Of a DNA stretch of 64,000 nucleotides, positions 1 through 64,000 are shown piece after piece. The position numbers were made by a program, and so were the translations under genes. The stretch spans positions 186,001 through 250,000 of the forward strand of contig NZ_JBCEXH010000004.1 in NCBI RefSeq assembly GCF_038751955.1, given 5' to 3'. Source of the stretch: Methanocalculus natronophilus. GTDB lineage: Archaea > Halobacteriota > Methanomicrobia > Methanomicrobiales > Methanocorpusculaceae. Positions within the stretch are counted from its first letter, which is position 1; each line of letters begins with the position of its first letter. The notes under the pieces were generated by a model. That model was not told where the DNA came from. It ran no database searches and saw only the letters and a list, made by a program, of their open reading frames with translations.

Positions 1-257
1 GTTACTCACCAGCGTGTACAAAAAGAGGTTCCACTCTAAGTTCCGGAAAGAACCCCGTCCACTCATTCTTTCCGATTCTGTCTCTTCTGTTTGTTTCATG
101 GGTATATCAGAAAGAGCGGCGGGGTGTGAGTGATTTTTTGATCCGGGTGTTATCGTGTTATTGTTGTGAGCAGTACTAGTACAAGAGATCTTTTTCCCCC
201 TATCGGGGTTTTTTGGGAGGGATGGGGTTGGGGATGTGCGGTATCTGGGGGGTGTGA

Positions 258-386
258 GTAATTGATAGGCTCCCGTCATCCCTGGCGATAAAGAAACTCC
301 GGCAGGTCCATGGTTCAGTGCCGGGAAACCCTCTCCTTGCAGAATCGATGTATCTGAATGGTTACGTTGAGCGGATGGGTATGTAG
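258..386 (+). pseudogene. Remnant of an AlbA_2/RecG-like regulator C-terminus
   Basis: An open stretch of 42 codons follows a stop at 255 and ends at TAG 384. It contains the motif PGNPLLAESMYLNGYVERMG, which matches the conserved C-terminal NPL(I/L)AE...GYIERxGTG block of the COG2865 family (ATP-dependent helicase-related transcriptional regulators with an AlbA_2 domain). The rest of such a protein (about 400 residues) is absent, and the stop falls right after the ERMG motif where a GTG continuation is expected. I read it as a degraded fragment, not a functional gene. The identification rests on motif recall only. Confidence 0.5.
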
Positions 387-460
387 AGTACAGAGACGTA
401 TAAGTAATTTTTTATAGAATGGGGTTTTTTAGGTATGATTATATCAGAAGGTGATTATTA

Positions 461-1363
461 ATGAACTTGGGGATTAATAATAATTTAAATCCTGATATGA
501 AATTGGCAAAGGATACACTTGCTGTAGCTCAACAGGACATAAAAGCTTCAATTGTTTTATTTGAACACTCTTTTTTTCCACAAGCGGTTTTTTCTCTCCA
601 ACAAGGTATAGAAAAAGGTTGGAAAGCATATGGTTATTACATTGGTACAATAACTCCTGAGAAGGCAAGGAGTATGAGAAATGATGGTGTAGGTCATAAA
701 GGTCATAAAGTATTAAAAATCACTCTCAATGAATTCCGTCGCATAATAATCAGTCCTTTGATACGTCAAGTAAACGCTATCAGAAAATATTATCCATCAT
801 CTATAAATAAAGAATCGCCTGAAGGTTCTACGTTTTTAACACATTTTGATAATGATCTCCACTGGGCTCAAAAAGAGATTGATAAAATTACGGAATCTTA
901 TCCCAACCCAACCTCTGAAGAACTGCAAACAAGAATAGAACGTTATCAAAATGATGAGCAAAAAATTCAGGAATGTGAGGATTATTTCAAATCTCCAGAA
1001 TTCGATCCAAAAACTAGAGAGTCAATTCGTTCTAGGGCAATAGAAGAGGTCATGTCCGTTTTAAAAAATAATCCTAAAGCTAAGGAAATTATTGATAATA
1101 AGACAAATAATATATTTGATGATGAAAGAATTAAAAATATTCTACTCGCTGTTACCAAAGATATGGTTATTATCAATCCTCTCCTTTATTTTGCGATTGT
1201 AACTCAACTGCATGAAAGCAAAACCCGCTATCCAGATAAGGATTACTCTCCACTTAAGGAATATACTAAAGATCATCCAATTATTTTATACTTCGAATCC
1301 ATAGCTGATATTACACAGACTTGTCTGAATAAAATGGATGAATTATTCCAGATATCTCTTTAA
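461..1363 (+). CDS. HEPN-like domain protein
   Basis: A 300-residue soluble protein of unknown exact role. Residues about 15-58 (a KDTLAVAQQDIKAS-type helix, then FPQAVFSLQQGIEKGWKAYGYY) have the look of the paired-helix HEPN fold, in which an N-terminal segment packs around a helix carrying Q..xEK. An R-x5-H element around residues 73-79 (RNDGVGH) could be the RX4-6H ribonuclease motif of the superfamily. The C-terminal half is long, charged and helical with no motif I recognise. The gene is strongly AT-rich compared with the rest of the window and sits among mobile-element remnants, suggesting horizontal acquisition. HEPN proteins usually act in toxin-antitoxin or abortive-infection systems. 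No adjacent nucleotidyltransferase partner is visible, so that role is inference. Confidence 0.5.
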   Translation: MNLGINNNLNPDMKLAKDTLAVAQQDIKASIVLFEHSFFPQAVFSLQQGIEKGWKAYGYYIGTITPEKARSMRNDGVGHKGHKVLKITLNEFRRIIISPLIRQVNAIRKYYPSSINKESPEGSTFLTHFDNDLHWAQKEIDKITESYPNPTSEELQTRIERYQNDEQKIQECEDYFKSPEFDPKTRESIRSRAIEEVMSVLKNNPKAKEIIDNKTNNIFDDERIKNILLAVTKDMVIINPLLYFAIVTQLHESKTRYPDKDYSPLKEYTKDHPIILYFESIADITQTCLNKMDELFQISL

Positions 1364-1671
1364 GCATCTCATTTAAAAAAGAATGAGAACAATCTGCTAC
1401 AAAATCTTCCATTATAATTATATATTGTAATTTAATTTATATTTTTGATATAATGGCAAATCCATTATTTTTGCGTGCAACACTCCACGGGATTACTTCA
1501 CTATAATAAATGCATTCATTCTTAATTGTTTATTTTATTTTCATTGCAAGATATGCATAATATGGTGGTCCCCATTTGAGTTTCCCTTCACCACCCAGTC
1601 GGATATTTTTACACTCTTTGTATTTTTTAAACCGCTTAATAACCCAACTTTGCCATTAACAAGAAATAAAA
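1364..1671. other. AT-rich intergenic stretch
   Basis: Between the HEPN protein and the transposase remnant. It begins with a small hairpin (CTCATT...AATGAG, 1367-1386) with an A-rich loop just after the stop codon, which could end the upstream transcript. No open frame of note and no clear insertion-sequence terminal repeat could be found by eye. Confidence 0.4.
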
Positions 1672-2184
1672 GTGTTCTTAGTGATGTTTGTATCGACGAA
1701 AATGCAAACAAAACTAAGAACCAATGAACTTGAACCGAATGAGAATATATCCTTTCCTATCGGTACCCTTTACCTCGTTAAAAGGCTGTATGAAACCCTG
1801 AATCTCTCCCCTGTTTTCGGGAAACACAAGACGAGGGGTATCGATATCAACAATTTGCTTCAAGCCCTTGTCAGCTACAAAATGACGGATAACTTCAGCA
1901 TAAAGCGGTCTCACGAATGGATCTACCGGCCTGAAGTGCTCGACGAATTCAACCTTCCTGAATTCAGCGAACGAACACTCTACCGTGTCCTCGAAATTCT
2001 TGGTGCCAACCGGGAAGAAATCATCTCCGACATCCAGGACATCCTATTTGAGAGGTATGAATTTGGTCATACAAACATCAACATGGACTGGACGAGCCTT
2101 GTTCTTCATGGCACCAAGGCTCCACTTGGAAAGTATGGATACAGCCGTGATCATCGGCCAGATAAAACCCAAATTTTCCATTAA
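1672..2184 (+). pseudogene. Truncated IS1634-type transposase (N-terminal part)
   Basis: 170 residues resembling the N-terminal third of IS1634/IS4-superfamily transposases: a leading segment with FPIGTLYLVKRLYETL, a middle KTRGIDINNLLQALVSYKM segment, then INMDWTSLVLHG and the characteristic YGYSRDHRPDKTQI block that precedes the catalytic core. Full-length members are roughly 450-550 residues, so the DDE core is missing; the frame stops immediately after DKTQI. An ATG at 1684 is an alternative start to the one at 1672. The element is dead unless complemented in trans. Confidence 0.75.
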
Positions 2185-2213
2185 ATGTGACTATCTCCAA
2201 TAACCACGCTGTT

Positions 2214-2696
2214 TCAGTCAACCCTCTTCATATTTTCCATTGGAACCCATCCAATTTCATTTGTGCTTTGAATTTTAACCAATAACCAGCCATTCAGTTC
2301 TTTGATTCCTTCAACAATTGTTCCTTCATCGATGTCTAACTCTTTTGCAGAATAATCTTCAAGGATTTCACCGAATTGATTTGAGAAGTGTATTATTTGT
2401 TTTGGAACCCAACCCTGATGTGAACCGTCAGTATTTCCATCATTTGATTTTAAACCATCTGCTATTAATCCGCCTTTCTTTATATCGTCTGCTTTTAAAT
2501 CACCTGCTTTTGATCCGTCCGTTCTTGCTCCACCAGGTATTGAATCATCTGCCTTTGTGCAGAAAACCCAGTTTGGCCAGGGATCAGTAGATTCTTCTCC
2601 AATAATGACTCTCTCTCCCTTTTGTAACACGATGGGATCTTGAATGTCGGTTCGGAAATCTTGTATTGCAATATATTCCACTATCTGCTCATCCAT
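2214..2696 (-). CDS. Tandem SH3-like domain protein with pentapeptide-repeat linker
   Basis: 160 residues without signal peptide. Residues 1-47 (YIAIQDF...GERVIIGEES...WVFC) and residues 95-160 (GWVPKQIIHF... YSAKELDIDEGTIVEGIKEL..GWLLVK....GWVPMENM) each look like eukaryotic-type SH3 domains, with the ALYDF-like start and the G-W-V/WVP motif. The two halves appear to come from a duplicated fold. Between them residues 48-92 form nine successive five-residue units (KADDS, IPGGA, RTDGS, KAGDL, KADDI, KKGGL, IADGL, KSNDG, NTDGS), encoded by a degenerate 15-bp tandem repeat. SH3-like domains bind peptides; the partner is unknown. Convergent with the transposase remnant. Confidence 0.55.
   Translation of the reverse strand: MDEQIVEYIAIQDFRTDIQDPIVLQKGERVIIGEESTDPWPNWVFCTKADDSIPGGARTDGSKAGDLKADDIKKGGLIADGLKSNDGNTDGSHQGWVPKQIIHFSNQFGEILEDYSAKELDIDEGTIVEGIKELNGWLLVKIQSTNEIGWVPMENMKRVD
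2421..2555 (-). repeat. Degenerate 15-bp in-frame tandem repeat
   Basis: Nine units of 15 bp inside the SH3-like gene encode the pentads listed for that gene. The units differ by point changes but keep the frame and the D/G-rich composition, as expected for slippage followed by drift. Confidence 0.6.
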
Positions 2697-2727
2697 AGTC
2701 AGTTCCTCTCATTCATCGTAATCTCAG

Positions 2728-2799
2728 GCTTTACTCTTTCTCTTTCTTTCTTACTCTCTCTCTCTCTCTCGTCTCTATCTCTATCATCTTTCTCTCTCA
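2728..2799. repeat. Pyrimidine tract with (CT)n microsatellite
   Basis: An almost pure C/T tract on the plus strand, including an uninterrupted CT run at 2754-2770. It fills the gap between the SH3-like gene (upstream side on the minus strand) and the end of the DedA-unrelated small exporter gene. On the minus strand it reads as GA-rich and precedes the SH3-like start by no useful promoter distance. Prone to slippage. Confidence 0.7.
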
Positions 2800-2813
2800 G
2801 TACTACCGCCTCC

Positions 2814-3287
2814 CTACAAAATGTCTATCCCAAACTGCGTAAGAACCCCGATAAGAATCCCGTAGGCGATGATACTGCCTCCTGACGATACAAGGAGCCC
2901 TGGCTTCTCCATCCCTATCACTTTCCCAAGCACCCCGACTGCCCATGATCCGATAAGCGGGGTTGCAATGAGGATAAAGAGGCAGCCGTGCTGCTTCATT
3001 CTGACACTCCACTTTGACGATGTCAGTTTCATGAGGTACCTGCTCCACCATTCCCTACTGTTGAGGGCATCATAGAAGACGATAACAAACGGTATTGCCA
3101 GAAAGTTTCCGATGCATGACCAGAGCACTGCGGAGAAACCATCAAGCCCAAGTGCCATTGTAACAGGGATTGCAAGATAAATCTCAAAAACAGGGAGAAA
3201 TCCCATCAGAAATGCCGTTGCCGAAAGTGCAAGGTGTTCATACATCGACGGTCGCTCCTGATGAAAAAACAGAAGAATCCAGTCCAC
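2814..3287 (-). CDS. Small multidrug export (COG2426) family membrane protein
   Basis: 157 residues with about four membrane segments: LALSATAFLMGFLPVFEIYLAIP (residues about 18-40), GFSAVLWSCIGNFLAIPFVIVFYDAL (about 49-75), a polar stretch with RYLMKLTSSKW, LFILIATPLIGSWAVGVLGKVIGM (about 102-126) and the C-terminal SSGGSIIAYGILIGVLTQFGI (about 132-153). The P-x-x-E-x-x-x-A-I-P pattern and overall size match the sm_multidrug_ex/COG2426 family of integral membrane proteins, named for a weak link to drug export; the substrate is not known. It stands alone, upstream of tRNA-Leu in the same orientation. Confidence 0.75.
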   Translation of the reverse strand: MDWILLFFHQERPSMYEHLALSATAFLMGFLPVFEIYLAIPVTMALGLDGFSAVLWSCIGNFLAIPFVIVFYDALNSREWWSRYLMKLTSSKWSVRMKQHGCLFILIATPLIGSWAVGVLGKVIGMEKPGLLVSSGGSIIAYGILIGVLTQFGIDIL

Positions 3288-3365
3288 CTCTTCTGGCAGG
3301 ATTTGCGCGTGGCTGGATGTGCCTGTTACTGAAATGAAATCTGATACTGAAATATGATGCTGGAA

Positions 3366-3450
3366 TGCGAGAGGCCGGATTCGAACCGGCGGACCCCTGC
3401 GGGATCGGATCTTAAGTCCGACGCCGTTGGCCGGGCTTGGCTACCCTCGC
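3366..3450 (-). tRNA. tRNA-Leu (anticodon UAA)
   Basis: On the minus strand the acceptor stem GCGAGGG pairs with CTCTCGC (one G-U), the T arm is GCCGG-TTCGAAT-CCGGC, and the anticodon stem TCGGA/TCCGA holds the loop CTTAAGA, giving anticodon UAA. A long class II variable arm (ATCCCGCAGGGGT region) is present, as required for leucine tRNAs. Discriminator base is A and CCA is not encoded. Confidence 0.95.
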
Positions 3451-3558
3451 GCCGTAATAGAATGTGCCGTCCATCCAGAAAAAGTATTGGAAGATAATCG
3501 GGGTGATCGCCCCGGCTGGGTGGTCTTCAGTGGCTCTGATGCCGGGGGCCTCCATCTG

Positions 3559-3837
3559 GTGTACCCGCACCCTCCCCTGATCCCGGCCCGCGTGGAGCAG
3601 CAGATCTCACGGATTCCAAAACAGCAGATCTCCGCCGTCCTTGACGATCTGGAAGGTTTTGCCGATGGCCTTGATTACCGCCGGTATGATGTCCGGAAGA
3701 TCGTTGATTCCTCAGCCGATCTTCCCCGGTACCGGATGCGATCCGGCAACTACCGCGTCATCTTCTTTCTTCTGCATAACCGGCTGGTGATCGAGGTGCT
3801 ATCTATCCGGAAGAAGAAGGATGGAATGAAGTATTGA
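3559..3837 (+). CDS. RelE/ParE-like toxin, apparently without antitoxin
   Basis: About 92 residues from the GTG at 3559. The frame is open back to 3427, but that portion overlaps tRNA-Leu and lacks family similarity. The body shows the RelE layout: a helix ARVEQQISRIPKQQISAVLDDL, then RYDVRKI, LPRYRMRSGNYRVIFFL and a final strand with VIEVLSIRKKKD, close to the usual Y/F-R-x-R-x-G-x-Y-R-V-I core and basic tail of ribosome-dependent or gyrase-directed toxins. The start is uncertain since no strong Shine-Dalgarno is visible. No antitoxin reading frame is seen immediately up- or downstream on the same strand. Confidence 0.65.
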   Translation: MYPHPPLIPARVEQQISRIPKQQISAVLDDLEGFADGLDYRRYDVRKIVDSSADLPRYRMRSGNYRVIFFLLHNRLVIEVLSIRKKKDGMKY

Positions 3838-3897
3838 AAAGAGGAGATCCGAAGGGAAAAGGAGAAACACAATCTCCCCGCCATCTCTTTCTGCGGA

Positions 3898-4074
3898 TTA
3901 TTTCCTATCTATCCGTTCAGCCCCGATCCCGGATCGGAAGACCTTCACCACCCGGAACTTCCGGCCGGTCATCCGCTCGTACCATTCCCGCTGCTCGTCT
4001 GCCTCCTTCAGCGTCCGGAGCGGGTGGCGGATCGGCTTTCCGGTTGCTTCGTCAACAAGCACGATTTTGCTCAT
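3898..4074 (-). CDS. Small conserved-looking hypothetical protein
   Basis: 58 residues from ATG 4074, preceded by AGGTG at a suitable distance; this supports 4074 over the GTG at 4080. The protein is basic with an N-terminal KIVLVDEATGKPI strand, a charged helix TLKEADEQREWYERMTG and a C-terminal FRVVKVF strand. Codon use is like that of neighbouring real genes. I do not recognise a family. It is convergent with the RelE-like toxin, an unusual arrangement for an antitoxin, so pairing with it is only a possibility. Confidence 0.5.
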   Translation of the reverse strand: MSKIVLVDEATGKPIRHPLRTLKEADEQREWYERMTGRKFRVVKVFRSGIGAERIDRK

Positions 4075-4269
4075 GCTCACACCTTTTTATGGCAACTGCC
4101 TGTCATTTCGTCTCCTGCCGTGACAGAGCCTGTAGAAGTGCACCTGGGTGCAAGATGCCCGCAGATAGCCATTTCCCCCCCGTACTCCGGCATCCGGGTT
4201 CATCTGTTTGCAACCTTTTTCCCTCAGTGTGTATTCAGCTCGGCTCTCTTCATGGCTCTCCTGTATGAT

Positions 4270-5181
4270 TCAGGAACACCCATCTCCTTTTCCGCTTGAA
4301 AGGCAGGACTGCTGATCCTTTCCAAGCTTCCCGACAGCATCCGCCCGGCACCGCTGGCAGTGCTTCATCTGCTTCACGTACGGTGCACAGCGGTCATGCA
4401 TAGCTCTCTTATCTGCCGGGGTTGGTGGAGTGACATCTGCAAACTTATACTGCGGAATCACCGGGATGATGTTGTAGTTGAAGACACCCATCGCACCAAC
4501 CTTTTTTGCAATCTCAGGGATATGCTCGTCATTGATGCCGGGAATATAGACCGTGTTGATCTTGACGATCATCTTCCGCTCAACCGCCATCCGGATACCT
4601 TTCAACTGCTGTTCAAGGAGGATCTCCGCCCCCTCAACCCCCTCGTACTTCTTCCCTTTGTACGTGACATGCGAATAGATCTTTGCACCAATCTCCGGAT
4701 CAATGGCATTCAGTGTCACAGTCAGGTTATAGACATCATAGCTGATCAGCTCATCAATGACATCCGGCAGCACCAGGCCATTTGTACTGACACAGAGGAT
4801 CAGGTGGGGAAAGTTCTCATGAATCAGCCGCATCGTCTCAAGCGTCTCCGGGTTCGCAAGCGGCTCGCCCGGCCCGGCGATACCAATCACCTTCACGTAT
4901 GGGAACTTCTCAAGCACCTCCTTCACCCGTTCAAGCCCCTGCTCCGGGCTCAGCACCTCGCTTGCCACGCCCGGACGGGATTCGTTCACACAATCGAAGT
5001 CGCGGACACAGTAGTTGCACTGGATATTACATTTCGGAGCGACAGCAAGATGCGCCCTTCCAAACGCATGGCATGCCTTCTCCGAGAAGCAGGGGTGATC
5101 CCTGATCCTCCGGAGTGTCTCCGGGTCATAGGAGATCTCTTTTCCCTGAACCTCAGCAGTCTGATAACCCTCATCCGTCAT
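4270..5181 (-). CDS. nifB: NifB-type radical SAM cofactor maturase
   Basis: About 303 residues from ATG 5181. NifB uses S-adenosylmethionine to join two [4Fe-4S] clusters with a carbide to form NifB-co, the precursor of nitrogenase M-cluster. Visible marks are the radical SAM motif C-NIQ-C-NY-C preceded by RAHLAVAPK, the following DCVNESRPGV and LSPEQGLERV blocks, IGIAGPGEPLANPE, and the C-terminal HCQRCRADAVGKLG, all diagnostic of NifB. The frame extends upstream to 5301 but a TATA-like box at 5207-5216 lies about 30 nt before ATG 5181, which suggests a leaderless start there. No other nif genes are in the window, so nitrogen fixation cannot be claimed from this alone. Confidence 0.85.
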   Translation of the reverse strand: MTDEGYQTAEVQGKEISYDPETLRRIRDHPCFSEKACHAFGRAHLAVAPKCNIQCNYCVRDFDCVNESRPGVASEVLSPEQGLERVKEVLEKFPYVKVIGIAGPGEPLANPETLETMRLIHENFPHLILCVSTNGLVLPDVIDELISYDVYNLTVTLNAIDPEIGAKIYSHVTYKGKKYEGVEGAEILLEQQLKGIRMAVERKMIVKINTVYIPGINDEHIPEIAKKVGAMGVFNYNIIPVIPQYKFADVTPPTPADKRAMHDRCAPYVKQMKHCQRCRADAVGKLGKDQQSCLSSGKGDGCS

Positions 5182-5206
5182 ATGATCATGAGTAATGGAG
5201 GAGGAG

Positions 5207-5216
5207 TTTATAAAAA
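5207..5216 (-). promoter_or_regulatory. TATA box of nifB
   Basis: TTTTTATAAA on the minus strand, centred about 30 nt upstream of ATG 5181; the mRNA would be leaderless or nearly so. Confidence 0.6.
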
Positions 5217-5346
5217 CTGTTCTTTCTGCATTTTTGAACCGGGTTTGTCTTACCACCCCTCCTGCATATGAGCCATACGCAGAGAGGCAGGGTAGACACA
5301 TCCGGGGACGGTATGTATATTATCCACTGCGTGTATTTTATCTATC

Positions 5347-5865
5347 ATGAAGAAACTTCTTCTCCCTCTCCTTGCCCTCTGCTTTTTTGTGCCATTCCTC
5401 GCAGGATGCACCGCAGCAGACGAACCGGCACCAGAAGTGCCAGTTCCAACACCGGTACCAGAGCCGGTTCCCGTCGTTGAATCTCCCGTTCTCATCATTC
5501 CGGATCAACTGGCCGGTATACCAGTCAGCCTTTCCGCAATTCCAATGAGACAGGAGGACGCACTCTATTTCACCTTCGTGATGGATGCCCAGAGAATCCG
5601 GGATGTAATCCCGCCACAGGGCTACCCGATGATGGTTATCTTCTTTGCATACAACAAAGACACAATGCCGCCAGGGTTCTCCCCGGAAAGCCCCTCAGAA
5701 ATCCGTGAATCCGGGATCCCCTACAAAACGCGATCCCTGCATATCTATCCCGGCAATATCATCACCCATTATGAACAGGTGCCCGAATTCGGATCACCAT
5801 CACGACTCTTCGATCCGGATAAACCATATGTCTATGGAGCAGCCATTGAACTTCGCCGCGCGTGA
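5347..5865 (+). CDS. Hypothetical lipoprotein
   Basis: 172 residues. A lipoprotein signal (MKKLLLPLLALCFFVPFLAGC, lipobox LAG-C near residue 21) is followed by a proline-rich linker (residues about 29-50, PxPVP pattern) and a single globular domain starting with LIIPDQLAG. I do not recognise the domain. The end of the gene lies 6 nt before the PEGA protein, so the two are likely co-transcribed and both act outside the membrane. Confidence 0.7.
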   Translation: MKKLLLPLLALCFFVPFLAGCTAADEPAPEVPVPTPVPEPVPVVESPVLIIPDQLAGIPVSLSAIPMRQEDALYFTFVMDAQRIRDVIPPQGYPMMVIFFAYNKDTMPPGFSPESPSEIRESGIPYKTRSLHIYPGNIITHYEQVPEFGSPSRLFDPDKPYVYGAAIELRRA

Positions 5866-5871
5866 CTGGCC

Positions 5872-7086
5872 ATGATTCGTCTCTTCTTCCTCTCTCTTGG
5901 GCTGCTGCTTCTGGTTCTTCCCGGAGCAGCGAGTGTCTCATTCACAACCACAGAACCAATTGATATTGCTCTTGGTGATTCGGTCACGCTCACCGGCACA
6001 GCCGAGCACACCACGGTCCTCTACCTGTTTATGACCGGCCCCGATCTCTACCCAACCGGTGTATCCCTGATGGATGGCTCCGCTCGTGCCGATTCAGGAG
6101 ACACAATCAGGGTGCCTGTGAACCCGGATGGAAGCTGGGAGTATGCCTGGCATACCCAGGGGATATCCGGAAAAACCGGCCTGAAAGCAGGCACCTATAC
6201 GCTCTATGCCTCAGACACCCCCGGAAACGTCCATACACTGGCTCGCTGCACAACCTGCCGCTATGACACCATCATCGCTGACATCATCATCCCACAGCCC
6301 AAAGAGCCCGTTTCAGAAACAGGATCAATTGATATCCGGGTGCCTGCCGGAACGAATCCGACAATCTACCTTGATGGCGCACCACGGGGGACTGCTCCTG
6401 CTCTCATCACCGGTGTGCCAACCGGAAGCAGGGTTCTTGAACTCCGAAGTGCTGCCAGCTATTCGTGGTCAGCGATAGTCCAGGTGACTGAAGGAACAAC
6501 CGTTCTTACTGCGGATCCCCTGCCGCTTCCACACTCCGGATCAATTACTATCACCTCCTCGCCTCCGGGCATTCCGATCCTGCGCAATGGTGCGCCAACC
6601 GGGAAAAACACTCCTGCTATCCTGACTGAGGTTTCGACTGGAAAACAGATCATCAATCTCAGGAAAGACGGCTATCACCCATGGACACGAACAATCACCG
6701 TATACCCTGGAAAAACCGAGGTGCTCGTTGTCAGTCTCGTCTCTTCAGAACCAGCAGATACTCCGGAACCATCACCTCCACCGGCACCGGTGGAGACAGG
6801 AGCTCTTCGGGTCACATCAGTTCCAGCCGGTGCTGAAGTGACGCTCAATAACCAGCTGTATGGCAAAACCCCATTCCATGCAACCGATCTCGCTCCTGCC
6901 ACCTATCAGGTCCGGATCTCCAGTCCGGGATATGCTCCGTGGAGCGGGACTGTCACAATTGCTGCAGGCGAGACGCTGGATATCTCAGAAACCCTCTCCC
7001 CACTTCCAGGGCCTGCCCCGACTTCCCTCTCCGTCTTCCCGGCACTTATTGCCCTTCTTGTCCTCTTCAGGGCAGGAAGATGGTAA
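5872..7086 (+). CDS. Secreted PEGA-repeat surface protein
   Basis: 404 residues with a signal peptide (RLFFLSLGLLLLVLPGAAS), an N-terminal beta-rich domain (about 22-145, with GDSVTLTGTAE and YLFMTGPDLYPTGV, a type common in methanogen surface proteins), and three PEGA domains beginning near residues 151, 223 and 310. Each starts with a GS/GALxV strand and contains a variant of the YLDGxxxGxTPxxLxxVPxGxxxL pattern. A proline-rich linker separates the second and third. The tail ends with a hydrophobic segment and RAGRW, which may anchor the protein in the membrane. PEGA domains are thought to bind cell-surface polymers; function here is inferred. Probably in an operon with the lipoprotein. Confidence 0.8.
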   Translation: MIRLFFLSLGLLLLVLPGAASVSFTTTEPIDIALGDSVTLTGTAEHTTVLYLFMTGPDLYPTGVSLMDGSARADSGDTIRVPVNPDGSWEYAWHTQGISGKTGLKAGTYTLYASDTPGNVHTLARCTTCRYDTIIADIIIPQPKEPVSETGSIDIRVPAGTNPTIYLDGAPRGTAPALITGVPTGSRVLELRSAASYSWSAIVQVTEGTTVLTADPLPLPHSGSITITSSPPGIPILRNGAPTGKNTPAILTEVSTGKQIINLRKDGYHPWTRTITVYPGKTEVLVVSLVSSEPADTPEPSPPPAPVETGALRVTSVPAGAEVTLNNQLYGKTPFHATDLAPATYQVRISSPGYAPWSGTVTIAAGETLDISETLSPLPGPAPTSLSVFPALIALLVLFRAGRW

Positions 7087-7235
7087 GCACTTTTTTTCCA
7101 CGCGCCCACAATCTTACAATCCCGGATCAGCCAGCGTCACGGCAGCCCCGTCTTCGGGACATCTCCTGGTGGAACCAACTGATCACAAGACCCTTCTTCT
7201 TGAAGCACAACCATTAATGAAAGAGAGGATGACTG

Positions 7236-10200
7236 ATGGACTTCTTTGGAAATATTCTAGGAAAAACCGATACTGCCGCACCCTTCATCCAGAAAGCAGA
7301 AGCGCTCCTTGAAAAAGGAAAAGTCGAGGATGCGGTGAAGCAGTGCAGGCGGGCCGTTGATATCGAACCGCAGAACGGTGATGCCTGGTATCTCATCGGA
7401 TCGGGAGAACGGGTCCTTGGACGGTATACCCAGGCGCTTGAGGCGTTCTCAAAAGCATCCGCTATCAACCCTGGAGACCCCGCCAACTGGATCGCAATGG
7501 CAGGCATCTATGCCCATCTCGGAAAGTTTACCGAAGCAGTTGCCCATCTCGAACGCCTCCCCGACTCTGATGCCTCACGGCGTGATATTCACCTGAGTAA
7601 AGCTGAATGGCTGGATGCACTTGGCAGGTACGAGGAAGCAGAAGCCACCCTCGCCCAGGTGCTCCGGGAGACACCCGAAGACGGGGTGATCCTGACCTGG
7701 CGGATCAACCTCCTGATGCGGATGGGAAAATATGCTGAAGCGATTCCCGTGATAGAAACCGCCCTTGGAGCCGGGTATGAACCGGCCCGGATGCATGCGA
7801 TACAAGGCCGTGCACTTGAGGGAACAGGTGATATGACCGGCGCCCTTGCCGCGTACCGGGCATCTGTTGAGATCAACTCCGATAACCCCGGCGCATGGTA
7901 TTCCCGGGCACGGATCGAGGAGGCAAAAGGCGACTTTGCTGCTGCTGCTGCATCCTATGGCGAGGTGATGCGCGGCGTCACCGACGACACCGCAGCAGGA
8001 ACTGCCCGTGCCCACTGCCACTTCATGGCAGGCCAGTATGAAGAGGCATATAGTGGTTTTGAGAAGATCATCACGAAAAACCCTGAGTATGAACCGGCAT
8101 GGTACCTGCTTGGCGTCACCAGCGAGCGGCTTGGCAGAATGAAACGGGCTGCAGAATGCTATGATCATATCCTGAAGAACGACTCGACCAATACAAACGG
8201 CTGGTACAGGCGTGGCCTTGCCATGATGAATCTCGGCCGCTACAAGGAGGCACTTGAGAGTTTCAGGAGGATGCAGCATCCGGATGGATCCAAAAAGGTT
8301 GCATGGGTTGCAAGTGACGGTGAGATGAGCCTCTTCGGCCGCTCATTTGAAGAAGCGGGTCCAAAAGATACTGCCCATATCGCCCCTATCGAGATCGAAA
8401 CCAAAAATATTGCCCTGCTCACCCTCCAGGCACAGTCTCTTGCCGGTGTCGGCCAGTATGAAGACGCACTCAGGATGATCAACCGCCTGCCACCGGAAGA
8501 GCAGAAGAAGACCGCAATCCAGCTGATCGCAGCAGAAGCCGAGGCAGCGCTTGGCAACTACCAGGCAGCGCTTCAGATCCTCTCCACGCTCTTCAAAACA
8601 AACGGGGAGATGTCCGAGGCACGGCGTCTCTATGCCGATGTCCTGATGAAGTCACGGAGGTATCTTGAGGCAGCAGATGCATTTGGTGCACTTCTTGAGA
8701 ATGAACCAGAAGATGTCAGCTCGCTCCGCGGCAGGGCAGAAGCACTGATGCGACTTGGATCCTATGAAGCCTGTTCCGCAGATCTCACAAAACTGATTGA
8801 GATTGCCCCAAAAGACTGGCATGCAGTCGCACTCAAGACAGAACTCATCCTGATCACAGGCGATGCAGACGGATCTCTTGCACTCTTTGAGACACTCCCT
8901 GAGCGGCTGAGGAAGAACCCGTCACTCCGGATGATCCGGGCACTGGCACTGGATGCATCCGGGCGTGTGGAAGAAGCACTTCAGGCTGGAAAAGAGATAC
9001 TGGCTGAAGACCCGGACAATACCGGAATTCTTCTGCATATCGCCCAGCTGGCATACCGGATGGGTGACTTTGCACTCGCAGCAGACTCTGTGACGTCCCT
9101 CCAGGAGAAGAGTACTGGTGCAGATGGCATCTCGCTCTGGCAGGCGGAGCTTCTCTCTGCACGCGGCTGTTATGAAGATGCAGCTGAAGCCTTTACCGAC
9201 GCTCTCTCCAGAAATGAACGGAGTCCGTCTGCATTGATTGGGAGGGCAGATGCCTACCGGCGTCTCGGCAGGTTCGACCCGGCACTTGAGGATATAACCC
9301 GGGTGCTCTCAATCGATCCCAAATATCTCCATCTCAATGCAGTTGCAGGCAGCATCCTGATGCAGCGTGCCCGGTATCCGGAAGCAGCTGAAGCATTCCG
9401 GAAAGCCGGAGGTGATCTCCAGCTTGCCCTTGCCGGAGAGGCGCTTCTCAGGAGTGGCAGGTTCGAGGATGGTCTCTCCCATCTTGAGGATTACCTCAGA
9501 TCCCATGCAGATGACGCAATACCAGCATATTTTGCAGGAATTGCATCTGAACACATGGGGAGGTACGGGGAGGCTATCCGGTACTACCAGAATGTCAGCG
9601 AGACGATCCCGGACGCGCTCTTCAGGCTCGGCTCTCTTCAGAATGCCACAGGCAGGAACCAGGATGCCGAAGAGACACTTGCCAGGTTCTGCGAGAAATA
9701 TCCGGATGATATCGGGGCATGGTATACCCGTGCATCTGTGCTTGCGCACCTCGGCATGGATGAACCCGCTGGTGACGCACTCCAGGAAGCAATGAACCAT
9801 GGTGCAGAGAGCCCCGGACTGCTGGTTGCAATGGAGGGGATTCTCACCCGTCTCGGGCGATTTGAGGATGCCGCAGATCTCTGCCGGACAATCACAGAAC
9901 AGCATCCCGGGATGACCATGATCTACAGGAGGCTTGGGGAACTGCTGATGCTCCTTGGCCAGTACGATGATGCAGCAGGTGCATACAGAAAAGCGATTGC
10001 TGAGCATCCCGATGATCCGGTGCTCGTTCTTGCAGCAGCAAAAGCATTCCTCAGTGCCGAATCTCCCAAAGATGCACTGGATATCCTGAAAGCAGCCGGT
10101 GAGAAGCACTCAGATGATGCACGGATCTGGGCTGCCATGGGCGATGCACTGACCGCAGATGGTGAATATTCGCAGGCGGTCAAGGCATATGACCGTGCCA

Positions 10201-11231
10201 TACAGGAAGATGAGATCCCGGCAACAATTCATCGGAGCAGGGCAACTGCACTGACGCTCTCGGGGAAGTGGAAGGAAGCCTGTGATGCCCTCTCCACCTA
10301 TCTCATCAGGGAAGAGCATGATCTTGGCACCTGGCTTGAACTCGGCAGGCTGGCGGAATCTGTCGGTGACCTGAAACTGGCGGAAAAGGCATACCGAAAA
10401 GCAGCCGGCGTCCCCGGATCAGCATTTGCCAACGCCCGTGTCCTCTCACTCCTTGGCGATGATGAACGGGCACTCCAGCAGATGACAGATCTGCTTGGGG
10501 AAGAGCCGGACAATGTGGATTATCTCAGGTTCTCCTCCGCTCTCCTCCTCAAACTCGGACGGTTCGAGGAGGCGATCGACTCGTACTCACGTGCGTTGCA
10601 TATGCGAAAGGCCGATCATGCGCTCGCCCGTGGGTATGCATCGGCACTGGAGTCTGCCGGCAGGTACCATGAAGCAGTCGAAGTTTATACAAAACTCAAA
10701 GAAGAAGAGCCTGAAGCCAAATCCACCATGTATGCGATCGGATCGCTCTATGCACATATCGGCAGATACCGGGAGGCTGCCCGGCAGTTCGACGAGCTCA
10801 TCGATCACTATCCGGATGATGTCGCTGCCATTGTGAATCGCGCATCTGCTGCAGCATTGCTTGGCAAATATGATGACGCGCTTGACTATTACGAGAAAGC
10901 GCTCTCCATCGATTCGAAGAACGGCCCGCTCTGGAGTGCCCGCGGTGCAGTCCTCATGGCCCTTGCACGCTACAATGATGCACTCAAATCCTATGACAGG
11001 GCGATTGATCTCTCCCAGAATGAGGTCAATGCCTTGTACTGCAAAGGGCTCATCCTGAATTATGTCGGCAAAAAGGAGCAGGCCATGGCATGCTTTGATC
11101 AGATCACAGAAACAGAGCCGGACTATGCCCTTGCCTGGTACCAGAAGTCACGGATCTATGACAGCATCGGGGAGCGGCAGGAAGCGATGGAGTGCCTCGG
11201 GAAGGCTCTTGCGATCGATCCCGATATCTGA
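7236..11231 (+). CDS. Giant TPR-repeat protein
   Basis: 1331 residues, apparently composed from about residue 15 to the end of consecutive 34-residue tetratricopeptide repeats, on the order of 35 or more. Units show the W4-L7-G8-Y11-A20-F24-A27-P32 signature, for example NGDAWYLIGSGERVLGRYTQALEAF and ALAWYQKSRIYDSIGERQEA. No signal peptide, enzyme domain or membrane segment is seen, so it is a cytoplasmic scaffold whose partner is not evident. Repeat classes vary: some lack the W and have LG-RYEEA instead. A Shine-Dalgarno-like GAGAGGA precedes the start. Only 3 nt separate it from rlmH, so they are probably co-transcribed. Confidence 0.9.
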   Translation: MDFFGNILGKTDTAAPFIQKAEALLEKGKVEDAVKQCRRAVDIEPQNGDAWYLIGSGERVLGRYTQALEAFSKASAINPGDPANWIAMAGIYAHLGKFTEAVAHLERLPDSDASRRDIHLSKAEWLDALGRYEEAEATLAQVLRETPEDGVILTWRINLLMRMGKYAEAIPVIETALGAGYEPARMHAIQGRALEGTGDMTGALAAYRASVEINSDNPGAWYSRARIEEAKGDFAAAAASYGEVMRGVTDDTAAGTARAHCHFMAGQYEEAYSGFEKIITKNPEYEPAWYLLGVTSERLGRMKRAAECYDHILKNDSTNTNGWYRRGLAMMNLGRYKEALESFRRMQHPDGSKKVAWVASDGEMSLFGRSFEEAGPKDTAHIAPIEIETKNIALLTLQAQSLAGVGQYEDALRMINRLPPEEQKKTAIQLIAAEAEAALGNYQAALQILSTLFKTNGEMSEARRLYADVLMKSRRYLEAADAFGALLENEPEDVSSLRGRAEALMRLGSYEACSADLTKLIEIAPKDWHAVALKTELILITGDADGSLALFETLPERLRKNPSLRMIRALALDASGRVEEALQAGKEILAEDPDNTGILLHIAQLAYRMGDFALAADSVTSLQEKSTGADGISLWQAELLSARGCYEDAAEAFTDALSRNERSPSALIGRADAYRRLGRFDPALEDITRVLSIDPKYLHLNAVAGSILMQRARYPEAAEAFRKAGGDLQLALAGEALLRSGRFEDGLSHLEDYLRSHADDAIPAYFAGIASEHMGRYGEAIRYYQNVSETIPDALFRLGSLQNATGRNQDAEETLARFCEKYPDDIGAWYTRASVLAHLGMDEPAGDALQEAMNHGAESPGLLVAMEGILTRLGRFEDAADLCRTITEQHPGMTMIYRRLGELLMLLGQYDDAAGAYRKAIAEHPDDPVLVLAAAKAFLSAESPKDALDILKAAGEKHSDDARIWAAMGDALTADGEYSQAVKAYDRAIQEDEIPATIHRSRATALTLSGKWKEACDALSTYLIREEHDLGTWLELGRLAESVGDLKLAEKAYRKAAGVPGSAFANARVLSLLGDDERALQQMTDLLGEEPDNVDYLRFSSALLLKLGRFEEAIDSYSRALHMRKADHALARGYASALESAGRYHEAVEVYTKLKEEEPEAKSTMYAIGSLYAHIGRYREAARQFDELIDHYPDDVAAIVNRASAAALLGKYDDALDYYEKALSIDSKNGPLWSARGAVLMALARYNDALKSYDRAIDLSQNEVNALYCKGLILNYVGKKEQAMACFDQITETEPDYALAWYQKSRIYDSIGERQEAMECLGKALAIDPDI

Positions 11232-11234
11232 TCA

Positions 11235-11714
11235 ATGATGCAGATCCGGATCATCGCCGTTGGCAAAGCCCGTGAATCATGGCAGAAGGAGGGGATCGCC
11301 GATTTCATCCGGCGGCTCTCCCCTTATGCCACGGTCAGTATGACAGATGTACCTGATCAGCCATCTGCATCATCACCCGGTGAGAGGAGAAAGGCCATTG
11401 CACGCGAGGGTGAAGCACTTCTTGCAGCCGCAGGAAAAAAACCCGGCCTTGTCCTTGCTCTTGACCCATCTGGCACCGGGATGACAAGCGAGGCTTTTGC
11501 AGGATTTCTTCAACGCTCCATGATCGAAGGCTCAAGCACGCTCACCTTTCTGATCGGGGGTGCTGAGGGCCTCTCTGAAGAGATCAGATCCAGATCTGAT
11601 CATCTCCTCTCCCTCTCGCAGATGACCTTTACCCATACCATGGTTCGTCTTTTTCTCCTTGAACAGATCTACCGGGGGTTTCGGATCATCAGAGGAGAGC
11701 CCTACCACAGGTGA
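11235..11714 (+). CDS. rlmH: RlmH, 23S rRNA pseudouridine methyltransferase
   Basis: 159 residues (family about 155). RlmH is a SPOUT methyltransferase that N3-methylates pseudouridine 1915 in helix 69 of 23S rRNA. Seen are the N-terminal IRIIAVGK, the central LALDPSGTGMTSEAFA, the knot region FLIGGAEGLSEE that binds S-adenosylmethionine, LSLSQMTFTHTMVRLFLLEQIYR and the C-terminal RGEPYHR. All are family hallmarks. The enzyme is mainly bacterial but occurs in several methanogens. Two ATGs (11235 and 11238) are both plausible. Confidence 0.95.
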   Translation: MMQIRIIAVGKARESWQKEGIADFIRRLSPYATVSMTDVPDQPSASSPGERRKAIAREGEALLAAAGKKPGLVLALDPSGTGMTSEAFAGFLQRSMIEGSSTLTFLIGGAEGLSEEIRSRSDHLLSLSQMTFTHTMVRLFLLEQIYRGFRIIRGEPYHR

Positions 11715-11735
11715 GTCAGGGACAATCCAGGTTCT

Positions 11736-11759
11736 TATTTTTCAAAAAAAGGTTTTTTA
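11736..11759. terminator. T-rich terminator between convergent genes
   Basis: TTATTTTTC, AAAAAAA and TTTTTT runs between the rlmH and symporter stops. T-tracts occur on both strands, fitting archaeal termination in both directions. Confidence 0.5.
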
Positions 11760-13310
11760 GGACGTCATCCTCCGGTTATGCCGTATCTGGAAGATGACCA
11801 TCACGATGAGTGATATTGGAAGTGCGATGACAAGCGGGTTGCATACGCTCCAGGGATGGCCGAGCACTGACGGAACTCCGAATATGAACTGGGATAACCC
11901 AAGGACGCTTGATTCTGCTGCATGGACAAAGAGCGTCCAGATGAACCAGACAAAGGCTCCGATGAGAACTGATGCCTTTGCGCCATTGACACAGGGGGAC
12001 CTGGCGATGAGCCCGTTGATGAAGGCGGGCAGGAAAGCCGATGCACAGAGCCCCATGAAGATGACGGTTGCGCGGGCGATGATACTCCCCGGAAGGAGGA
12101 AGGCAACCAGTATCGAGATGACCATCATGATGATGATGCCGCGTTTGTTCGCTTTGAGCGAGAGGGCACATTCCCTGCCCCTGCCCCAGACATCGCAGGC
12201 AAGTGCTGTCCCCATTGTGTGGTAGAGCGAACTTAATGTTGACATCGCCGCACAGAGGAGCGTCAGCATGAAGATGATGACAAAGAGATCAGGCATCGCA
12301 CTTGAGATATACATCGGGATGATGGAATCGACATTGCCGCCTGCTGCAGTAATGGCAAGCTCCCCGCTCTTCTGGTAGAAATAGACGTTTGTCAGTGCCC
12401 CTACCGTGAAGGCAACACCGGTCATCATCAGGATGAAGGGCCCGCCGATCAGGGTTGCGCGGTGGAGTGATTTGTCGTCACGGGCAGTCATGAACCTGAC
12501 AATCAGCTGCGGCTGGGCAAGAACACCGATACCGACACCCAGCACCATGGTGGTGATCAACGTCATCCAGATCGGCGATCCGAGTGCAGGCATGGATGTC
12601 CAGCCCTGGTGGCCGGCTGCGGCAAGCCCTTCAGGAACGAGATCCGCCATGTTCGTGAGTGCGGTATGTGCGGTTACCACCCCTCCGAGATAGACGTACG
12701 TCAGGACAAGGAGAAGGCTCATACCAATGAGCATGATTGCGCCCTGCAGTGCATCGGTATGCATGACAGCGATTAAACCGCCAAAGACGACATATAAACC
12801 GACGATGATGCCAAACCCAAGGAGCGCGGTCTCATAGGGAATTGCGAGTGTGACTTCAATGAATCGTGCCCCTCCGATCAGGATGGCGGCGGTGTAGATA
12901 GGCATTGAAAGGATGATGATGATACCACTTAAAAACTGCAGGAATGGTGATTTATAGGCTTTTCCCATAAGATCAGGGAAGGTATAGGCTCCAAGTCTCT
13001 TTCCAGCCTCGCGGATACGTTTTCCGAAGAATACAAACGCAATGAAGACACCGATACCAATATTAAACACGGTAAGCCAGATCAGCCCCATCCCGAGATT
13101 GGCGGCAACACCGCCGAACCCGACGATCGCGGCAGTGGAGATGAAGGTTGCTCCATAGGAGAGTGCGATGACAAGCGGATGGGTGTTTCTCCCTGCAACC
13201 ATGTAATCCTCGGCAACCTTTGTTTTGCGGTACCCATAGTACCCGATGCCGATGATCATAAGCAGGTAGATTGCGACCACAATCGAGATGGTCAACGCAT
13301 CAACTGCCAC
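11757..13310 (-). CDS. Sodium:solute symporter (SSS family)
   Basis: About 517 residues, 12-13 membrane helices. The core has RNTHPLVIALSYGATFISTAAIVGFGG, a TM1-region YYGYRKTKVAEDYMVAGR and LGAYTFPDLMGKAY, the family's LPD/F-x-G region, plus LAQPQLIVRFMTARDDKSLHRATLIGG, typical of SSS transporters of acetate, proline or pantothenate. The substrate cannot be read from sequence. The frame opens at ATG 13325, but a GGAGGGG Shine-Dalgarno at 13323-13317 overlaps that ATG, so GTG 13310 (spacing 6) is the probable start. The gene overlaps the end of a tiny upstream membrane-peptide gene. Confidence 0.9.
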   Translation of the reverse strand: MAVDALTISIVVAIYLLMIIGIGYYGYRKTKVAEDYMVAGRNTHPLVIALSYGATFISTAAIVGFGGVAANLGMGLIWLTVFNIGIGVFIAFVFFGKRIREAGKRLGAYTFPDLMGKAYKSPFLQFLSGIIIILSMPIYTAAILIGGARFIEVTLAIPYETALLGFGIIVGLYVVFGGLIAVMHTDALQGAIMLIGMSLLLVLTYVYLGGVVTAHTALTNMADLVPEGLAAAGHQGWTSMPALGSPIWMTLITTMVLGVGIGVLAQPQLIVRFMTARDDKSLHRATLIGGPFILMMTGVAFTVGALTNVYFYQKSGELAITAAGGNVDSIIPMYISSAMPDLFVIIFMLTLLCAAMSTLSSLYHTMGTALACDVWGRGRECALSLKANKRGIIIMMVISILVAFLLPGSIIARATVIFMGLCASAFLPAFINGLIARSPCVNGAKASVLIGAFVWFIWTLFVHAAESSVLGLSQFIFGVPSVLGHPWSVCNPLVIALPISLIVMVIFQIRHNRRMTS

Positions 13311-13422
13311 CGTCAGCCCCTCCATTGCTCCAGTTCAAGAGACCATACACTACGCATGCGATTGCAAACCCAATCGCAAGCAGATACGCAATCCAGATAA
13401 ACGGATCAGGAATACCAAACAT
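13300..13422 (-). CDS. Symporter small accessory protein
   Basis: 40 residues, too short for most gene callers: MFGIPDPFIWIAYLLAIGFA then IACVVYGLLNWSNGG and a short polar tail. It has one membrane helix (residues about 8-30). It begins at ATG 13422 behind GGAGG with good spacing and ends inside the symporter gene, whose own Shine-Dalgarno lies in its last codons. This layout and the W-N-near-C-terminus single-helix design match the small accessory proteins annotated beside SSS transporters in archaea and bacteria. It is inferred to stabilise or regulate the transporter. Confidence 0.8.
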   Translation of the reverse strand: MFGIPDPFIWIAYLLAIGFAIACVVYGLLNWSNGGADGGS

Positions 13423-13598
13423 GGCGATAACCTCCGGTACCTCATCATCGTTGCACGGGAGACCGAAAAATAAAGGCGGTCTCCCTATCTAAAGAAGAAA
13501 AAGACGAAGTCTGCTACAAAAGAAAGGCAAGGTCCTTTACATCCTGGTAGAGCAGACATGAGGTATCCACATACACGTAATCTTTTCTAGTATATAAA

Positions 13599-14039
13599 TC
13601 AGGATGAATTGGTTTTCAGCCTGAGCGCAGCAGAGTTCATACAGTACCTGAGCCCGGTGGGGTGCGGGCCGTCATCAAAGACATGGCCCAGGTGTGCTGA
13701 ACAGAGCGCACAGAGGACTTCATCCCTTACAAAACCGAGGCTCATATCCGGCTGAATCCGGATATTTGCCTCTGATACAGGCCGTATGAAACTCGGCCAC
13801 CCGGTGCCGGAGTCGAACTTGTCTTCAGATCGAAAGAGATCTGTCCCGCAACATGCACAGGTATAGATGCCGGGTTTGTGGCAGTCATGATAGATCCCGG
13901 TGAATGGGGGTTCGGTATCCTTTCTGCGTGCAACCCGGTAGGTGAGTGGATCGAGCACCGCCTTCCACTCACTCTCACTTTTGCTAATCTCCTCCACTTC
14001 ATGCATCGTATCCAGAGCAACCGAGTATATTTTGACCAT
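13599..14039 (-). CDS. msrB: Peptide-methionine (R)-S-oxide reductase
   Basis: 146 residues, family-typical. MsrB reduces methionine-R-sulfoxide in proteins. The zinc site is seen as CACC (in YTCACCGTDLF) and CALCSAH; the catalytic block GLRYCMNSAALRL carries the resolving/catalytic cysteine, and SGTGWPSF and HVFDDGP are conserved. The start ATG 14039 follows AGGAGGTG at 8 nt. It is divergent from the V4R regulator across about 95 bp containing an inverted repeat that overlaps its TATA box. Confidence 0.95.
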   Translation of the reverse strand: MVKIYSVALDTMHEVEEISKSESEWKAVLDPLTYRVARRKDTEPPFTGIYHDCHKPGIYTCACCGTDLFRSEDKFDSGTGWPSFIRPVSEANIRIQPDMSLGFVRDEVLCALCSAHLGHVFDDGPHPTGLRYCMNSAALRLKTNSS

Positions 14040-14071
14040 ATCTGCACCTCCTAGTGGTTGGGTTATCCTAT

Positions 14072-14091
14072 TGTTCTTATATGGACGAACA
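14072..14091. promoter_or_regulatory. Inverted repeat TGTTC-N10-GAACA in divergent promoter
   Basis: Perfect 5-bp arms around ten bases, located between msrB and the V4R regulator. It overlaps the minus-strand TATA-like CATATAAGA of msrB and touches the plus-strand ATTATATA (14091-14098) of the regulator. It is placed where bound protein would block or tune both promoters; autoregulation by the V4R protein is an inference. Confidence 0.45.
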
Positions 14092-14134
14092 TTATATACC
14101 TATGCAGTTCCTTTTGATTATACAGGAGTGATCC

Positions 14135-14905
14135 ATGAGCACAGGCGGGAATAAACTATCGATATACGGGACAGAAGCAGGTGTCCGTGCAGTTGCCAAT
14201 CCTGTCCGCCGGAAGATTCTGGATCTGCTGGAGACCGGCGAGCAGAGTTTCGATAGAATCGTTGCCTCATCCGGGAGGGCGAAATCGACGATCTCCGCAC
14301 ACCTTTCAGACCTTGTTGATGAGGGGATCGTCGGATCCCGGCATGGCGAGGATGACGAACGGAAAAAATACTTCTTTTTAACCTCCCGTTGTATCGGAAG
14401 CTTCTCTCCATCAGATCGCCTGACTGATGAGCTTGAAGTCTATGCTCTCGAGTACCGTGATGGTAGCATCGATCCCTTTGCCCTGTACAAACTCGTCTAC
14501 AGGATATTCCGGGTCTCACTCATGATGGAAGGCATCTCTATCGATCCACTTCTCAGACGGTGCGGGGAATCTGTCGGGGAGGCGATCTACCCTGCGGTTT
14601 TTGCTGCCGATACAGAAACGCTCCTTTCAAACCTCTCTCTCTTCTGGGAGCATCATCAGCTTGGCAGGATTCACGACACCACCCTTGAACCGCTCTCCTT
14701 CTCAGTCTCAAACTGCTTTGAATGTGCCGAGCTCCCGCAGCTGGGGCGTCCTGCCTGTTCCTTTGATACCGGCCTCCTCTCGGTAATCTTTTCAAAACAT
14801 ATGGGGAGAACTGTTCATGCAGTCGAACGGGAATGTTATGCTGCCGGAGATTCCAGGTGCTCGTTTGAGTTTCTCTTCCCTGATGAAGAGGAGACTGGCA
14901 TTTAA
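14135..14905 (+). CDS. ArsR-like HTH and V4R domain transcription regulator
   Basis: 256 residues. Residues about 13-85 form a winged helix of ArsR type (VRAVANPVRRKILDLLETG, then SGRAKSTISAHLSDLVDEGIV and a wing with DDERKKYFFLT). Residues about 105-250 form a V4R domain, with cysteines including NCFECAELPQLGRPAC and a C-terminal Y-A-A-GDSRCSFEF motif shared with heme/thiol- or ligand-binding V4R proteins. Such HTH-V4R regulators are abundant in methanogens. A GGAG Shine-Dalgarno precedes ATG 14135. Redox or small-molecule sensing is suggested by the paired cysteines and the divergent msrB, but not shown. Confidence 0.8.
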   Translation: MSTGGNKLSIYGTEAGVRAVANPVRRKILDLLETGEQSFDRIVASSGRAKSTISAHLSDLVDEGIVGSRHGEDDERKKYFFLTSRCIGSFSPSDRLTDELEVYALEYRDGSIDPFALYKLVYRIFRVSLMMEGISIDPLLRRCGESVGEAIYPAVFAADTETLLSNLSLFWEHHQLGRIHDTTLEPLSFSVSNCFECAELPQLGRPACSFDTGLLSVIFSKHMGRTVHAVERECYAAGDSRCSFEFLFPDEEETGI

Positions 14906-15113
14906 TCGAAGACCAGCAGCGCTCTCTCATTCCAGGCACCCTTTTTATATGAAATGCATGGGCATATTCATCATTTTCATTCTGTATGCCTGGTGCCCAT
15001 GGCGGCATCATGAGCTGTTTTTTCCTGGTATGCAGGGACGTCCAGGGTTTGATTCGTCCACTTTCGATACATTTATTATCAAGAAACAGGGAATTCTCAA
15101 CAGGTGAGAACGT

Positions 15114-15536
15114 ATGAACTCCAATCCTGTATTTATTGCGCTTATTGCTGCTCTTCTGCTCCTGACAGCTGGTTGTGTTGCCGAAGCGCCTGATGATCAG
15201 CCGGCACCTCCACCGTCCCCTGAGATGCTTACATTTGACCAGGCCAATGATGGTGAAACAGTGACGCTGGATACCGGCTCCCGGTTTGCGATCAGCCTTC
15301 CTGAGAACCCGACAACCGGGTATACCTGGGATCTTGATGTACCTCCGGGCATTGCTCTGGTAGATGACGAATTCATCCCTGAGGAGACCGGGCTTATGGG
15401 TGCACCCGGCACACACATCTGGACATTTGAAGCACGGACGCCCGGAACATACACCATAGATGGAAAAGACATCCGCCCATGGGAGCCTGAAGCCGCACCA
15501 GCTGACACGTTTACCCTGACAGTTGTTGTCACCTGA
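15114..15536 (+). CDS. Chagasin-type (I42) protease-inhibitor lipoprotein
   Basis: 140 residues. Lipoprotein signal with lipobox LTAGC (residues about 17-21), a proline-rich linker, then a beta-sandwich domain of the chagasin/I42 cysteine protease inhibitor family: the LPENPTTGYTWDL loop (conserved NPTTGY), GAPGTHIWTFEARTPGTYTI and RPWEPEAAPADTFTLTVVV (R-P-W-E loop). All three inhibitory loops are recognisable. It would sit on the outer face of the membrane. Targets are papain-like proteases; which one is unknown. Confidence 0.9.
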   Translation: MNSNPVFIALIAALLLLTAGCVAEAPDDQPAPPPSPEMLTFDQANDGETVTLDTGSRFAISLPENPTTGYTWDLDVPPGIALVDDEFIPEETGLMGAPGTHIWTFEARTPGTYTIDGKDIRPWEPEAAPADTFTLTVVVT

Positions 15537-15721
15537 TCCGGGAAAAATTACAGGCCTGCACATAACTTCCCTCTTTTTCCAAAAAAGCCATGGTGTACGA
15601 CAGCATCCCCGGGCCAGAAAGCCTCTTCTCATCCCGGCTATGCCACCGCTACAACAAGAGGTGTATGCACCCTTGCCAACAGAAGGTACATGTAAGAGGC
15701 ACTCCCATCTCTAGTGTAGGT

Positions 15722-15955
15722 ATGGAAGAAGCACCACGTCTGATGAGATCGCGATCCACCCGGCTGATCGCAGGAGTCTGCGGAGGAATAGCAGAACACT
15801 ATGGATGGGATCCCTCGCTTGTCAGGATTGCGTGGATCGTCCTCTCGCTTGTCCCGGCATTTCCGGGTATCATCATCTATATCCTTGCCTGGATTATCAT
15901 ACCCGAGGGTGAAGAGGAAAACAAAGCCATTGATGACTCCTACCAGGGGGTATGA
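15722..15955 (+). CDS. PspC-domain membrane protein
   Basis: 77 residues from ATG 15722. The frame is open further upstream to 15590, but that part shows no similarity. The PspC domain is plain: RLIAGVCGGIAEHYGWDPSLVRIAWIVLSL, followed by a membrane segment (GIIIYILAWIIIP, residues about 49-62) and an acidic tail. In bacteria PspC senses envelope stress; in archaea its role is not established. Its stop lies 6 nt from the end of convergent uvrB. Confidence 0.9.
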   Translation: MEEAPRLMRSRSTRLIAGVCGGIAEHYGWDPSLVRIAWIVLSLVPAFPGIIIYILAWIIIPEGEEENKAIDDSYQGV

Positions 15956-15961
15956 CAGAGG

Positions 15962-17905
15962 CTACCTCCTGTCAGCACCCTGATCCATCATCTCTTTTGC
16001 CTGCCTGATCTCTTCCCGAAGCTCAATTGCACGTTCAAAATCCAGTGACTCGGCAGCAGCCCGCATCGCTGACTCCAGCCTGATGATCAGGTTTGGGATC
16101 TCGTCCTGTGGAACCGCTGAAATGTCTGTCGCCTCGACATCCTTCTCCCTGATCGGTTTTCGGATCGTCTCCGGCACAATCCCGTGCTCTTCATTGAATG
16201 CAATCTGCAGGCGCCGCCTCCGTTCTGTCTCTGCAATGGCGCGATTCATCGAGTTTGTCATCCTGTCTGCATACAGCACGACACGCGAATTGACATTCCG
16301 GGCAGCCCTGCCGATCGTCTGGATGAGGCTCCGCTCGTTTCTGAGGAACCCCTCCTTATCTGCATCAAGGATGCCGATGAACCCGACTTCAGGGATGTCA
16401 AGGCCCTCACGCAGGAGGTTGATCCCAACCAGCACATCAAAGGTGCCGAGCCGGAGCTGCCTGATGATCTCGGTCCTCTCAAGTGTTGTTATCTCTGAAT
16501 GGAGGTACCGTGCCCTGATCCCGCGGCCGATGAGGTAGTCGGTAAACTCCTCTGCCAGCTTTTTTGTCAGGGTCGTGACGAGGATCCGATCCCCCGCATC
16601 AATGGTCTGACTGATCTCTCCGAGCAGGTCTTCTGTCTGGCCGGAGATCGGCCGCACCTCAACCGGTGGGTCAACAAGGCCGGTGGGCCTGATGATCTGC
16701 TCCACAACCAATTCAGCATGCTCTCCTTCATAGTCTCCGGGTGTTGCCGAGACAAAGACGACATGCTTCATGTACTGCTCAAACTCGTGAAACTTTAATG
16801 GCCGGTTATCAAAGGCGCTTGGCAGGCGGAACCCGTACTCGACAAGGTTCTTCTTCCGGGCATAATCGCCGTTATACATCCCCCGCACCTGCGGCAGGGT
16901 CTGGTGGCTCTCGTCTATGATCAGCAGGAAGTCATCAGGGAAATAGTCGAGGAGACAGTATGGCTGTTCTCCTGCCTTTCTGCCGTCAAAATGACGTGAA
17001 TAGTTTTCGATACCTTTACAGCTCCCCGTCTCCTCGATCATCTCGATATCAAAGAGGGTGCGCTGGCGGAGCCGGTGTGCCTCGATCATACCGAGCCCGG
17101 GGAGGATCTCCTCAAGCTCTTCCCGGATCGATACAACTGCCCGTTTCCGCTCCTCCTCGGGGGTGACAAAATGGCGTGCCGGATAGACATGGAAGTACTC
17201 CATTGACTCCACCCTCCGCCCTCCGGTCTTCTCGATCTCGGAGATGCGCTCGATCTCATCACCAAAGAGCTCGACTCTGATGATATTGTTGAAATAGCCG
17301 GGGATGATCTCGACTGTATCGCCACGGACACGGAACCGTCCCGGTGCGAGTTCGGTGTCATTTCGCTCAAATTGTATCTCAAAGAGCCGCTCGATCAGAT
17401 CCCGCCTCTGTATCGTCTCTCCAACCCGCAGCTCAAACCCCAGGTTTCTGAAGTGATCAGGGTTGCCGAGGCCGTAGATGCAGGAGACACTTGAGACGAT
17501 GATGGTATCGTTTCGTGAGAGAAGCGATGCGGTTGCCGAGAGGCGCATCTGTTCGATTTTGGGGTTGATATCAGCATCTTTCTCGATGTACTGGTCTTTC
17601 CTCGGGAGATATGATTCCGGCTGGTAGTAGTCGTAGTAGGATACAAAGTATTCCACCCGGTTATCCGGGAAGAAATCACGGAATTCATTATAGAGCTGGG
17701 CTGCAAGCGTCTTGTTGTGGGCAAGAACCAGCGTCGGCATCCCAAGCCTCTGAATCAGGTTTGCGATCGTGAAGGTCTTGCCCGATCCAGTCACGCCGAG
17801 GAGGGTCTGTTTCCTCATCTCCCCGGCAAACCCGTCTTCGAGGCTTTGAATGGCATCGGGCTGGGATCCGGCGGGTTTATAGTCTGCACGCATCTGGAAA
17901 CTCAT
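15962..17905 (-). CDS. uvrB: Excinuclease ABC subunit B
   Basis: 647 residues. UvrB is the damage-verifying helicase of nucleotide excision repair, loaded by UvrA and handing the site to UvrC. Walker A LLGVTGSGKTFTIAN (residues about 34-48), the beta-hairpin region YVSYYDYYQPESYLP, DEAD-type LLIIDESHQTLPQ, SATPGDYE, LVGINLLREGLDIPEV and the C-terminal UVR motif (LRIESAMRAAAESLDFERAIELREEI) are all present. ATG 17905 overlaps the uvrC stop (ATGA), so translation is coupled. A bacterial-type UvrABC set is common in mesophilic methanogens and points to old transfer from bacteria. Confidence 0.97.
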   Translation of the reverse strand: MSFQMRADYKPAGSQPDAIQSLEDGFAGEMRKQTLLGVTGSGKTFTIANLIQRLGMPTLVLAHNKTLAAQLYNEFRDFFPDNRVEYFVSYYDYYQPESYLPRKDQYIEKDADINPKIEQMRLSATASLLSRNDTIIVSSVSCIYGLGNPDHFRNLGFELRVGETIQRRDLIERLFEIQFERNDTELAPGRFRVRGDTVEIIPGYFNNIIRVELFGDEIERISEIEKTGGRRVESMEYFHVYPARHFVTPEEERKRAVVSIREELEEILPGLGMIEAHRLRQRTLFDIEMIEETGSCKGIENYSRHFDGRKAGEQPYCLLDYFPDDFLLIIDESHQTLPQVRGMYNGDYARKKNLVEYGFRLPSAFDNRPLKFHEFEQYMKHVVFVSATPGDYEGEHAELVVEQIIRPTGLVDPPVEVRPISGQTEDLLGEISQTIDAGDRILVTTLTKKLAEEFTDYLIGRGIRARYLHSEITTLERTEIIRQLRLGTFDVLVGINLLREGLDIPEVGFIGILDADKEGFLRNERSLIQTIGRAARNVNSRVVLYADRMTNSMNRAIAETERRRRLQIAFNEEHGIVPETIRKPIREKDVEATDISAVPQDEIPNLIIRLESAMRAAAESLDFERAIELREEIRQAKEMMDQGADRR

Positions 17906-19452
17906 GGGATCACCTTCTTCCTCCGCAGAATCCTGTTGTAGGAGAGGGCAAACCGGTGTGCCTCGTCCCTGATCTCCTGGATAAGGAGTGATTCAGGAGA
18001 ATCCGGGGTAATTGGGAGGGGATAGGGTATCTTTGGCATCCAGATCTCCTCCTCGCGTTTGGCAATTGCAATAACCGGTATGGCAGAACCAAGCTTTTGG
18101 AGTTCTGCCTCTGCAGCATACAGCTGGGCCTTCCCCCCGTCTATGACAACGAGATCCGGAAGATCCCTCCCCTCACGGATCAGCCTGCTGTACCGTCTCC
18201 TGACCACCTCCCGGATGGCTCCAGGATCATCACCACCGTCAGCAGTCTTCAGAGAGAATCGCCGGTAACTCCGTTTATCCGGGCGGCCCCCAGTGAACCG
18301 GACCATCGCCCCGACTGCGGCTGTTCCCTGGAGATGGGAGATATCAAACCCTTCAATCGTCCAGGGAAGCGTGTGCAGCCGGAGTGTTCGCTGCAGTGCA
18401 TGTACCCGCTCCTCTCCTGAGAACCAGGTGAGATCCACGTTCTTCCCCGCAAGATCGAGGAGTTCCCGTTTTGCACCCTGTTTTGGGATGGTCAGATCCA
18501 CGTTCTTCCCCCTGATGCTTCGTAAGTACCCGGTGATGGCATCATCAACTGGTTCTGGTATAATAACTTCCGCAGGAACATCGTGGTCGCTGTAGTACTG
18601 GACAAGGAATTCCGAAAGGAACTCAGGCGACTCATCGAACCGGTACTCTTCCTTGCCCATGAGCGTCCCGTTTCTCTGGTGGAAGAGGAGAAGGAAGACC
18701 TCGCCACCGGATCGCCGGTAGTGTATGACATCCCCGTCACTGGCATGTTTTCGGGCTGTCATCCGGCGGCCGGAGAGGTTTTCAAGGGCAGTGATGGTAT
18801 CACGGACTGCAATAGCCGACTCATAGTCGCATCCGGATGAGAGCCGCTCCATCTCCTGCTTCAACTCGGCTATCAGGTGCGTGGCTTTCCCTTTCAGGAC
18901 CAGCTCTGCCTGCCTGACACGCTCCTGGTATTCTTCTTCGGTGACTGTCCCGGTACAGGGTGCCTTGCAGGTTCCGATATGGTAGCGGAGGCATGGGCGT
19001 TTTGGAAGACGACGGCATGAACGGATGCCAAAGGTCTTCTTCACCATTGCAAGGAGGCTGTTTCGCTCACGGCCAGAGACAAACGGCCCGAAGTACCTCC
19101 CGTCTTGTCCTGTTCTGCGGGCAATGCCGATCCGGGGGTAGGGATCATCTGAGAGGTGGATGAAGGCGTAGCTTTTCGCATCCTTGAGATCGATATTATA
19201 TTTTGGCTGGTACTGCTTGATCAGGGTATTTTCAAGGATGAGCGCCTCGGTCTCATCATCTGTTGCAATGAAATCAACAGACCTGATTGCATCCACGAGC
19301 ACGGCTGTCTTTGGATCGGTGGTCTTTTTGGAAAAGTAGCTCTGCACCCTCTTTCTGAGATTTTTTGCCTTGCCGACATAAATGACGCGTTCCTCCCCGT
19401 CCCTGAAGAGATAGGATCCGGGAAGCTCAGGTATGGATGCTGCATCAATCAT
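17902..19452 (-). CDS. uvrC: Excinuclease ABC subunit C, lacking C-terminal HhH domain
   Basis: 516 residues against about 600 for bacterial UvrC. UvrC makes both incisions around a lesion. Residues 1-90 form the GIY-YIG nuclease (GSYLFRDGEERVIYVGKAKNLRKR), the Cys cluster CRRLPKRPCLRYHIGTCKAPC and a UVR motif (CDYESAIAVRDTI, about 205) follow, then the RNase H-like domain (EGFDISHLQGTAAVGAMV ... VVIDGGKAQL). The protein ends at FALSYNRILRRKK, precisely where bacterial homologues continue into the tandem helix-hairpin-helix domain. The stop is in the overlap with uvrB, so this is likely the natural end. Confidence 0.95.
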   Translation of the reverse strand: MIDAASIPELPGSYLFRDGEERVIYVGKAKNLRKRVQSYFSKKTTDPKTAVLVDAIRSVDFIATDDETEALILENTLIKQYQPKYNIDLKDAKSYAFIHLSDDPYPRIGIARRTGQDGRYFGPFVSGRERNSLLAMVKKTFGIRSCRRLPKRPCLRYHIGTCKAPCTGTVTEEEYQERVRQAELVLKGKATHLIAELKQEMERLSSGCDYESAIAVRDTITALENLSGRRMTARKHASDGDVIHYRRSGGEVFLLLFHQRNGTLMGKEEYRFDESPEFLSEFLVQYYSDHDVPAEVIIPEPVDDAITGYLRSIRGKNVDLTIPKQGAKRELLDLAGKNVDLTWFSGEERVHALQRTLRLHTLPWTIEGFDISHLQGTAAVGAMVRFTGGRPDKRSYRRFSLKTADGGDDPGAIREVVRRRYSRLIREGRDLPDLVVIDGGKAQLYAAEAELQKLGSAIPVIAIAKREEEIWMPKIPYPLPITPDSPESLLIQEIRDEAHRFALSYNRILRRKKVIP

Positions 19453-22253
19453 ATCTCTAACATTCGCCTGAGAAACGCTCCCGTATGACTCTCTTCAACT
19501 GCTGCCACCTCTTCAGGCATGCCTGCAGCAACAATGTGTCCGCCTGCATCGCCTCCTTCTGGTCCAAGGTCGATGATATAGTCTGCAGACTTGACGACAT
19601 CAAGGTTATGCTCAATCACAACAACAGTGTTTCCTCTCGAAACAAGACTGTCCAGAACAGAGACAAGTTTCTTCACATCATGGAAATGGAGGCCGGTTGT
19701 CGGCTCGTCCAGAAGATAGACCGTCTGGCCGGTTGATCGTTTGGCCAGTTCACGAGTGATCTTGATCCGCTGGGCTTCACCGCCGGAGAGGGTTGTGGCG
19801 CTTTGGCCAAGTGCGATATATCCAAGGCCCACCTGGCAGAGGGTCTCGAGCTTCTGCCTGATTGAGGGGATGTTCATAAAGAGATCACGTGCCTCCTCGA
19901 CACTCATCGCAAGAACATCCGCAATTGTCCTGCCCCTGTACCGGACCTCGAGCGTTTCGCGGTTGTATCGCTTTCCTTTGCATTCCTCGCATTCAACAAA
20001 GACATCAGGGAGGAAGTGCATCTCGATCTTGATTGTGCCGTCTCCCTGGCATGCCTCGCACCGCCCGCCTCTCACATTGAAGGAGAATCGTCCGGGTTTA
20101 TACCCCCGCATCTTCGCCTCTTTTGTTTCTGCAAAGATCTTCCGGATGTCATCAAAGACCTTGGTATAGGTGGCCGGGTTTGATCGCGGTGTCCTCCCGA
20201 TCGGGCTCTGGTCTATCACGATCACCTTGTCGATCTCCTGGTCAAGGGTGAGGGTGCTGAATGCCCCGGGTGTATGGCGTGACTGGTATACCCTGTTCAT
20301 CAGGGCGGGGTAGAGGGTCTCGTAGATGAGGGTGGATTTGCCTGAACCAGAGACTCCGGTGACGACAGTGAAGAGTCCAAGCGGTATCCCGCAGTCTATT
20401 GTTTTGAGATTATGCTCGCTGCACCCTGAAATCCTGATGCACGGGCCGGGTTTACGTCTCTGGTCTGGTACAGGAATCGTCTCGATTCCTCTGAGATACC
20501 GTGCAGTCAGTGACTCATCGCTCTTCAGGATCTCAGGCAGTGTCCCGCAGGCAACAATCTCCCCGCCGTGAATCCCTGCTCCGGGGCCCATATCCACGAC
20601 ATAGTCCGCCTGCCTGATGGTATCTTCGTCATGTTCGACAACAATCAGGGTGTTGCCGAGATCCCGGAGCTGTTTGAGGGTCTCAATGAGGCGGTTGTTG
20701 TCACGCTGGTGCAGCCCGATTGATGGCTCATCCAGCACATACAGGACGCCCATCAGGTTGGATCCGATCTGGGTTGCCAGCCGGATACGCTGTGCCTCGC
20801 CCCCGGAGAGTGTGCCTGCGTTTCGTGAGAGGGTCAGGTAGCCAAGCCCGACCTGTTCGAGGAAGAGGAGACGGGATCGGATCTCTTTTCTGACCTGTCT
20901 TGCTATCTCTTCTTCCTGGGTGGTGAGGGGCAGGGTATCAAAGAACGCAAGAGCTTTTGTAATTGAGAGGTTTGTGACGTCCGCAATTGAATGATCATGG
21001 ATCTTCACGGCCAGGACCTCATTTTTCAGCCGGGAACCGCCGCAGGAGGGGCATGGTGTGACACGCATGAACTTTTCCAGCTCTTCACGCCGGTATTCTG
21101 ATTTTGTCTCCCGATAGAGACGCTCTGCCTGCGGGATGAGCCCCTCCCACGCGCCAGTATGTGACCATTCGCCCTCACCGTTCTTCATCCGCATCGAGAA
21201 CCGAATCTTCTCATCAGATCCATGCATCAGTGTATGATACTGTCTCTCTGTCAGGTTCTCAATGGGTGTGGAGATATCAAATCCCTCATGGGCTGCCACT
21301 GCTGCCAGGTACTGCATCCGGTAGCCATCGAGGAAGTTTCTGTAGAGTGCAACGGCACCTTCAGTGATAGCAAGCGACCGGTCAGGAATGATCAGATCGG
21401 GATCAAACCGCATCCGGATGCCAAGTCCGTTGCAGGTCCCGCATGCTCCAAACGGCGTGTTGAAAGAGAAGAACCGTGGCTGGAGCTCATCAAAGGAGAT
21501 CCCGCAGATCGGGCAGGCCATTTCTGCAGAGAAGCACTCCTCAGATCCGTCATCATAGACTGCGATTACCAGGCCTCCCGAACGCTTCACTGCGGTTTCG
21601 CAAGCCTCGGCAAGCCGTGACGGTTCCTTTGGATCCAGGCGGTCGATGACGATCTCGATATCGTGCTTCACATACCGCTCAAGCGGGATCTCCTCGTCTG
21701 TCCGATGGATTGTGCCGTCGACCCTGATCCTGGCAAACCCTTCTGCATCAAGATCCTTAAAGAGCTGTCCGTATGTCCCTTTCTTCTGCCTGACGATCGG
21801 TGCCAGGATGGTGATCCTGGCGGATTCTCGTGCCGACATTGCATCAGCAATCTGCTGGGGGGATCGGGATTCAATTCTGATCCCATGCTCCGGACAGAAC
21901 GGGACTCCTATTCGTGCAAAGAGCAGCCGGAAGTAGTCGTAGATCTCGGTGACGGTTCCAACCGTACTTCTTGGGTTTTTGGAGGTGGTCTTCTGCTCTA
22001 TTGATATTGCCGGGGATAGCCCTTCGATAGCATCCACATCCGGCTTATTCATCTGCCCGAGGAACTGCCTGGCATATGCCGACAGTGACTCGACATACCT
22101 GCGCTGTCCCTCTGCATAGATGGTATCAAATGCAAGTGTGGATTTGCCGGAGCCGGAGACGCCGGTGATCACTATCAGCTGATCCCGGGGGAGCGTCACC
22201 ATGATATCTTTCAGGTTATGCTCCCGTGCCCCGCGAATAATCAGATCTTTCAT
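19449..22253 (-). CDS. uvrA: Excinuclease ABC subunit A
   Basis: 934 residues, full length. UvrA is a dimeric ABC-type ATPase that recognises distorted DNA and loads UvrB. Two ABC modules are seen: Walker A GVSGSGKSTLAFDTIYAEGQ near residue 31 and GVSGSGKSTLIYETL near 640; two signature motifs TLSGGEAQRIRLA and TLSGGEAQRIKIT; and zinc fingers CPICGISFDELQPRFFSFNTPFGAC and CEACQGDG...CEECKGKRYN. It is the first gene of a uvrA-uvrC-uvrB operon, with 4-nt overlaps at both junctions. Confidence 0.98.
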   Translation of the reverse strand: MKDLIIRGAREHNLKDIMVTLPRDQLIVITGVSGSGKSTLAFDTIYAEGQRRYVESLSAYARQFLGQMNKPDVDAIEGLSPAISIEQKTTSKNPRSTVGTVTEIYDYFRLLFARIGVPFCPEHGIRIESRSPQQIADAMSARESARITILAPIVRQKKGTYGQLFKDLDAEGFARIRVDGTIHRTDEEIPLERYVKHDIEIVIDRLDPKEPSRLAEACETAVKRSGGLVIAVYDDGSEECFSAEMACPICGISFDELQPRFFSFNTPFGACGTCNGLGIRMRFDPDLIIPDRSLAITEGAVALYRNFLDGYRMQYLAAVAAHEGFDISTPIENLTERQYHTLMHGSDEKIRFSMRMKNGEGEWSHTGAWEGLIPQAERLYRETKSEYRREELEKFMRVTPCPSCGGSRLKNEVLAVKIHDHSIADVTNLSITKALAFFDTLPLTTQEEEIARQVRKEIRSRLLFLEQVGLGYLTLSRNAGTLSGGEAQRIRLATQIGSNLMGVLYVLDEPSIGLHQRDNNRLIETLKQLRDLGNTLIVVEHDEDTIRQADYVVDMGPGAGIHGGEIVACGTLPEILKSDESLTARYLRGIETIPVPDQRRKPGPCIRISGCSEHNLKTIDCGIPLGLFTVVTGVSGSGKSTLIYETLYPALMNRVYQSRHTPGAFSTLTLDQEIDKVIVIDQSPIGRTPRSNPATYTKVFDDIRKIFAETKEAKMRGYKPGRFSFNVRGGRCEACQGDGTIKIEMHFLPDVFVECEECKGKRYNRETLEVRYRGRTIADVLAMSVEEARDLFMNIPSIRQKLETLCQVGLGYIALGQSATTLSGGEAQRIKITRELAKRSTGQTVYLLDEPTTGLHFHDVKKLVSVLDSLVSRGNTVVVIEHNLDVVKSADYIIDLGPEGGDAGGHIVAAGMPEEVAAVEESHTGAFLRRMLEI

Positions 22254-22301
22254 TCGTGCTGTACCTGTTGATCACGGTTGGTTATAGGTATAGAGATGGT
22301 G

Positions 22302-23291
22302 TCAACGGTAGTGGCGTCTGAGAAATGATCTGACCTTCTCCGACTCTATCCACCCCTGGTCCAGCTGGTCAAGGTAGCCCCTGATGATCTCAACCTGCAT
22401 CCTGATCTCCTCTCCGATCGCCTCATCCCCGCAGCACCCCGCGTACCCGAGGATGACGGTGAGGGGGTTCCTGATATGGTCGCCAAGGATGGCGAACTGC
22501 TCGATATTCTCCTCTATCTGGCGGTATGCCGTCTGCTTGATCTCAAAGTCCCGCCGCCGCCTGGTTATGTCGCGGGAGATGGAGACGATGACCATACGGT
22601 CACCGAGCATCATCCTGTGGGCATTGATCTCGACCGGGCAGAGCGTTCCATCTGATCTCACCTGCTCGGTCTCAAAGAGGATCTGATCAGAGACGAGGAG
22701 CTTCTTCACCTCTCTCAGGATCCCGCCCACCCGCCTGGGAGGGACGATATCGAGCGGAGATCTGGACCTGAGTTCATCCCTTGAGTACCCGAGCCTCCGG
22801 CAGGCGATATCATTTACCTCGATGAATGCCTTGGGCTCACCAGTACTGCTGATGGTATAGACGACGATCCCGTCATAACCCCCATGGAAGAGGAGGCGGT
22901 ACTTCTCCTCACTCTCCCGCTGCTTCGCAAGAGCCGTCTTCCAACGGGTGATCTGCCTGAAAAACCAGAGTGTTTTGCCATCTTCTCTCTTTTGGATGGA
23001 GAGTTCGTACCACTGCTTCTCACCGGATGGTGACTGTAGCAGAAGCTCCTTTCCCCTGAGCGGGATCATTCCGGGGAGGGGGCCCAAAATCTCTGCAATC
23101 TCTGCCTGATCATCAATCCCACTCTGTCTGAGTATGGATCGGATCATCTGATCCGGATTGGGATAATCGCCCCTCTCCTCTCCGGCAAGCCTCCTGATTG
23201 TATCATTTGCATAGATGATCGAATCTTTATCTGAGATCAGGATGCCATCCTCACGTGCATCTCCGATCATTGACAGCAGGGGGGTGTTCAT
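22302..23291 (-). CDS. Double-PAS sensor protein with H-box but no ATPase domain
   Basis: 329 residues from ATG 23291; the frame is open to 23516 but that overlaps a divergent gene. Two PAS domains are visible: residues about 8-125 (SMIGDAREDGILISDKDSIIYANDTIRRL) and about 135-260 (YDGIVVYTISSTGEPKAFIEVNDIACRRLGYSRDEL, ending with RDITRRRR). The C-terminus carries a histidine-kinase-like H-box (ILGDHIRNPLTVILGYA) but stops about 50 residues later, so no HATPase domain exists. It may serve as a phosphotransfer or scaffold protein, or as a degenerate kinase. No membrane segment. It may be terminal partner to kinases elsewhere. Confidence 0.75.
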   Translation of the reverse strand: MNTPLLSMIGDAREDGILISDKDSIIYANDTIRRLAGEERGDYPNPDQMIRSILRQSGIDDQAEIAEILGPLPGMIPLRGKELLLQSPSGEKQWYELSIQKREDGKTLWFFRQITRWKTALAKQRESEEKYRLLFHGGYDGIVVYTISSTGEPKAFIEVNDIACRRLGYSRDELRSRSPLDIVPPRRVGGILREVKKLLVSDQILFETEQVRSDGTLCPVEINAHRMMLGDRMVIVSISRDITRRRRDFEIKQTAYRQIEENIEQFAILGDHIRNPLTVILGYAGCCGDEAIGEEIRMQVEIIRGYLDQLDQGWIESEKVRSFLRRHYR

Positions 23292-23338
23292 GCTGGTAGT
23301 ATACTTCCACCTTAATTTTAAAAAAGTTTCTTCTGAAT

Positions 23339-23348
23339 ATCTATAAAT
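23339..23348 (+). promoter_or_regulatory. TATA box of flavoprotein gene
   Basis: TCTATAAATC about 27 nt upstream of ATG 23371, implying a leaderless transcript. Confidence 0.55.
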
Positions 23349-23370
23349 CCGGAGCGCCAGATTCTCTTCC

Positions 23371-24039
23371 ATGAAGATCCTTGCACTCAATGGGAGCCCG
23401 AGGGGGTACCAGAGCTCAACACGGCGCCTTCTGGCTGCTGCCTGCAAAGGAGCGTCAGAGGCAGGTGCAGAGACAAAAATCCTGGATATCTGTGAACTTG
23501 AGATCCAGTACTGCAATGCCTGCGGTACATGCTACAGAACCGGGTCATGCATCCTTGATGATGACTTCGGGATGGTGTATGGCAGCCTGCTGTCTTCAGA
23601 TGGTGTCATCTTCTCGTCTCCTGTCTACATCAACTCGGTGACGGCACAGCTCAAGACATTCATTGACCGGCTTGCTGATGCTGTACACTGCCAGCGTCTT
23701 GCAGGCAGGTACGGATGCAGCATCTCGACTGCAGGCGGATCGCATGCAGAGGAGGTTGCAACATACCTCAACAGCGTCATCAATACCCTCGGCGGGGTCG
23801 CAACCGGTTCACTTGGGGTCAATATCATGGGAGATCCAGAAGCTGTGGATTCGGCCCTTTCGATGGCAGAAGCACTCGGCCGTGATCTCTGTGACGCTAT
23901 AGGCGAGAAACGGAGCTACCCTGACCAGGAGGCGGATCTGTTGGTTCTGCGGCAGCGCATGATCGATCTTGTTCTGGCAAATAAGGATGAATGGAGATCC
24001 GAATATGAATACTGGGAGAGCAAGGGGGTATTTTCATAA
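23371..24039 (+). CDS. Iron-sulfur flavoprotein (NADPH-dependent FMN reductase fold)
   Basis: 222 residues. The flavodoxin-like fold starts with MKILALNGSPRGYQSSTRRLL (FMN phosphate loop), then the cysteine cluster C-NA-C-GT-C-YRTGS-C (residues about 49-61) that binds a [4Fe-4S] cluster in Isf proteins, SSPVYINSVTAQLKTFIDR (conserved SPVY) and GGSHAEEV. Isf proteins of methanogens accept electrons from ferredoxin and reduce O2 or peroxide. The spacing is CxxCxxCx5C, compact as in that family. Its last codons overlap the end of the convergent Mut7-C gene. Confidence 0.85.
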   Translation: MKILALNGSPRGYQSSTRRLLAAACKGASEAGAETKILDICELEIQYCNACGTCYRTGSCILDDDFGMVYGSLLSSDGVIFSSPVYINSVTAQLKTFIDRLADAVHCQRLAGRYGCSISTAGGSHAEEVATYLNSVINTLGGVATGSLGVNIMGDPEAVDSALSMAEALGRDLCDAIGEKRSYPDQEADLLVLRQRMIDLVLANKDEWRSEYEYWESKGVFS

Positions 24040-24516
24040 CGTCTGGTTCAGGCCCCCGATTCGCCTGATGATATCCCCGGTGTGGGATCCGTTCCAGTAG
24101 AGGCGGCTGCATGACGGGCACCGATAAAACGTGAATCCGTCCGTATCCGGCGGTGCATATGGTGTCTTCTCGATCTCCTCCCTGTCTGCATCCTCAAGTA
24201 GTGTGTTGCAGCGCGAGCAGCGGATCAGCCTCACCGAGAGCGTGATAACCCCCTGCTCCTTCAGGTACCGCACCTGGTCAAGAACGTCAGATGCCCCGAT
24301 ATAGATGCCCACATCCCCTGCCCGCACTGCCAGTTCACGATCACGGGTAAGGAGGATACGATCCTCCGCTTCTGCCCATGCTAGCAGGGTGGTGTCTTCA
24401 CGGGGATCTCCCGGAGGAAGGCTGTCGGCACTCTCGCAGTCATAGCCGAGGAACCGAAGATACCGGGTGAGGGGACCAAGCATCCGGTCAACGAGAAATG
24501 CAGGCTCAGGTGTCAT
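24034..24516 (-). CDS. Mut7-C RNase domain protein
   Basis: 160 residues from ATG 24516. The PIN-like Mut7-C domain is shown by FLVDRMLGPLTRYLRFLGYDC (residues about 6-26), acidic ED and LLTRDRELA, and the C-terminal zinc ribbon RCSRCNTLLED ... FYRCPSCSRLYWNGSH. Members are predicted RNases. The start ATG overlaps the stop of the upstream radical SAM gene (ATGA), so the two are coupled. Target RNA is not known. Confidence 0.9.
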   Translation of the reverse strand: MTPEPAFLVDRMLGPLTRYLRFLGYDCESADSLPPGDPREDTTLLAWAEAEDRILLTRDRELAVRAGDVGIYIGASDVLDQVRYLKEQGVITLSVRLIRCSRCNTLLEDADREEIEKTPYAPPDTDGFTFYRCPSCSRLYWNGSHTGDIIRRIGGLNQTL

Positions 24517-25547
24517 GGGAGAAGAACCGGTATCAGGTGGCCGCAGTTGCCACACCGGTTGCCAACAAGACCGGTCAGGTGAGCAGCATGGCCGCCCCTC
24601 TGGATCAGATGCTCATTGCATGACGGGCACCAGGTGTCTGTGTAGGCAGATCCCACCACATTGCCGAGATAGGGGTATACCAGTCCCAGTTCCCGTGCCC
24701 GCTCATAGATTGCTTCAAGCCGGGGAACCGGTGTCGGTGGCGGATGGTGCATCCGGTAATCCGGGCGGTAGCGGGTGAAATGCATCGGCGTTTCGGGACC
24801 AAGGCTTTCGATCACCCAGCTGATCAGGCTGTCAATCTCTGCTGGGTCATCATTTACACCGGGGATGATCAGGCTGACGGTCTCGATATGCATCCCATGC
24901 TCATGCGCGCGGATGGTTGCGTCAAGGACCGGCTGGAGTCGGCCGCCACAGACCTTCCTGTAAAAATCGTCATTGAACGCCTTGATATCCACACGGAAGG
25001 CAGTAAGCATGGGTGCCAGCTCATCCAGCGCCTCTTCGGTGATATAGCCGTTTGTGACATAGATCGTAGAGAGTCCCTCTCTGCGGGCGATTGTTCCCAT
25101 ATCAAGTGCATATTCGTGCCAGATGGTCGGCTCATTATAGGTCCAGGTGATACTCTCCGCACCTGATTGCTTTGCCATGCTGACACCATCTGCCGGGGGG
25201 ATCGTCTGAAGCGGGATGGATTCTACGCTTGCCTGGGAGATCTCATGATTCTGGCAGTGGCGGCACCTGAAATTGCAGCCGATTCCGCCAAACGATAAGG
25301 TGGATGTCCCGGGAAGAAAATGGAACAGCGGCTTTTTTTCAATCGGGTCAACTGCAGCCGATGCCACCTTTCCATAGGTCAGGGAGATAAGCGACCCCTC
25401 CACATTTTTGCGGACACAGCAGATGCCTGCGTGCCCCTCCTTGATCAGGCAGCCGTGGGGGCAGAGCCGGCAGCGGATGGCATCCTCCTCACGCATCCAT
25501 AACCGTGCGATACCAGGTCTTTCTTTTGTCATTCCCATACCTCTCAT
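24513..25547 (-). CDS. AmmeMemoRadiSam-system radical SAM enzyme (PflA-like)
   Basis: 344 residues. The protein belongs to the COG1180 glycyl-radical-activase-like group. N-terminal CRLCPHGCLIKEGHAGICCVRKN, then the radical SAM motif GCNFRCRHCQNHEIS (CxxxCxxC; residues about 92-99), WTYNEPTIW and the C-terminal MHFTRYRPDYRMHHPPPTP and CPSCNEHLIQR and CGNCG zinc-like motifs identify the AmmeMemoRadiSam subfamily, usually linked to MEMO1 and AMMECR1 proteins. Neither partner is in the window. An ATG at residue 6 (25532) is the alternative start. The reaction is not known. Coupled to the Mut7-C gene downstream. Confidence 0.9.
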   Translation of the reverse strand: MRGMGMTKERPGIARLWMREEDAIRCRLCPHGCLIKEGHAGICCVRKNVEGSLISLTYGKVASAAVDPIEKKPLFHFLPGTSTLSFGGIGCNFRCRHCQNHEISQASVESIPLQTIPPADGVSMAKQSGAESITWTYNEPTIWHEYALDMGTIARREGLSTIYVTNGYITEEALDELAPMLTAFRVDIKAFNDDFYRKVCGGRLQPVLDATIRAHEHGMHIETVSLIIPGVNDDPAEIDSLISWVIESLGPETPMHFTRYRPDYRMHHPPPTPVPRLEAIYERARELGLVYPYLGNVVGSAYTDTWCPSCNEHLIQRGGHAAHLTGLVGNRCGNCGHLIPVLLP

Positions 25548-25613
25548 ACACGTTTTCTCCCCAATCTATAATGCGGCATTATATGTGATCCATGATGAAA
25601 TGATCTGGGTATC

Positions 25614-26318
25614 ATGAAGAAAGTAGTTATCTCGCTTGGAGGGTCGGTCCTTGTCCCCACACTGGATTCCCACCTGCTTGGTGAGTGGGCGGCCACGCTC
25701 CGGGAACTTGCGCAGCACTATTCTGTCTTCTGCGTCTGTGGCGGGGGTGGAGAAGCCAGGCGGTATATCTCGGTCTGCCGGGGGCTTGGGCTTGATGATG
25801 GAACTGCAGATGAGCTTGGCATCATGGTGACACGGATCAATGCGTTCCTCCTCCTCTCTGCGCTTGGGGATGCAGCATACCCCACGGTTCCGGCAACCTA
25901 CCGGGAGGCAAAAGAGGCCGCGCTTCATCAAAGGGTTGTGGTGATGGGTGGTGTTGCCCCCGGCCAGACCACCGATGCGGTCTCGGCAGTGCTTGCCGAA
26001 GAGGTGTCAGCTGACCTCCTGGTGAATGCAACAGCAATCGATGCGATCTATTCGGCAGATCCAAAGAAAGATCCCGCTGCAGAACGCTATTCCCGGATCA
26101 CCCCTGCGAACCTGATTGATATCATCATGAAGGAACGGATGGGTGCGGGATCAAATATGATAGTCGATCTGCTGGCAGCAAAGATCGTGGAGAGGAGCAA
26201 TATTCCGTTTATCGTGATGGATGGCAAAAATCCGGCTCTTGTCAAAGATGCGATCATAGCCGGACGTTTCGACGGAACAGTTGTGTCGGACCAGCAGAGA
26301 AACGTTCTCCCGCTCTGA
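25614..26318 (+). CDS. pyrH: UMP kinase (archaeal type)
   Basis: 234 residues. The enzyme phosphorylates UMP to UDP. An amino-acid-kinase fold: MKKVVISLGGSV (ATP-phosphate loop), CVCGGGGEARRYI, LGIMVTRINAFLL, VMGGVAPGQTTDAVSA (UMP/ATP site), NATAIDAIYSADPKKDP and KERMGAGSNMIVDLLAAKI. These residues and the compact size are typical of the archaeal UMP kinase, which lacks bacterial GTP regulation. It is divergent from the radical SAM gene and precedes tRNA-Pro. Confidence 0.95.
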   Translation: MKKVVISLGGSVLVPTLDSHLLGEWAATLRELAQHYSVFCVCGGGGEARRYISVCRGLGLDDGTADELGIMVTRINAFLLLSALGDAAYPTVPATYREAKEAALHQRVVVMGGVAPGQTTDAVSAVLAEEVSADLLVNATAIDAIYSADPKKDPAAERYSRITPANLIDIIMKERMGAGSNMIVDLLAAKIVERSNIPFIVMDGKNPALVKDAIIAGRFDGTVVSDQQRNVLPL

Positions 26319-26376
26319 TAATGGCGGAAAAGAACGATACCTATTTTTAGACTGAACCCGAATAAGATAAGGTCAC

Positions 26377-26451
26377 GGGGTAGTAGGGTAGCCTGGTCCA
26401 TCCTAGAGCGTTTGGGACGCTTTGACCGCAGTTCGAATCTGCGCTACCCCA
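26377..26451 (+). tRNA. tRNA-Pro (anticodon UGG)
   Basis: Acceptor stem GGGGTAG/CTACCCC is fully paired. Anticodon stem GAGCG/CGCTT-region encloses TTTGGGA, giving UGG. T arm GCAG-TTCGAAT-CTGC. Discriminator A; CCA not encoded. It ends only 2 nt before the ATG of nth. Confidence 0.95.
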
Positions 26452-26453
26452 TT

Positions 26454-27089
26454 ATGGACAAACAGACTGCTCTTCTTGTTTATTCCCGGCTTTCAGGCCT
26501 CTATCCTCATACCAGCACGCAGTTTCTCGAGTCAGCGAATCCGTTCCAGTGCCTGGTACTGACGATCCTCTCTGCACAGACAACAGACCAGACTGTGAAC
26601 AGGATTGCGCCACTGCTCTTTGAACAGTATCCGACAGCAGAGGCGCTTGCAGACGCTGATCTTTTTGAACTGGAAACGGTTATCCGGCCAACCGGGTTCT
26701 ACCATGCAAAAGCAAAACATATCCAGGGGGCTGCGCGGACCCTGCTTGAATGGTTTTCCGGCCGTGTACCTGATACCATGGACGAGCTCCTGATGCTTCC
26801 GGGAGTCGGGCGGAAGACGGCAAATATCGTCCTCGATCATGCGTTCTCAAAAAATGTCGGCATTGCAGTGGATACCCATGTACGCAGGCTTGCACAGCGC
26901 ATCGGTTTCTCTGACTCCTCAAACCCTGACCGGATAGAAGAGGATTTAATGGCCATGTTTCCGCAGGAGATCTGGGGTGAACTGACGTACTGTCTCATCC
27001 GGCATGGGAGGGAGGTCTGTTCGGCACGAAAACCTGCCTGTCCCTCCTGTGCCATTGCATCACTCTGCCGGTATGGGCAGTCAGAATAA
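26454..27089 (+). CDS. nth: Endonuclease III
   Basis: 211 residues from ATG 26454; the frame opens at 26412 but that lies in tRNA-Pro. Endonuclease III is a bifunctional DNA glycosylase/AP lyase for oxidised pyrimidines. The helix-hairpin-helix LPGVGRKTANIVLDHAF (with the catalytic lysine in GRKTA), VDTHVRRLAQRIGF (catalytic aspartate) and the [4Fe-4S] cluster motif C-SARKPA-C-PS-C-AIASL-C at the C-terminus are all present. It probably shares a transcript with tRNA-Pro, since only 2 nt separate them. Its end overlaps convergent pit by 9 nt. Confidence 0.96.
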   Translation: MDKQTALLVYSRLSGLYPHTSTQFLESANPFQCLVLTILSAQTTDQTVNRIAPLLFEQYPTAEALADADLFELETVIRPTGFYHAKAKHIQGAARTLLEWFSGRVPDTMDELLMLPGVGRKTANIVLDHAFSKNVGIAVDTHVRRLAQRIGFSDSSNPDRIEEDLMAMFPQEIWGELTYCLIRHGREVCSARKPACPSCAIASLCRYGQSE

Positions 27090-28256
27090 TAGTGATAACA
27101 GAACAAAGAAGCAGTAGGAGACGAGTGCAGCTGCTGGTACCGTGATGATCCAGGCAGCCACGATCTCCCTGACAATACCCCACCTGACAGCAGCAGGACC
27201 CTGGGTTGAGCCTGCCCCCATGATCGCTCCGGTGATTGCATGGGTTGTTGAGACAGGAATTCCAAGTGTTGACATCGCCGAGAGTACCATCCCTCCTGAT
27301 GTGGATGCCGAGAATCCCTGGAACGGGGCAATCTTCGTGATATCATGAGCCATCTTGTCTATTACCCGCCACCCTCCGAGAAGTGTTCCGAGGGATATCG
27401 CACCACATGAAGCCAGAATAACCCAGATAGGTACTTCAAAGACAGAGATGTATCCTGCGGCAAGAAGGATCGCAGTAATGATTCCCATGGCGTTCTGGGC
27501 ATCGTTTGCGCCATGACCGATTGCGTGAAGTGAGGCAGCGGCTATCTGGAGCTTTTTAAAGAGATTGTTCATCTTACGTGGCGGTCCCGCACGAGACAGG
27601 AACCTCATGATCATCCCTGAGAGGGTATATGCGGCAATAAAACCAAGGACAGGTGAGATGATAATGAAGATCGCAACAGCAAATATGCCCCGTATCTCGA
27701 TCAGGCCAAGCAGCATCGAGATCGGGATCGCAAAGGCAAAACCGATCAGCGCTCCGAGAGCAGGATACTTCATATTGCGATCCCCCATGGCAAGGGCGAG
27801 ACACCCGAAGATGAACCCTCCAACAAGTGTTCCAATTATTCCGTAATAGACAAAACCGGTCATTGCTGCTGTTGTTGGCCATAAGACAGCAACTATACCT
27901 CCTGCAGCAATACCCGCCCCCATGATCCCACCAACCAGAGAGTGGCTCGCTGATACGGGTATTCCAAAATGCGAACAGAAATAGAGCCAGAACACTGCTC
28001 CCACAAGACCGATGACGACAAGCGAGGGGGTGAGCAGATCGGGATTCACAATCGCGGTTCCGACTGTCTTTGCAACAGCAGTACTGAACAGAAACGGGCC
28101 GACCAGGGTGAAAAAAGCAGCAAGGACAATCGCCTTCAGGGGGGTTAATGCCCGGGTTGCAACAACGGTAGCGATGACGTTTGCCGCATCATTTAGCCCG
28201 TTGACGAAATTGAAAAGCAGGGCGAGTGCAATCCCGGCAATGATCAGCAGTTCCAT
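27081..28256 (-). CDS. PiT-family phosphate transporter
   Basis: 391 residues, 10-12 helices. Two PiT signature repeats: LFNFVNGLNDAANVIATVVATRALTP near the N-terminus and SLHAIGHGANDAQNAMGIITAIL in the second half, and SHSLVGGIMGAGIAAGG and VSTTHAITGAIMGAG. PiT proteins move phosphate (or sulfate in some) with Na+ or H+. Located 6 nt after the DUF47 gene in the same direction, as in many genomes. Confidence 0.93.
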   Translation of the reverse strand: MELLIIAGIALALLFNFVNGLNDAANVIATVVATRALTPLKAIVLAAFFTLVGPFLFSTAVAKTVGTAIVNPDLLTPSLVVIGLVGAVFWLYFCSHFGIPVSASHSLVGGIMGAGIAAGGIVAVLWPTTAAMTGFVYYGIIGTLVGGFIFGCLALAMGDRNMKYPALGALIGFAFAIPISMLLGLIEIRGIFAVAIFIIISPVLGFIAAYTLSGMIMRFLSRAGPPRKMNNLFKKLQIAAASLHAIGHGANDAQNAMGIITAILLAAGYISVFEVPIWVILASCGAISLGTLLGGWRVIDKMAHDITKIAPFQGFSASTSGGMVLSAMSTLGIPVSTTHAITGAIMGAGSTQGPAAVRWGIVREIVAAWIITVPAAALVSYCFFVLLSLLF

Positions 28257-28262
28257 ATATGC

Positions 28263-28892
28263 TCACGAATAGCGAATTGCAATATCGGCAAGGACATTTG
28301 CCGCATCCTCGCACCTGTCTGTCGCCTCTTCAAGGCTCTCATAGATCTCTTTGAGCTTGATGATACGGATCGCATCCTCGCTTTTGAAGAGATCCTGGAT
28401 TGCATGTGAGAGGACATCATCTGCAAGGTTCTCAAGCCTGTTTATCTCGATACATTTCTGTTCAAGCAGCTTTGGATTCTTGAGCGATCGGATCTCCCTG
28501 ACCGCTTTTGCGACCTCTGCAGCACAGAAGTAGACGATCTTGGCAAATTCCCTCATATATGCATCCGTCTCTTCAATGCCGTAATTCTGCATCTTCCTGG
28601 CAGTGTTGTCAATAAAATCCAGGATGTCGTCAAGTGCAGTCGTCAGGCGGGAGATCTCTGCAGGCTCAAGGGGGGTGATAAAACTCCGGCTCAGCTCGGC
28701 AAAGGCATGATGCGCCAGTGAGTCTCCCTGATGTTCGAGTTTTTTAATCTCCCTGATCTTTCTGTCGACATCCTCATAATCATCGACAAGATCGACAAGG
28801 AGCCGTCCAGCCTCCGCAGTAGTATCTGCGAGCTGCTCGAAGATATCATAGAAGATATATTCTTTTGGAAGAATCCAGTCTCGTATACTCAC
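28263..28892 (-). CDS. DUF47/PhoU-like protein
   Basis: 209 residues, all-helical, of the TIGR00153/DUF47 (PhoU-like) family: ILPKEYIFYDIFEQLADTTAEAGRLL, KIKEIKKLEHQGDSLAH-type DxxxH region (REIKKLEHQGDSLAHHAF), RSFITPLEPAEISRLTTALDDILDFIDNTA. The E-x-x-x-D metal motifs of PhoU are recognisable. Such proteins precede PiT transporters and are believed to regulate them. First gene of a two-gene phosphate operon. Confidence 0.92.
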   Translation of the reverse strand: MSIRDWILPKEYIFYDIFEQLADTTAEAGRLLVDLVDDYEDVDRKIREIKKLEHQGDSLAHHAFAELSRSFITPLEPAEISRLTTALDDILDFIDNTARKMQNYGIEETDAYMREFAKIVYFCAAEVAKAVREIRSLKNPKLLEQKCIEINRLENLADDVLSHAIQDLFKSEDAIRIIKLKEIYESLEEATDRCEDAANVLADIAIRYS

Positions 28893-29015
28893 AAGACACC
28901 ACTCTTAGAACGTAGTGGAAAGATAAAAAGGTCGTGTTTTGACATCGCACCATCTCTGTTCAACATCTCAAATCAGTTGCCCCGTCCGGAACCGTTTCAA
29001 TCAAAACAACTGGTT

Positions 29016-29876
29016 TTATTCGCTGCCAGTGCCGGATGCTTCCCTGCACCCGATAAATTCACGAATCATCCGTGCAGCAACCCCCGCGGTCTGTTCTGAA
29101 TCGCAGGGAAGCACCTCAACATAATCAAATGCAACCGCCAGAGGTGCAAGCGCCCGGATGACGGATCTGAGATCCCAATGGGTGATACCGAAAGGATCAG
29201 GCGTCCCAAGCCCCGGAGTCAGGCACGAATCGACTGCATCTGCATCTATTGAGAGGTAGAGGGGATCAGATCTGATCATTTCCTTCACCTCACGCAGGAT
29301 CGCATCAATACCTCTCTCCCTCACCATATCTGCTGTATAGACGGTATGCCTGGCTGCATGGGCAAACTCCTCTTTTGAACCGCTCCGTGCGCCGATGATG
29401 ATGATATTCTCAACTCCCATCTCCTCAACCCGTGCAGAGACACAGTCATGGTTATACCGGCTGCCCCGGTATTCGTCCTGGAAATCGAGATGAGCATCAC
29501 AGACCAGATACCAGCGGGGCCGCACAGCGCGCACAGCACCGATCGTGATCGAATGCTCTCCACCAAGCATCACCGGCACTTTTCCGTCTGCGAGGATCAT
29601 TGAGACCGTATCTTCGACCTGGTTTGTGACCGATTCGGGGTCAGTTTCCGTATACATATCACCGAGATCGCAGAAGGGAACGTCTGTGAGGTCGAGATCA
29701 TACTCCGGCATATAGGGTTCGAAATTGTAGGAGACGGCCCGGATGGCGTTTGGAGCCGCCCGTGTGCCTGGCTTATACGATGTTGTGCCGTCATAGGGCA
29801 CGCCGAATATGACATACCGTGCCTCGGTATAGGAGGCTTCAGCATCGGCAAAAAGTGGGGTTGCAAAAGATTGCAT
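29016..29876 (-). CDS. speB: Agmatinase
   Basis: 286 residues. Hydrolyses agmatine to putrescine and urea; ureohydrolase fold with a binuclear manganese site. Metal ligands are in LGGEHSITIGAV, CDAHLDFQDEY, NHDCVSARV and LSIDADAVDSCLTPGLGTPDP. Located 3 nt downstream of the eIF5A gene in the same direction. Agmatinase is needed to make the polyamine substrate for the hypusine modification of that factor, so the two genes work in one pathway. Confidence 0.95.
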   Translation of the reverse strand: MQSFATPLFADAEASYTEARYVIFGVPYDGTTSYKPGTRAAPNAIRAVSYNFEPYMPEYDLDLTDVPFCDLGDMYTETDPESVTNQVEDTVSMILADGKVPVMLGGEHSITIGAVRAVRPRWYLVCDAHLDFQDEYRGSRYNHDCVSARVEEMGVENIIIIGARSGSKEEFAHAARHTVYTADMVRERGIDAILREVKEMIRSDPLYLSIDADAVDSCLTPGLGTPDPFGITHWDLRSVIRALAPLAVAFDYVEVLPCDSEQTAGVAARMIREFIGCREASGTGSE

Positions 29877-29879
29877 ATT

Positions 29880-30260
29880 CTAGATGTCAAGCTTCCGTTT
29901 GCCCATTGATTCGATATATGGGAGCTCTTTCCCTGGCTCAGCTTTTCCGAGCTGATCATCCTCAACAGCAAGATCGAAATTTGTGTAATCTTTCATATCC
30001 ATGAATGATACGACATTGCCAGCAATACTGATCACCTGTCCGCTCTTCCGCTCGACAATTGGTGTGTAAATCTTCGCGCCGACAGGTGCAACGAATGAGC
30101 GCTTGACACCGTCAAAGATACCGGTTGCCTCAATACGTGCCTTTGCCGCACCATGCTTGCCGGGCTTTGAGATAGAAATACTCTGGATCTTGCAGGGTTC
30201 TTCTTCAATGACAACGTAACGCCCTTCTTTGAGCTTCCCAACTTCTGTCTGTTCTTTCAT
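29880..30260 (-). CDS. Translation factor aIF5A
   Basis: 126 residues from ATG 30260 (the open frame runs to 30446 but without family similarity upstream). An eIF5A protein of SH3-like plus OB fold: EVGKLKEGRYVVIEEEPCKI, the hypusine loop SKPGKHGAAKARIEA (Lys 35 is the modified residue), then GDVVSFMDM-type strand and a C-terminal DQLGKAEPGKELPYIESMGKRKLDI. It relieves stalling at polyproline sequences. A TATA-like AATAAATTA sits near 30275-30284. Leads the agmatinase gene. Confidence 0.96.
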   Translation of the reverse strand: MKEQTEVGKLKEGRYVVIEEEPCKIQSISISKPGKHGAAKARIEATGIFDGVKRSFVAPVGAKIYTPIVERKSGQVISIAGNVVSFMDMKDYTNFDLAVEDDQLGKAEPGKELPYIESMGKRKLDI

Positions 30261-30316
30261 GATGTTTACTCGCAGGAGTAATTTATTGAATCCGAAGAAC
30301 ATAAAGACAACGCAGG

Positions 30317-31102
30317 ATGAGAGAAACACCCTTCCTTGCTGCCTGCCGTTCCATCCAGCTGGCATTACAGAGAGAGATCGCGTCTGTTCCTGGTACTGAT
30401 CAGGGTGGGCAGATCGTCGGGATGGGTGCGGATCAATCCCCGACAAAGGCCATAGATCAGATTGCAGAGCGATGCGTCCTCAGTCTGCTTGAGGATGCAG
30501 GGATCTGCAGCATGGTGCTGAGTGAAGAGGCTGGCATGGTCTCCATGCCGGGTGAGCAGGGAACAATCTATCTCGATCCAATTGATGGAACCTTCAATGC
30601 CGTATCAGGGATTCCGTTTTATGCCCTCTCTCTTGCATATGGTGAGGGCGGCGCTATCCAGGAGGGTTTTGTGCTGGATCTCGCTTCTTCAGAGGAGTTC
30701 TATGCGGTTCGTGGCGGTGGTGCATACTGCAATGGCTCCCCGATACATGTATCATCTGTCTCGCTCTTAGAGAAGAGTGCAATGAGCCTGTATGGCAAGA
30801 AGTTTGATCCCGGCCGCGCCATGCAGCTGGGCAGCAGGATCCGGCGCTGGCGTCTCTTTGGAGCATCTGCACTCGAGCTCTGCTATGTTGCCTGCGGCAG
30901 GCTGGATGGGTTTGTCGATCTCAGAAACACACTCCGCGTAACCGATGCTGCAGCAGGAATGCTCATCTGCAGGGAGGCTGGCGGCATGGTATCGGGACTG
31001 GATGGAACACCTGTTCATTTTCCAGATGATGTCGGGGTTGGGAGGTGCATGGTGGCGACAAATGCTGCGATCCACCGGAAAGTGATCGAATACCTGAGGT
31101 GA
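30317..31102 (+). CDS. Bifunctional FBPase/inositol-monophosphatase-family phosphatase
   Basis: 261 residues. Belongs to the inositol-phosphatase fold. The metal motif YLDPIDGTFNAVSGIPFYALSLA and an EE upstream (VLSEEAGMV) mark this; LRVTDAAAGMLICREAGGMVSG carries the C-terminal aspartate of the metal site. Archaeal relatives act as fructose-1,6-bisphosphatase and inositol-1-phosphatase, or NADP phosphatase. It ends 3 nt before NAD kinase. In Methanocaldococcus the two domains are fused (MJ0917), which supports a joint role in setting the NAD/NADP ratio. Confidence 0.9.
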   Translation: MRETPFLAACRSIQLALQREIASVPGTDQGGQIVGMGADQSPTKAIDQIAERCVLSLLEDAGICSMVLSEEAGMVSMPGEQGTIYLDPIDGTFNAVSGIPFYALSLAYGEGGAIQEGFVLDLASSEEFYAVRGGGAYCNGSPIHVSSVSLLEKSAMSLYGKKFDPGRAMQLGSRIRRWRLFGASALELCYVACGRLDGFVDLRNTLRVTDAAAGMLICREAGGMVSGLDGTPVHFPDDVGVGRCMVATNAAIHRKVIEYLR

Positions 31103-31105
31103 CGC

Positions 31106-31924
31106 ATGCGTTTCTTTCTTTTCTCACGGATAGACCGCGCTGAGGCGGTTGCATTTGCAGGCAGCCTTGCTGCGGATCTTGCCTCTGCAGGCCATGAGGT
31201 TCTCTTAGAAGAGAATACTGCCCATAAGCTCCATAAAGATGGCATAGGTTTTGATGATATGCCCGGGAAAGCCGATATCGTGGTTGCTATCGGTGGAGAC
31301 GGCACCGTGCTGCGGGCGGTCTCGGCAATGAAGCACCAGGTCCCGATCATCGGGGTCAACTGGGGTGAAGTCGGGTTTTTGGCGGATCTCGAACGCGGCC
31401 ATGCCTCATCGTTTCTCAGATCCCTTGAACCTGGTTTTCCCATCGAGAAGCGGATGCGCCTCTCGTTTGAAGATGAGACCGGCAGCATTGGAGAGGCCCT
31501 GAATGAAGCGTTGATCGTCACCTCGCGCCCTGCCAAGATGCTCAGGTTCTCTATTGTCATTGATGATATCGTTGCAGAGACATTCCGGGCAGACGGGGTC
31601 ATCCTCAGCACGCCGACGGGATCGACTGCCTATGCGATGAGCGCAGGCGGGCCTATTGTTGATCCGGGGATAGACGGGGTCCTGCTTGTGCCACTGGCGC
31701 CATACATGCTCTCATCACGGCCGCATATCATCTCAACAGAGAGAAAGATAGAGATCCGCCTTGAGAGTGACAAACCGGCAAACCTTGTGATCGACGGGGT
31801 GGAGATCAGGCGGCTTGGTCTCTCTGCCTCAATCCGTGTCAGACGTTCAGAGCACCCGGCACACTTCATCACGGCCAGGCGGACCTTCTTTGAGAAGGTT
31901 GAGCAGAAACTCAGGCGTCTCTGA
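31106..31924 (+). CDS. nadK: NAD kinase
   Basis: 272 residues. Phosphorylates NAD to NADP. Core motifs: VVAIGGDGTVLRAV (GGDG), IIGVNWGEVGFLADL (NxGxxGFL variant), DGVILSTPTGSTAYAMSAGGPIVDP (catalytic region) and LAPYMLSSRPHII. The C-terminus matches the archaeal ATP/poly-P type. Follows the phosphatase gene with a 3-nt gap. Confidence 0.96.
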   Translation: MRFFLFSRIDRAEAVAFAGSLAADLASAGHEVLLEENTAHKLHKDGIGFDDMPGKADIVVAIGGDGTVLRAVSAMKHQVPIIGVNWGEVGFLADLERGHASSFLRSLEPGFPIEKRMRLSFEDETGSIGEALNEALIVTSRPAKMLRFSIVIDDIVAETFRADGVILSTPTGSTAYAMSAGGPIVDPGIDGVLLVPLAPYMLSSRPHIISTERKIEIRLESDKPANLVIDGVEIRRLGLSASIRVRRSEHPAHFITARRTFFEKVEQKLRRL

Positions 31925-31990
31925 TCATCAGGTTTATCTTGAAGCGAACAAAAGGGGTCTTCAGGAGCGAAAGAAGAAGGTGACGAAACG

Positions 31991-32704
31991 ATGGAAGATA
32001 TGCAATCAGATCCGGAGTATGCAGCACTAGCAGGGGTGCTGAAGAGCGAACTCAGCCTCACAGGCTCTCCTGTGGCAATCAGACTGGCAGGATCAGAGAA
32101 AGAGATCCCCTCCGGTATGGAAGAGGCTGAGTCGGAGATGCGGCACTGCCAGATGGTCTCAATGGCACGAACCGATGGCAGATGTTTCTATGCCCCGGTT
32201 TCAAAACACACGTGTATGGGGGGGAGCTGGGCACTTGGCCTCCGCGAACGCACCCCGTCTCTTGCTTCAGGGGAGTTCTACTATGCACTTGGGAAGTACG
32301 AGAGCTGGGCTGCCTGCCGTCGGACCATCGATCGGATCCCGCATCTGCCTTCAGGCGGGACATATGCAACCCTGTATGCACCACTTGAATCAACACCGTT
32401 TGCCCCCCACGTTGTGCTCATTGTGGCAGAACCCCGTCCGATGCTGAAGATGGCCCAGTCGCTCCTCTACCGCCTGGGTGGCCGAATTCATGCGGAGATG
32501 TCGGGTATCCAGTCAGTCTGCTCGGATGCGACTGCAATGGTGTACCTGAACGGGGATGCGAATATCTCGCTTGGCTGTGACGGCTCAAGGAAATTCTCCG
32601 GGATTGCAGATGGTGAGATGGTGATGGGGCTGCCTGCCGAACGGCTCGGCGAGATTGCAGACCTGCTCCCGATCATCAGCGGTGCGAAGGGTTCAAAGAA
32701 ATAA
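31991..32704 (+). CDS. DUF169-family protein
   Basis: 237 residues of the DUF169 family (COG2043), common in methanogens and of unknown function. Seen: a helix-rich N-terminus (EYAALAGVLKSELSLTGSPVAIRL), the cysteine-containing CQMVSMAR, KHTCMGGSWALGLRE, GDEFYYALGKYESWAACR-type block, PHVVLIVAEPRPMLKMAQSLLYRLGG, and CSDATAMVYLNGDANISLGCDGSR. Several conserved Cys could bind a metal. It stands alone between NAD kinase and the ACT/homoserine dehydrogenase genes. Confidence 0.85.
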   Translation: MEDMQSDPEYAALAGVLKSELSLTGSPVAIRLAGSEKEIPSGMEEAESEMRHCQMVSMARTDGRCFYAPVSKHTCMGGSWALGLRERTPSLASGEFYYALGKYESWAACRRTIDRIPHLPSGGTYATLYAPLESTPFAPHVVLIVAEPRPMLKMAQSLLYRLGGRIHAEMSGIQSVCSDATAMVYLNGDANISLGCDGSRKFSGIADGEMVMGLPAERLGEIADLLPIISGAKGSKK

Positions 32705-32771
32705 TTCCTTTTTGATCTCCGAATCCTTCTTATCGGTATGTGACGATTTATACAACAGGGAGTGATCCAGA

Positions 32772-33275
32772 GTGCAGATCTCAATGAAGCTCGAGTTAAA
32801 GGATACACCGGGGCAACTGCTTGGGGCATTAAAACCCATCTCGGATATAGGTGGCAATATCATTACTATCATCCACCAGCGCGATCCGACATCAACTGCA
32901 AATACCCTGACCGTGGATGTTGTTTTGGAACTCCCTGAGAAGAAACTGGATACACTGATCCAGATCCTCCGGGACCGGGGCTGCGGCGTGATCCGGATCG
33001 GCAAGGAGCGGCTCCTCCAGAAACAGACCCTGATCATGATCGGTCATCTGATGCATACGGATCTGACGGACACAGTTGATCAGATTGACCAGACCGGGTA
33101 TGCAGAGGTCTCTGAACTCCACATGGTGATGCCCGCAATAAACGAGCCTTCAACTGCAAAGATGACGATACGTGCCGTTTCTCCAGAGGATATGCAGCGG
33201 GCGGTTGCACTCCTCCATTCGGTCTCCAGACGAAAAAATATCCTTGTGCTCGAACCGCTGGAGGGTGTGGAATGA
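32772..33275 (+). CDS. ACT-domain protein upstream of homoserine dehydrogenase
   Basis: 167 residues beginning with GTG at 32772. Two ACT-like modules: residues 1-75 (MKLELKDTPGQLLGALKPISDIGGNIITIIH) and about 85-160, the second more diverged (QTLIMIGHLMHTDLTDTVDQIDQTGYAEVSEL). ACT domains bind amino acids allosterically. The stop overlaps the start of homoserine dehydrogenase by 4 nt. It is likely the regulatory partner, sensing threonine or methionine. Confidence 0.85.
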   Translation: MQISMKLELKDTPGQLLGALKPISDIGGNIITIIHQRDPTSTANTLTVDVVLELPEKKLDTLIQILRDRGCGVIRIGKERLLQKQTLIMIGHLMHTDLTDTVDQIDQTGYAEVSELHMVMPAINEPSTAKMTIRAVSPEDMQRAVALLHSVSRRKNILVLEPLEGVE

Positions 33276-34258
33276 GGATTGCCATCATCGGATTTGGGGC
33301 AGTTGGCCAGGGACTTGCCCGGGTGCTTGCCGCAGACGATCATGGCTTCAGCGTGACAGCAATTGCTGATTCGAAATCCGCAGTCATCGCGCCAGAAGGA
33401 CTTGATCCTGACACAGTGCTCGCTTTCAAGAGAGAGACCGGCCTCTGCGGTACAGCCGGCCTTGCTGCATCTGATATCCTTGCTTCAGGTGCCTTTGATA
33501 TTCTGGTCGAGACGTCGCCGACAAATGCAAATGGCGGAGAACCTGCGACGTCGATCATCAGGTCTGCCCTTAGTGCTGGAAAGCATGTTGTCACCTCCAA
33601 CAAGGGGCCGATCGCCTGTGCCTTCCAGGCGCTGCAGGAGACTGCCGATCAATCCGGCGCCCATCTCATGTACGAGGCGACGGTTGCCGGTGCTGTTCCG
33701 ATCGTCAATGCACTCAGGAGCGGGCTTGCAGGGAACTCTGTCCGCTCTCTTCACGGTATTCTCAATGGCACCTGCAACTATATCCTGACACGGATGCGTG
33801 ACGAGGGCCTGACCTACTCCCAGGCGCTCCAGGAAGCACGCGATCTCGGGTATGCGGAGGCTGATCCGACCTATGATGTCCAGGGGATCGATACCGCGAT
33901 CAAGCTGGTGATCCTTGCAAACACCATCCTCGGGATGAATGTGGACCTGGCAGATGTGGAGATCAATGGTATCGACCTGATCACCGCCGAGTCGCTGACG
34001 CTGGCTGAAGACCAGGGTGCCACGATTCGGCTGATCGGGGAGATCCTGCCTGAGAAGAACCAGGTCAGGGTCTCGCCCCGTCTTATCCCGCTCGATCACC
34101 CGCTGGTTGTTGACGGGACACTGAATGCGATATCTGTCTGCTGTGACCTTGCCGGGCCTGTAACCTTCATCGGAAAGGGTGCAGGCCCGATTCCCACTGC
34201 AAGTGCAATCCTTGCTGATCTCATACTGATCAGGAACTGCCATGGCCGGGGTGCTTGA
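33272..34258 (+). CDS. hom: Homoserine dehydrogenase
   Basis: 328 residues. Reduces aspartate semialdehyde to homoserine. Shown by the dinucleotide fold IAIIGFGAVGQGLARVLA, NKGPIACAFQAL, EATVAGAVPIVNALR, LNGTCNYILTRM, EADPTYDVQGIDTAIKLVILAN (catalytic K region and metal site). Lacks its own C-terminal ACT, which fits a separate regulatory gene upstream. Overlaps the next gene by 17 nt. Confidence 0.95.
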   Translation: MRIAIIGFGAVGQGLARVLAADDHGFSVTAIADSKSAVIAPEGLDPDTVLAFKRETGLCGTAGLAASDILASGAFDILVETSPTNANGGEPATSIIRSALSAGKHVVTSNKGPIACAFQALQETADQSGAHLMYEATVAGAVPIVNALRSGLAGNSVRSLHGILNGTCNYILTRMRDEGLTYSQALQEARDLGYAEADPTYDVQGIDTAIKLVILANTILGMNVDLADVEINGIDLITAESLTLAEDQGATIRLIGEILPEKNQVRVSPRLIPLDHPLVVDGTLNAISVCCDLAGPVTFIGKGAGPIPTASAILADLILIRNCHGRGA

Positions 34259-35345
34259 GAAGAGGAATAAAATCCTCTCCCTGATGAGGCGTATAACGCT
34301 TGAAGACGGTTCGTTTACTGTTTCACAGATAGCTGGTGCTGTTGGTATCCCAAGGACTACTGCCCAGGACTGGATCAACCGTCTTCTCGAGGAGGAATGT
34401 ATCATCCTCGATTCCCCCGGCAAAGGGAGGGAACCTGCACGGTATGTCGCCCGGACAGCACTGCCGCAGACACTCTGCAAGCGGATCTTTACAACCTGTG
34501 ATGATGATATCGTCGAGATCTACCATGAATGTATGAGTGCCGGGTGTGCGGCTTTCTGCAGGCATCATCACGGCCGCACCGGCGGTGTGCTGACACATGT
34601 CAAAAGGGACGGGACCCTTCTCCGGGAACGTGGAGCGATCGGCTCAGTCTCTGCGGATGTGGGGCTTTCACCGCTCCCGGCAGTTGGTGTCATCTCGATT
34701 CAGCGGGAAGATGACAGAATCGTCCATACCATCCGGTCTTTCGGTGGCCCGTCCTATTCGCTCACCGAGATGATGTCACGTGCCCGGGGTGTTCTGGGGG
34801 TTTCAACCCGACGGAGCGGGACGATCGTGGAAGGCGATGTCTATACAAAGGCACTCTCGCTTGTTGTCGTCGGGGTTGATGATACCGACTCCGCTGGTGA
34901 TGGTGCGACATTTGCCCTTGCCTATGCCCTGCTCCAGCAGCTCGGCAGGACTGAGGGGGTGAAGCCGATTGCCCACCAGGTTGCCATGCTCTGGCCGGGG
35001 GTTGCCAATAAGACTGCTGGCAACTCATGCAGCCTCATCGAGTTTGCTGCTGAGCCCGATCATCTGGATGCGATCATTGATCAGGCGATCTCGTTTGTCT
35101 CAGGTGAGTCTGCCTCAGAAGAATGGGGGGTTGCGGTCAGAGTTGGGATCAGGGTACACCCCTTGCTTCGTGCCTATGGGGCAAAGGTCCGGCGGGAGGA
35201 AATTACCCGCGAGGAGGCAGCGGCTCTGGCTGAAGAGACCGGTATCCGTCTTGCCGGGGGGAGGGGGGTTATCGGGGCTCTTGCTGCTGTCTCGCTCCAT
35301 GGATGCGATGAGGAGACGCTGCTCAACCCAAATATTGAAATCTGA
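34242..35345 (+). CDS. HTH protein with TiaS-like DDTDS domain (related to methanogenesis marker 11)
   Basis: 367 residues. Residues about 15-85 form a winged-helix-like HTH (DGSFTVSQIAGAVGIPRTTAQDWINRLLEEECIIL). The middle has an unusual Cys/His block CMSAGCAAFCRHHHGRTGG (about 98-116) that could bind zinc. From about residue 208, VVVGVDDTDSAGDGATFALAYALLQ and AHQVAMLWPGVANKTAGNSCSLIEFAA match the DDTDS-type domain of TiaS (tRNA-Ile2 agmatidine synthetase) and a similar motif in methanogenesis marker protein 11. The rest of TiaS (OB fold, Zn ribbon) is not present. Function unknown; methanogen-specific role is inferred from that resemblance. Confidence 0.6.
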   Translation: MAGVLEKRNKILSLMRRITLEDGSFTVSQIAGAVGIPRTTAQDWINRLLEEECIILDSPGKGREPARYVARTALPQTLCKRIFTTCDDDIVEIYHECMSAGCAAFCRHHHGRTGGVLTHVKRDGTLLRERGAIGSVSADVGLSPLPAVGVISIQREDDRIVHTIRSFGGPSYSLTEMMSRARGVLGVSTRRSGTIVEGDVYTKALSLVVVGVDDTDSAGDGATFALAYALLQQLGRTEGVKPIAHQVAMLWPGVANKTAGNSCSLIEFAAEPDHLDAIIDQAISFVSGESASEEWGVAVRVGIRVHPLLRAYGAKVRREEITREEAAALAEETGIRLAGGRGVIGALAAVSLHGCDEETLLNPNIEI

Positions 35346-35349
35346 TCTC

Positions 35350-36108
35350 TCAGGTTGTATACCCGGTTTTCCAGCCCGTCTCATTCTGCCTGGTGAGCAT
35401 TGCAACGATTGCATCCACCAGTGTTTCTTTCATCACCATTCCTTTCTCAACACTTGCCTTTGTCGGATCTCCTGTTGCGCCGGTATCGGTTATCTCTGAA
35501 GAGAGCCAGATCATCTTCCCAAACTCCGGGAGGTCCGGGACCCGTCCCCTGGCGAGTTCCGGCTGGCAGAGCTCTTCAAAGAGTGCAAGGCCAATTGAGA
35601 GTTCTCCCTCGCCGCCGTGTCCAAGCCCTCCCCAGACCTCGAAGAAGCCATCCGGAAGGAGGGGCCCGAGGCTTTCCCACCATGCACCGAGTGTGATGAT
35701 ATTCATATCCGGATGAGCGGCCTTCACCTTGAGTGCGGCAATCTCGATTGGTGCGATATTGCCGTCATGACCATTGAGAATGAAGATGTTCCTGATGCCC
35801 TCACGATACACCGAGAGCAGAATATCCCTGATAATGGCAGTCTGGGTCTCAAAACCAAGCGAGACGGTGAAAGAGAAGTTGCGGTACTGATCAGATGCCC
35901 CATAGGGGACAACCGGAAGGACGGCTGCACCGGGGATCTTCTCTGCAACCTCTTCGGCAAGGATTGCGGCAGTAAGTGCGTCTGTTCCAAAGGGAAGGTG
36001 GCCGCCGTGGCTTTCGAGGGATCCAAGTGGGAGGATCACGATGTCAAACGGATGATCCCGATACTCTGCTGCCGTCATCTGCTGGATCAGGTGGGGGTTC
36101 TTTTTCAT
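35350..36108 (-). CDS. Creatininase-family protein, possibly ArfB
   Basis: 252 residues of the creatininase family: ILPLGSLESHGGHLPFGTDALTAAILAEEV (metal ligands E, H, D), VLPVVPYGASDQYRNFSFTVSLGF, NIFILNGHDGNIAP (second metal His/Asp) and GGLGHGGEGELSIGLALFEE (E catalytic). In methanogens a family member, ArfB, deformylates a pyrimidine intermediate of F420 and riboflavin synthesis. The neighbouring genes give no further pathway hint, so the assignment to ArfB rests on taxonomy and family only. Convergent with the HTH-DDTDS gene. Confidence 0.8.
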   Translation of the reverse strand: MKKNPHLIQQMTAAEYRDHPFDIVILPLGSLESHGGHLPFGTDALTAAILAEEVAEKIPGAAVLPVVPYGASDQYRNFSFTVSLGFETQTAIIRDILLSVYREGIRNIFILNGHDGNIAPIEIAALKVKAAHPDMNIITLGAWWESLGPLLPDGFFEVWGGLGHGGEGELSIGLALFEELCQPELARGRVPDLPEFGKMIWLSSEITDTGATGDPTKASVEKGMVMKETLVDAIVAMLTRQNETGWKTGYTT

Positions 36109-36217
36109 ATTGCAGTCTGAATGCTGATCTTGTTCTTCTACCTTTTCCCTGTCTGGAGAACCGGGTTTCTCAAGATTCTATAATGAAGGGAGTGTTCATC
36201 GCCCGATCCGATTCTTT

Positions 36218-36224
36218 CTTATAG
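36218..36224 (+). promoter_or_regulatory. TATA-like box of FKBP gene
   Basis: CTTATAG about 27 nt upstream of ATG 36248. Confidence 0.45.
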
Positions 36225-36247
36225 CATCAACCCTTACGTCTCTGGAT

Positions 36248-36682
36248 ATGACAACAGTAGCAATTGGTGATCATGTTAAGGTCCACTATACCGGTACACT
36301 CGAAGACGGCGAGGTTTTTGATTCGTCGCTCGAACGCGAACCGCTTGAGTTCGAAGTCGGTGCCGGCCAGGTGATTGCAGGGTTCGATCAGGGTATCGAA
36401 GGTATGGAGGCAGGAGAGTCCCGCCGCATTGAAGTACCTGCAGACCAGGCATATGGCGAGCGCAACGAAGAGATCGTCTTCCCGGTACCAAAGGACCAGT
36501 TCCCACCGGATATCTCTCCAAGTGTCGGAGACCGTTTCCAGGTGCAGGTTGGAGAAGACCAGGTGATTGAAGTCGGTGTTGCCGAGATCAATGATGACTC
36601 GATCACACTTGATGCAAATCACCCGCTCGCCGGAAAGAACCTCATCTTTGAAGTAACGCTTGTTGAGATTGTTGAGGCCTGA
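36248..36682 (+). CDS. FKBP-type peptidyl-prolyl isomerase (SlyD-like)
   Basis: 144 residues, short-type archaeal FKBP: VKVHYTGTLEDGEVFDSSLEREPLEFEVGAGQVIAGFDQGIEGMEAGESRRIEVP is the isomerase half; residues about 70-125 are the chaperone insert-in-flap (AYGERNEEIVFPVPKDQFP). Lacks the His-rich metal-binding tail of bacterial SlyD. It folds proteins at prolyl bonds in the cytoplasm. Confidence 0.95.
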   Translation: MTTVAIGDHVKVHYTGTLEDGEVFDSSLEREPLEFEVGAGQVIAGFDQGIEGMEAGESRRIEVPADQAYGERNEEIVFPVPKDQFPPDISPSVGDRFQVQVGEDQVIEVGVAEINDDSITLDANHPLAGKNLIFEVTLVEIVEA

Positions 36683-36700
36683 AAAAGCGTCCTCGTCACC

Positions 36701-36714
36701 CTTTTCTTTTTTTT
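36701..36714 (+). terminator. T-rich terminator after FKBP
   Basis: CTTTTCTTTTTTTT shortly after the stop codon, a typical archaeal U-tract terminator. Confidence 0.6.
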
Positions 36715-36821
36715 GAGCATAGTGCTGGTGTGTAGCCTGACGTCTCGCTGCCAACGCACCATGCAGTACCCGTATCGGGATGTTTGTGTTGAAGCCTTGG
36801 GATGGGTTTAAAAAAAAGTGT

Positions 36822-38012
36822 TTAGAAGTCCGTCATGATACGGAACTGATCGATCTCTTCCTGGTTGATCTCTGCTAAGAATTCTTCTGCTGCGTTCTGG
36901 ATATTCTTGCTTGCGGTGATGGCACGGCCGACAACAATGATGTCTGCACCTGATTCAAGGGCTTTCTTAACTACATTCACCCGTATGCCGCCAGCTGTTG
37001 CTACCAGCACCTTCCCGCCTGCAGCCTTCCTGATTGCGGGGATGTCGCCCCAGGAATAGTCTGATCCCTCGGCATCGATTGCCCTGTGCATCTCAACGAT
37101 GTGGGGGAGGGCGTTTGCCTGTGCAAGTGACTTGACCAGGTCAACCGGGCTCTTGACATTGAGCATATCGATGATCGCATAGATTCCGGTTTTCCGGGCC
37201 TCTTTGACGGCTTTCTCAATGGTTGAGACTGGTGCAAGCCCTGAGATGACGACTGCGTCTGCTGAAGCGTTTGCACACATCCGTGTCTCGAGGTTTCCGG
37301 TATCGAGTGTCTTGAGATCGGCGATGATGAAGGAGTTTGGCCTGATCTTTCGGATCTCGCTGATGACCTGGAGGCCGAACTGCTTGATGAGCGGCGTGCC
37401 CGCCTCAATGATCAGGTGGTCGTTTGCGGGGAGTTCTGTTAAGACCCGTTCAACCTGTTTCATATCAACAAGATCCAGTGCAACCTGGAGATATGGCGGG
37501 TTCCAGAGACGCTGAACCTTGAATCCCATAACAGCGTGTGCTGCCCGGTCTTTCTCATGGAGGATCGTCTTCTCGTCAGGGAACTGTTCAAATGCCCTTG
37601 AGAGCGAGAGTTTCATTGCGCCGTAATTGAACCGGTAGATCTTATTGTAGTCTTTTGCATCCGGCGCAAGGTAGACACTGGCGATGATGACGATATCATC
37701 GATATTCATACCGGCAAAGAGCCCCTCTTCCAGGCTGTCGGCAACTGCTTTTGCGACTGCCGCCTGAACTGGTCCAAACATCTCGTTTACCTGTTCTGTC
37801 CGTTTCAGCGTCACTTTCGGAATGATGACGGTTGCGGGTTTTGTCAGGAGATTTGGTCGGATCACAGCCAGAAGAGGCGTGTGTCCTGCCGAGAGCTGGG
37901 ATAGTGCATTGGCAAATGCGGTTCCTACAGGCCCGTTCTTATCTCCTACCAGAAGATCGATGTGCGCAAGTTCTGCGCCATCTCCAACTAATGCTTCACC
38001 TATTGCATACAT
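36822..38012 (-). CDS. Bifunctional formaldehyde-activating enzyme/hexulose-6-phosphate synthase
   Basis: 396 residues, a Fae-Hps fusion. Residues 1-165: Fae domain (GDGAELAHIDLLVGDKNGPVGTAFANAL with the catalytic histidine; it joins formaldehyde to H4MPT). Residues about 170-396: HPS domain, an orotidine-decarboxylase-like barrel (LQVALDLVDMKQVERVL, IADLKTLDTGNLETRM, AQVNALPHIVEMHRAID, VATAGGIRVN, VVGRAIT). In methanogens HPS works backwards to make ribulose 5-phosphate, releasing formaldehyde that Fae captures. Confidence 0.95.
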   Translation of the reverse strand: MYAIGEALVGDGAELAHIDLLVGDKNGPVGTAFANALSQLSAGHTPLLAVIRPNLLTKPATVIIPKVTLKRTEQVNEMFGPVQAAVAKAVADSLEEGLFAGMNIDDIVIIASVYLAPDAKDYNKIYRFNYGAMKLSLSRAFEQFPDEKTILHEKDRAAHAVMGFKVQRLWNPPYLQVALDLVDMKQVERVLTELPANDHLIIEAGTPLIKQFGLQVISEIRKIRPNSFIIADLKTLDTGNLETRMCANASADAVVISGLAPVSTIEKAVKEARKTGIYAIIDMLNVKSPVDLVKSLAQANALPHIVEMHRAIDAEGSDYSWGDIPAIRKAAGGKVLVATAGGIRVNVVKKALESGADIIVVGRAITASKNIQNAAEEFLAEINQEEIDQFRIMTDF

Positions 38013-38143
38013 ACAGATGTTCCTGCCTTGCTGTATTGATATGATTCGTAATTATATAAATTGTCAAGCAGCTGTCTTTCGATCAACCTGCCTGCAGGTT
38101 TCCTGTTATTTCAGAATAAGAGTGGCAATGTGTGGGAAAAAGG

Positions 38144-38321
38144 TGGGGTCGGTGAGATTTGAACTCACGATCGACGGGTCTCTCCGACAGGCGTGAGAAG
38201 CGGATAATTGTGCATCAGCGCTCCAACGGGTCATCATCTTAATCAAATCAGCAGACCCGATTGTTCATCATACGCCAAGACCGCTGGAGCCCGTCGCCAT
38301 ACCGGACTAGGCCACGACCCC
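38144..38321 (-). tRNA. tRNA-Trp (anticodon CCA) with 104-nt intron
   Basis: Exon 1 is 38321-38284 and exon 2 38179-38144. The acceptor GGGGTCG/CGACCCC pairs fully; the T arm is GTGAG-TTCAAAT-CTCAC; the anticodon stem ACGGG/CCCGT encloses CTCCAGA, giving CCA. The intron sits at the canonical 37/38 position. Discriminator A; CCA not encoded. Confidence 0.93.
38180..38283 (-). ncRNA. Intron-encoded box C/D guide RNA for tRNA-Trp positions 34 and 39
   Basis: Reading the minus strand, the intron holds, in order, box C (ATGATGA), D' (CTGA), C' (GATGATGA) and D (CTGA). The guide before D' (CGGGTCTG) is complementary to CAGACCCG of mature tRNA-Trp; the fifth base upstream of D' pairs with C39. The guide before D (TTGGAGCG) pairs with GCTCCAG-region bases, and its fifth base faces C34. 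Known in euryarchaea such as Haloferax; both targets were derived here from the sequence. Confidence 0.85.
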
Positions 38322-38416
38322 CTTTTGTCCAATATAAAATTGTGCTATCCTGATTTAAATATTCCGAACTATTGTTTCGATACTTTTTTTCTCCTGTAGC
38401 TGTTACGTGTTAAGGA

Positions 38417-40117
38417 ATGGTGGTTGGCAGTTATGCATGCGGTGTCTCGGAGATACCGCTGATGGGTGAGACGATTGGTGATATGCTCAATCGTATCGCA
38501 GCGAAATATCCGGATACCGAAGCTCTTGTTTCTGTACACCAGGGAATACGGTATACCTACCGGGAATTTCTTGAAGAGGTGAACCGCTTTGCCCGCGGGC
38601 TGATGTCGCTTGGGGTTGAGCGCGGTGACCGTGTCGCAATCTGGGCTCTGAATTATGCTGAATGGGTCATTATCCAGTTTGCCACAGCAAAAATCGGGGC
38701 TATCATGGTGAATATCAATCCTGCATACCGGACTTATGAGCTTGAGTTTGCCCTGAGGCAGGCCGAGGTCCAGACCCTGATTCTGCAGGATTCATTTAAG
38801 ACATCCGATTATGTCGGCATGTTCTACGAGGCATGTCCCGAGGCGCTAGAGTCACGGCCCGGAAAGATCAAAGCCGATTCATTTCCTTTCCTCAAACATG
38901 TCATCTTCATGGGTGAAGAGAAGAAGAGCGGGATGTTTACCTGGAATGAGATTTGCGAGAAGGCTGGCGAGGTATCATCAGCTGAGCTCACAGAACGGGA
39001 GGCTGTTTTGGAGTTTGATGATCCAATCAATATCCAGTATACGTCCGGAACAACCGGGTTTCCAAAAGGGGTTGTCCTCTCCCACCACAGTATCATGAAT
39101 AACGGGTTTATCATCGGCGAGGGGATGCGGTTTACCGAAAAAGACCGGCTCTGTATTCCGGTTCCGTTCTATCACTGTTTTGGGATGGTGCTCTCAAACC
39201 TTGCCTGTGTAACCCATGGGTCGACGATGGTCCTCCCCTCCCCTGTCTTCAATGCAGGTGCGGTGCTCCAGGCGATCCAGGATGAGCGCTGTACAGCTGT
39301 TCATGGTGTTCCAACAATGTTCATCGCAGAACTGTCGCATCCTGATTTTGACTCTTTTTCACTTGATACGCTCAGGACCGGGATCATGGCGGGATCTCCC
39401 TGCCCGATAGAAGTGATGAAGGAGGTGAATACCCGGATGCATATGTCCGAGATTGTCATCGTCTATGGCCAGACCGAGACGGCACCCGGGGTGACGATGT
39501 CGACAGTGACGGATCCCCTTGAACGGCGGGTATCTACTGTCGGGCGTGTGATGCCGCATACCGAGCTGAAGATCATTGATCCCAATACCCGGCGGCTTGT
39601 GCCACGGGGAGAGCCGGGCGAGATCTGTGCCCGCGGATACATGGTGATGAAGTGCTACTACAACAATCCAAGCGCTACCCATAACACCATTGATCCAAAT
39701 GGATGGAACCATACCGGCGATCTCGGTGTCATGGATGAGGAAGGATATTTCCGGATTGTCGGGAGGCTGAAAGAGATGGTGATCAGGGGTGGCGAGAATA
39801 TCTATCCCCGCGAGATCGAGGAGTACCTGCATAACCATCCGGCGATAGCGGATGTCTATGTGATCGGGGTTCCTGATATCAGGTATGGCGAGGAGCTGAT
39901 GGCCTGGGTGAAAGTTGAGGATGGCGCTACCCTGACCGAGGAGGAGATCCGTTCGTTCTGCAAAGGCCGGATCGCCCACTTCAAAATACCCCGCTACTAT
40001 ATGTTCGTCGATTCGTTCCCAATGACCATCTCTGGCAAGATCCAGAAGTTCAAGATGCGTGAGATCGCAATTAAAGAGCTCGGTCTTGAGGATGCCGAGA
40101 GCGTTGAGACTGCCTGA
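38417..40117 (+). CDS. AMP-binding acyl-CoA synthetase
   Basis: 566 residues. Activates a carboxylic acid with ATP to acyl-AMP then acyl-CoA. P-loop motif YTSGTTGFPKGVVLSH near residue 213; VPFYHCFGM; YGQTETAPGVTMS; GWNHTGDLGVMDEEGYFRIVGRLKEMVIRGGENIYPREIEE (hinge and A8); and the final Lys region PMTISGKIQKFKMRE. Reads like medium/long-chain acyl-CoA synthetases; the acid is not determinable. In methanogens these serve lipid or acid scavenging; no other fatty-acid genes are near. ATG/GTG 38417 is the annotated start; a later one (38462) is possible. Confidence 0.9.
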   Translation: MVVGSYACGVSEIPLMGETIGDMLNRIAAKYPDTEALVSVHQGIRYTYREFLEEVNRFARGLMSLGVERGDRVAIWALNYAEWVIIQFATAKIGAIMVNINPAYRTYELEFALRQAEVQTLILQDSFKTSDYVGMFYEACPEALESRPGKIKADSFPFLKHVIFMGEEKKSGMFTWNEICEKAGEVSSAELTEREAVLEFDDPINIQYTSGTTGFPKGVVLSHHSIMNNGFIIGEGMRFTEKDRLCIPVPFYHCFGMVLSNLACVTHGSTMVLPSPVFNAGAVLQAIQDERCTAVHGVPTMFIAELSHPDFDSFSLDTLRTGIMAGSPCPIEVMKEVNTRMHMSEIVIVYGQTETAPGVTMSTVTDPLERRVSTVGRVMPHTELKIIDPNTRRLVPRGEPGEICARGYMVMKCYYNNPSATHNTIDPNGWNHTGDLGVMDEEGYFRIVGRLKEMVIRGGENIYPREIEEYLHNHPAIADVYVIGVPDIRYGEELMAWVKVEDGATLTEEEIRSFCKGRIAHFKIPRYYMFVDSFPMTISGKIQKFKMREIAIKELGLEDAESVETA

Positions 40118-40180
40118 CCCTCTCAATTCTGATCTTAAACCCACAGAAGGCTTGATAACCCTTCACCACAACCCTTTCCC

Positions 40181-41113
40181 ATGGGGTATGAGATAGTTCT
40201 CATCGATCTGGGTGAGAAGGATAAACTCCTGTCTTCGCTTGACAGGTCCCGGCTTTACGAGGTCAGAAGCGAGATCCATGGGTGCTGTATCAAGCTGCTC
40301 ACGGATTCGGATGAGGTGAAGAACCGCTATTCCGAGAACTTCTTTTTTGCATCGCAGTCGATCCGGTCGCATGGCCGTCTCTTTGTCCTCGAAAACGAGG
40401 CGTTTCCCGAAAACGCAGTCCGGTACGATCCCGTCTCAAAGACAGCATTCCTCTTTAATATGACCTATTACGGGTGGATCAAGTCGATTGCACTTGCTCT
40501 TGCGGGCGATATCCTGGAAGACGGCCACGGGATTGCGTCGTGTCATGGTGCCTGTCTGGATTACCGGGGTGAAGGCTTTGCGATCGTCGGGACGTCGGGT
40601 GCAGGAAAGACGACCCAGACATATGGGTTTCTGCTTGATGAGTCCGTCAGGGCAATTGCAGACGACTGGTTCTTCTTCAGGATCTTCGGAGGTGAAGCGC
40701 TTGCATACTCAAGTGAAAAGAACTTTTATATACGGGCTGATCTTGCTGCTGCATGGCCTTCCTTTGCCCCATTGCTCAAGCGGGCAGATTATGATGCAGA
40801 AGGGCGGGCGGTTGTTGATCTCCGGTGGGCGATCGGGAAGGGCCGGATCTTTCCCCTGACAACGCTCCGGCGGCTTCTGATCCTGACACCAGAAGAGGTG
40901 GAGGTACGGACGCTCTCCCCGGATGAGGCACTGTCGATGCTTGAACACAACTCCTATTTCAACCCCCATCTGCTTGTGAAGAGCGGGTATAAGGCAGAGG
41001 CAAGGCAGACGTACTACCGGTGGCTCCTTGAACGGGTGGAGGTGCAGCTTGTTGGACGGAAGGGAACACCTGAGGAGACGCTTGCACTGTTGCGGGATAT
41101 CATTGGGATCTGA
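40181..41113 (+). CDS. HPr-kinase-like P-loop protein
   Basis: 310 residues. Walker A is seen at about residue 137 (VGTSGAGKTTQTYGFL), with HGACLDYRGEGFAIV before it and ADDWFFFRIFGG after it, the layout of the C-terminal HPr kinase/phosphorylase domain (COG1493). The N-terminal 130 residues are unlike the bacterial enzyme and the HPr protein is absent from archaea of this type, so the substrate must differ. Distinct residues that bind HPr cannot be judged. Follows the acyl-CoA synthetase. Confidence 0.6.
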   Translation: MGYEIVLIDLGEKDKLLSSLDRSRLYEVRSEIHGCCIKLLTDSDEVKNRYSENFFFASQSIRSHGRLFVLENEAFPENAVRYDPVSKTAFLFNMTYYGWIKSIALALAGDILEDGHGIASCHGACLDYRGEGFAIVGTSGAGKTTQTYGFLLDESVRAIADDWFFFRIFGGEALAYSSEKNFYIRADLAAAWPSFAPLLKRADYDAEGRAVVDLRWAIGKGRIFPLTTLRRLLILTPEEVEVRTLSPDEALSMLEHNSYFNPHLLVKSGYKAEARQTYYRWLLERVEVQLVGRKGTPEETLALLRDIIGI

Positions 41114-41206
41114 GTGGCTGGATTGGTGGCAGCTGCTATGAATTGTCTTGTTCCTTTATTTTTCAAAATCGGCAGACAAAAGTAGCCTTCAATGAAATGA
41201 TTTAGC

Positions 41207-42151
41207 ATGAAATATTATCCTGACAGTCACTCACTCCTTACGTATGCTGAAGTAAACCTGGCAATCCGGGAGGTCTTTGCAGAGCATGGCAGAGGCAATG
41301 TCCAGATGCCGTCCAAGATCTACATCACCTTTCCAGAGGGTGATTTCCGGACGATGCCCGCATCAATTCCTGGCATTGGTCTTGCAGGGGTGAAGATAGT
41401 CTCGGTTCACCCGGAGAATCCATCCCGCAACCTTCCGACAGTGATGGCAACCACGCTCCTGATTGATCCGGAAACCGGGTTTCCAACTGCGTTTATCAAT
41501 GCAACCGCCCTGACCGATATGAGAACAGGAGCTGGCGGTGCTGTTGCTGTGACCCATCTTGCAGCCCAATCTTCCCGCCCGCTCACCCTTGGATTTGTTG
41601 GTGCCGGCAGGCAGGCGCATGCCCAGCTCCAGGCAATTGCAGAGGACGCTGCTCTTGAGAAAATTCTTGTCTGGAGCAGGAAGGAGAAGACCAGGGAGGC
41701 TTTTGCCGCACAGTACCCCGCATATGAGAGTATCCCCGTTGATACTGTTGAGAAGGCCTGTGACTGCGATATCCTGATTACAACAACGCCGTCCCGTGAG
41801 CCATTGATTCGCTCCGACTGGATACGGACCGGTACCCATATCAATGCAATCGGTGCCGACGCACCCGGCAAACAGGAGCTTGATCCGGCGCTTCTGCTTC
41901 GATCTGAGGTATTCATCGATGACTATGAACAGGCGGTTCATTCAGGCGAAGTCAATGTCCCAATCAGCCAGGGGGTATACAGTCCTGATCAGATCAGCGG
42001 GACACTCGGCGAGGTGGTGATTCAGAAGAAGAAGCGGTCGTCACCTGATGCGATCACGATCTTTGACTCAACCGGCCTTGCAATCCAGGATCTGGCGATA
42101 GCAAGGCTTGTTGTTGATAAGATGGAAGGAACTGAGCTTTTGTTTCCCTGA
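41207..42151 (+). CDS. Ornithine cyclodeaminase/alanine dehydrogenase family protein
   Basis: 314 residues. The family fold is seen: YITFPEGDFRTMPASIPGIGLAGVKIVSVHPENPSRNLPTVMA (substrate lysine/arginine region), TALTDMRTGAGGAVAVTHLA, and the NAD-binding LGFVGAGRQAHAQLQAIAED. Candidate enzymes are archaeal L-alanine dehydrogenase or ornithine cyclodeaminase; the residues do not let me choose. Alone on its transcript. Confidence 0.85.
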   Translation: MKYYPDSHSLLTYAEVNLAIREVFAEHGRGNVQMPSKIYITFPEGDFRTMPASIPGIGLAGVKIVSVHPENPSRNLPTVMATTLLIDPETGFPTAFINATALTDMRTGAGGAVAVTHLAAQSSRPLTLGFVGAGRQAHAQLQAIAEDAALEKILVWSRKEKTREAFAAQYPAYESIPVDTVEKACDCDILITTTPSREPLIRSDWIRTGTHINAIGADAPGKQELDPALLLRSEVFIDDYEQAVHSGEVNVPISQGVYSPDQISGTLGEVVIQKKKRSSPDAITIFDSTGLAIQDLAIARLVVDKMEGTELLFP

Positions 42152-42212
42152 TCTGACCTGGTTATTCTCTCTCTTTAAAATCAGGTGGGCCTGTCGGTTT
42201 TCCGTCTCCGAA

Positions 42213-42232
42213 GAATATATTAACGTGGTTAA
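42213..42232 (+). promoter_or_regulatory. TATA box and TTAAC-GTG-GTTAA palindrome upstream of AOR
   Basis: GAATATAT-type box at 42213-42220 is followed directly by the perfect 13-bp palindrome TTAACGTGGTTAA (42220-42232). The gene starts about 100 nt downstream, implying a leader of roughly 80 nt. Candidate repressor site. Confidence 0.45.
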
Positions 42233-42328
42233 CTTAAATCGAGCAATGGATGCCTGGTCAGGTGTCCAAACGGGTGGGTTAAAGAACTGAGTCGTTTTCC
42301 CATCCTTTCGTACCAGGAGGTTTTGGTT

Positions 42329-44113
42329 ATGACACAGATGGATGGATATGCAGGAAAGATTCCGTATGTCGATCTCACCAGAGGCACGATCGATATACAG
42401 GAAACGCCGGCCGATCTCAAGAGGGATTACCTCGGTGGCCGTGGATTTGGAACAAAGATCATCTCAGACAGGATGGATCCCCTTGTTGATCCACTCTCAC
42501 CTGAGAATGTCTTCGTCCTGGCATCAGGGCCAACAACCGGAACCGGTATTCCTCTTGGTAGCCGGTACGAGGTGAGCACGAAATCTCCACTCAACAACAC
42601 GCTGATGTCCGCAAATAGTGGTGGAACATTTGGATGGAAGATCAAGAAGGCCGGATTTGATGCTGTTGTCTTCGAAGGACGATCTGAGAAGCCGGTCTAT
42701 CTCTACCTCAATGAAGGTGCAGCTGAACTGCGTGATGCCTCCTCCTACTGGGGGATGGATGTCCATGAGACAACCGACGCATTACTTGCAGATCTTGATG
42801 ATACAAAGGCGAAGGTCGCCTGTATTGGTCCTGCAGGAGAGACGAAGAGCCTTCTTGCCTGTGTGATGAATGATCGCGATCGTGCTGCAGGCAGGGGTGG
42901 TGCCGGGGCAGTACTCGGCTCAAAGAATCTCAAAGCCATCGTTGCCACCGGGAATCTCAGGATCGATGAGGGTGATAAAGACCGGCTAAATGCGGTGAAG
43001 GAGCGGATCAGAACAAAGCTCCAGGAGAATGGTATATGTGAGGCCCTCACCACCTATGGAACAGCTGTTCTTGTCAATATCATCAATGAAAATTATATCC
43101 TCCCGACAAAGAATTTCCAGACCGCATATTTTGAGAAGGCAGAGAATATCTCTGGTGAGCGGATGGCAGAGACCATCCTGAAGAAGAACTCGGGTTGTTA
43201 TGCATGTATTGTGAAGTGTTCCCGTGTCTGTGAGGTTGACGGCGTTGTGAATGAAGGGCCTGAGTATGAACCGATCTGGGCATTTGGTGCGAACCTGGGT
43301 ATTGATGATCTCAACGTCATTACCAGGGCTGCATGGGAGTGCAACAAGCTCGGGCTGGATGCAATCGGCACCCCGACAACGATTGCCTGTGCCATGGAGA
43401 TGCGGGAGAAGGGCTATATCAATGAAGGACCGACATTTGGCGAATCCGCGGGTATCGTTGATCTGGTCAGGCAGATTGGCCGCCGTGAAGGGTTTGGCGC
43501 TGAGCTGACGGATGGTTCATATCGATTTGCAGAACGGCACGGCCATCCCGAACTCTCAATGAGTGTCAAGAAACAGGATCTGCCTGCCTATGATCCACGC
43601 GGCCTGCAGGGACATGGCCTCTCCTATGCGACATCGAACCGGGGCGGCGATCATGTCTATGGATACCTGGTTGCGCCTGAGGTGCTTGGTGCTCCTGAGA
43701 AACTTGATCCGTATGTTAATGAGGGAAAAGCTGCGTGGGTACAGATCTTCCAGGATCTCTCGGCTGCAATTGATGCATCCGGTATGTGTCTCTTCAGTTC
43801 ATTTGCCCTTGATGCCACAGATTATGCGGACCTGACAGCTGCAACAATGGGAACGGACCTTGATGCAGCAGGCTTCCTCAAAATTGGAGAGCGGATCTGG
43901 AATCTTCAGAAACTCTTCAATATCAAGGTCGGCTATACAAAAGCAGATGATACCCTGCCCAAACGCCTTCTCTCAGAGCCGCTTCAGGAGGGCGGTCCAA
44001 AGGGCCGGGTCTGGGAGCCTGAACCACTTCTCAGCGAGTATTACAGCATTCGCGGATGGGATGCTGAAGGTGTACCGACAGAGGAGAAACTGCGAGAACT
44101 CGGCCTTCTCTGA
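42329..44113 (+). CDS. Aldehyde:ferredoxin oxidoreductase (AOR family)
   Basis: 594 residues from ATG 42329, which is 8 nt after GGAGG (42316-42320); the TTG at 42323 is a poor alternative. AOR enzymes oxidise aldehydes with ferredoxin as acceptor and hold a tungstopterin and a [4Fe-4S] cluster. Visible: N-terminal YLGGRGFGTKI, SGPTTGTGIPLGSRYEVSTKSPLNNTL, RDRAAGRGGAGAVLGSKNLKAI, the cluster C-YA-C-IVK-C (residues about 289-297) with a later cysteine at about 486 (SGMCLFSS), and QDLPAYDPRGLQGHGLSYATSNRGGDH. All are AOR hallmarks. The substrate is not known. The MoaD-like gene follows. Confidence 0.93.
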   Translation: MTQMDGYAGKIPYVDLTRGTIDIQETPADLKRDYLGGRGFGTKIISDRMDPLVDPLSPENVFVLASGPTTGTGIPLGSRYEVSTKSPLNNTLMSANSGGTFGWKIKKAGFDAVVFEGRSEKPVYLYLNEGAAELRDASSYWGMDVHETTDALLADLDDTKAKVACIGPAGETKSLLACVMNDRDRAAGRGGAGAVLGSKNLKAIVATGNLRIDEGDKDRLNAVKERIRTKLQENGICEALTTYGTAVLVNIINENYILPTKNFQTAYFEKAENISGERMAETILKKNSGCYACIVKCSRVCEVDGVVNEGPEYEPIWAFGANLGIDDLNVITRAAWECNKLGLDAIGTPTTIACAMEMREKGYINEGPTFGESAGIVDLVRQIGRREGFGAELTDGSYRFAERHGHPELSMSVKKQDLPAYDPRGLQGHGLSYATSNRGGDHVYGYLVAPEVLGAPEKLDPYVNEGKAAWVQIFQDLSAAIDASGMCLFSSFALDATDYADLTAATMGTDLDAAGFLKIGERIWNLQKLFNIKVGYTKADDTLPKRLLSEPLQEGGPKGRVWEPEPLLSEYYSIRGWDAEGVPTEEKLRELGLL

Positions 44114-44221
44114 ACCGGAGAAGCCGTTTGCCTGTATCGTGAGGGCAGGCATCGGAGGCCGGATCGAACGAAAGGATACATGGACGTATGAATCCATGGA
44201 AAACTGAAGTGGAGGAGGGAT

Positions 44222-44503
44222 ATGCAGGTAACCGTCAAATCATTTGCCACGCTCAGGAATGTGATGGAATCCAGGCTCACCCAGGAGTTGAATGATGGCT
44301 CAACCCTATCTGATCTCCTTACCCTTCTTATGGAGCGGTATCCGGGGCTCCGGGACGAGATCTTTGAAGAGGGCAGCAGGGAGCTTCAGGATTATGTAAA
44401 TATCCTGGTAAACGGCCGGAATATCAATTTTATCAACGGGCTTGATACCGAACTCAAAGACGGCGATCTCGTCGTCCTCTTCCCCCCGGCTGGTGGGGGG
44501 TAA
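44222..44503 (+). CDS. MoaD/ThiS-family sulfur carrier protein
   Basis: 93 residues, ubiquitin-like: MQVTVKSFATLRNVM, a central helix SDLLTLLMERYPGL and a C-terminal LVVLFPPAGGG with the GG tail that is thiocarboxylated. Such AOR-linked MoaD proteins supply sulfur for the pterin dithiolene of tungsten cofactors. Located 108 nt downstream of AOR in the same direction. Confidence 0.88.
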   Translation: MQVTVKSFATLRNVMESRLTQELNDGSTLSDLLTLLMERYPGLRDEIFEEGSRELQDYVNILVNGRNINFINGLDTELKDGDLVVLFPPAGGG

Positions 44504-44534
44504 AACAAAATTTTTTAAAAAATGAAAAACCTGG
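44504..44534. terminator. AT-rich bidirectional terminator
   Basis: ACAAAATTTTTTAAAAAATGA between the MoaD stop and the deaminase stop; a self-complementary TTTTTTAAAAAA core gives U-tracts on both strands. Confidence 0.5.
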
Positions 44535-44536
44535 TT

Positions 44537-45856
44537 TCAGGCCTGATCCAGCAGCTCCTCTTCTCTTCGTTTCACAAGTGAGACTGCTGCTGCCTCTGCC
44601 CCGGCAAGGATTGCGTCTTCTCCTGGGATCTCGCGGTCATGCATCAGGACTGCTCCGTCACAGATGACGGTCCTCACCGCATTGCCGCCGCAGGCATAGA
44701 CGATGTTTGAGAGCGGGTTGTGGAATGGTGCCTGGCAGATGGCATTCCTGTCCACCAGGATGATGTCGGCAGCAAACCCGGGTGAGATTATTCCGCCGCC
44801 GGTTCTGAGTGCGGCTGCCCCGTTTCGTGCTGCGATATCAACTGCCTCGGCAGCCGGGAGGATTGTCGGATCCCTGGTGCTGAACTTCTGAAGGAGCGCT
44901 GCGATCTTCATCTCCTCGAAGAGATCGAGGTTATTGTTTGAGGCACACCCGTCGGTTCCGAGGGTGATGGGTGCGCCCGCATCCAACAGGGCCTGGTACG
45001 GTATTGCCCGGCCGCCTGCGAGCTTCATGTTGCTTGCCGGGTTATGGGATGCTGCGGTACCGCGACGTCCAAGGAGTTCGCATTCGGCCTCATCAAGGTA
45101 GCAGCAGTGGGCGGCGACGGTGCGGTCCGTCAGGATGCCGCTTGTGTCCAGGTAAGCTGCCGGGGTGGCATTGTTGTTTTTGATGCAGTCATCAAGCTCC
45201 TGCTGCGTCTCAGAGAGGTGGATATGGATACCGCTGTCGTGTTCGTTTGCGTAACTGGCACACCATGACAGCCCCTCAGGCGAGACGGTGTAAAGGGCGT
45301 GTGGGCCTGTTGCAAAGGTTAGTTTAGGGTTGTTCCGGGATTTGAGGTTTTTATGGAATTCTGTTGTTGCCCTGATCTCGGCTTCACGTTTCTCTTCGGT
45401 GAAGAGGTCGATGAAGCCATGGGCAAGGCATGCCCGCATCCCTGACTCTTCAACCGCGTCTGCTGCCCGGTCCATGTGGAAGTACATGTCATTGAAGGCG
45501 ACTGTTCCCGACTTGATCATCTCAAGGCATGCAAGCCGGGTGCCCCAGTAGACATCATCTCCGGTGAGATGGGCTTCAAGCGGCCAGATCTTTTCAGATA
45601 GCCATTCGAAGAGGATCATGTCATCTGCATAGCCCCGCAGGAGGCTCATTGCAGCATGGGTGTGGGTGTTGACAAGGCCGGGGAGGATGATGTCGCCCCC
45701 TGCATCGATCTCGATCTCAGCGGTGTTTTTATACCGGGATCGGATCCCTTCGCCGACTGCCTGGATTATTCCCCCTTCAATGTAGATGTCGGTCTTCTGG
45801 CAGTCCAGGTTTGCATCCCGGATCAGAATTGTTGTCTGCTTGTTGTATGGTATCAT
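44537..45856 (-). CDS. 5'-deoxyadenosine / MTA / SAH deaminase
   Basis: 439 residues from ATG 45856. An amidohydrolase-barrel enzyme. Metal site: LPGLVNTHTHAAMSLLRGYADDM (HxH), HIHLSETQQELDD, VAAHCCYLDE and ITLGTDGCASNNNLDLFEEMK. Such archaeal deaminases act on 5'-deoxyadenosine, S-adenosylhomocysteine and methylthioadenosine (DadD/MJ1541 type). TTG 45865 is possible, but ATG 45856 has the better spacing from a GGAG. It directly follows the phosphorylase gene, with which it forms a salvage pair. Confidence 0.85.
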   Translation of the reverse strand: MIPYNKQTTILIRDANLDCQKTDIYIEGGIIQAVGEGIRSRYKNTAEIEIDAGGDIILPGLVNTHTHAAMSLLRGYADDMILFEWLSEKIWPLEAHLTGDDVYWGTRLACLEMIKSGTVAFNDMYFHMDRAADAVEESGMRACLAHGFIDLFTEEKREAEIRATTEFHKNLKSRNNPKLTFATGPHALYTVSPEGLSWCASYANEHDSGIHIHLSETQQELDDCIKNNNATPAAYLDTSGILTDRTVAAHCCYLDEAECELLGRRGTAASHNPASNMKLAGGRAIPYQALLDAGAPITLGTDGCASNNNLDLFEEMKIAALLQKFSTRDPTILPAAEAVDIAARNGAAALRTGGGIISPGFAADIILVDRNAICQAPFHNPLSNIVYACGGNAVRTVICDGAVLMHDREIPGEDAILAGAEAAAVSLVKRREEELLDQA

Positions 45857-45861
45857 GGCAA

Positions 45862-46560
45862 TCAAAACTCCTGTACAATTTTTTCCAGAATCTTACTTGT
45901 TCTGCCTGCTCCTTCTTTTGAAGCGCGAACAATTGTCTCGTAGCTGATTGTTTCATCGCCTATGCCGTTTGCGTAGTTGTCAACTGTGCAGATGGCTGCG
46001 ATTCTCATGCCCAGTTCTGCTGCAAGTGTTGCCTCGCTTGCAACTGTCATACCGACCATGTCGGCAATCTTTGCCAGTGCACGGACTTCTGCCGGGGTCT
46101 CGAACCGGGGACCGATCGTCTGGATGTAGGTTCCGCCGATCTTCACATCAGGGTGTGTTGTGCTGAGTTTCAGGATCAGCTCGTGGTCCAGTCCTGGCAT
46201 GACATGGGTGATGGTGGTGTCATGGAATGTCGGGATCCCGCTCATGCTGATGAAGTCCTGTGGGATAAGTACTGATCCCGGGTGATGGTCCACTTTCAGT
46301 GATCCGACCGATCCAAATGCCACGATCCGGTCAACTCCGAGAATTCTGAGTGCTGCCAGGTGTGCCCGGTGGTTGATCCGGTGTGGTGGCAGTGTGTTCT
46401 GATGACGTGGCACCAGGCAGAAATCGCCGCAATGGACGACTGCTTTGCCATAGGGTGTCGGGATGATCTTCTCCTCAAGTGGCGGAAGGTCTGCAAAAAG
46501 GAGGCTTGTTCCTCCGATGATCCCTAAACATGGTTCACGCTCCGGGTATGTGGGCATCAC
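45862..46560 (-). CDS. Methylthioadenosine/methylthioinosine phosphorylase
   Basis: 232 residues (family 240-280). Splits methylthioadenosine or methylthioinosine with phosphate. LGIIGGTSLLFADLPP, CLVPRHQNTLPPHRINHRAHLAALRILGV (phosphate and base site), QDFISMSGIPTFHD, GGTYIQTIGPRFETPAEVRALAKIADMVGMTVASEATLAAELGM and CTVDNYANGI (D-x-N). Start GTG 46560 or ATG 46557. The upstream deaminase step would make inosine compounds, so the phosphorylase is likely MTI-type. Confidence 0.9.
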   Translation of the reverse strand: MMPTYPEREPCLGIIGGTSLLFADLPPLEEKIIPTPYGKAVVHCGDFCLVPRHQNTLPPHRINHRAHLAALRILGVDRIVAFGSVGSLKVDHHPGSVLIPQDFISMSGIPTFHDTTITHVMPGLDHELILKLSTTHPDVKIGGTYIQTIGPRFETPAEVRALAKIADMVGMTVASEATLAAELGMRIAAICTVDNYANGIGDETISYETIVRASKEGAGRTSKILEKIVQEF

Positions 46561-47004
46561 GAGAAGTGTTTTACTTCAGGATTATTGAAGGAGATGGTTT
46601 GGCCTTTGTTGTGGGTATGCAGGCATCATCTCTGCGCCATGGACTGTTACCAGAAACCTTTTGGTGGGCGGGCTCAAACGCAAAATAAACCCATGTGGTT
46701 GAGTAAACCAGGATAAACCGGATGTTGCCGGGTTTGGAGAGCGCAGGACGCATCACTCTGTGTGATGTTTGCTCCTGGCATGTGGCTGGGTATACCCGGA
46801 TATGGGTTGTATCCATCCCCGCTTTTGATTCCCCGGTGCCGGTCTGACTGTGGTTTATCATACAGGCTCCTGGGTTGCTCATGACGGTTCTGCCTGTGGA
46901 GTACAGCAGCATTTTGTTCATGAGGAGATGGTATGCCAGGGTATTGCTATGCAGTATTTTGGTATCCAATGTGAGATTATACAGGTTCGAGGTTGAGTGA
47001 AGAG
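46561..47004. other. 444-bp intergenic region
   Basis: No supportable gene; the open frame on the minus strand here has no family likeness. A CATCAC-TCTGT-GTGATG hairpin lies at 46751-46767. A TATA-like AGATTATAC at about 46974-46981 sits 25-30 nt before ATG 47005. Confidence 0.4.
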
Positions 47005-47805
47005 ATGATGAAGAGAGTACTGATAGTATGTCTGGCGGCTTTTTTCCTGCTGGCAGGAGCTTTTACTGCCGGATGCACAGGTGAAGAGCCGGTACCTGGT
47101 GAAGAACCGATACCGATTGGCGATCCCGGAGATATGGATGATCCGGGTGGAGTGATGGACCCAACTGCACCTGAAGAGAATGGGTTTGAAGAGGCCCGTC
47201 CCCATCTTGAACAGCAGCTCATGATGGAGACCGAGCAGCGCCTGATTGATGAACATCTGCAAACACTCATGGCTGAAGCCGATATTGAGCAGGATGACGC
47301 TGCTATCGCCGATGGTGCTGATGATGCAGCTATTGCTGTTGTAAATGGTGAGGAGATCCAGAGAAGTGCCATGGTCGCTGCCGAGGAGCAGGAGCTGGAA
47401 CAGCTCAGGATGATGGGTTTTGACACGGATGCCGGGGAGAACCAGGAGATGATGCAGATGCTCCGGTTACAGGTTGTTGATAATCTCATTGCCACAACGC
47501 TTGTCTCCCAGAAGGCAGCAGATGCGGGTATTGCGGTGACTGACGAGGATGTACAGGACGAGTATCAGCAGCTCGCAGCACAGTTTGGCGGGGAAGAGCA
47601 GCTGAACACGGAGCTTGAGCAGGCTGGGATGACGAAAGAGGATCTACAAAGCGATATCAAAACACAGCTTCCAATAAACCGGTACCTGGATATGTACCTT
47701 GAGGAAAACCTTGATGCCGGGATGCTGGACTTCTCTGAGGAGGAGTTACGGGCACTCTACGAGCAGCAGCAACAGCAGGCTGGATTTGAAGCTGTAGAGG
47801 CATAA
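47005..47805 (+). CDS. SurA-N-like lipoprotein chaperone
   Basis: About 266 residues from ATG 47005. The lipoprotein signal ends at TAGC (residue about 22). A linker rich in EEP/EPI follows, then a region like the SurA/PrsA N-terminal chaperone domain: AIAVVNGEEIQRSAMVAAEEQELEQL (SurA VNGExI motif), MLRLQVVDNLIATTLVSQKAADAGIAVTDEDVQDEYQQLAAQFG and TELEQAGMTKEDLQSDIKTQLPINRYLD. No parvulin isomerase domain follows. It would assist folding of secreted proteins at the membrane surface. ATG 47008 is equally possible. Confidence 0.8.
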   Translation: MMKRVLIVCLAAFFLLAGAFTAGCTGEEPVPGEEPIPIGDPGDMDDPGGVMDPTAPEENGFEEARPHLEQQLMMETEQRLIDEHLQTLMAEADIEQDDAAIADGADDAAIAVVNGEEIQRSAMVAAEEQELEQLRMMGFDTDAGENQEMMQMLRLQVVDNLIATTLVSQKAADAGIAVTDEDVQDEYQQLAAQFGGEEQLNTELEQAGMTKEDLQSDIKTQLPINRYLDMYLEENLDAGMLDFSEEELRALYEQQQQQAGFEAVEA

Positions 47806-47824
47806 GAAGCTTCAGCCTTTGATA

Positions 47825-47842
47825 TTTTCTTCTTTTTTTCTC
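47825..47842 (+). terminator. T-rich terminator
   Basis: TTTTCTTCTTTTTTTCTC after the SurA-like gene. Confidence 0.45.
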
Positions 47843-47899
47843 TAAAAAAGTTTCTGCTGCCGTTTTGCTGCACATTCTCTCTCAGTCTCCCTTCGGGGT

Positions 47900-47980
47900 G
47901 GGCCGATTGTTATGAATACAGATGCCGAGGTGAGGCAGGCTCTTGCTGAATACCGGAACGGGACCTTCATCAGGGGGTGA
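47900..47980 (+). pseudogene. Remnant of a pirin C-terminus
   Basis: 27 codons, beginning GPIVMNTDAEVRQALAEYRN and ending TGA 47978. This is the highly conserved C-terminal strand and helix of pirin-family cupins (GPIVMNTxEEIxQAxxDYxxG). No cupin body or start codon is found upstream; the preceding bases give stops. A degraded fragment. Motif recognition only. Confidence 0.65.
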
Positions 47981-48062
47981 GGGCTTTATCACGTCTCTTG
48001 CGAACATATGAAGGCGCAGGTGTGCTCTGGCTTTTCTACGAGCACGAGCAGGAGCACTATTT

Positions 48063-48743
48063 ATGACGGGAGAGCATAATCCGATTGCAAATGGAATCGC
48101 AATAGACCGTTTTCTGGTCCATGATTTCGATTCTTTTGTACCATTCTATATCGATATCTTTTATGATCGTGAGCCATTGGGGCAGTGCATCGGCTTAAGC
48201 CGGGAGCAGATGGATTTTATCACCCGGACCCTCTATGGCAGGGGGAGCAACTTCCTCTCCCAGAGGCTCAGCTGGATTGCGAGGGATTGCAGCCAGGAGA
48301 ACCGTCCTGTCGGCATCATCGCCTGTGATGATCCGGTTGCGACAGGGGAACTCCAGATGTCTGAGGATCTCAACAGCCAGGACTTAGAGCGGATTTCTGT
48401 TGCGATGGCTCTGCTGGAAGAGATTAGCCGCCCGATGCAGGAGATCTTCGCACAGGGGGAGGGCGTATGCATGCATGTTGCTGCGGTCGGGGTTGCACCG
48501 GAGTATCAGGGTGCAGGTATTGCAACACGCCTTCTCCAGACTGCCCTGTCAGAGGCCAAAAAACGTGGTTTTCGTGTTGCGGTTGCTGAATGCACAAGCC
48601 CCGGATCCAGGATGCTTTTTGAGAAGGCCGGGTTTGCCCGTATTCATGCTCTTTCTGTGAGCGAGTTTGAAATCCAGGGAAGACGGCCGCTGCCTGACTG
48701 CAACCTTGAGATCCACCTGATGCAGAAGATCCTTGATGAGTGA
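48063..48743 (+). CDS. GNAT-family N-acetyltransferase
   Basis: 226 residues. The acetyl-CoA loop is AVGVAPEYQGAGIATRLLQTAL (residues about 143-164), followed by VAVAECTSPGSRMLFEKAGFARI. The N-terminal half has DSFVPFYIDIFYDREPLGQCIGLSREQM, without a recognised domain. Substrate unknown. Stands between the pirin remnant and a small membrane gene on the opposite strand. Confidence 0.85.
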   Translation: MTGEHNPIANGIAIDRFLVHDFDSFVPFYIDIFYDREPLGQCIGLSREQMDFITRTLYGRGSNFLSQRLSWIARDCSQENRPVGIIACDDPVATGELQMSEDLNSQDLERISVAMALLEEISRPMQEIFAQGEGVCMHVAAVGVAPEYQGAGIATRLLQTALSEAKKRGFRVAVAECTSPGSRMLFEKAGFARIHALSVSEFEIQGRRPLPDCNLEIHLMQKILDE

Positions 48744-48868
48744 GTGGACTGCTGATTCCTGATGTGTAATGGCAGCTTCCGTGTGCGTTCTCGTGCAATT
48801 GATGTCCAGATGGTCTCCTGCCCCGGTTTTCTTCCCATGCCCCGCCGTGCGTTTCGATCTGCTGAAGC

Positions 48869-49075
48869 CTATCTTTGCCTGAAGATCCTGATGGCGGGCG
48901 GTATTGCTGCTGCGATGAAGATGAGTGCATACCAGTACCAGTCAAGGGCAAGGATCGGCTCCCAGAGCTTTGCCACCATGAGCGCAAAGGCAAAGACGCT
49001 GAGTTTCACGAGCCCCATCTCTATCCAGCCGAGCTGCTGCACCCGCTCATCGGCCCAGGATTTAAAATCTGCCAT
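48869..49075 (-). CDS. Small two-helix membrane protein
   Basis: 68 residues: MADFKSWADERVQQLGW, then helices IEMGLVKLSVFAFALMVAKLW and YWYALIFIAAAIPPAIRIF and a basic tail. Function unknown; convergent with GNAT. Codon use is like surrounding genes, so it is likely real. Confidence 0.7.
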   Translation of the reverse strand: MADFKSWADERVQQLGWIEMGLVKLSVFAFALMVAKLWEPILALDWYWYALIFIAAAIPPAIRIFRQR

Positions 49076-49563
49076 TTTTCTTCTCCTGCCTCATTGATGA
49101 GGCATATGGATGGCATGACTTTTCCGGTACAAAAAGCTATCGCCTGCCATGCGTGATCCGAGCTCTCTCTTGTTCATATGGCAAAAAAGGTTTAAAATGG
49201 GTTTTATTTGTTCTTTTTTTATTACTCTGATGATTTTCATGGGCTGATATGATGCATACACTTAACTGCTGTGAACGATAATTGCCATATCAGGGGAGGT
49301 GTTGTGCTCCTGTTGCCTTTGAGGCTGATGGTTTTGGTCACCTTCACCATCAGACGGGGCAGGCTTTTCCCCTGTTTCTGATTGAGGCTTTTTTGGATTT
49401 CTGGAGCTTATCTGTCTTTTCCGGCGGATGTGTATTGCCATTTACTGATGTGGTGGTACATTCGTCACCAATTGGGTGGTGATTCCAACTCACAGTGCAC
49501 TTCTGCTATCTCCAGGGCACTTCTTCGCAATCTTTCTATCCCTGGAGGGTTGATCTGTATTCT
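49076..49563. other. 488-bp intergenic region with stem-loop
   Basis: No supportable gene. A hairpin CTGATGGT ... ACCATCAG lies at 49325-49353 (8-bp arms, 13-nt loop with a GGTCACC palindrome). Whether it is transcribed is unknown. Confidence 0.35.
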
Positions 49564-50715
49564 ATGAGCCGGTTTGGGAGCCTTGAACCTGACCTGATAC
49601 AGAACGGCGGGTGTACTGATGTCTATTTTCTCCGCTCGCAGGCGGTGCTTGAGAAGGCGGGGGTAAATCCCCATGTGGTGCTGGAGGTATCAGTTGCCTC
49701 GCTTCCGTCCGGGTTTGGCATCCTGGCGGGGCTTGACTCGGTACTTGAGCTTTTTTCCGGAAAGCCGGTCACTGTTTCTTCCCTTCCTGAGGGCTCCATC
49801 TTCTTTGAGGGCGAGCCGGTGATGGTTATCGAGGGGTTCTACCAGGATATTGCCCGGTTTGAGACCGCGCTTCTCGGCTTCCTCTGCCATGCTTCGGGGA
49901 TTGCAACGGCTGCTGCCCATGTCGTCTCGCTTGCAGCGGGGCGGCCGGTCTATTCGTTTGGCTCACGACGCCAGCACCCGGCGATTGCCCCCATGATCGA
50001 GCGGGCCGCCTGGATTGGGGGTGTTGCCGGGGTGAGCAACACGGCCGCCCCCGACGGGATACCGCTTGCAGGAACAATGCCCCACGCCTTCGTCCTCTCC
50101 TTTGATACTCCCGAATCGGCGTGGGCGGCATTCGCGGAATATGCCGATCCTGATGTGCCCCGGATCATGCTCTGCGATACGCTTTCTGATGAGAAGGCCG
50201 AGGCCCTTGCTGCTGCCCGGATCGGCTGCTCGGCGGTCCGGCTCGATACTCCGCGGTCCCGCCGGGGCGATATCCGCTCCATCATCGACGAGGTCAGGTG
50301 GGAACTCGACACCCACGGCTACCAGGATGTCCAAATCTTTCTCTCCGGCGGCGTCACTGCACCTGATGTCGCAGCCCTTGCTGATATTGTTGATGCGTTT
50401 GGGGTTGGCGGCGCCATTGCGAATGCCCCCGTCATCGACTTCTCAGCAGATATTGTTGAGAAGAACACCCTGGCAATCGCCAAGCGAGGCCGACGGAGCG
50501 GCCGGAAACAGGTGTGGCGCCTCCAAAACGGCAGCCGCCGCATCCTCCCCTTCACAGAGGCACCCCCCACCGGGGCGGCCCCCCTCCTCAGAGAGGTCAT
50601 CCGGGCCGGCCGCCCGGTTGTCACCGTCAGCACGGAGGAATCCCGGCGGCGGGCGGCAGAGGAGATGCAAGAGATGCGAAGGATGGGTGAGATGCGAATA
50701 AAGGGAGAGATGTGA
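49564..50715 (+). CDS. Nicotinate phosphoribosyltransferase
   Basis: 383 residues from ATG 49564; the frame opens at 49495 but the first residues lack similarity. Forms nicotinate mononucleotide from nicotinate and PRPP. Motifs: LIQNGGCTDVYFLRSQAVLEKAG, FFEGEPVMVIEG, YSFGSRRQHPAIAPMIERAAWIGGVAGVSN, VRLDTPRSRRGDIRSI and IFLSGGVTAPDVAALA, FGVGGAIANAP, the barrel phosphate sites of the archaeal type. The last 15 residues (EMRRMGEMRIKGEM) come from an 18-bp tandem repeat, and the stop lies in repeat unit 3. Confidence 0.92.
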   Translation: MSRFGSLEPDLIQNGGCTDVYFLRSQAVLEKAGVNPHVVLEVSVASLPSGFGILAGLDSVLELFSGKPVTVSSLPEGSIFFEGEPVMVIEGFYQDIARFETALLGFLCHASGIATAAAHVVSLAAGRPVYSFGSRRQHPAIAPMIERAAWIGGVAGVSNTAAPDGIPLAGTMPHAFVLSFDTPESAWAAFAEYADPDVPRIMLCDTLSDEKAEALAAARIGCSAVRLDTPRSRRGDIRSIIDEVRWELDTHGYQDVQIFLSGGVTAPDVAALADIVDAFGVGGAIANAPVIDFSADIVEKNTLAIAKRGRRSGRKQVWRLQNGSRRILPFTEAPPTGAAPLLREVIRAGRPVVTVSTEESRRRAAEEMQEMRRMGEMRIKGEM

Positions 50716-50813
50716 AGGGTGGAAGAGATGTGAAGGACGGAAGAGATGCGAGGGATGGGAAAGCCGCGAAGAACGTGGGGGTGTGGAAGATGGAGGAGAT
50801 GCGAAGGATGGAG
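50671..50813 (+). repeat. 18-bp minisatellite crossing the gene end
   Basis: Eight units (one is 17 bp) of consensus GAGATGCGAAGGATGGGA. Units 1-2 and part of 3 encode the tail of nicotinate phosphoribosyltransferase; in unit 3 CGA has become TGA, the stop codon at 50713. The rest is non-coding, with more divergence toward the end (units 6 and 7 poor). Confidence 0.85.
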
Positions 50814-50911
50814 GGGGTTTGCACAGGTGCTTCCCTCGCCGTTATCGCCCCCTCGGGGCTGGCAAATAAACAATCTATTTATGCGACTCCTGCAAATAGT
50901 ATAAGGTCAGT

Positions 50912-50983
50912 GGGCCGATAGATCAGGGGGAGATCGCTACCTTGGCATGGTAGAGGCCGCGGGTTCAAATCCCGCTCGGTCCA
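50912..50983 (+). tRNA. tRNA-Ala (anticodon GGC)
   Basis: Acceptor GGGCCGA/TCGGTCC (one G-U); anticodon stem CTACC/GGTAG with loop TTGGCAT, giving GGC; T arm GCGGG-TTCAAAT-CCCGC. Discriminator A, CCA not encoded. Marks the left edge of an AT-rich defence region. Confidence 0.95.
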
Positions 50984-51006
50984 TGTTGTTTTAGTATTTC
51001 TTCGTT

Positions 51007-51153
51007 TTATCGGTGGCTATTCTCAATAAAAACCAGAAAATCCCCGGCAAATTCAACAGAGAAGGATGCTTCCTCGAATTCAGCTAGAAATCCGCCATAT
51101 TGTATATTGTGCCTTGAGAGCCTGAGTTTATCAAATGTCTTCAGTAATTTCAT
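51007..51153 (-). CDS. HEPN-like C-terminal fragment coupled to nucleotidyltransferase
   Basis: 48 residues: KLLKTFDKLRLSRHNIQYGG then FLAEFEEASFSVEFAGDFLV and a short tail. The F-DKLRxxRHxIxYGG...A..A..F pattern is the C-terminal helix pair of the HEPN domain that partners MNT nucleotidyltransferases, here missing the N-terminal half of a normal 110-130 residue HEPN toxin. ATG 51153 overlaps the stop TGA of the nucleotidyltransferase (ATGA), so the short form is translationally coupled and may be intended. Absent from most gene calls because of its size. The RX4-6H motif is only partly kept (RLSRH). Confidence 0.6.
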   Translation of the reverse strand: MKLLKTFDKLRLSRHNIQYGGFLAEFEEASFSVEFAGDFLVFIENSHR

Positions 51154-51947
51154 AGCTCGGCTCCAAAGAGAAGTATGTGGTTTTCAAGAACGCTTTGTAC
51201 AAAAGGATCGCCTTCTTTTTTCTTCCTTTCAAATCGATACCATGGAATGACGGTGAGCTGTATTGGCCTTCCAATCTTCTCCTGAATGCTGAGGATCTTA
51301 TCCTTATCCACATGGTCTACTTCACCAATGACAAGGATATCCAGATCACTTGTATCATTGAATGTGCCTGATGCAGCACTCCCGTACAATGCAACCGATA
51401 TTATATTCGGAGATCCCCCATGATCAGATACCGGATATGTGGATTCATCATTCTCCGAGACGACATTTATTTCAGTTCTTCTGGCGTTATCACCGGACAT
51501 ATCTCTGGAAACATGCTCAGCAGTATCTTTTTCTCTCTCTCCGGAATCATCTCCGAAAAACTCCCTGGAAACCTCCCCGGAACCCTCCCCGGAACTCTCC
51601 CCGGAACTCTCCCCGGAACTCTCCCCGGAACTCTCCCCGGAAAAATCCTTGGAAATCTCCCTGGCAATCTCCTCAATACCGTATTCATTCAGGAGAAGGA
51701 GTATGGCACACTTTTTTAACTCCTTTACCAGTGGCTTTTCGTTATTAAGGATGATCTGGTGGGCAGTTCCGATTCTATGTATGGTAACAATCCCGGCCTT
51801 CTGGAATAGATTGGCATATCGCAATACTGTTGATGGAGAGATGCCCAGCTCCCGGGCCAGCTCATTGATATGAAGCCTGGAATCAGGATTCATCAAATGC
51901 CACTTCAGGATTTTGTTACCGGCAAAGGTATTGAACTCAGGAATCAT
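51150..51947 (-). CDS. MNT-type nucleotidyltransferase with N-terminal HTH and SGES repeat
   Basis: 265 residues. Residues 1-80 form a winged helix (SRLHINELARELGISPSTVLRYANLFQKAGIV). Residues about 104-150 form a low-complexity stretch, SGES tandem, from a 12-bp repeat. Residues about 175-265 form a Pol-beta/MNT nucleotidyltransferase: VALYGSAASGTFNDTSDLDILVIG (GS...SDLD catalytic pair) and IQLTVIPWYRFERKKKE. In MNT-HEPN modules this enzyme AMPylates the HEPN toxin to neutralise it. The HTH may autoregulate. A HEPN-like fragment follows with coupled start. Confidence 0.85.
   Translation of the reverse strand: MIPEFNTFAGNKILKWHLMNPDSRLHINELARELGISPSTVLRYANLFQKAGIVTIHRIGTAHQIILNNEKPLVKELKKCAILLLLNEYGIEEIAREISKDFSGESSGESSGESSGESSGEGSGEVSREFFGDDSGEREKDTAEHVSRDMSGDNARRTEINVVSENDESTYPVSDHGGSPNIISVALYGSAASGTFNDTSDLDILVIGEVDHVDKDKILSIQEKIGRPIQLTVIPWYRFERKKKEGDPFVQSVLENHILLFGAEL
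51541..51672 (-). repeat. 12-bp in-frame tandem repeat (SGES linker)
   Basis: Eleven 12-bp units; four consecutive ones (51589-51636) are identical (CCGGAACTCTCC on the plus strand). Units at the edges have drifted. The four identical units suggest recent expansion in the linker between HTH and nucleotidyltransferase. Confidence 0.9.
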
Positions 51948-52256
51948 TCGATGTAGAGAATTATCGTTCTATGTATAAAATGATTGTTCTATGGGTTGGA
52001 TGGTGGGTGGATGATAGGGGTGAAAAAGAGAATGAAATGAGTTTAATGTGGTATCGATTGATAGATGATTTGGTCTGTTGCCTGCTCTTGTTATGGATAG
52101 GCGAATACAGATATATGGGGATATTGAATTTTTAACCTGACCAAATAGGGAACAGTGAACCGACGTTGACAGACGTTGACATAATAAGATGGATCAGTTT
52201 AGATGAGCCAAGTGGATCAAAATTATATGAGCGAAAACAGTTGCTAGGGAAAGAGT
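51948..52256. other. AT-rich intergenic stretch
   Basis: 309 bp upstream of the nucleotidyltransferase gene (minus strand) and before a doubtful small plus-strand frame. Nothing more could be supported. Base composition matches the neighbouring island. Confidence 0.35.
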
Positions 52257-52439
52257 ATGAAAAATACTATTTGTGAAAGAGGACATGCGGAAAGTGGGTT
52301 CTATCATCTCTTCAGGCGTGTCCGGCAGATTGAAGAAGAGACTGATACAGGGTTTGAATGCCGGATTATGAACTATATAGGTGAATTACAGGATATAACG
52401 CGGCTGTTTGGGCTGAGGGTGGAAAAATATTATGCGTGA
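52257..52439 (+). CDS. Doubtful small hypothetical protein
   Basis: 60 residues (MKNTICERGHAESGFYHLF...) preceded by GGGAAAGAG. It is charged with a possible helix (FRRVRQIEEETDTGF). I recognise no family; it may be a degraded gene or chance frame in the AT-rich island. Confidence 0.25.
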   Translation: MKNTICERGHAESGFYHLFRRVRQIEEETDTGFECRIMNYIGELQDITRLFGLRVEKYYA

Positions 52440-52580
52440 AAAATTAGCTGCCGAATGAGGGTTATAATATAGGGATTACATATATAAAGATCTTTTGGTC
52501 TATTCGAACTCACTTTTAAATTTTGAAAGAATAGAGAAGACTTGGTATGATTATGTGCACTAAAATATCAGGAGTTTAGG

Positions 52581-53885
52581 TTATACAAAATTCACATTCA
52601 CCGAAATCCATTTCATCCAGGCTTTTACTGTTGAGGCCCTTCTTTTTGATGTAACAAGATTATATCTTGGATTATTCTCTTTGATAATCCGTGCAAGATC
52701 GGTCGAATCGATATCCTTTGGATTGAAGCCGGATTCACTTAATAATTGTATTGCAGATCGAAATGATGGTCGCTTTAATAATTGAATGATGAATAGCCGG
52801 TTACGACATCTACGATTTGAACAACGCTTAATTTCCTTTCCATAATCCGTTAAAAGGAAAGAACTGGTATTATTTCGATCCCGTTGGAGAAAGTCAAGAT
52901 AAACTGCGGCATTTGCATAATAGTCGCCCTGTCGCTCATCAAAATCAAAATATTCAGATATTTGATCCTTGGTTTTCAAATCTTCACCATACAATGTGAT
53001 GATGTCAATAATCTTATCAACATCATTTGCTTGAGGAAAAGGAATTGATTCATGTTCAAAGGCATCTACTGGCACTGAATTAATGTATTCCTCCAGATTT
53101 ACGTCTAATTTCGGATCTTCATTAATTGAGAATGATCGCAGTTCTGTGATCTCAAGGTCGCCAAAACGCTTCCCAAACTTAAATTTTGAGAGATAAAAGA
53201 TTCCATTTGAATAGACAAAGAATATTGGAATTATTGGTTTGTTAGTTTTTTCTGACCACTCTTTCCATGGATAGTAGAGTTGCCGAATATGGAAATCGTC
53301 CCGCTTTCCAATCTTAGCCTCTATTAGATAAATACCATTCTGCCCCTCATAACCGGAATCAACTTCTATTTGTACTCCATCAACGACGATTTGAGTGTTG
53401 CTTTCAGGTAAATGTAATGAAAAAATACCTGAATGAAGCCTACCCCTTATTGTAAGATGTAAATACGACTCATTAGTGAACTTTTTCAAAAGGGATGCAA
53501 TATTTGCATAATCAATTGCCTGGAATTCGCTGGAGATTGAACCAATTTGTAGGGTTTCAATGGTATCCGACTCAGGAGATGGATCATATAATTCCCAGGG
53601 TACTTCATCAAAGATGTTTTTGTATTGGAAGTATGATTTTATTTCACCATCTTTATAAATGACATATTCTCCATTTTTAATAGGAAGGATGGATAAATGT
53701 TGCTTTTTAAATATTTCTGGTCGTGATTGAATTGTATCATGCTTAGCTAGTAGACGAGGCTCTCTCCCCCCAATCTCCTTTAGGTTTGTTGCAGAAATCT
53801 CAACGTATCCATTAGCTTCAATAGTATCGAGTAAATTTAGGGTTTGAAAAACCTGATTCCATGCCTTATTCATTTTTGTGGTCAT
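52581..53885 (-). CDS. Type II restriction endonuclease-like protein
   Basis: 434 residues, the likely nuclease partner of the adjacent Dam-type methylase. A PD-(D/E)XK core is seen: VDSGYEGQNGIYLIEAKIGKRDD (D at about 174, EAK at about 189-191). The C-terminal 200 residues (YGEDLKTKDQISEYFDFDERQGDYYANAAVYLDFLQR) look like a winged-helix DNA-binding part common to DUF6997-type restriction enzymes. Lies 9 nt downstream of the methylase in the same direction. Target site cannot be read, though the methylase is adenine-specific. High AT content. Confidence 0.75.
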   Translation of the reverse strand: MTTKMNKAWNQVFQTLNLLDTIEANGYVEISATNLKEIGGREPRLLAKHDTIQSRPEIFKKQHLSILPIKNGEYVIYKDGEIKSYFQYKNIFDEVPWELYDPSPESDTIETLQIGSISSEFQAIDYANIASLLKKFTNESYLHLTIRGRLHSGIFSLHLPESNTQIVVDGVQIEVDSGYEGQNGIYLIEAKIGKRDDFHIRQLYYPWKEWSEKTNKPIIPIFFVYSNGIFYLSKFKFGKRFGDLEITELRSFSINEDPKLDVNLEEYINSVPVDAFEHESIPFPQANDVDKIIDIITLYGEDLKTKDQISEYFDFDERQGDYYANAAVYLDFLQRDRNNTSSFLLTDYGKEIKRCSNRRCRNRLFIIQLLKRPSFRSAIQLLSESGFNPKDIDSTDLARIIKENNPRYNLVTSKRRASTVKAWMKWISVNVNFV

Positions 53886-53894
53886 AAAAATCGA

Positions 53895-54809
53895 TCAGTA
53901 GTTCATTACGATAATTTCATTGATTTCTCCTCGCTTACTTGCATCGGAGTTGATCATCCTTCTGGCTGGTACCCGCTCAATGGTATATTGAGCATAGAGC
54001 TCATCAAAAAAATTATCCTCTGGATTAATATTTTTTGGGTCTGAGTTGCTTAGCATCAGTTTAGCTTTCTTTCTATCGCATTTTGTAAAGAATTCTGCTA
54101 GTCTCTTCTGCTCTGAGTCATCAAATCCATTCTTGGAATAGTTGGTAAATGATGCAGTTGAACTCAGAGGTCGATAAGGAGGATCAAAATAAACAAATGA
54201 ATATTCAGTGATATATCTGGATGACTTTGTAAAATCGCCAAGATGAATCCTAGTATTTTGCAGAATCTCAGAATCAGCTCTTAATATATCAGGGTGAACG
54301 ATTTTTGGGTTTTTATAGCTGCCATATGGAACATTAAAATCTCCTTTTGCATTCACTCTGAATAAGCCATTGAAACAGGTTTTATTTAAAAAAATTAAAT
54401 CGCCTGCTCTTGGAATCCATGATTTGCTATACCTTTTATAATTAAAATCGGGTTTTACTTTGTTAAATTCTGTCCGAACCGAATAATAATACTCTTTTCT
54501 TCCATCATCATCTTTTGATATGAATTCCTCAGTGATTCCACAGAGATAATCTATTAGATCTTCAACATTACGTTTAACTACATTATATGCGAGAATCAAC
54601 TCTTCATTAATATCAAAGATGTGGCATTCTTCAAATGAAAACATTTCATTAAAGCAAAAATAAACTGCCCCTCCACCAATGAATGGCTCAATAAATGTGG
54701 ATATCTCGCCATTTTTAAGTTCTTTGGGAACTCTTTTGACAAATTCCTCTCGCAATTGGGTTTTTCCCCCTGCCCATTTGAGGAACGGCTTTGCATTGGT
54801 TTCTGGCAT
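53895..54809 (-). CDS. DNA adenine methylase (Dam/DpnM family)
   Basis: 304 residues. N6-adenine methyltransferase of the D12/Dam class: FLKWAGGKTQLREEFVKRVP (AdoMet FxGxG-like, residues about 8-20), GGGAVYFCFN, NKTCFNGLFRVNAKGDFNVPYG and FVYFDPPYRPLSSTASFTNYSKNGF (catalytic DPPY). This fits family members with GATC or related targets. Leads the restriction endonuclease gene. AT-rich relative to the window. Confidence 0.93.
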   Translation of the reverse strand: MPETNAKPFLKWAGGKTQLREEFVKRVPKELKNGEISTFIEPFIGGGAVYFCFNEMFSFEECHIFDINEELILAYNVVKRNVEDLIDYLCGITEEFISKDDDGRKEYYYSVRTEFNKVKPDFNYKRYSKSWIPRAGDLIFLNKTCFNGLFRVNAKGDFNVPYGSYKNPKIVHPDILRADSEILQNTRIHLGDFTKSSRYITEYSFVYFDPPYRPLSSTASFTNYSKNGFDDSEQKRLAEFFTKCDRKKAKLMLSNSDPKNINPEDNFFDELYAQYTIERVPARRMINSDASKRGEINEIIVMNY

Positions 54810-55066
54810 ATTGTAGCACTTTAGTTTTGTTCTTTGTCAATTTACACTCTTTCGTTGTACAAAATTTTAAATCCATTGCATTCAAGCTCTAGATCCTGTT
54901 CCAATAGGTTACTTTGATCTCTATTGTATTAGGCTTCGTAGATATTTTAAGGAGTACCTACAGGTGGTGAAAGTGAAATGATAGAAAATGAAATCAAATT
55001 GGTCCGATCTTCAAAAGTTTTATCGCACCGAACTTGATAAAGAATGACCAGGAAGGAGATGATACC

Positions 55067-55984
55067 ATGCCCGTGCCTGATTTTCAATCATTGATGCTGC
55101 CCGTGCTGAAATGTGTCGCAGACGGAAGGGAGCATACTACCAAAGAAGTTCGCCAGATGATGGCAGAGAGACTGAAGCTCTCAGATGAAGATCTCGCAGA
55201 ACTTCTTCCAAGCGGTAACCAGTCAACCTTTGATAACAGGGCCGGGTGGGCGATGACCTATTTAAAGAAATCCGGCTTGCTTAAAAGTCCAAAACGTGCG
55301 ATCGTGAGGATTACCGACCGCGGCAAAGAGGTTTTGCAACAGAATCCAGAAAAAATTGATATGAAGTTCCTCGAACAATACGAAGAATACCAGGAATTCA
55401 AGGCGCTTCGCCATGATAAAAGCAGGACTGTGCCCGTAACCGGTAAAGATACTTCCTCCCCCGATTTAACCCCTGAAGAAACTCTAGAAAACAGCTACCA
55501 GGACCTCCGCAACCAGCTCGCCGATGAGCTCCTGGAGCGAGTCAAACAATGTCCGCCCGAGTTTTTTGAGAAACTTGTGGTGCATCTTCTCGTTGCAATG
55601 GGCTATGGAGGATCACGGAGCGATGCAGGCCGGGCGGTTGGAAAGAGTGGCGATGGCGGTATCGACGGGATTATCAAAGAAGATAGGCTGGGTCTTGATG
55701 TTGTAAATATCCAGGCAAAACGGTGGCAGAACACGGTTGGCAGGCCGGATATCCAGGCATTTGTTGGAAGTCTGGCCGGGAGCAGGGCAAAGAAAGGTGT
55801 CTTCATTACAACATCGCAATTCTCTGGAGAGGCGCGTGATTATGTCAATTTCATCGAGCAGAAGGTGGTGCTCATTGATGGTGAGCAGCTTGCCCAGCTA
55901 ATGATCGATTTCGATATTGGCGTTTCGAAAGAAGCAGAATATGTGGTCAAAAAGATCGATTTTGACTATTTTGAGGGGAATTAG
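55067..55984 (+). CDS. mrr: Mrr-family restriction endonuclease
   Basis: 305 residues from ATG 55067, 8 nt after GGAAGGAG. Residues about 1-95 form the Mrr N-terminal winged helix (REHTTKEVRQMMAERLKLSDEDL), and residues about 160-300 form the catalytic domain: FEKLVVHLLVAMGYGGS, SGDGGIDGIIKEDRLGLDVVNIQAKRW (D...QAK, the Mrr form of PD-(D/E)XK), PDIQAFVGSLAGSRAKKGVFITTSQFS. Mrr cuts methylated DNA. Unlike its neighbours it has near-average base composition. It stands beside an adenine methylase, whose products Mrr enzymes might attack. Confidence 0.93.
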   Translation: MPVPDFQSLMLPVLKCVADGREHTTKEVRQMMAERLKLSDEDLAELLPSGNQSTFDNRAGWAMTYLKKSGLLKSPKRAIVRITDRGKEVLQQNPEKIDMKFLEQYEEYQEFKALRHDKSRTVPVTGKDTSSPDLTPEETLENSYQDLRNQLADELLERVKQCPPEFFEKLVVHLLVAMGYGGSRSDAGRAVGKSGDGGIDGIIKEDRLGLDVVNIQAKRWQNTVGRPDIQAFVGSLAGSRAKKGVFITTSQFSGEARDYVNFIEQKVVLIDGEQLAQLMIDFDIGVSKEAEYVVKKIDFDYFEGN

Positions 55985-55991
55985 CTCCATG

Positions 55992-56168
55992 TCATATTCT
56001 TCGTAATGCATACCTGTCCTTGCTCATTAAGTCAGATCGTACAATTTTTTTGTCATCCTCGGACACGGCATACCGCTCTGCCTGGGTGCGCATGTTCTGC
56101 GGTCTGAGCGTCAGCCGCTTTGCCTCAACGATGCCAAGGATCACGCCATCAACGACAAGGGCATTACC
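55992..56168 (-). pseudogene. Remnant of a type I restriction subunit (HsdR) N-terminus
   Basis: 59 codons, with NALVVDGVILGIVEAKRLT followed by NMRTQAERYAVSEDD, matching the N-terminal nuclease segment of HsdR (VDGxxIGVIEAKxxxxxxxxQAERYA). The EAK catalytic residues are kept, but the fragment lacks the start and helicase part, and ends at a stop 55992. A degraded gene in the defence island. Confidence 0.7.
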
Positions 56169-57441
<1,273 letters not shown>

Positions 57442-58928
57442 ATGAGATCAGAACTACTCCTGGTGGGAATGGCACTTCTTCTCTTTATAGCCTTTGCAAT
57501 CTGTCCTGTACAGGCACAGCCGCAAACAGAGAACACTGAGGTGCGGAATTTTGGCTTTGTGAACATGCCTTTCAACGTCATAAAATGTCGCTGGAGGGGC
57601 AGGAGCGGCAGCAGGTAGGCCTGGATCTTGTTGCCGAGGGATTCATCGGACCGGTCGGTCTCACTTCACCAGATGATGGAAGCGGGAGGCTCTTTGTGGT
57701 GGATCTGATCGGCGAGATCCGGATCATTGATGAGAACGGCACCCTGCTTGAGGAGCCTTTCCTGAATATCAGGGATCAGCTCGTCGAGCTGCGACTATCT
57801 TTCGATGAGCGCGGGCTGCTTGGTCTCGCATTCCATCCGGACTTCGCCGAGAGCGGCAGATTCTTTATCTACTACAGCGCCCCGCTCAGGGAAGGAGCGC
57901 CAGAGGGATGGGATCATACCAGCCGGATATCAGAATTCAATCTTCTGGCAGAAGATGAGAATCGTGCAGACCCCACATCCGAGCGGGTGATCCTGGAGGT
58001 CGACCAGCCACAGCTCAATCACAATTCCGGATCGATTGCCTTTGGCCCTGACGGCTATCTATACATACCTCTTGGCGATGGCGGTGGTGGCGGCGATGTC
58101 GGTAGAGGCCACCCACCGGAAGGCCACGGACAGAACACCACCACACTGCTTGGTAGCATTCTCCGGATAGATATCGATGGTGAGGAGCCCTATGAGATTC
58201 CGGACGACAACCCGTTTATCGGAGATGATGAGGTGCTGGATGAGATATATGCCTACGGACTGCGTAATCCCTGGCACATGACCTTTGATGCAGGCGGAAA
58301 GAACCATCTCTTTGCCGCCGATGTCGGGGAGGCCCTGTGGGAGTCAGTAAATATCATTGAAGAAGGCGGCAACTATGGCTGGAATCTCAAGGAGGGAAGT
58401 CATGCTTTCGATCCAGAGAACCCGTGGGAGTCTCCTGAAGAAGTGCCGGAAACAGGCTACCGCGGTGAGCCCCTGATCGATCCAATCATCGAGTATCCAC
58501 ATGCCAATCAGCCTGGTGGCCTTGGAATATCTATTATAGGCGGATATGTTTACCGTGGTACTGCCATTCTGGAATTCGAGGGACGCTACATCTTCGCGGA
58601 CTGGAACAGGGCGGGTGGCGATGGCAATGGCCTCATCTTAATCGCAACCCCTCCTGAAGAGAATATCACAGAAAAAATGTGGGAGTTTACGGAACTCGTG
58701 CCGGTTCCCTACCAGGCAATTGGCGCCTACATCCTGGCAATCGGACAGGATGCAGACCATGAACTCTATATCCTGACCACTCAGAACAGCGGGCCGTCCG
58801 GAGAAACGGGCAGGGTCTACCGCCTCATTCCGCCTCCTGAAGATCCCGAACCGAGCCCGGCACCAGGATTTTGTTTGTTTGCGGCCCTTTTTGGAATTAT
58901 TGTCGCATATACTATGCGAAAATGGTGA
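57442..58928 (+). pseudogene. Secreted PQQ-type sugar dehydrogenase, signal peptide frame-shifted
   Basis: ATG 57442 follows GGTGGCGAGG and opens a signal peptide (RSELLLVGMALLLFIAFAIC...PVQAQ) in frame 1 that ends with TAG at about 57616. The enzyme lies in another frame from ATG 57585 to 58928 (447 residues): VGLDLVAEGFIGPVGLTSPDDGSG, FDERGLLGLAFHPDF, LNHNSGSIAFGPDGYLYIPLGDGGGGGD, YGLRNPWHMTFD, AADVGEALWESVNIIEEGGNYGWN, the soluble glucose/sorbosone dehydrogenase beta-propeller. The C-terminus PAPGFCLFAALFGIIVAYTMRKW resembles a PGF-CTERM sorting tail. A shift of one base near 57560-57600 would join the two. Confidence 0.7.
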
Positions 58929-59094
58929 TCAGCAGGGAATGGAGAAATGAATGGGGAATGAATAGGTGGAGTTTCAGTAAGGGAGCATTCCTGGTACACA
59001 CATTTTTTTATCTTTTCGCCCCCACTATTCTTCCTCATAGCGCAACCAGATATTATCCTGACAGCGCAAACAGATCATACAACAGGTGCTTCCC

Positions 59095-59793
59095 ATGCAA
59101 CGCATCTCCTACCAGGTCATCATCGGGGCAATCCTCCTCATTCTCGGGGGATTGCTCCTCCTCAGGGCAACCGGTATCTATGATACCGGAGAGTTCCTTG
59201 TCTATGCACCGTCACTGATCGTCCTCTTTGCGGTAATCGCACTTTTCAAGAGCAGCTTTCAGTTCTTATCCGGGCCAGTCGTCCTGATCGTCATCTTCGG
59301 CACAATCCAGGCTGTTGCTCTTGATTATCTCTCCCCGGATGTCATCCTCCCCGTCATCATCATCGCAGTCGGTCTCGGCTTCATCTTCAACCGGGTGAGA
59401 CGCCCATCAACTGGGGAATCAACTGATCAGGCAACTGATACGGTCGAGCTGATGGCAGTCCTCGGTGGTGTCGAGAGCAGGAGCATCTCGAAGAGCTTCA
59501 GAGGGGGTGAGATGCTCGCTATTTTTGGGGGTGTGGATCTCGACCTCCGGGATGCGGGCATCAGCGATCCGCCTGCAGAGATCCAGGTCTTCACCCTCTT
59601 TGGCGGCACCGAGATCCGGGTGCCCGAAGACTGGAATGTCCGGTTGAATGTCCTGCCGGTGCTCGGCTCAGCAGAGGATGAACGGCGGCGGCCAACATTT
59701 CCAGAAGATACTGGTGCAGAAAAAACGCGGGCTGGTCCAAATCTTGTCATCACCGGCTTTGTTGCATTCGGTGGCGTCTCGGTAATGGATTAA
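59095..59793 (+). CDS. LiaF-like membrane protein
   Basis: 232 residues. Four membrane helices in residues about 1-100 (ISYQVIIGAILLILGGLLLLR and others), then a soluble C-terminal domain with two glycine-rich strand motifs, AVLGGVESRSISKSFRGGEMLAIFGGVDLDL and FTLFGGTEIRVPEDWNV, as in the LiaF/LiaI cell-envelope stress family (DUF5668/DUF2154). In Firmicutes LiaF restrains a stress sensor kinase. Role in archaea unknown. Confidence 0.85.
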   Translation: MQRISYQVIIGAILLILGGLLLLRATGIYDTGEFLVYAPSLIVLFAVIALFKSSFQFLSGPVVLIVIFGTIQAVALDYLSPDVILPVIIIAVGLGFIFNRVRRPSTGESTDQATDTVELMAVLGGVESRSISKSFRGGEMLAIFGGVDLDLRDAGISDPPAEIQVFTLFGGTEIRVPEDWNVRLNVLPVLGSAEDERRRPTFPEDTGAEKTRAGPNLVITGFVAFGGVSVMD

Positions 59794-60020
59794 CCAGGCG
59801 GGAGTGGAGCAGAAAGCCCCGGCCTTCAGGGTGGGGGGAGTTCACCGATCACAATCGTGCGAATCCCACCCTCCGGGATACCGGCACTCTTGCGTTCTTC
59901 CCTCAACCAGACTGGCCCTCTTGCCTGGTGAACGAATCTTCTCTCTTTCTGATACGTATCTTAGTTTCATGCCTTTTATTTGTGCAAGCCCAATATACTA
60001 CTAAGCTGGTGAATACCACG

Positions 60021-60731
60021 ATGGAAAAAACAGCATTCAAACAGTTCAGGAGCGAAGTCGGACACTTCTTCCGCGTCTCGGTCTTAAACATCGCCTTTGC
60101 CGCACTCCTGATGGCCTTTGGGCTTATGGTCGTCGTACGGGAAATCGTCTTCATCTATGAGACGTTTACAACAGAGATGGCAATTCTCTACAATCCAATC
60201 ATCCTCGTTGTCGCAGTCTCTGCAATGGCAATCGGCTTCTCCTGGATTGTCATCAGTGCACGGATCTTTGAAGGTGTCGAGGAGATTAAGGATGAGGTTG
60301 CCAGCCTGGAAAAAAGTCAGGTTACGAAGAGAAAAGCAGTTGCCGGGTCGCCTGACGCAGCTCCTGAAGATGGAATACCTGAAGAGGATCTCACCCGGCT
60401 CATTGTTAGGATGCTCTCCCACTACCGGGACAACCATGCAACCATCAACTGGATGATCTATTTCTGCATGCTCGGCAGCGCAAGCATCTTCCTGCTTGGA
60501 ACACTTGCAAGCCTTGAGTATTTCCAGGTCACGGCAACCAGCCTCACCTTCACAATCGGCCCGGACACCCTCCTGCTGCCGGCACTCCTGATCACTGTTG
60601 GAATTGCAGTTGTCAGCCTCATATCCTCAATCTACTTCTACCGGTTTTCAAAGGTCTGGGATGAGCGGATACATGAGATCGATTCCAAAGCAGATCTCCT
60701 GAAACAAACACTGGAGTCTGATCTGAAATGA
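60021..60731 (+). CDS. Four-helix membrane protein of unknown function
   Basis: 236 residues from ATG 60021 (TATA-like AATATACTA about 29 nt upstream, GGTGA at fitting distance; the frame also opens from GTG 59928). Helix pair 1 at residues about 22-45 and 65-88, a charged coiled-coil-like stretch (VEEIKDEVASLEKSQVTKRK), helix pair 2 at about 155-178 and 190-212, and a charged tail. No family recognised. The stop overlaps the following winged-helix gene by 4 nt, which suggests a membrane sensor with a regulator. Confidence 0.7.
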   Translation: MEKTAFKQFRSEVGHFFRVSVLNIAFAALLMAFGLMVVVREIVFIYETFTTEMAILYNPIILVVAVSAMAIGFSWIVISARIFEGVEEIKDEVASLEKSQVTKRKAVAGSPDAAPEDGIPEEDLTRLIVRMLSHYRDNHATINWMIYFCMLGSASIFLLGTLASLEYFQVTATSLTFTIGPDTLLLPALLITVGIAVVSLISSIYFYRFSKVWDERIHEIDSKADLLKQTLESDLK

Positions 60732-61018
60732 GCGGAAAGCGGCCTGTCGGGAGAAGGACTGTCTATGAAATCTACTGGGAGATCCTGGTCTTCTGCAGAA
60801 AGCCGCAGTCCTTTACGGGCATCATCAACCGTTGCGACATCAACTCAAAAACCGGACAGGAGTATATCGCATTCCTGCTTGAACGGGGCTACCTCACTGA
60901 AGAGACGGATGGCACAAGGAAACGGTATCTCTCCACCGAGAGTGCCGGGGAGTATATTGCCCTCTTCAACTCCCTGTATCGGAAACTCTTTGATAGTGCT
61001 CCGGGCTTCAAACTATGA
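60728..61018 (+). CDS. Winged-helix transcription regulator
   Basis: 96 residues. An ArnR1-like or PadR-like winged helix: TVYEIYWEILVFCRKPQSFTGIINRCDINSKTGQEYIAFLLERGYLTEET, with a wing GTRKRYLSTESAGEYI. ATG overlaps the upstream membrane-protein stop (ATGA), so expression is coupled. Confidence 0.85.
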   Translation: MSGKRPVGRRTVYEIYWEILVFCRKPQSFTGIINRCDINSKTGQEYIAFLLERGYLTEETDGTRKRYLSTESAGEYIALFNSLYRKLFDSAPGFKL

Positions 61019-61288
61019 TTCACAACAAAATAGTCTCTTTTTTGCCCATTCCAACTTCCGCAGGAAGAGATGAGCCATATTTTCCCGGCCTCTCTTCTCG
61101 TGACTTCCAAAAGAACAGAAAAACAAATTCGAAACAGAAGCTGAACACCACAGCCTGCAGCACCTATGGAATATAATCCCTAAAATCAGGCTGCTGCATT
61201 TGTACACGCATTTGTACACGGATGTTCGCAGAACAGGCTCCACATATTTGCACACTGGCGGGATCCAACCCATTTTTCCCATATCTGA
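61019..61288. other. Convergent intergenic region with a direct repeat
   Basis: Two adjacent copies of the 12-mer CATTTGTACACG at 61197-61220; otherwise nothing supportable. It lies between the regulator and methyltransferase stops. Confidence 0.4.
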
Positions 61289-62077
61289 TTATTCCGGTTT
61301 CTCAAAAGAGACCATCCAGAACAGTGAATCCCAGAGCTCATATGTTTTGCAATTGAGCATGGAATCAGAAATCAGGTTCACCGGCGGATCATAGACTCCT
61401 GTCTCAGCCTTTGGCATAAAACTGCCAATGGGTGTCTTCTCCTGAAACGCTGCCGACTCATCAGAGAGATAGATCGATGCACCCGGTTTTGCAACCCGGA
61501 TCATCTCCTGAATCGCAGCCTCCTTCTCATTAAAGAAGTTTATTCCACCGATATGGAAGACGACATCAAAGATACCGTCCTGAAACGGAAGTGTCTCTGC
61601 ATTCCCCTGCACAAGCCCACTATCAATACCCCACTTCCTGCAGTTGTGCTGGCACTTTCGGAGCATCCCAAACGTGATGTCATTCCCAAAAAAGCGAGCA
61701 GAAACGCCGCTTCTGGCAAGGTTTCTTATCTGCTGGCCGGTGCCAACAGATGTCTCAAGGACAGCGTCACCATCTGTAATATCGATTATCCCGGCCAGTT
61801 CGTCAAGCCATTTTTGGATATTTCCAAGATTTGTTGCATACAGCAGATCGTAGAGGTGGCTGAACCAGGAATATCCCCGCTGCATCTTTTTATTCCACCC
61901 AAAGAGATCATCCTCTCTCAAAACAACCGGTATCCCGTCCCGGATGGGGAAACGCTCCCCTGTCTCACTATCTGCAACCCATGTTCCCTCAAATGCCAGG
62001 CTGTTTTTGGTTGCTGGATTTTGAAGCAGGGAGTAGAGCTCCTGCTGCCTTGTTTCAAAAGAATTCATCTCTCCCAT
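61289..62077 (-). CDS. Class I SAM-dependent methyltransferase
   Basis: 262 residues. Residues about 28-55 (LAFEGTWVADSETGERFPIRDGIPVVL) form a Trm112-like fold without cysteines, then residues about 85-210 are the methyltransferase core: DAVLETSVGTGQQIRNLA (motif I), VSARFFGNDITFGMLRKCQ, VQGNAETLPFQDGIFDVVFHIGGINFF (motif IV) and MIRVAKPGASIYLSDES. Typical of UbiE/COQ5-like enzymes on small molecules or quinones. Substrate unknown. Confidence 0.85.
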   Translation of the reverse strand: MGEMNSFETRQQELYSLLQNPATKNSLAFEGTWVADSETGERFPIRDGIPVVLREDDLFGWNKKMQRGYSWFSHLYDLLYATNLGNIQKWLDELAGIIDITDGDAVLETSVGTGQQIRNLARSGVSARFFGNDITFGMLRKCQHNCRKWGIDSGLVQGNAETLPFQDGIFDVVFHIGGINFFNEKEAAIQEMIRVAKPGASIYLSDESAAFQEKTPIGSFMPKAETGVYDPPVNLISDSMLNCKTYELWDSLFWMVSFEKPE

Positions 62078-62138
62078 CTCCTCCCTCTCTCCTGATAAAA
62101 TGTATCATCCCTCCTCTAGTTCGTGCCACACACACGGC

Positions 62139-62324
62139 TCACCGTGTGACACATCTCCAGGAGACGAAGAGATTGACAATTGTAATGACAATGGCAAAGA
62201 CAGATGCCCCGAAAAGATCAATAATGCCTCCGCCCAGCACATAGGTTAGCAACAGCCAGAGCAGGCCCCCGAGAATCCCAATAGCAAGTGGATTTATGAT
62301 CTGTTTTCTTGGTTCAGAGATCAA
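62139..62324 (-). CDS. Small two-helix membrane protein
   Basis: 61 residues with helices NPLAIGILGGLLWLLLTYVL and GASVFAIVITIVNLFVSW. Short polar ends. No family recognised. Codon use fits the window, so it is plausible. Confidence 0.5.
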   Translation of the reverse strand: MISEPRKQIINPLAIGILGGLLWLLLTYVLGGGIIDLFGASVFAIVITIVNLFVSWRCVTR

Positions 62325-62405
62325 TTCTCCATCTCCCTGTAGGTAATCAGGATCTTTTCTTCTATTTGGTAGTATCCCATCACACCAGATCGCTTTTGTG
62401 ACTGC

Positions 62406-63101
62406 TTACCATCTGGATATCCAGATGATCAGCATCCAGAAAGAGAAGAACAGGGCAAGTGAGAGTGCCGCCATAGGGAGAACCTGGAGATCATGGGTAT
62501 ATCCTGTGACTATCACTCCACCTCCCGCAATAAAGAGAGCTGTTGCATAGTAGCCCGGCCTCTCCTCTCGCCTGCTTCCGGTACTGATGGTGCCTGTATA
62601 CTTCCTCGTAGAAAAAGGATAAAACGGCTTCACCCCTGATTTTGTGCAGGAGTCTTCAAGTATATGGAGTAAGCCTCCGAAGAGAAGGCCAAAGAAGAAG
62701 AAGACCAGGATGCCATGCCAGTACCTGATCAGAAGAAGAATGGCTGCAAAAATGGAAGAGAGGATCAGCGAGTAGACAAGCACACCGGGGATGGTATGCA
62801 TCGAGCCACGGTGGCCGGGATCAAAAGGCTGCCTGAGAAGAAAAAAGAGAAGCCGGGTCAGTGGCATGATCAGGGGCCGCATAATCAGGCTGAAAACCTG
62901 CGCTATCCCGTCCATATAGTTGAGTTTTGAGTCAGTGGCATCAGCATCAGGCAGAAGCGATCCGATAACAGTGCCACTGAGAAAGACGATACAGGCAACC
63001 GGACTGATCTGCAGAAACGGAGCTGCCAGCAGCAGACCGCTGCCTGTACTAATTGCTATATGGTCAGACCCACGCATCTCCTCAGAATGGTAGACTGGCA
63101 A
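62406..63101 (-). CDS. DUF457/YdjM-family membrane hydrolase
   Basis: 231 residues with about five helices. A metal-binding set typical of membrane-bound metal-dependent hydrolases (LexA-binding YdjM type): an N-terminal H (SDHIAISTG), GSLLPDADATDS, HRGSMHTIPGVL and FGGLLHILEDSCTKSGVKPFYPFS. Substrate is unknown; some members act on phospholipids. Divergent from the MFS gene. Confidence 0.85.
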   Translation of the reverse strand: MPVYHSEEMRGSDHIAISTGSGLLLAAPFLQISPVACIVFLSGTVIGSLLPDADATDSKLNYMDGIAQVFSLIMRPLIMPLTRLLFFLLRQPFDPGHRGSMHTIPGVLVYSLILSSIFAAILLLIRYWHGILVFFFFGLLFGGLLHILEDSCTKSGVKPFYPFSTRKYTGTISTGSRREERPGYYATALFIAGGGVIVTGYTHDLQVLPMAALSLALFFSFWMLIIWISRW

Positions 63102-63233
63102 TATAATAAGCCTGCAGGGGTGCAGGGCGAAAGTGAATGGCCCGCCTCTTCATCTCTTTCAATACAAAACCAGCTTCTCTCTCACAAAAAAAGCAAAAAA
63201 ATATCTACGAGTAGAAGAGCAATAACTCTATAG

Positions 63234-64000
63234 ATGCACAATTATGAGGAGAAGCTATCAGAGCGCCAGTACATGCTGATCCTGATCTCCATCTCAATGG
63301 CACTTTTTATGGCGTCACTTGATGGAACAATCGTCAATATTGCTCTTCCAACCATATCGCATATCTTTGATCTCCCAACCACAACCGTTGCCTGGGTAGC
63401 GACGATCTACCTCCTCACCCTGACAGGCTGCTTTCTTATCTTTGGCAAACTGGCAGACAGAATAGGATTCAGGCGGATATTCATATCCGGGTTCTTCATC
63501 TTTACCATTGGCTCATTCTTTTGTGGCTTCCTACCTGAGTTTCTTGACTCATTCCTGGCTCTCCTCGGCTCCCGGGTACTGCAGGCAGTCGGCGGAGCAA
63601 TGATTGCTGCGATGGCGCCTGCCATGGTTGCGGCATTCTTCCCCCTGAATAGGAAAGGAAAGGCAATGGGAATCATAACGATCTTTGCAGCACTTGGGAC
63701 GGCAATAGGGCCAATTGTTGGGGGGTTCCTGACCCAGTATCTCTCGTGGAACTGGATCTTCTATATCAACATCCCTGTCGGTATCCTGGCGATACTCCTT
63801 GGAATGTATGCGATTCCATACAAACCGCCAGCAACAACCAGCCACTCGCCATTTGACTATCCCGGTGCTGTTCTCGTCTTCTCAGGTCTTGGTTTTTTAA
63901 TCCTTGCCGTCAGTATCGGTGCATCAGTTGGATGGACAAGTCCGGTCGTCCTTGGTGCATTTGCGGTATCGCTTCTCTCGCTCTGTATCCTGGCTTCCCA
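63234..64000 (+). CDS. MFS transporter, DHA2 (EmrB/QacA) family, partial
   Basis: Starts at ATG 63234 and runs off the end of the window with about 255 codons read. MFS drug-exporter 2 family: first helix ISISMALFMASLDGTIVNIALPTI (motif D1-like), TIYLLTLTGCFLIFGKLADRIGFRRIFISG (motif A GKLADRxGxRR), QAVGGAMIAAMAPAMVAAFFP, GIITIFAALGTAIGPIVGGFLTQYLSWNWIFYINIPVG (motif C GPIVGG and the W-FYINIP DHA2 mark). A proton-driven efflux pump of unknown substrate. Confidence 0.92.
   Translation, partial: MHNYEEKLSERQYMLILISISMALFMASLDGTIVNIALPTISHIFDLPTTTVAWVATIYLLTLTGCFLIFGKLADRIGFRRIFISGFFIFTIGSFFCGFLPEFLDSFLALLGSRVLQAVGGAMIAAMAPAMVAAFFPLNRKGKAMGIITIFAALGTAIGPIVGGFLTQYLSWNWIFYINIPVGILAILLGMYAIPYKPPATTSHSPFDYPGAVLVFSGLGFLILAVSIGASVGWTSPVVLGAFAVSLLSLCILAS

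Follow-up and report, generated by a model that had tools for sequence, protein, structure and literature searches.

The tRNA-Trp gene in the stretch of Methanocalculus natronophilus DNA that we analyzed (64,000 nucleotides, hereafter the window) carries, within its intron, a box C/D guide RNA that belongs to the known sR3 family. We regard this intron with high confidence as the Methanocalculus form of sR3, whose two guides would direct fibrillarin to C34 and C39 of the precursor of its own host tRNA. The anatomy of the intron, the register of its guides, their conservation and covariation, and the presence of the protein genes are established here by the analyses that follow. The features of the locus are as follows.

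38144-38321, minus strand: tRNA-Trp(CCA) gene (Rfam tRNA model, 49.6 bits, cut-off 29)
38284..38321, minus strand: exon 1, positions 1-37, with C34 at 38287 (Rfam tRNA match)
38180..38283, minus strand: intron of 104 nt at the canonical position 37/38, carrying the box C/D guide RNA (delimited by splice-site pairing)
38213..38275, minus strand: sR3 box C/D guide RNA core (Rfam RF01133, 55.9 bits, gathering cut-off 41)
38265..38271, minus strand: box C, AUGAUGA
38252..38259, minus strand: D' guide CGGGUCUG, the fifth base upstream of D' being a G that faces C39
38248..38251, minus strand: box D', CUGA
38231..38237, minus strand: box C', AUGAUGA
38220..38229, minus strand: D guide CCGUUGGAGC, the fifth base upstream of D being a G that faces C34
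38215..38218, minus strand: box D, CUGA
38180..38185, minus strand: intron 3' end GGAGAG, in which GGAG pairs with C32-C35 and AG is the 3' bulge before A38
38144..38179, minus strand: exon 2, positions 38-73, with C39 at 38178 (Rfam tRNA match)

The gene is recognized by the Rfam tRNA model and was not called in an ARAGORN run. Its splice site is a regular bulge-helix-bulge, with a CUCC (C32-C35)/GGAG helix and the bulges AG^C and AG^A on either side, and it lies at 37/38 of tRNA-Trp, which is the siting of sR3. TATA-like sequences, TTTATATTG and TATTTAAAT, start 17 and 40 bases upstream of the gene on the tRNA strand. The neighboring genes encode a fused formaldehyde-activating enzyme/HUMPS-family protein of the Fae-Hps type (window 36822-38012, minus strand) and a protein of the AMP-binding acyl-CoA synthetase type (window 38417-40117, plus strand). 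Elsewhere in the window (26377-26451, plus strand), ARAGORN called a tRNA-Pro(TGG) that scores below the Rfam tRNA cut-off and whose sequence resembles an ordinary tRNA.

The guide RNA core scores above the gathering cut-off of the sR3 model, and all four boxes match the consensus in the order C, D', C', D. As proposed in the initial annotation, the guides sit beside D' and D, and the fifth bases upstream of these boxes face C39 and C34, respectively, so that both positions obey the +5 rule in duplexes of 7-10 bp. Recomputing the pairs of the D' guide gave the numbers originally reported, 8 bp with the spliced tRNA (C35-G42) and 7 bp with the precursor (the AG of the intron plus A38-G42). The D guide shows an asymmetry in favor of the precursor that the annotation did not mention: its duplex with the spliced tRNA has 7 bp, whereas that with the precursor has 10 bp, running from G31 to intron base 3. 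We estimated what chance would produce by shuffling the intron 20,000 times with its dinucleotide composition preserved, counting as guides only duplexes of at least 7 bp in register. The C-D'-C'-D order arose twice, a C34 guide 45 times, and a C39 guide 25 times, while both guides together were found in 0 of the 20,000 shuffles. The anatomy, the shuffles, and the sR3 match support the original claim of a complete intronic box C/D guide aimed at positions 34 and 39.

We determined how widespread this family is. The Rfam model detected sR3 in 130 of the 135 near-complete class genomes and in 200 of the 296 genomes from the phylum, and a search with the tRNA-Trp exon pattern added haloarchaea that the sR3 model misses. 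One class genome without a match (G121, L112) has an assembly gap inside the intron. G147 and eight other genomes gave no match to a 14-base exon–intron pattern, a result with which loss, divergence, and missing sequence are all compatible. An intron from the same order as the window (L106, G100:C66, the sole genome of its genus) is 96 nt long with an intact splice-site motif, and a search of it for D boxes and guides found none; it thus appears to be a natural case of guide loss with retention of the intron. Two further introns depart from the pattern in their guides: in L104 (G043), the position-39 guide gains a base ahead of D' (GGGUCUUUCUGA) and the +5 register moves off C39, and in L115 one guide base is lost. 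Several Methanoregula-type introns (L025, L107, L109-L111, L113, and L114) have hairpin-rich D'-C' insertions of roughly 50-110 nt, with boxes and guides intact. The long Rfam matches (104-112 nt) in some of these introns were considered as extra guides and rejected, since they correspond to these spacer hairpins. One Methanoregula metagenome-assembled genome (L111, G120:C66) has a 3.5-kb contig with a pair of sR3-type matches separated by about 1.1 kb, which may reflect either a second copy of tRNA-Trp or an artifact of assembly.

The same genome encodes the proteins of a box C/D RNP: L7Ae, a Nop-domain protein (Nop5) whose gene overlaps the start of the fibrillarin gene, and fibrillarin directly downstream. 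It also encodes RtcB and, in a 378-aa frame, a splicing endonuclease that has two PF01974 domains. From these elements, we infer RNP assembly, methylation, its order, and its trans action in Methanocalculus. L7Ae would bind the kink-turns of C/D and C'/D' and be joined by Nop5 and fibrillarin, and the two guides would set fibrillarin on C34 and C39, yielding Cm34 and probably Cm39. With one guide reaching from G31 to intron base 3 and the other from the last two intron bases to G42, both would jointly invade the whole bulge-helix-bulge. Methylation and splicing would be in competition, and methylation should come first: because the guides would cover the entire splice-site helix, the RNP should keep the endonuclease from cutting until methylation is complete. 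The endonuclease and RtcB would then excise the intron and presumably circularize it. That the intron is instead kept for splicing or for another RNA function, its guide-like features being mere remnants, seems to us very improbable. In its favor, the guide-less intron of L106 persists with an intact bulge-helix-bulge, so that an intron can outlast its guides, and Haloferax survives loss of its intron, its viability being unaffected under standard conditions (PMC7714728). However, nearly all relatives conserve the boxes and the guides, with covariation at the target bases, while spacers and flanks drift.

This covariation, assessed in 162 introns of which 150 are distinct, bears on which of the two guides is functional. 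Base 39 is a C in the window, as annotated (position 38178). Across the 150 distinct introns, base 39 and the guide base facing it pair as C-G in the sampled methanogens and Archaeoglobus-like loci and as U-A or U-G in haloarchaea, with a single mismatch, in the degenerate L106. Base 41 and its guide base pair as C-G or A-U, intron base 1 and its guide base likewise as C-G or A-U, and the last intron base and its guide base as G-C or U-A. Haloarchaeal loci were added to obtain variation at base 39; within the order there was none, the 39-43 stem being fixed as CCCGU in the introns examined at that level. Because the changes follow a few deep splits, they represent a small number of events. We rejected the idea that C39 is a novelty, since most of the sampled introns combine C39 with guide G, among them the majority of the methanogen and Archaeoglobus-type ones, and "Cm34 and Um39 (or Cm39)" is already given in a review (PMC6313347). 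For tRNA-Trp of Pyrococcus furiosus, C32, C34, and C39 are predicted targets; of the predictions listed, only Cm34, Am38, and m22Gm26 were observed (in some tRNAs), while all others, among them C39, went undetected (PMC7668247). In the tRNA-Trp of the window, we therefore consider Cm34 very likely and Cm39 likely but less sure, because of this P. furiosus result. The same result would fit a scenario in which only the C34 guide works, the position-39 guide being a conserved helper for opening either the anticodon stem or the helix at the splice site, with C39 rarely or never methylated. The register break in L104 and the base loss in L115, which suggest that selection on the position-39 guide may be laxer, also lean this way. 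We nevertheless hold this scenario to be unlikely, since the base facing position 39 covaries phylum-wide with one mismatch in 150 distinct introns, and methylation of U39 is an established feature of Haloferax (PMC2584109 and PMC11408192).

The same comparison discriminates between the precursor and the spliced tRNA as the target. Among the distinct C39 introns, the D' guide base facing C35, which makes the eighth pair with the spliced tRNA, is G (59 introns), A (33), C (25), or U (7); this pair is not conserved and varies freely. By contrast, nucleotide 3 of the D' guide, which faces the last intron base in the precursor and G37 or A37 once the tRNA is spliced, can pair with both in 117 introns, with the precursor only in 30, with the spliced tRNA only in 1, and with neither in 1. 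The 30 precursor-only introns include 1) haloarchaea in which the intron ends in U, the guide has A, and G37 is retained, and 2) four introns from the order of the window that have A37 (L006, L009, L016, and L019), in which guide C is kept opposite an intron-end G. For the D guide, 147 of the 149 distinct introns have bases 9-11 paired with intron bases 1-3 at all three positions, and these guide bases usually do not pair with mature bases 38-40. Because the D' guide base follows the intron end and the D guide follows intron bases 1-3, the precursor, and not the spliced tRNA, is the partner under selection. The initial annotation had described the AG at the intron end as a mimic of A36-G37. 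This is true of the window's sequence but is not the rule, since in relatives the guide follows the intron base; the AG is better read as the 3' bulge of the splice site than as a mimic needed by the guide. That the spliced tRNA is the main substrate of the guides, once the intron has been released, would accord with the one pair that the D' guide gains here upon splicing and with the occurrence of excised Haloferax tRNA introns as circular RNAs (PMC7714728). We give it hardly any credence, and we rejected the preference for spliced tRNA that the 8-bp count might suggest, since the extra pair is unconserved, nucleotide 3 tracks the intron, and the D guide fits intron bases 1-3 in all but two distinct introns. 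A precursor target concurs with the published statement that both methylations must come before splicing (PMC2584109). The covariation between guide and intron end shows that the unspliced precursor has been selected as the target throughout the phylum.

Many relatives have a hairpin in the D'-C' spacer. Its loop is GACG in 30 introns (L057 and L117-L146) that come from eight family-level groups, none of them in the order of the window. This tetraloop is present in 28 of 28 distinct sequences of the methanogen-type hairpin, in which the closing pair is C-G, G-C, or U-A, indicating a covarying stem, and the three pairs adjacent to the loop are always kept. Haloarchaea (L058-L086 and L192-L241) have a hairpin at the same site with a 7-nt loop, CUGAUCA, found in 62 of 64 distinct introns by an automatic count, with a closing A-U, G-C, or C-G pair. 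L203 has this loop too, and the sole real exception, which reading the listed rows by eye confirms, is CUGGCCC in one genus (G157 and G192), where GGCC is also self-complementary. CUGAUCA contains the 6-nt palindrome UGAUCA. Kissing dimers are known from viral RNAs: gammaretroviral GACG tetraloops kiss through two base pairs, and HIV-1 has kissing dimers made by loops with six-base palindromes (PMC7357161 and PMC5874298). Two lineages thus carry loops of known dimerizing types at the same site of a trans-acting RNA. We put forward, as a tentative idea that is probably wrong, that the tRNA-Trp intron guide may be an RNA homodimer in much of the phylum, held by a self-complementary kissing loop between D' and C'. 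If so, kissing of two precursors would explain the trans action of the guide, and Methanocalculus and the rest of its order would be the exception, no D'-C' hairpin having been found in the spacer of the window's intron (UUUGAUUAAG). CUGA and UGAU also resemble box D and box C, the CUGGCCC exception is one event, and a GACG kissing interaction by itself is weak. A literature search, whose scope lay outside the primary intron papers, returned no mention of dimer-type loops in tRNA-Trp introns. We discarded the possibility that either loop is a third guide for the 3' anticodon strand of the tRNA, since the complementarity spans only 4-5 nt and by our own estimate would arise by chance in a few percent of cases. 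Natural test cases are provided by the species with A37, by U39 versus C39, by the guide-less G100 intron, and by the conserved dimer-type loop.

A self-guiding tRNA-Trp intron is already known: the arrangement was described in 2000-2001, is in Rfam, and is ordinary for this group (further literature on the guide system includes PMC4090602). The Pyrococcus pre-tRNA-Trp intron guide, named sR50 in one review, has guides for the anticodon arm, as in the window (PMC7994747); it differs in that C39 methylation went undetected in P. furiosus, and its sequence likeness was judged through the Rfam model alone. The intron guide of Haloferax volcanii has the same architecture and the same two target positions as ours. 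The Cm34 and Um39 precedent invoked by the initial annotation is borne out by two sources, which report that the intron guides methylation of C34 and U39 sequentially, with in vivo and in vitro evidence, and that the intron-encoded RNP works in trans on another pre-tRNA (PMC2584109 and PMC11408192). Haloarchaea have U39 with guide A or G, an intron-end AU with guide AU, D' boxes CCGA, CUGA, or CAGA, and the hairpin with the CUGAUCA loop, whereas the window has C39 with guide G, an intron-end AG, and no hairpin. Another close counterpart is sR3 of Archaeoglobus fulgidus (RF01133), which lies within the tRNA-Trp intron and forms, in vitro, an RNP active as an RNA-guided methyltransferase (PMC4117494). 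It shares the host tRNA, the intron position, and the boxes, and its guides, GGGUCUG for C39 and GUUGGAGC for C34, are nearly identical to those of the window. Compared with the Archaeoglobus-like loci (L147-L166, 61-63 nt), the 104-nt intron of the window is longer; its D'-C' spacer measures 10 nt, and its 3' flank extends farther past box D. With this locus, the textbook example of an intron modifying its host tRNA is extended to one further species.

Follow-up and report, generated by a model that had tools for sequence, protein, structure and literature searches.

Split genes and surface-held proteins in archaea

Genes divided between two reading frames have been reported in archaea. The fucosidase gene fucA1 of Sulfolobus solfataricus is described as using -1 frameshifting, with an A-AAA-AAT heptamer, a putative stem-loop and rare codons (PMC8211752), and the chitinase gene of Pyrococcus furiosus as being split by one inserted nucleotide (PMC3575233). 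Surface proteins of euryarchaea offer a further comparison, S-layer proteins typically carrying both a signal peptide and a PGF-CTERM tail according to a review (PMC8559796).

The gene considered here lies in a 64,000-nucleotide stretch of Methanocalculus natronophilus DNA, called the window below, by which we mean the whole stretch that was analysed. We think it probable that positions 57442-58928 are one gene for an exported, surface-held protein of the glucose/sorbosone dehydrogenase (GSDH) family, and that its reading frame is interrupted after the signal peptide and before the enzyme domain; the protein would be held at the surface through an archaeosortase-type C-terminal tail. The resemblance to the P. 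furiosus chitinase gene, as reported, is that of an archaeal gene found in two open reading frames (ORFs) and in a relative as one; the difference is that the inserted nucleotide was identified there and tested in vivo, neither of which holds for the window gene (PMC3575233). With fucA1 the locus shares two ORFs, the second in the -1 frame, and a short overlap, whereas of the signals reported for fucA1 it has only A AAA and no notable fold (PMC8211752). Like the PGF-CTERM substrates of archaeosortase A, the window protein has the PGF motif, hydrophobic stretch and basic end and is encoded in a genome that has archaeosortase A, but unlike them it has no reported profile match and its signal peptide is out of frame.

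Two reading frames and a sorting-like tail

The first ORF (57442-57618, + strand) begins with ATG at 57442, 8 nt downstream of a Shine-Dalgarno-like AGGTG (57429-57433, +), and runs for 58 codons to TAG at 57616-57618; a search of the 260 nt preceding this ATG gave no TATA-like box. Its translation begins MRSELLLVGMALLLFIAFAICPVQA QPQTEN. Across the 232 genomes of the order, the sole strong match outside its own genome was the N-terminus of the closest GSDH orthologue, that of genome G066 (E 4e-9, 68% identity over 34 residues; next-best match E 0.016), and the first 31 residues of the G066 protein are 74% identical to the window signal peptide. Because its only strong outside match is the N-terminus of that orthologue, the 57442 ORF is, on sequence comparison, no chance ORF.

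The GSDH-family ORF (57585-58928, +; 447 aa) is in the -1 frame relative to the signal-peptide ORF. Its frame is open from 57540, directly after TGA at 57537-57539, and the break falls inside the 76 nt that are open in both frames (57540-57615, +). No Shine-Dalgarno match was seen in the 22 nt before 57585, nor a TATA-like box in 70 nt. The original prediction had placed a start and signal peptide at 57442, a stop near 57616 and an enzyme ORF opening at 57585 in a different frame, and the ATG at 57585, the -1 frame and the stop at 58928 agree with this.

The product, a putative GSDH-family sugar dehydrogenase, matches the GSDH profile PF07995 (E 1.5e-36; 126.8 bits against a gathering score of 25, residues 26-341) and is far under the cut-off of TIGR03606 (87 vs 435 bits). 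It is single-copy in its own genome, and its relatives of solved structure include hedgehog-interacting protein and soluble quinoprotein glucose dehydrogenase. Among solved structures, 57585-58928 is in fact matched best by the hedgehog-interacting proteins (E 6e-42), with quinoprotein glucose dehydrogenase following at 8e-17. A structure model of the 447-aa ORF reached a mean pLDDT of 68, a middling confidence, and includes a C-terminal helix at residues 427-446.

No decay of the enzyme domain was seen, either in dN/dS or at invariant columns. The domain dN/dS was 0.11 against G066 and 0.08 against the congeneric genome G007, and since dS is near-saturated (1.3 and 2.4, respectively) these values speak only for long-term constraint. 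Using 28 of the 30 rows of our tree, the window protein differs at 2 of the 79 columns that are invariant across the other 27 rows, while seven other rows tested in the same way differ at 0 to 3.

The tail at 58854-58925 (+; SPAPGFCLFAALFGIIVAYTMRKW) is made up of a PGF motif, a hydrophobic stretch that forms helix 427-446 in the structure model, and a basic end. For the window protein no PF18204 match was listed up to E 0.1 and no TIGR04126 match up to E 1, negatives to be read in the light of HMMER filters that may discard very weak matches. With the three elements present and no profile match reported, the tail is best termed PGF-CTERM-like only; the archaeosortase-type tail of the original prediction is thus upheld in its architecture and not by the profiles. 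The signal peptide that a PGF-CTERM protein carries in frame at its N-terminus is here in the other frame. Five PF18204 matches up to E 1 occur in the genome, the window protein not among them, and three are over the cut-off, although among 14 control genomes this short profile also finds matches in 9, exceeding the cut-off in 2 of them. Archaeosortase A itself is present in the window's genome (TIGR04125, 262 bits, cut-off 75). The G066 tail matches no PGF-CTERM profile and has only a sub-cut-off Heimdall-CTERM match, while that of G007 is over the PF18204 cut-off and under that of TIGR04126.

One-frame relatives and the cause of the break

Relatives of the window GSDH were found in 57 of the 232 genomes of the order. 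The closest orthologue found, with about 74% identity, is that of G066: one ORF of 517 codons, beginning MRSGMLMVGMVLLFCIALAICPVQAAPQTEN and ending in a PGF-like tail. Among 7 further congeneric genomes that were searched, G007 alone has the gene; there a single 672-aa ORF (L002:1474-3492, - strand) joins a signal peptide, cupredoxin, DUF7282, GSDH and PGF-CTERM, with profile matches to PF00127, PF23951, PF07995 and PF18204; two genes 3' of it also lie 3' of the window gene. Because G066 and G007 encode both parts in one frame, the two window ORFs are probably parts of one secreted, tail-bearing protein. Two side observations concern G007. Its five-part fusion could pass electrons from the dehydrogenase to the fused copper protein at the cell surface, and a LiaF-like gene, at 59086-59793 downstream of the GSDH gene in the window, lies upstream of it in G007.

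Measured between the last signal-peptide residue that is shared and a conserved VGL, the linker is 80 nt long in the window and 144 nt (48 codons) in G066; in G007, where its beginning was set by hand, it spans about 594 nt (about 198 codons). VGL stands at residue 80 in G066 and 228 in G007. The three linkers gave no base-by-base alignment. It had been proposed that orthologues be aligned to locate a missing or extra base, but because the linkers differ in length and do not align, neither G066 nor G007 can place a single base. The prediction of a frameshift in a secreted protein survives in part, in that the one-frame relatives and archaeosortase A favour one gene for the two ORFs, while a single-base indel is not required. 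The likeliest cause, we infer, is that an ancestor of the window genome underwent a linker deletion whose length was not a multiple of three; this would explain the short linker and the frame break together. As assembled, the export signal would lead to nothing more than a 58-residue dead-end peptide, and the GSDH domain could be produced only in small amounts, through reinitiation at 57585 or through slippage as a rare event; without slippage the product would presumably remain intracellular. At this locus a gene caller is likely to report an intracellular enzyme that has a stray membrane tail.

In favour of a broken frame are the one ORF of G066 with the same signal peptide and tail, the one ORF of G007 with shared downstream genes, the absence of the G007 N-terminal piece elsewhere in the genome, an archaeosortase A over its cut-off, a GSDH dN/dS of about 0.1, and a 57585 start with neither Shine-Dalgarno nor TATA-like box. 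Against it, 14 orthologues of another genus without a signal peptide make a cytosolic product from 57585 conceivable, the domain has not decayed as a long-dead gene would, the cupredoxin remnant of the window is weak, and the window and G066 tails match no PGF-CTERM profile.

Traces of such a deletion were sought directly. The window sequence after the signal peptide, TEVRNFGFVNMPFNVIK, recalls the first cupredoxin strand, but as a sign of deletion from a G007-like ancestor this was rejected, its shuffle p of 0.036 showing no advantage over the control, the other reading frame of the window (0.041); the G066 linker gave 0.003. Misassembly with the missing piece elsewhere in the genome was likewise set aside, the 225-aa N-terminal part of the G007 protein having no match in the window genome, G000, although the same query recovers G007 itself. 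Homology of upstream DNA between the window and G066 was not significant (197 of 300 shuffles equally good), and the comparison with G007 (7 of 300, or 3 of 300 including the signal-peptide region) was not used.

Second in likelihood would be a small indel introduced into 57540-57615 by sequencing or assembly, the organism itself then having one intact ORF. We regard this as rather unlikely, and its likelihood is contained in that of the broken-frame reading rather than added to it. The single frames of G066 and G007 and the conserved, undecayed domain are what an indel error would predict, but the linker also differs in length from that of both relatives and single-base runs in 57540-57615 are at most four long. 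A mild argument against a poor assembly is that, of 10 conserved window genes tested, 9 are covered almost from end to end by their best NCBIfam match; the remaining one (42323-44113) has a partial match to a poorly fitting aldehyde ferredoxin oxidoreductase profile.

Orthologues without a signal peptide and their start sites

Fourteen orthologues from one other genus, here g6 (L003-L005, L022-L032; 65-71% identity), bear on whether 57585 is a true start. They represent 14 of the 15 g6 genomes with the gene, L034 (G076, gene in two pieces) being omitted from the start-site table, and the sequence of L018 is identical to L022. In the tree, built from 30 of the 41 loci L001-L041 (L010, L011, L015, L017, L018, L020, L034, L037, L039, L040 and L041 omitted), the g6 rows form a clade with support 100/99; the branch order among the window, G007 and G066 was not recovered. 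None of the 14 shows a signal peptide or an in-frame hydrophobic stretch before the domain, the best 15-residue hydropathy there being 1.15 vs 2.98-3.51 in the window, G066 and G007, with six having too little open frame for a 15-residue window and L032 cut by a contig end. A hydrophobic tail is missing from all 12 with complete ends, L027 and L030 being cut by contig ends. In 13 of the 14 a TATA-like box precedes the start site by 42-47 nt, and the hand-placed start sites follow a Shine-Dalgarno match by 3-10 nt; the g6 genes thus carry a TATA-like box and/or a Shine-Dalgarno match, and 57585 has neither. Since genes without a signal peptide have this box before their start, loss of export has evidently occurred in the GSDH family and was accompanied by a promoter. 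The family in this archaeal order appears to shift between exported and intracellular forms by loss or gain of the signal peptide and tail.

That 57585 is likewise a genuine start of an intracellular enzyme, with the upstream ORF a leftover, we consider improbable. All 14 g6 orthologues examined do without a signal peptide, and in three of them an ATG lies 9 codons before a conserved V, compared with 10 codons in the window; on the other side, 57585 lacks the start signals that g6 has, including the box 42-47 nt upstream in 13 of 14, and the window gene keeps a hydrophobic tail that is missing from the 12 complete-ended orthologues. The g6 genes are therefore not in the window's state, which combines a tail with no such promoter. 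Orthologues that begin at about the counterpart of 57585 and have no signal peptide had been named as the finding that would overturn the original prediction; such orthologues exist in 14 of 14 g6 genes, but the 12 with complete ends are also tail-less and the genes have start signals of their own.

Programmed -1 frameshifting as in fucA1, an option also raised by the original prediction, is very unlikely to join the frames. The needed shift is indeed -1, a -1 case is reported from archaea (PMC8211752), and P-site slippage by -1 at a candidate A AAA (57582-57585, +) would join the two ORFs, but there is no X XXY YYZ heptamer at A AAA, where the zero frame reads GTC ATA AAA TGT, the pseudoknot-free folding of three downstream stretches is no stronger than that of shuffled sequences (z -0.37, 0.98 and 1.02), and the arrangement is not conserved, G066 and G007 having single ORFs. 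Should slippage nevertheless join the frames, this would be a rare case of archaeal recoding. We give equally little credence to a scheme of two enzyme forms, one surface-anchored by -1 slippage at A AAA and one intracellular from 57585, in which the intracellular g6 orthologues and the TATA-like box, Shine-Dalgarno and ATC inside the G066 gene are stages of the same dual targeting.

That block of the G066 gene deserves description in its own right. The G066 ORF contains a g6-type block from box to ATC, read there as linker EPGIFKYTRPIHLPSRGGIIAV; at L021:1414-1479 the g6 promoter and leader (TTTAAA box, GATCCATC, GGGGTGGGATCATC) are translated. Matches of the G066 N-terminus extend into g6 upstream DNA, several of them across a stop. 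Either a promoter came to be read as protein, or a promoter was born in a coding linker.

The codon at the g6 start sites is ATC in 9 of the 14 genes, ATG in 3 and GTG in 2 (L003-L005, L022-L032), and the three types are intermixed over the tree. In six of the nine ATC genes (L004, L005, L023, L025, L030, L031) the stretch from the in-frame stop upstream to the domain contains no ATG, GTG or TTG other than the GTG of VGL. These start sites suggest natural AUC initiation in g6. A start at the VGL GTG is possible and would count against it, though this codon is also kept in the signal-peptide orthologues L006, L021 and L038, which need no start there; archaeal aIF1, which is reported to favour discrimination against start codons that are not canonical (PMC6237735), counts against AUC as well. 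A literature search for AUC starts in archaea returned none by title or abstract opening among the matches listed, and in one on this dehydrogenase and methanogens the name of the dehydrogenase was absent among the matches listed. The AUC at g6 start sites is more interesting than the broken window gene, which is ordinary overall.

As to the surroundings of the window gene, a restriction-modification-like island (52581-55984) lies beside it, with a DUF6996/6997/7226 protein, a D12 adenine methyltransferase and an Mrr-type endonuclease, and G+C is 0.39 over 52001-56000 vs 0.53 and 0.50 in the neighbouring 4-kb stretches.
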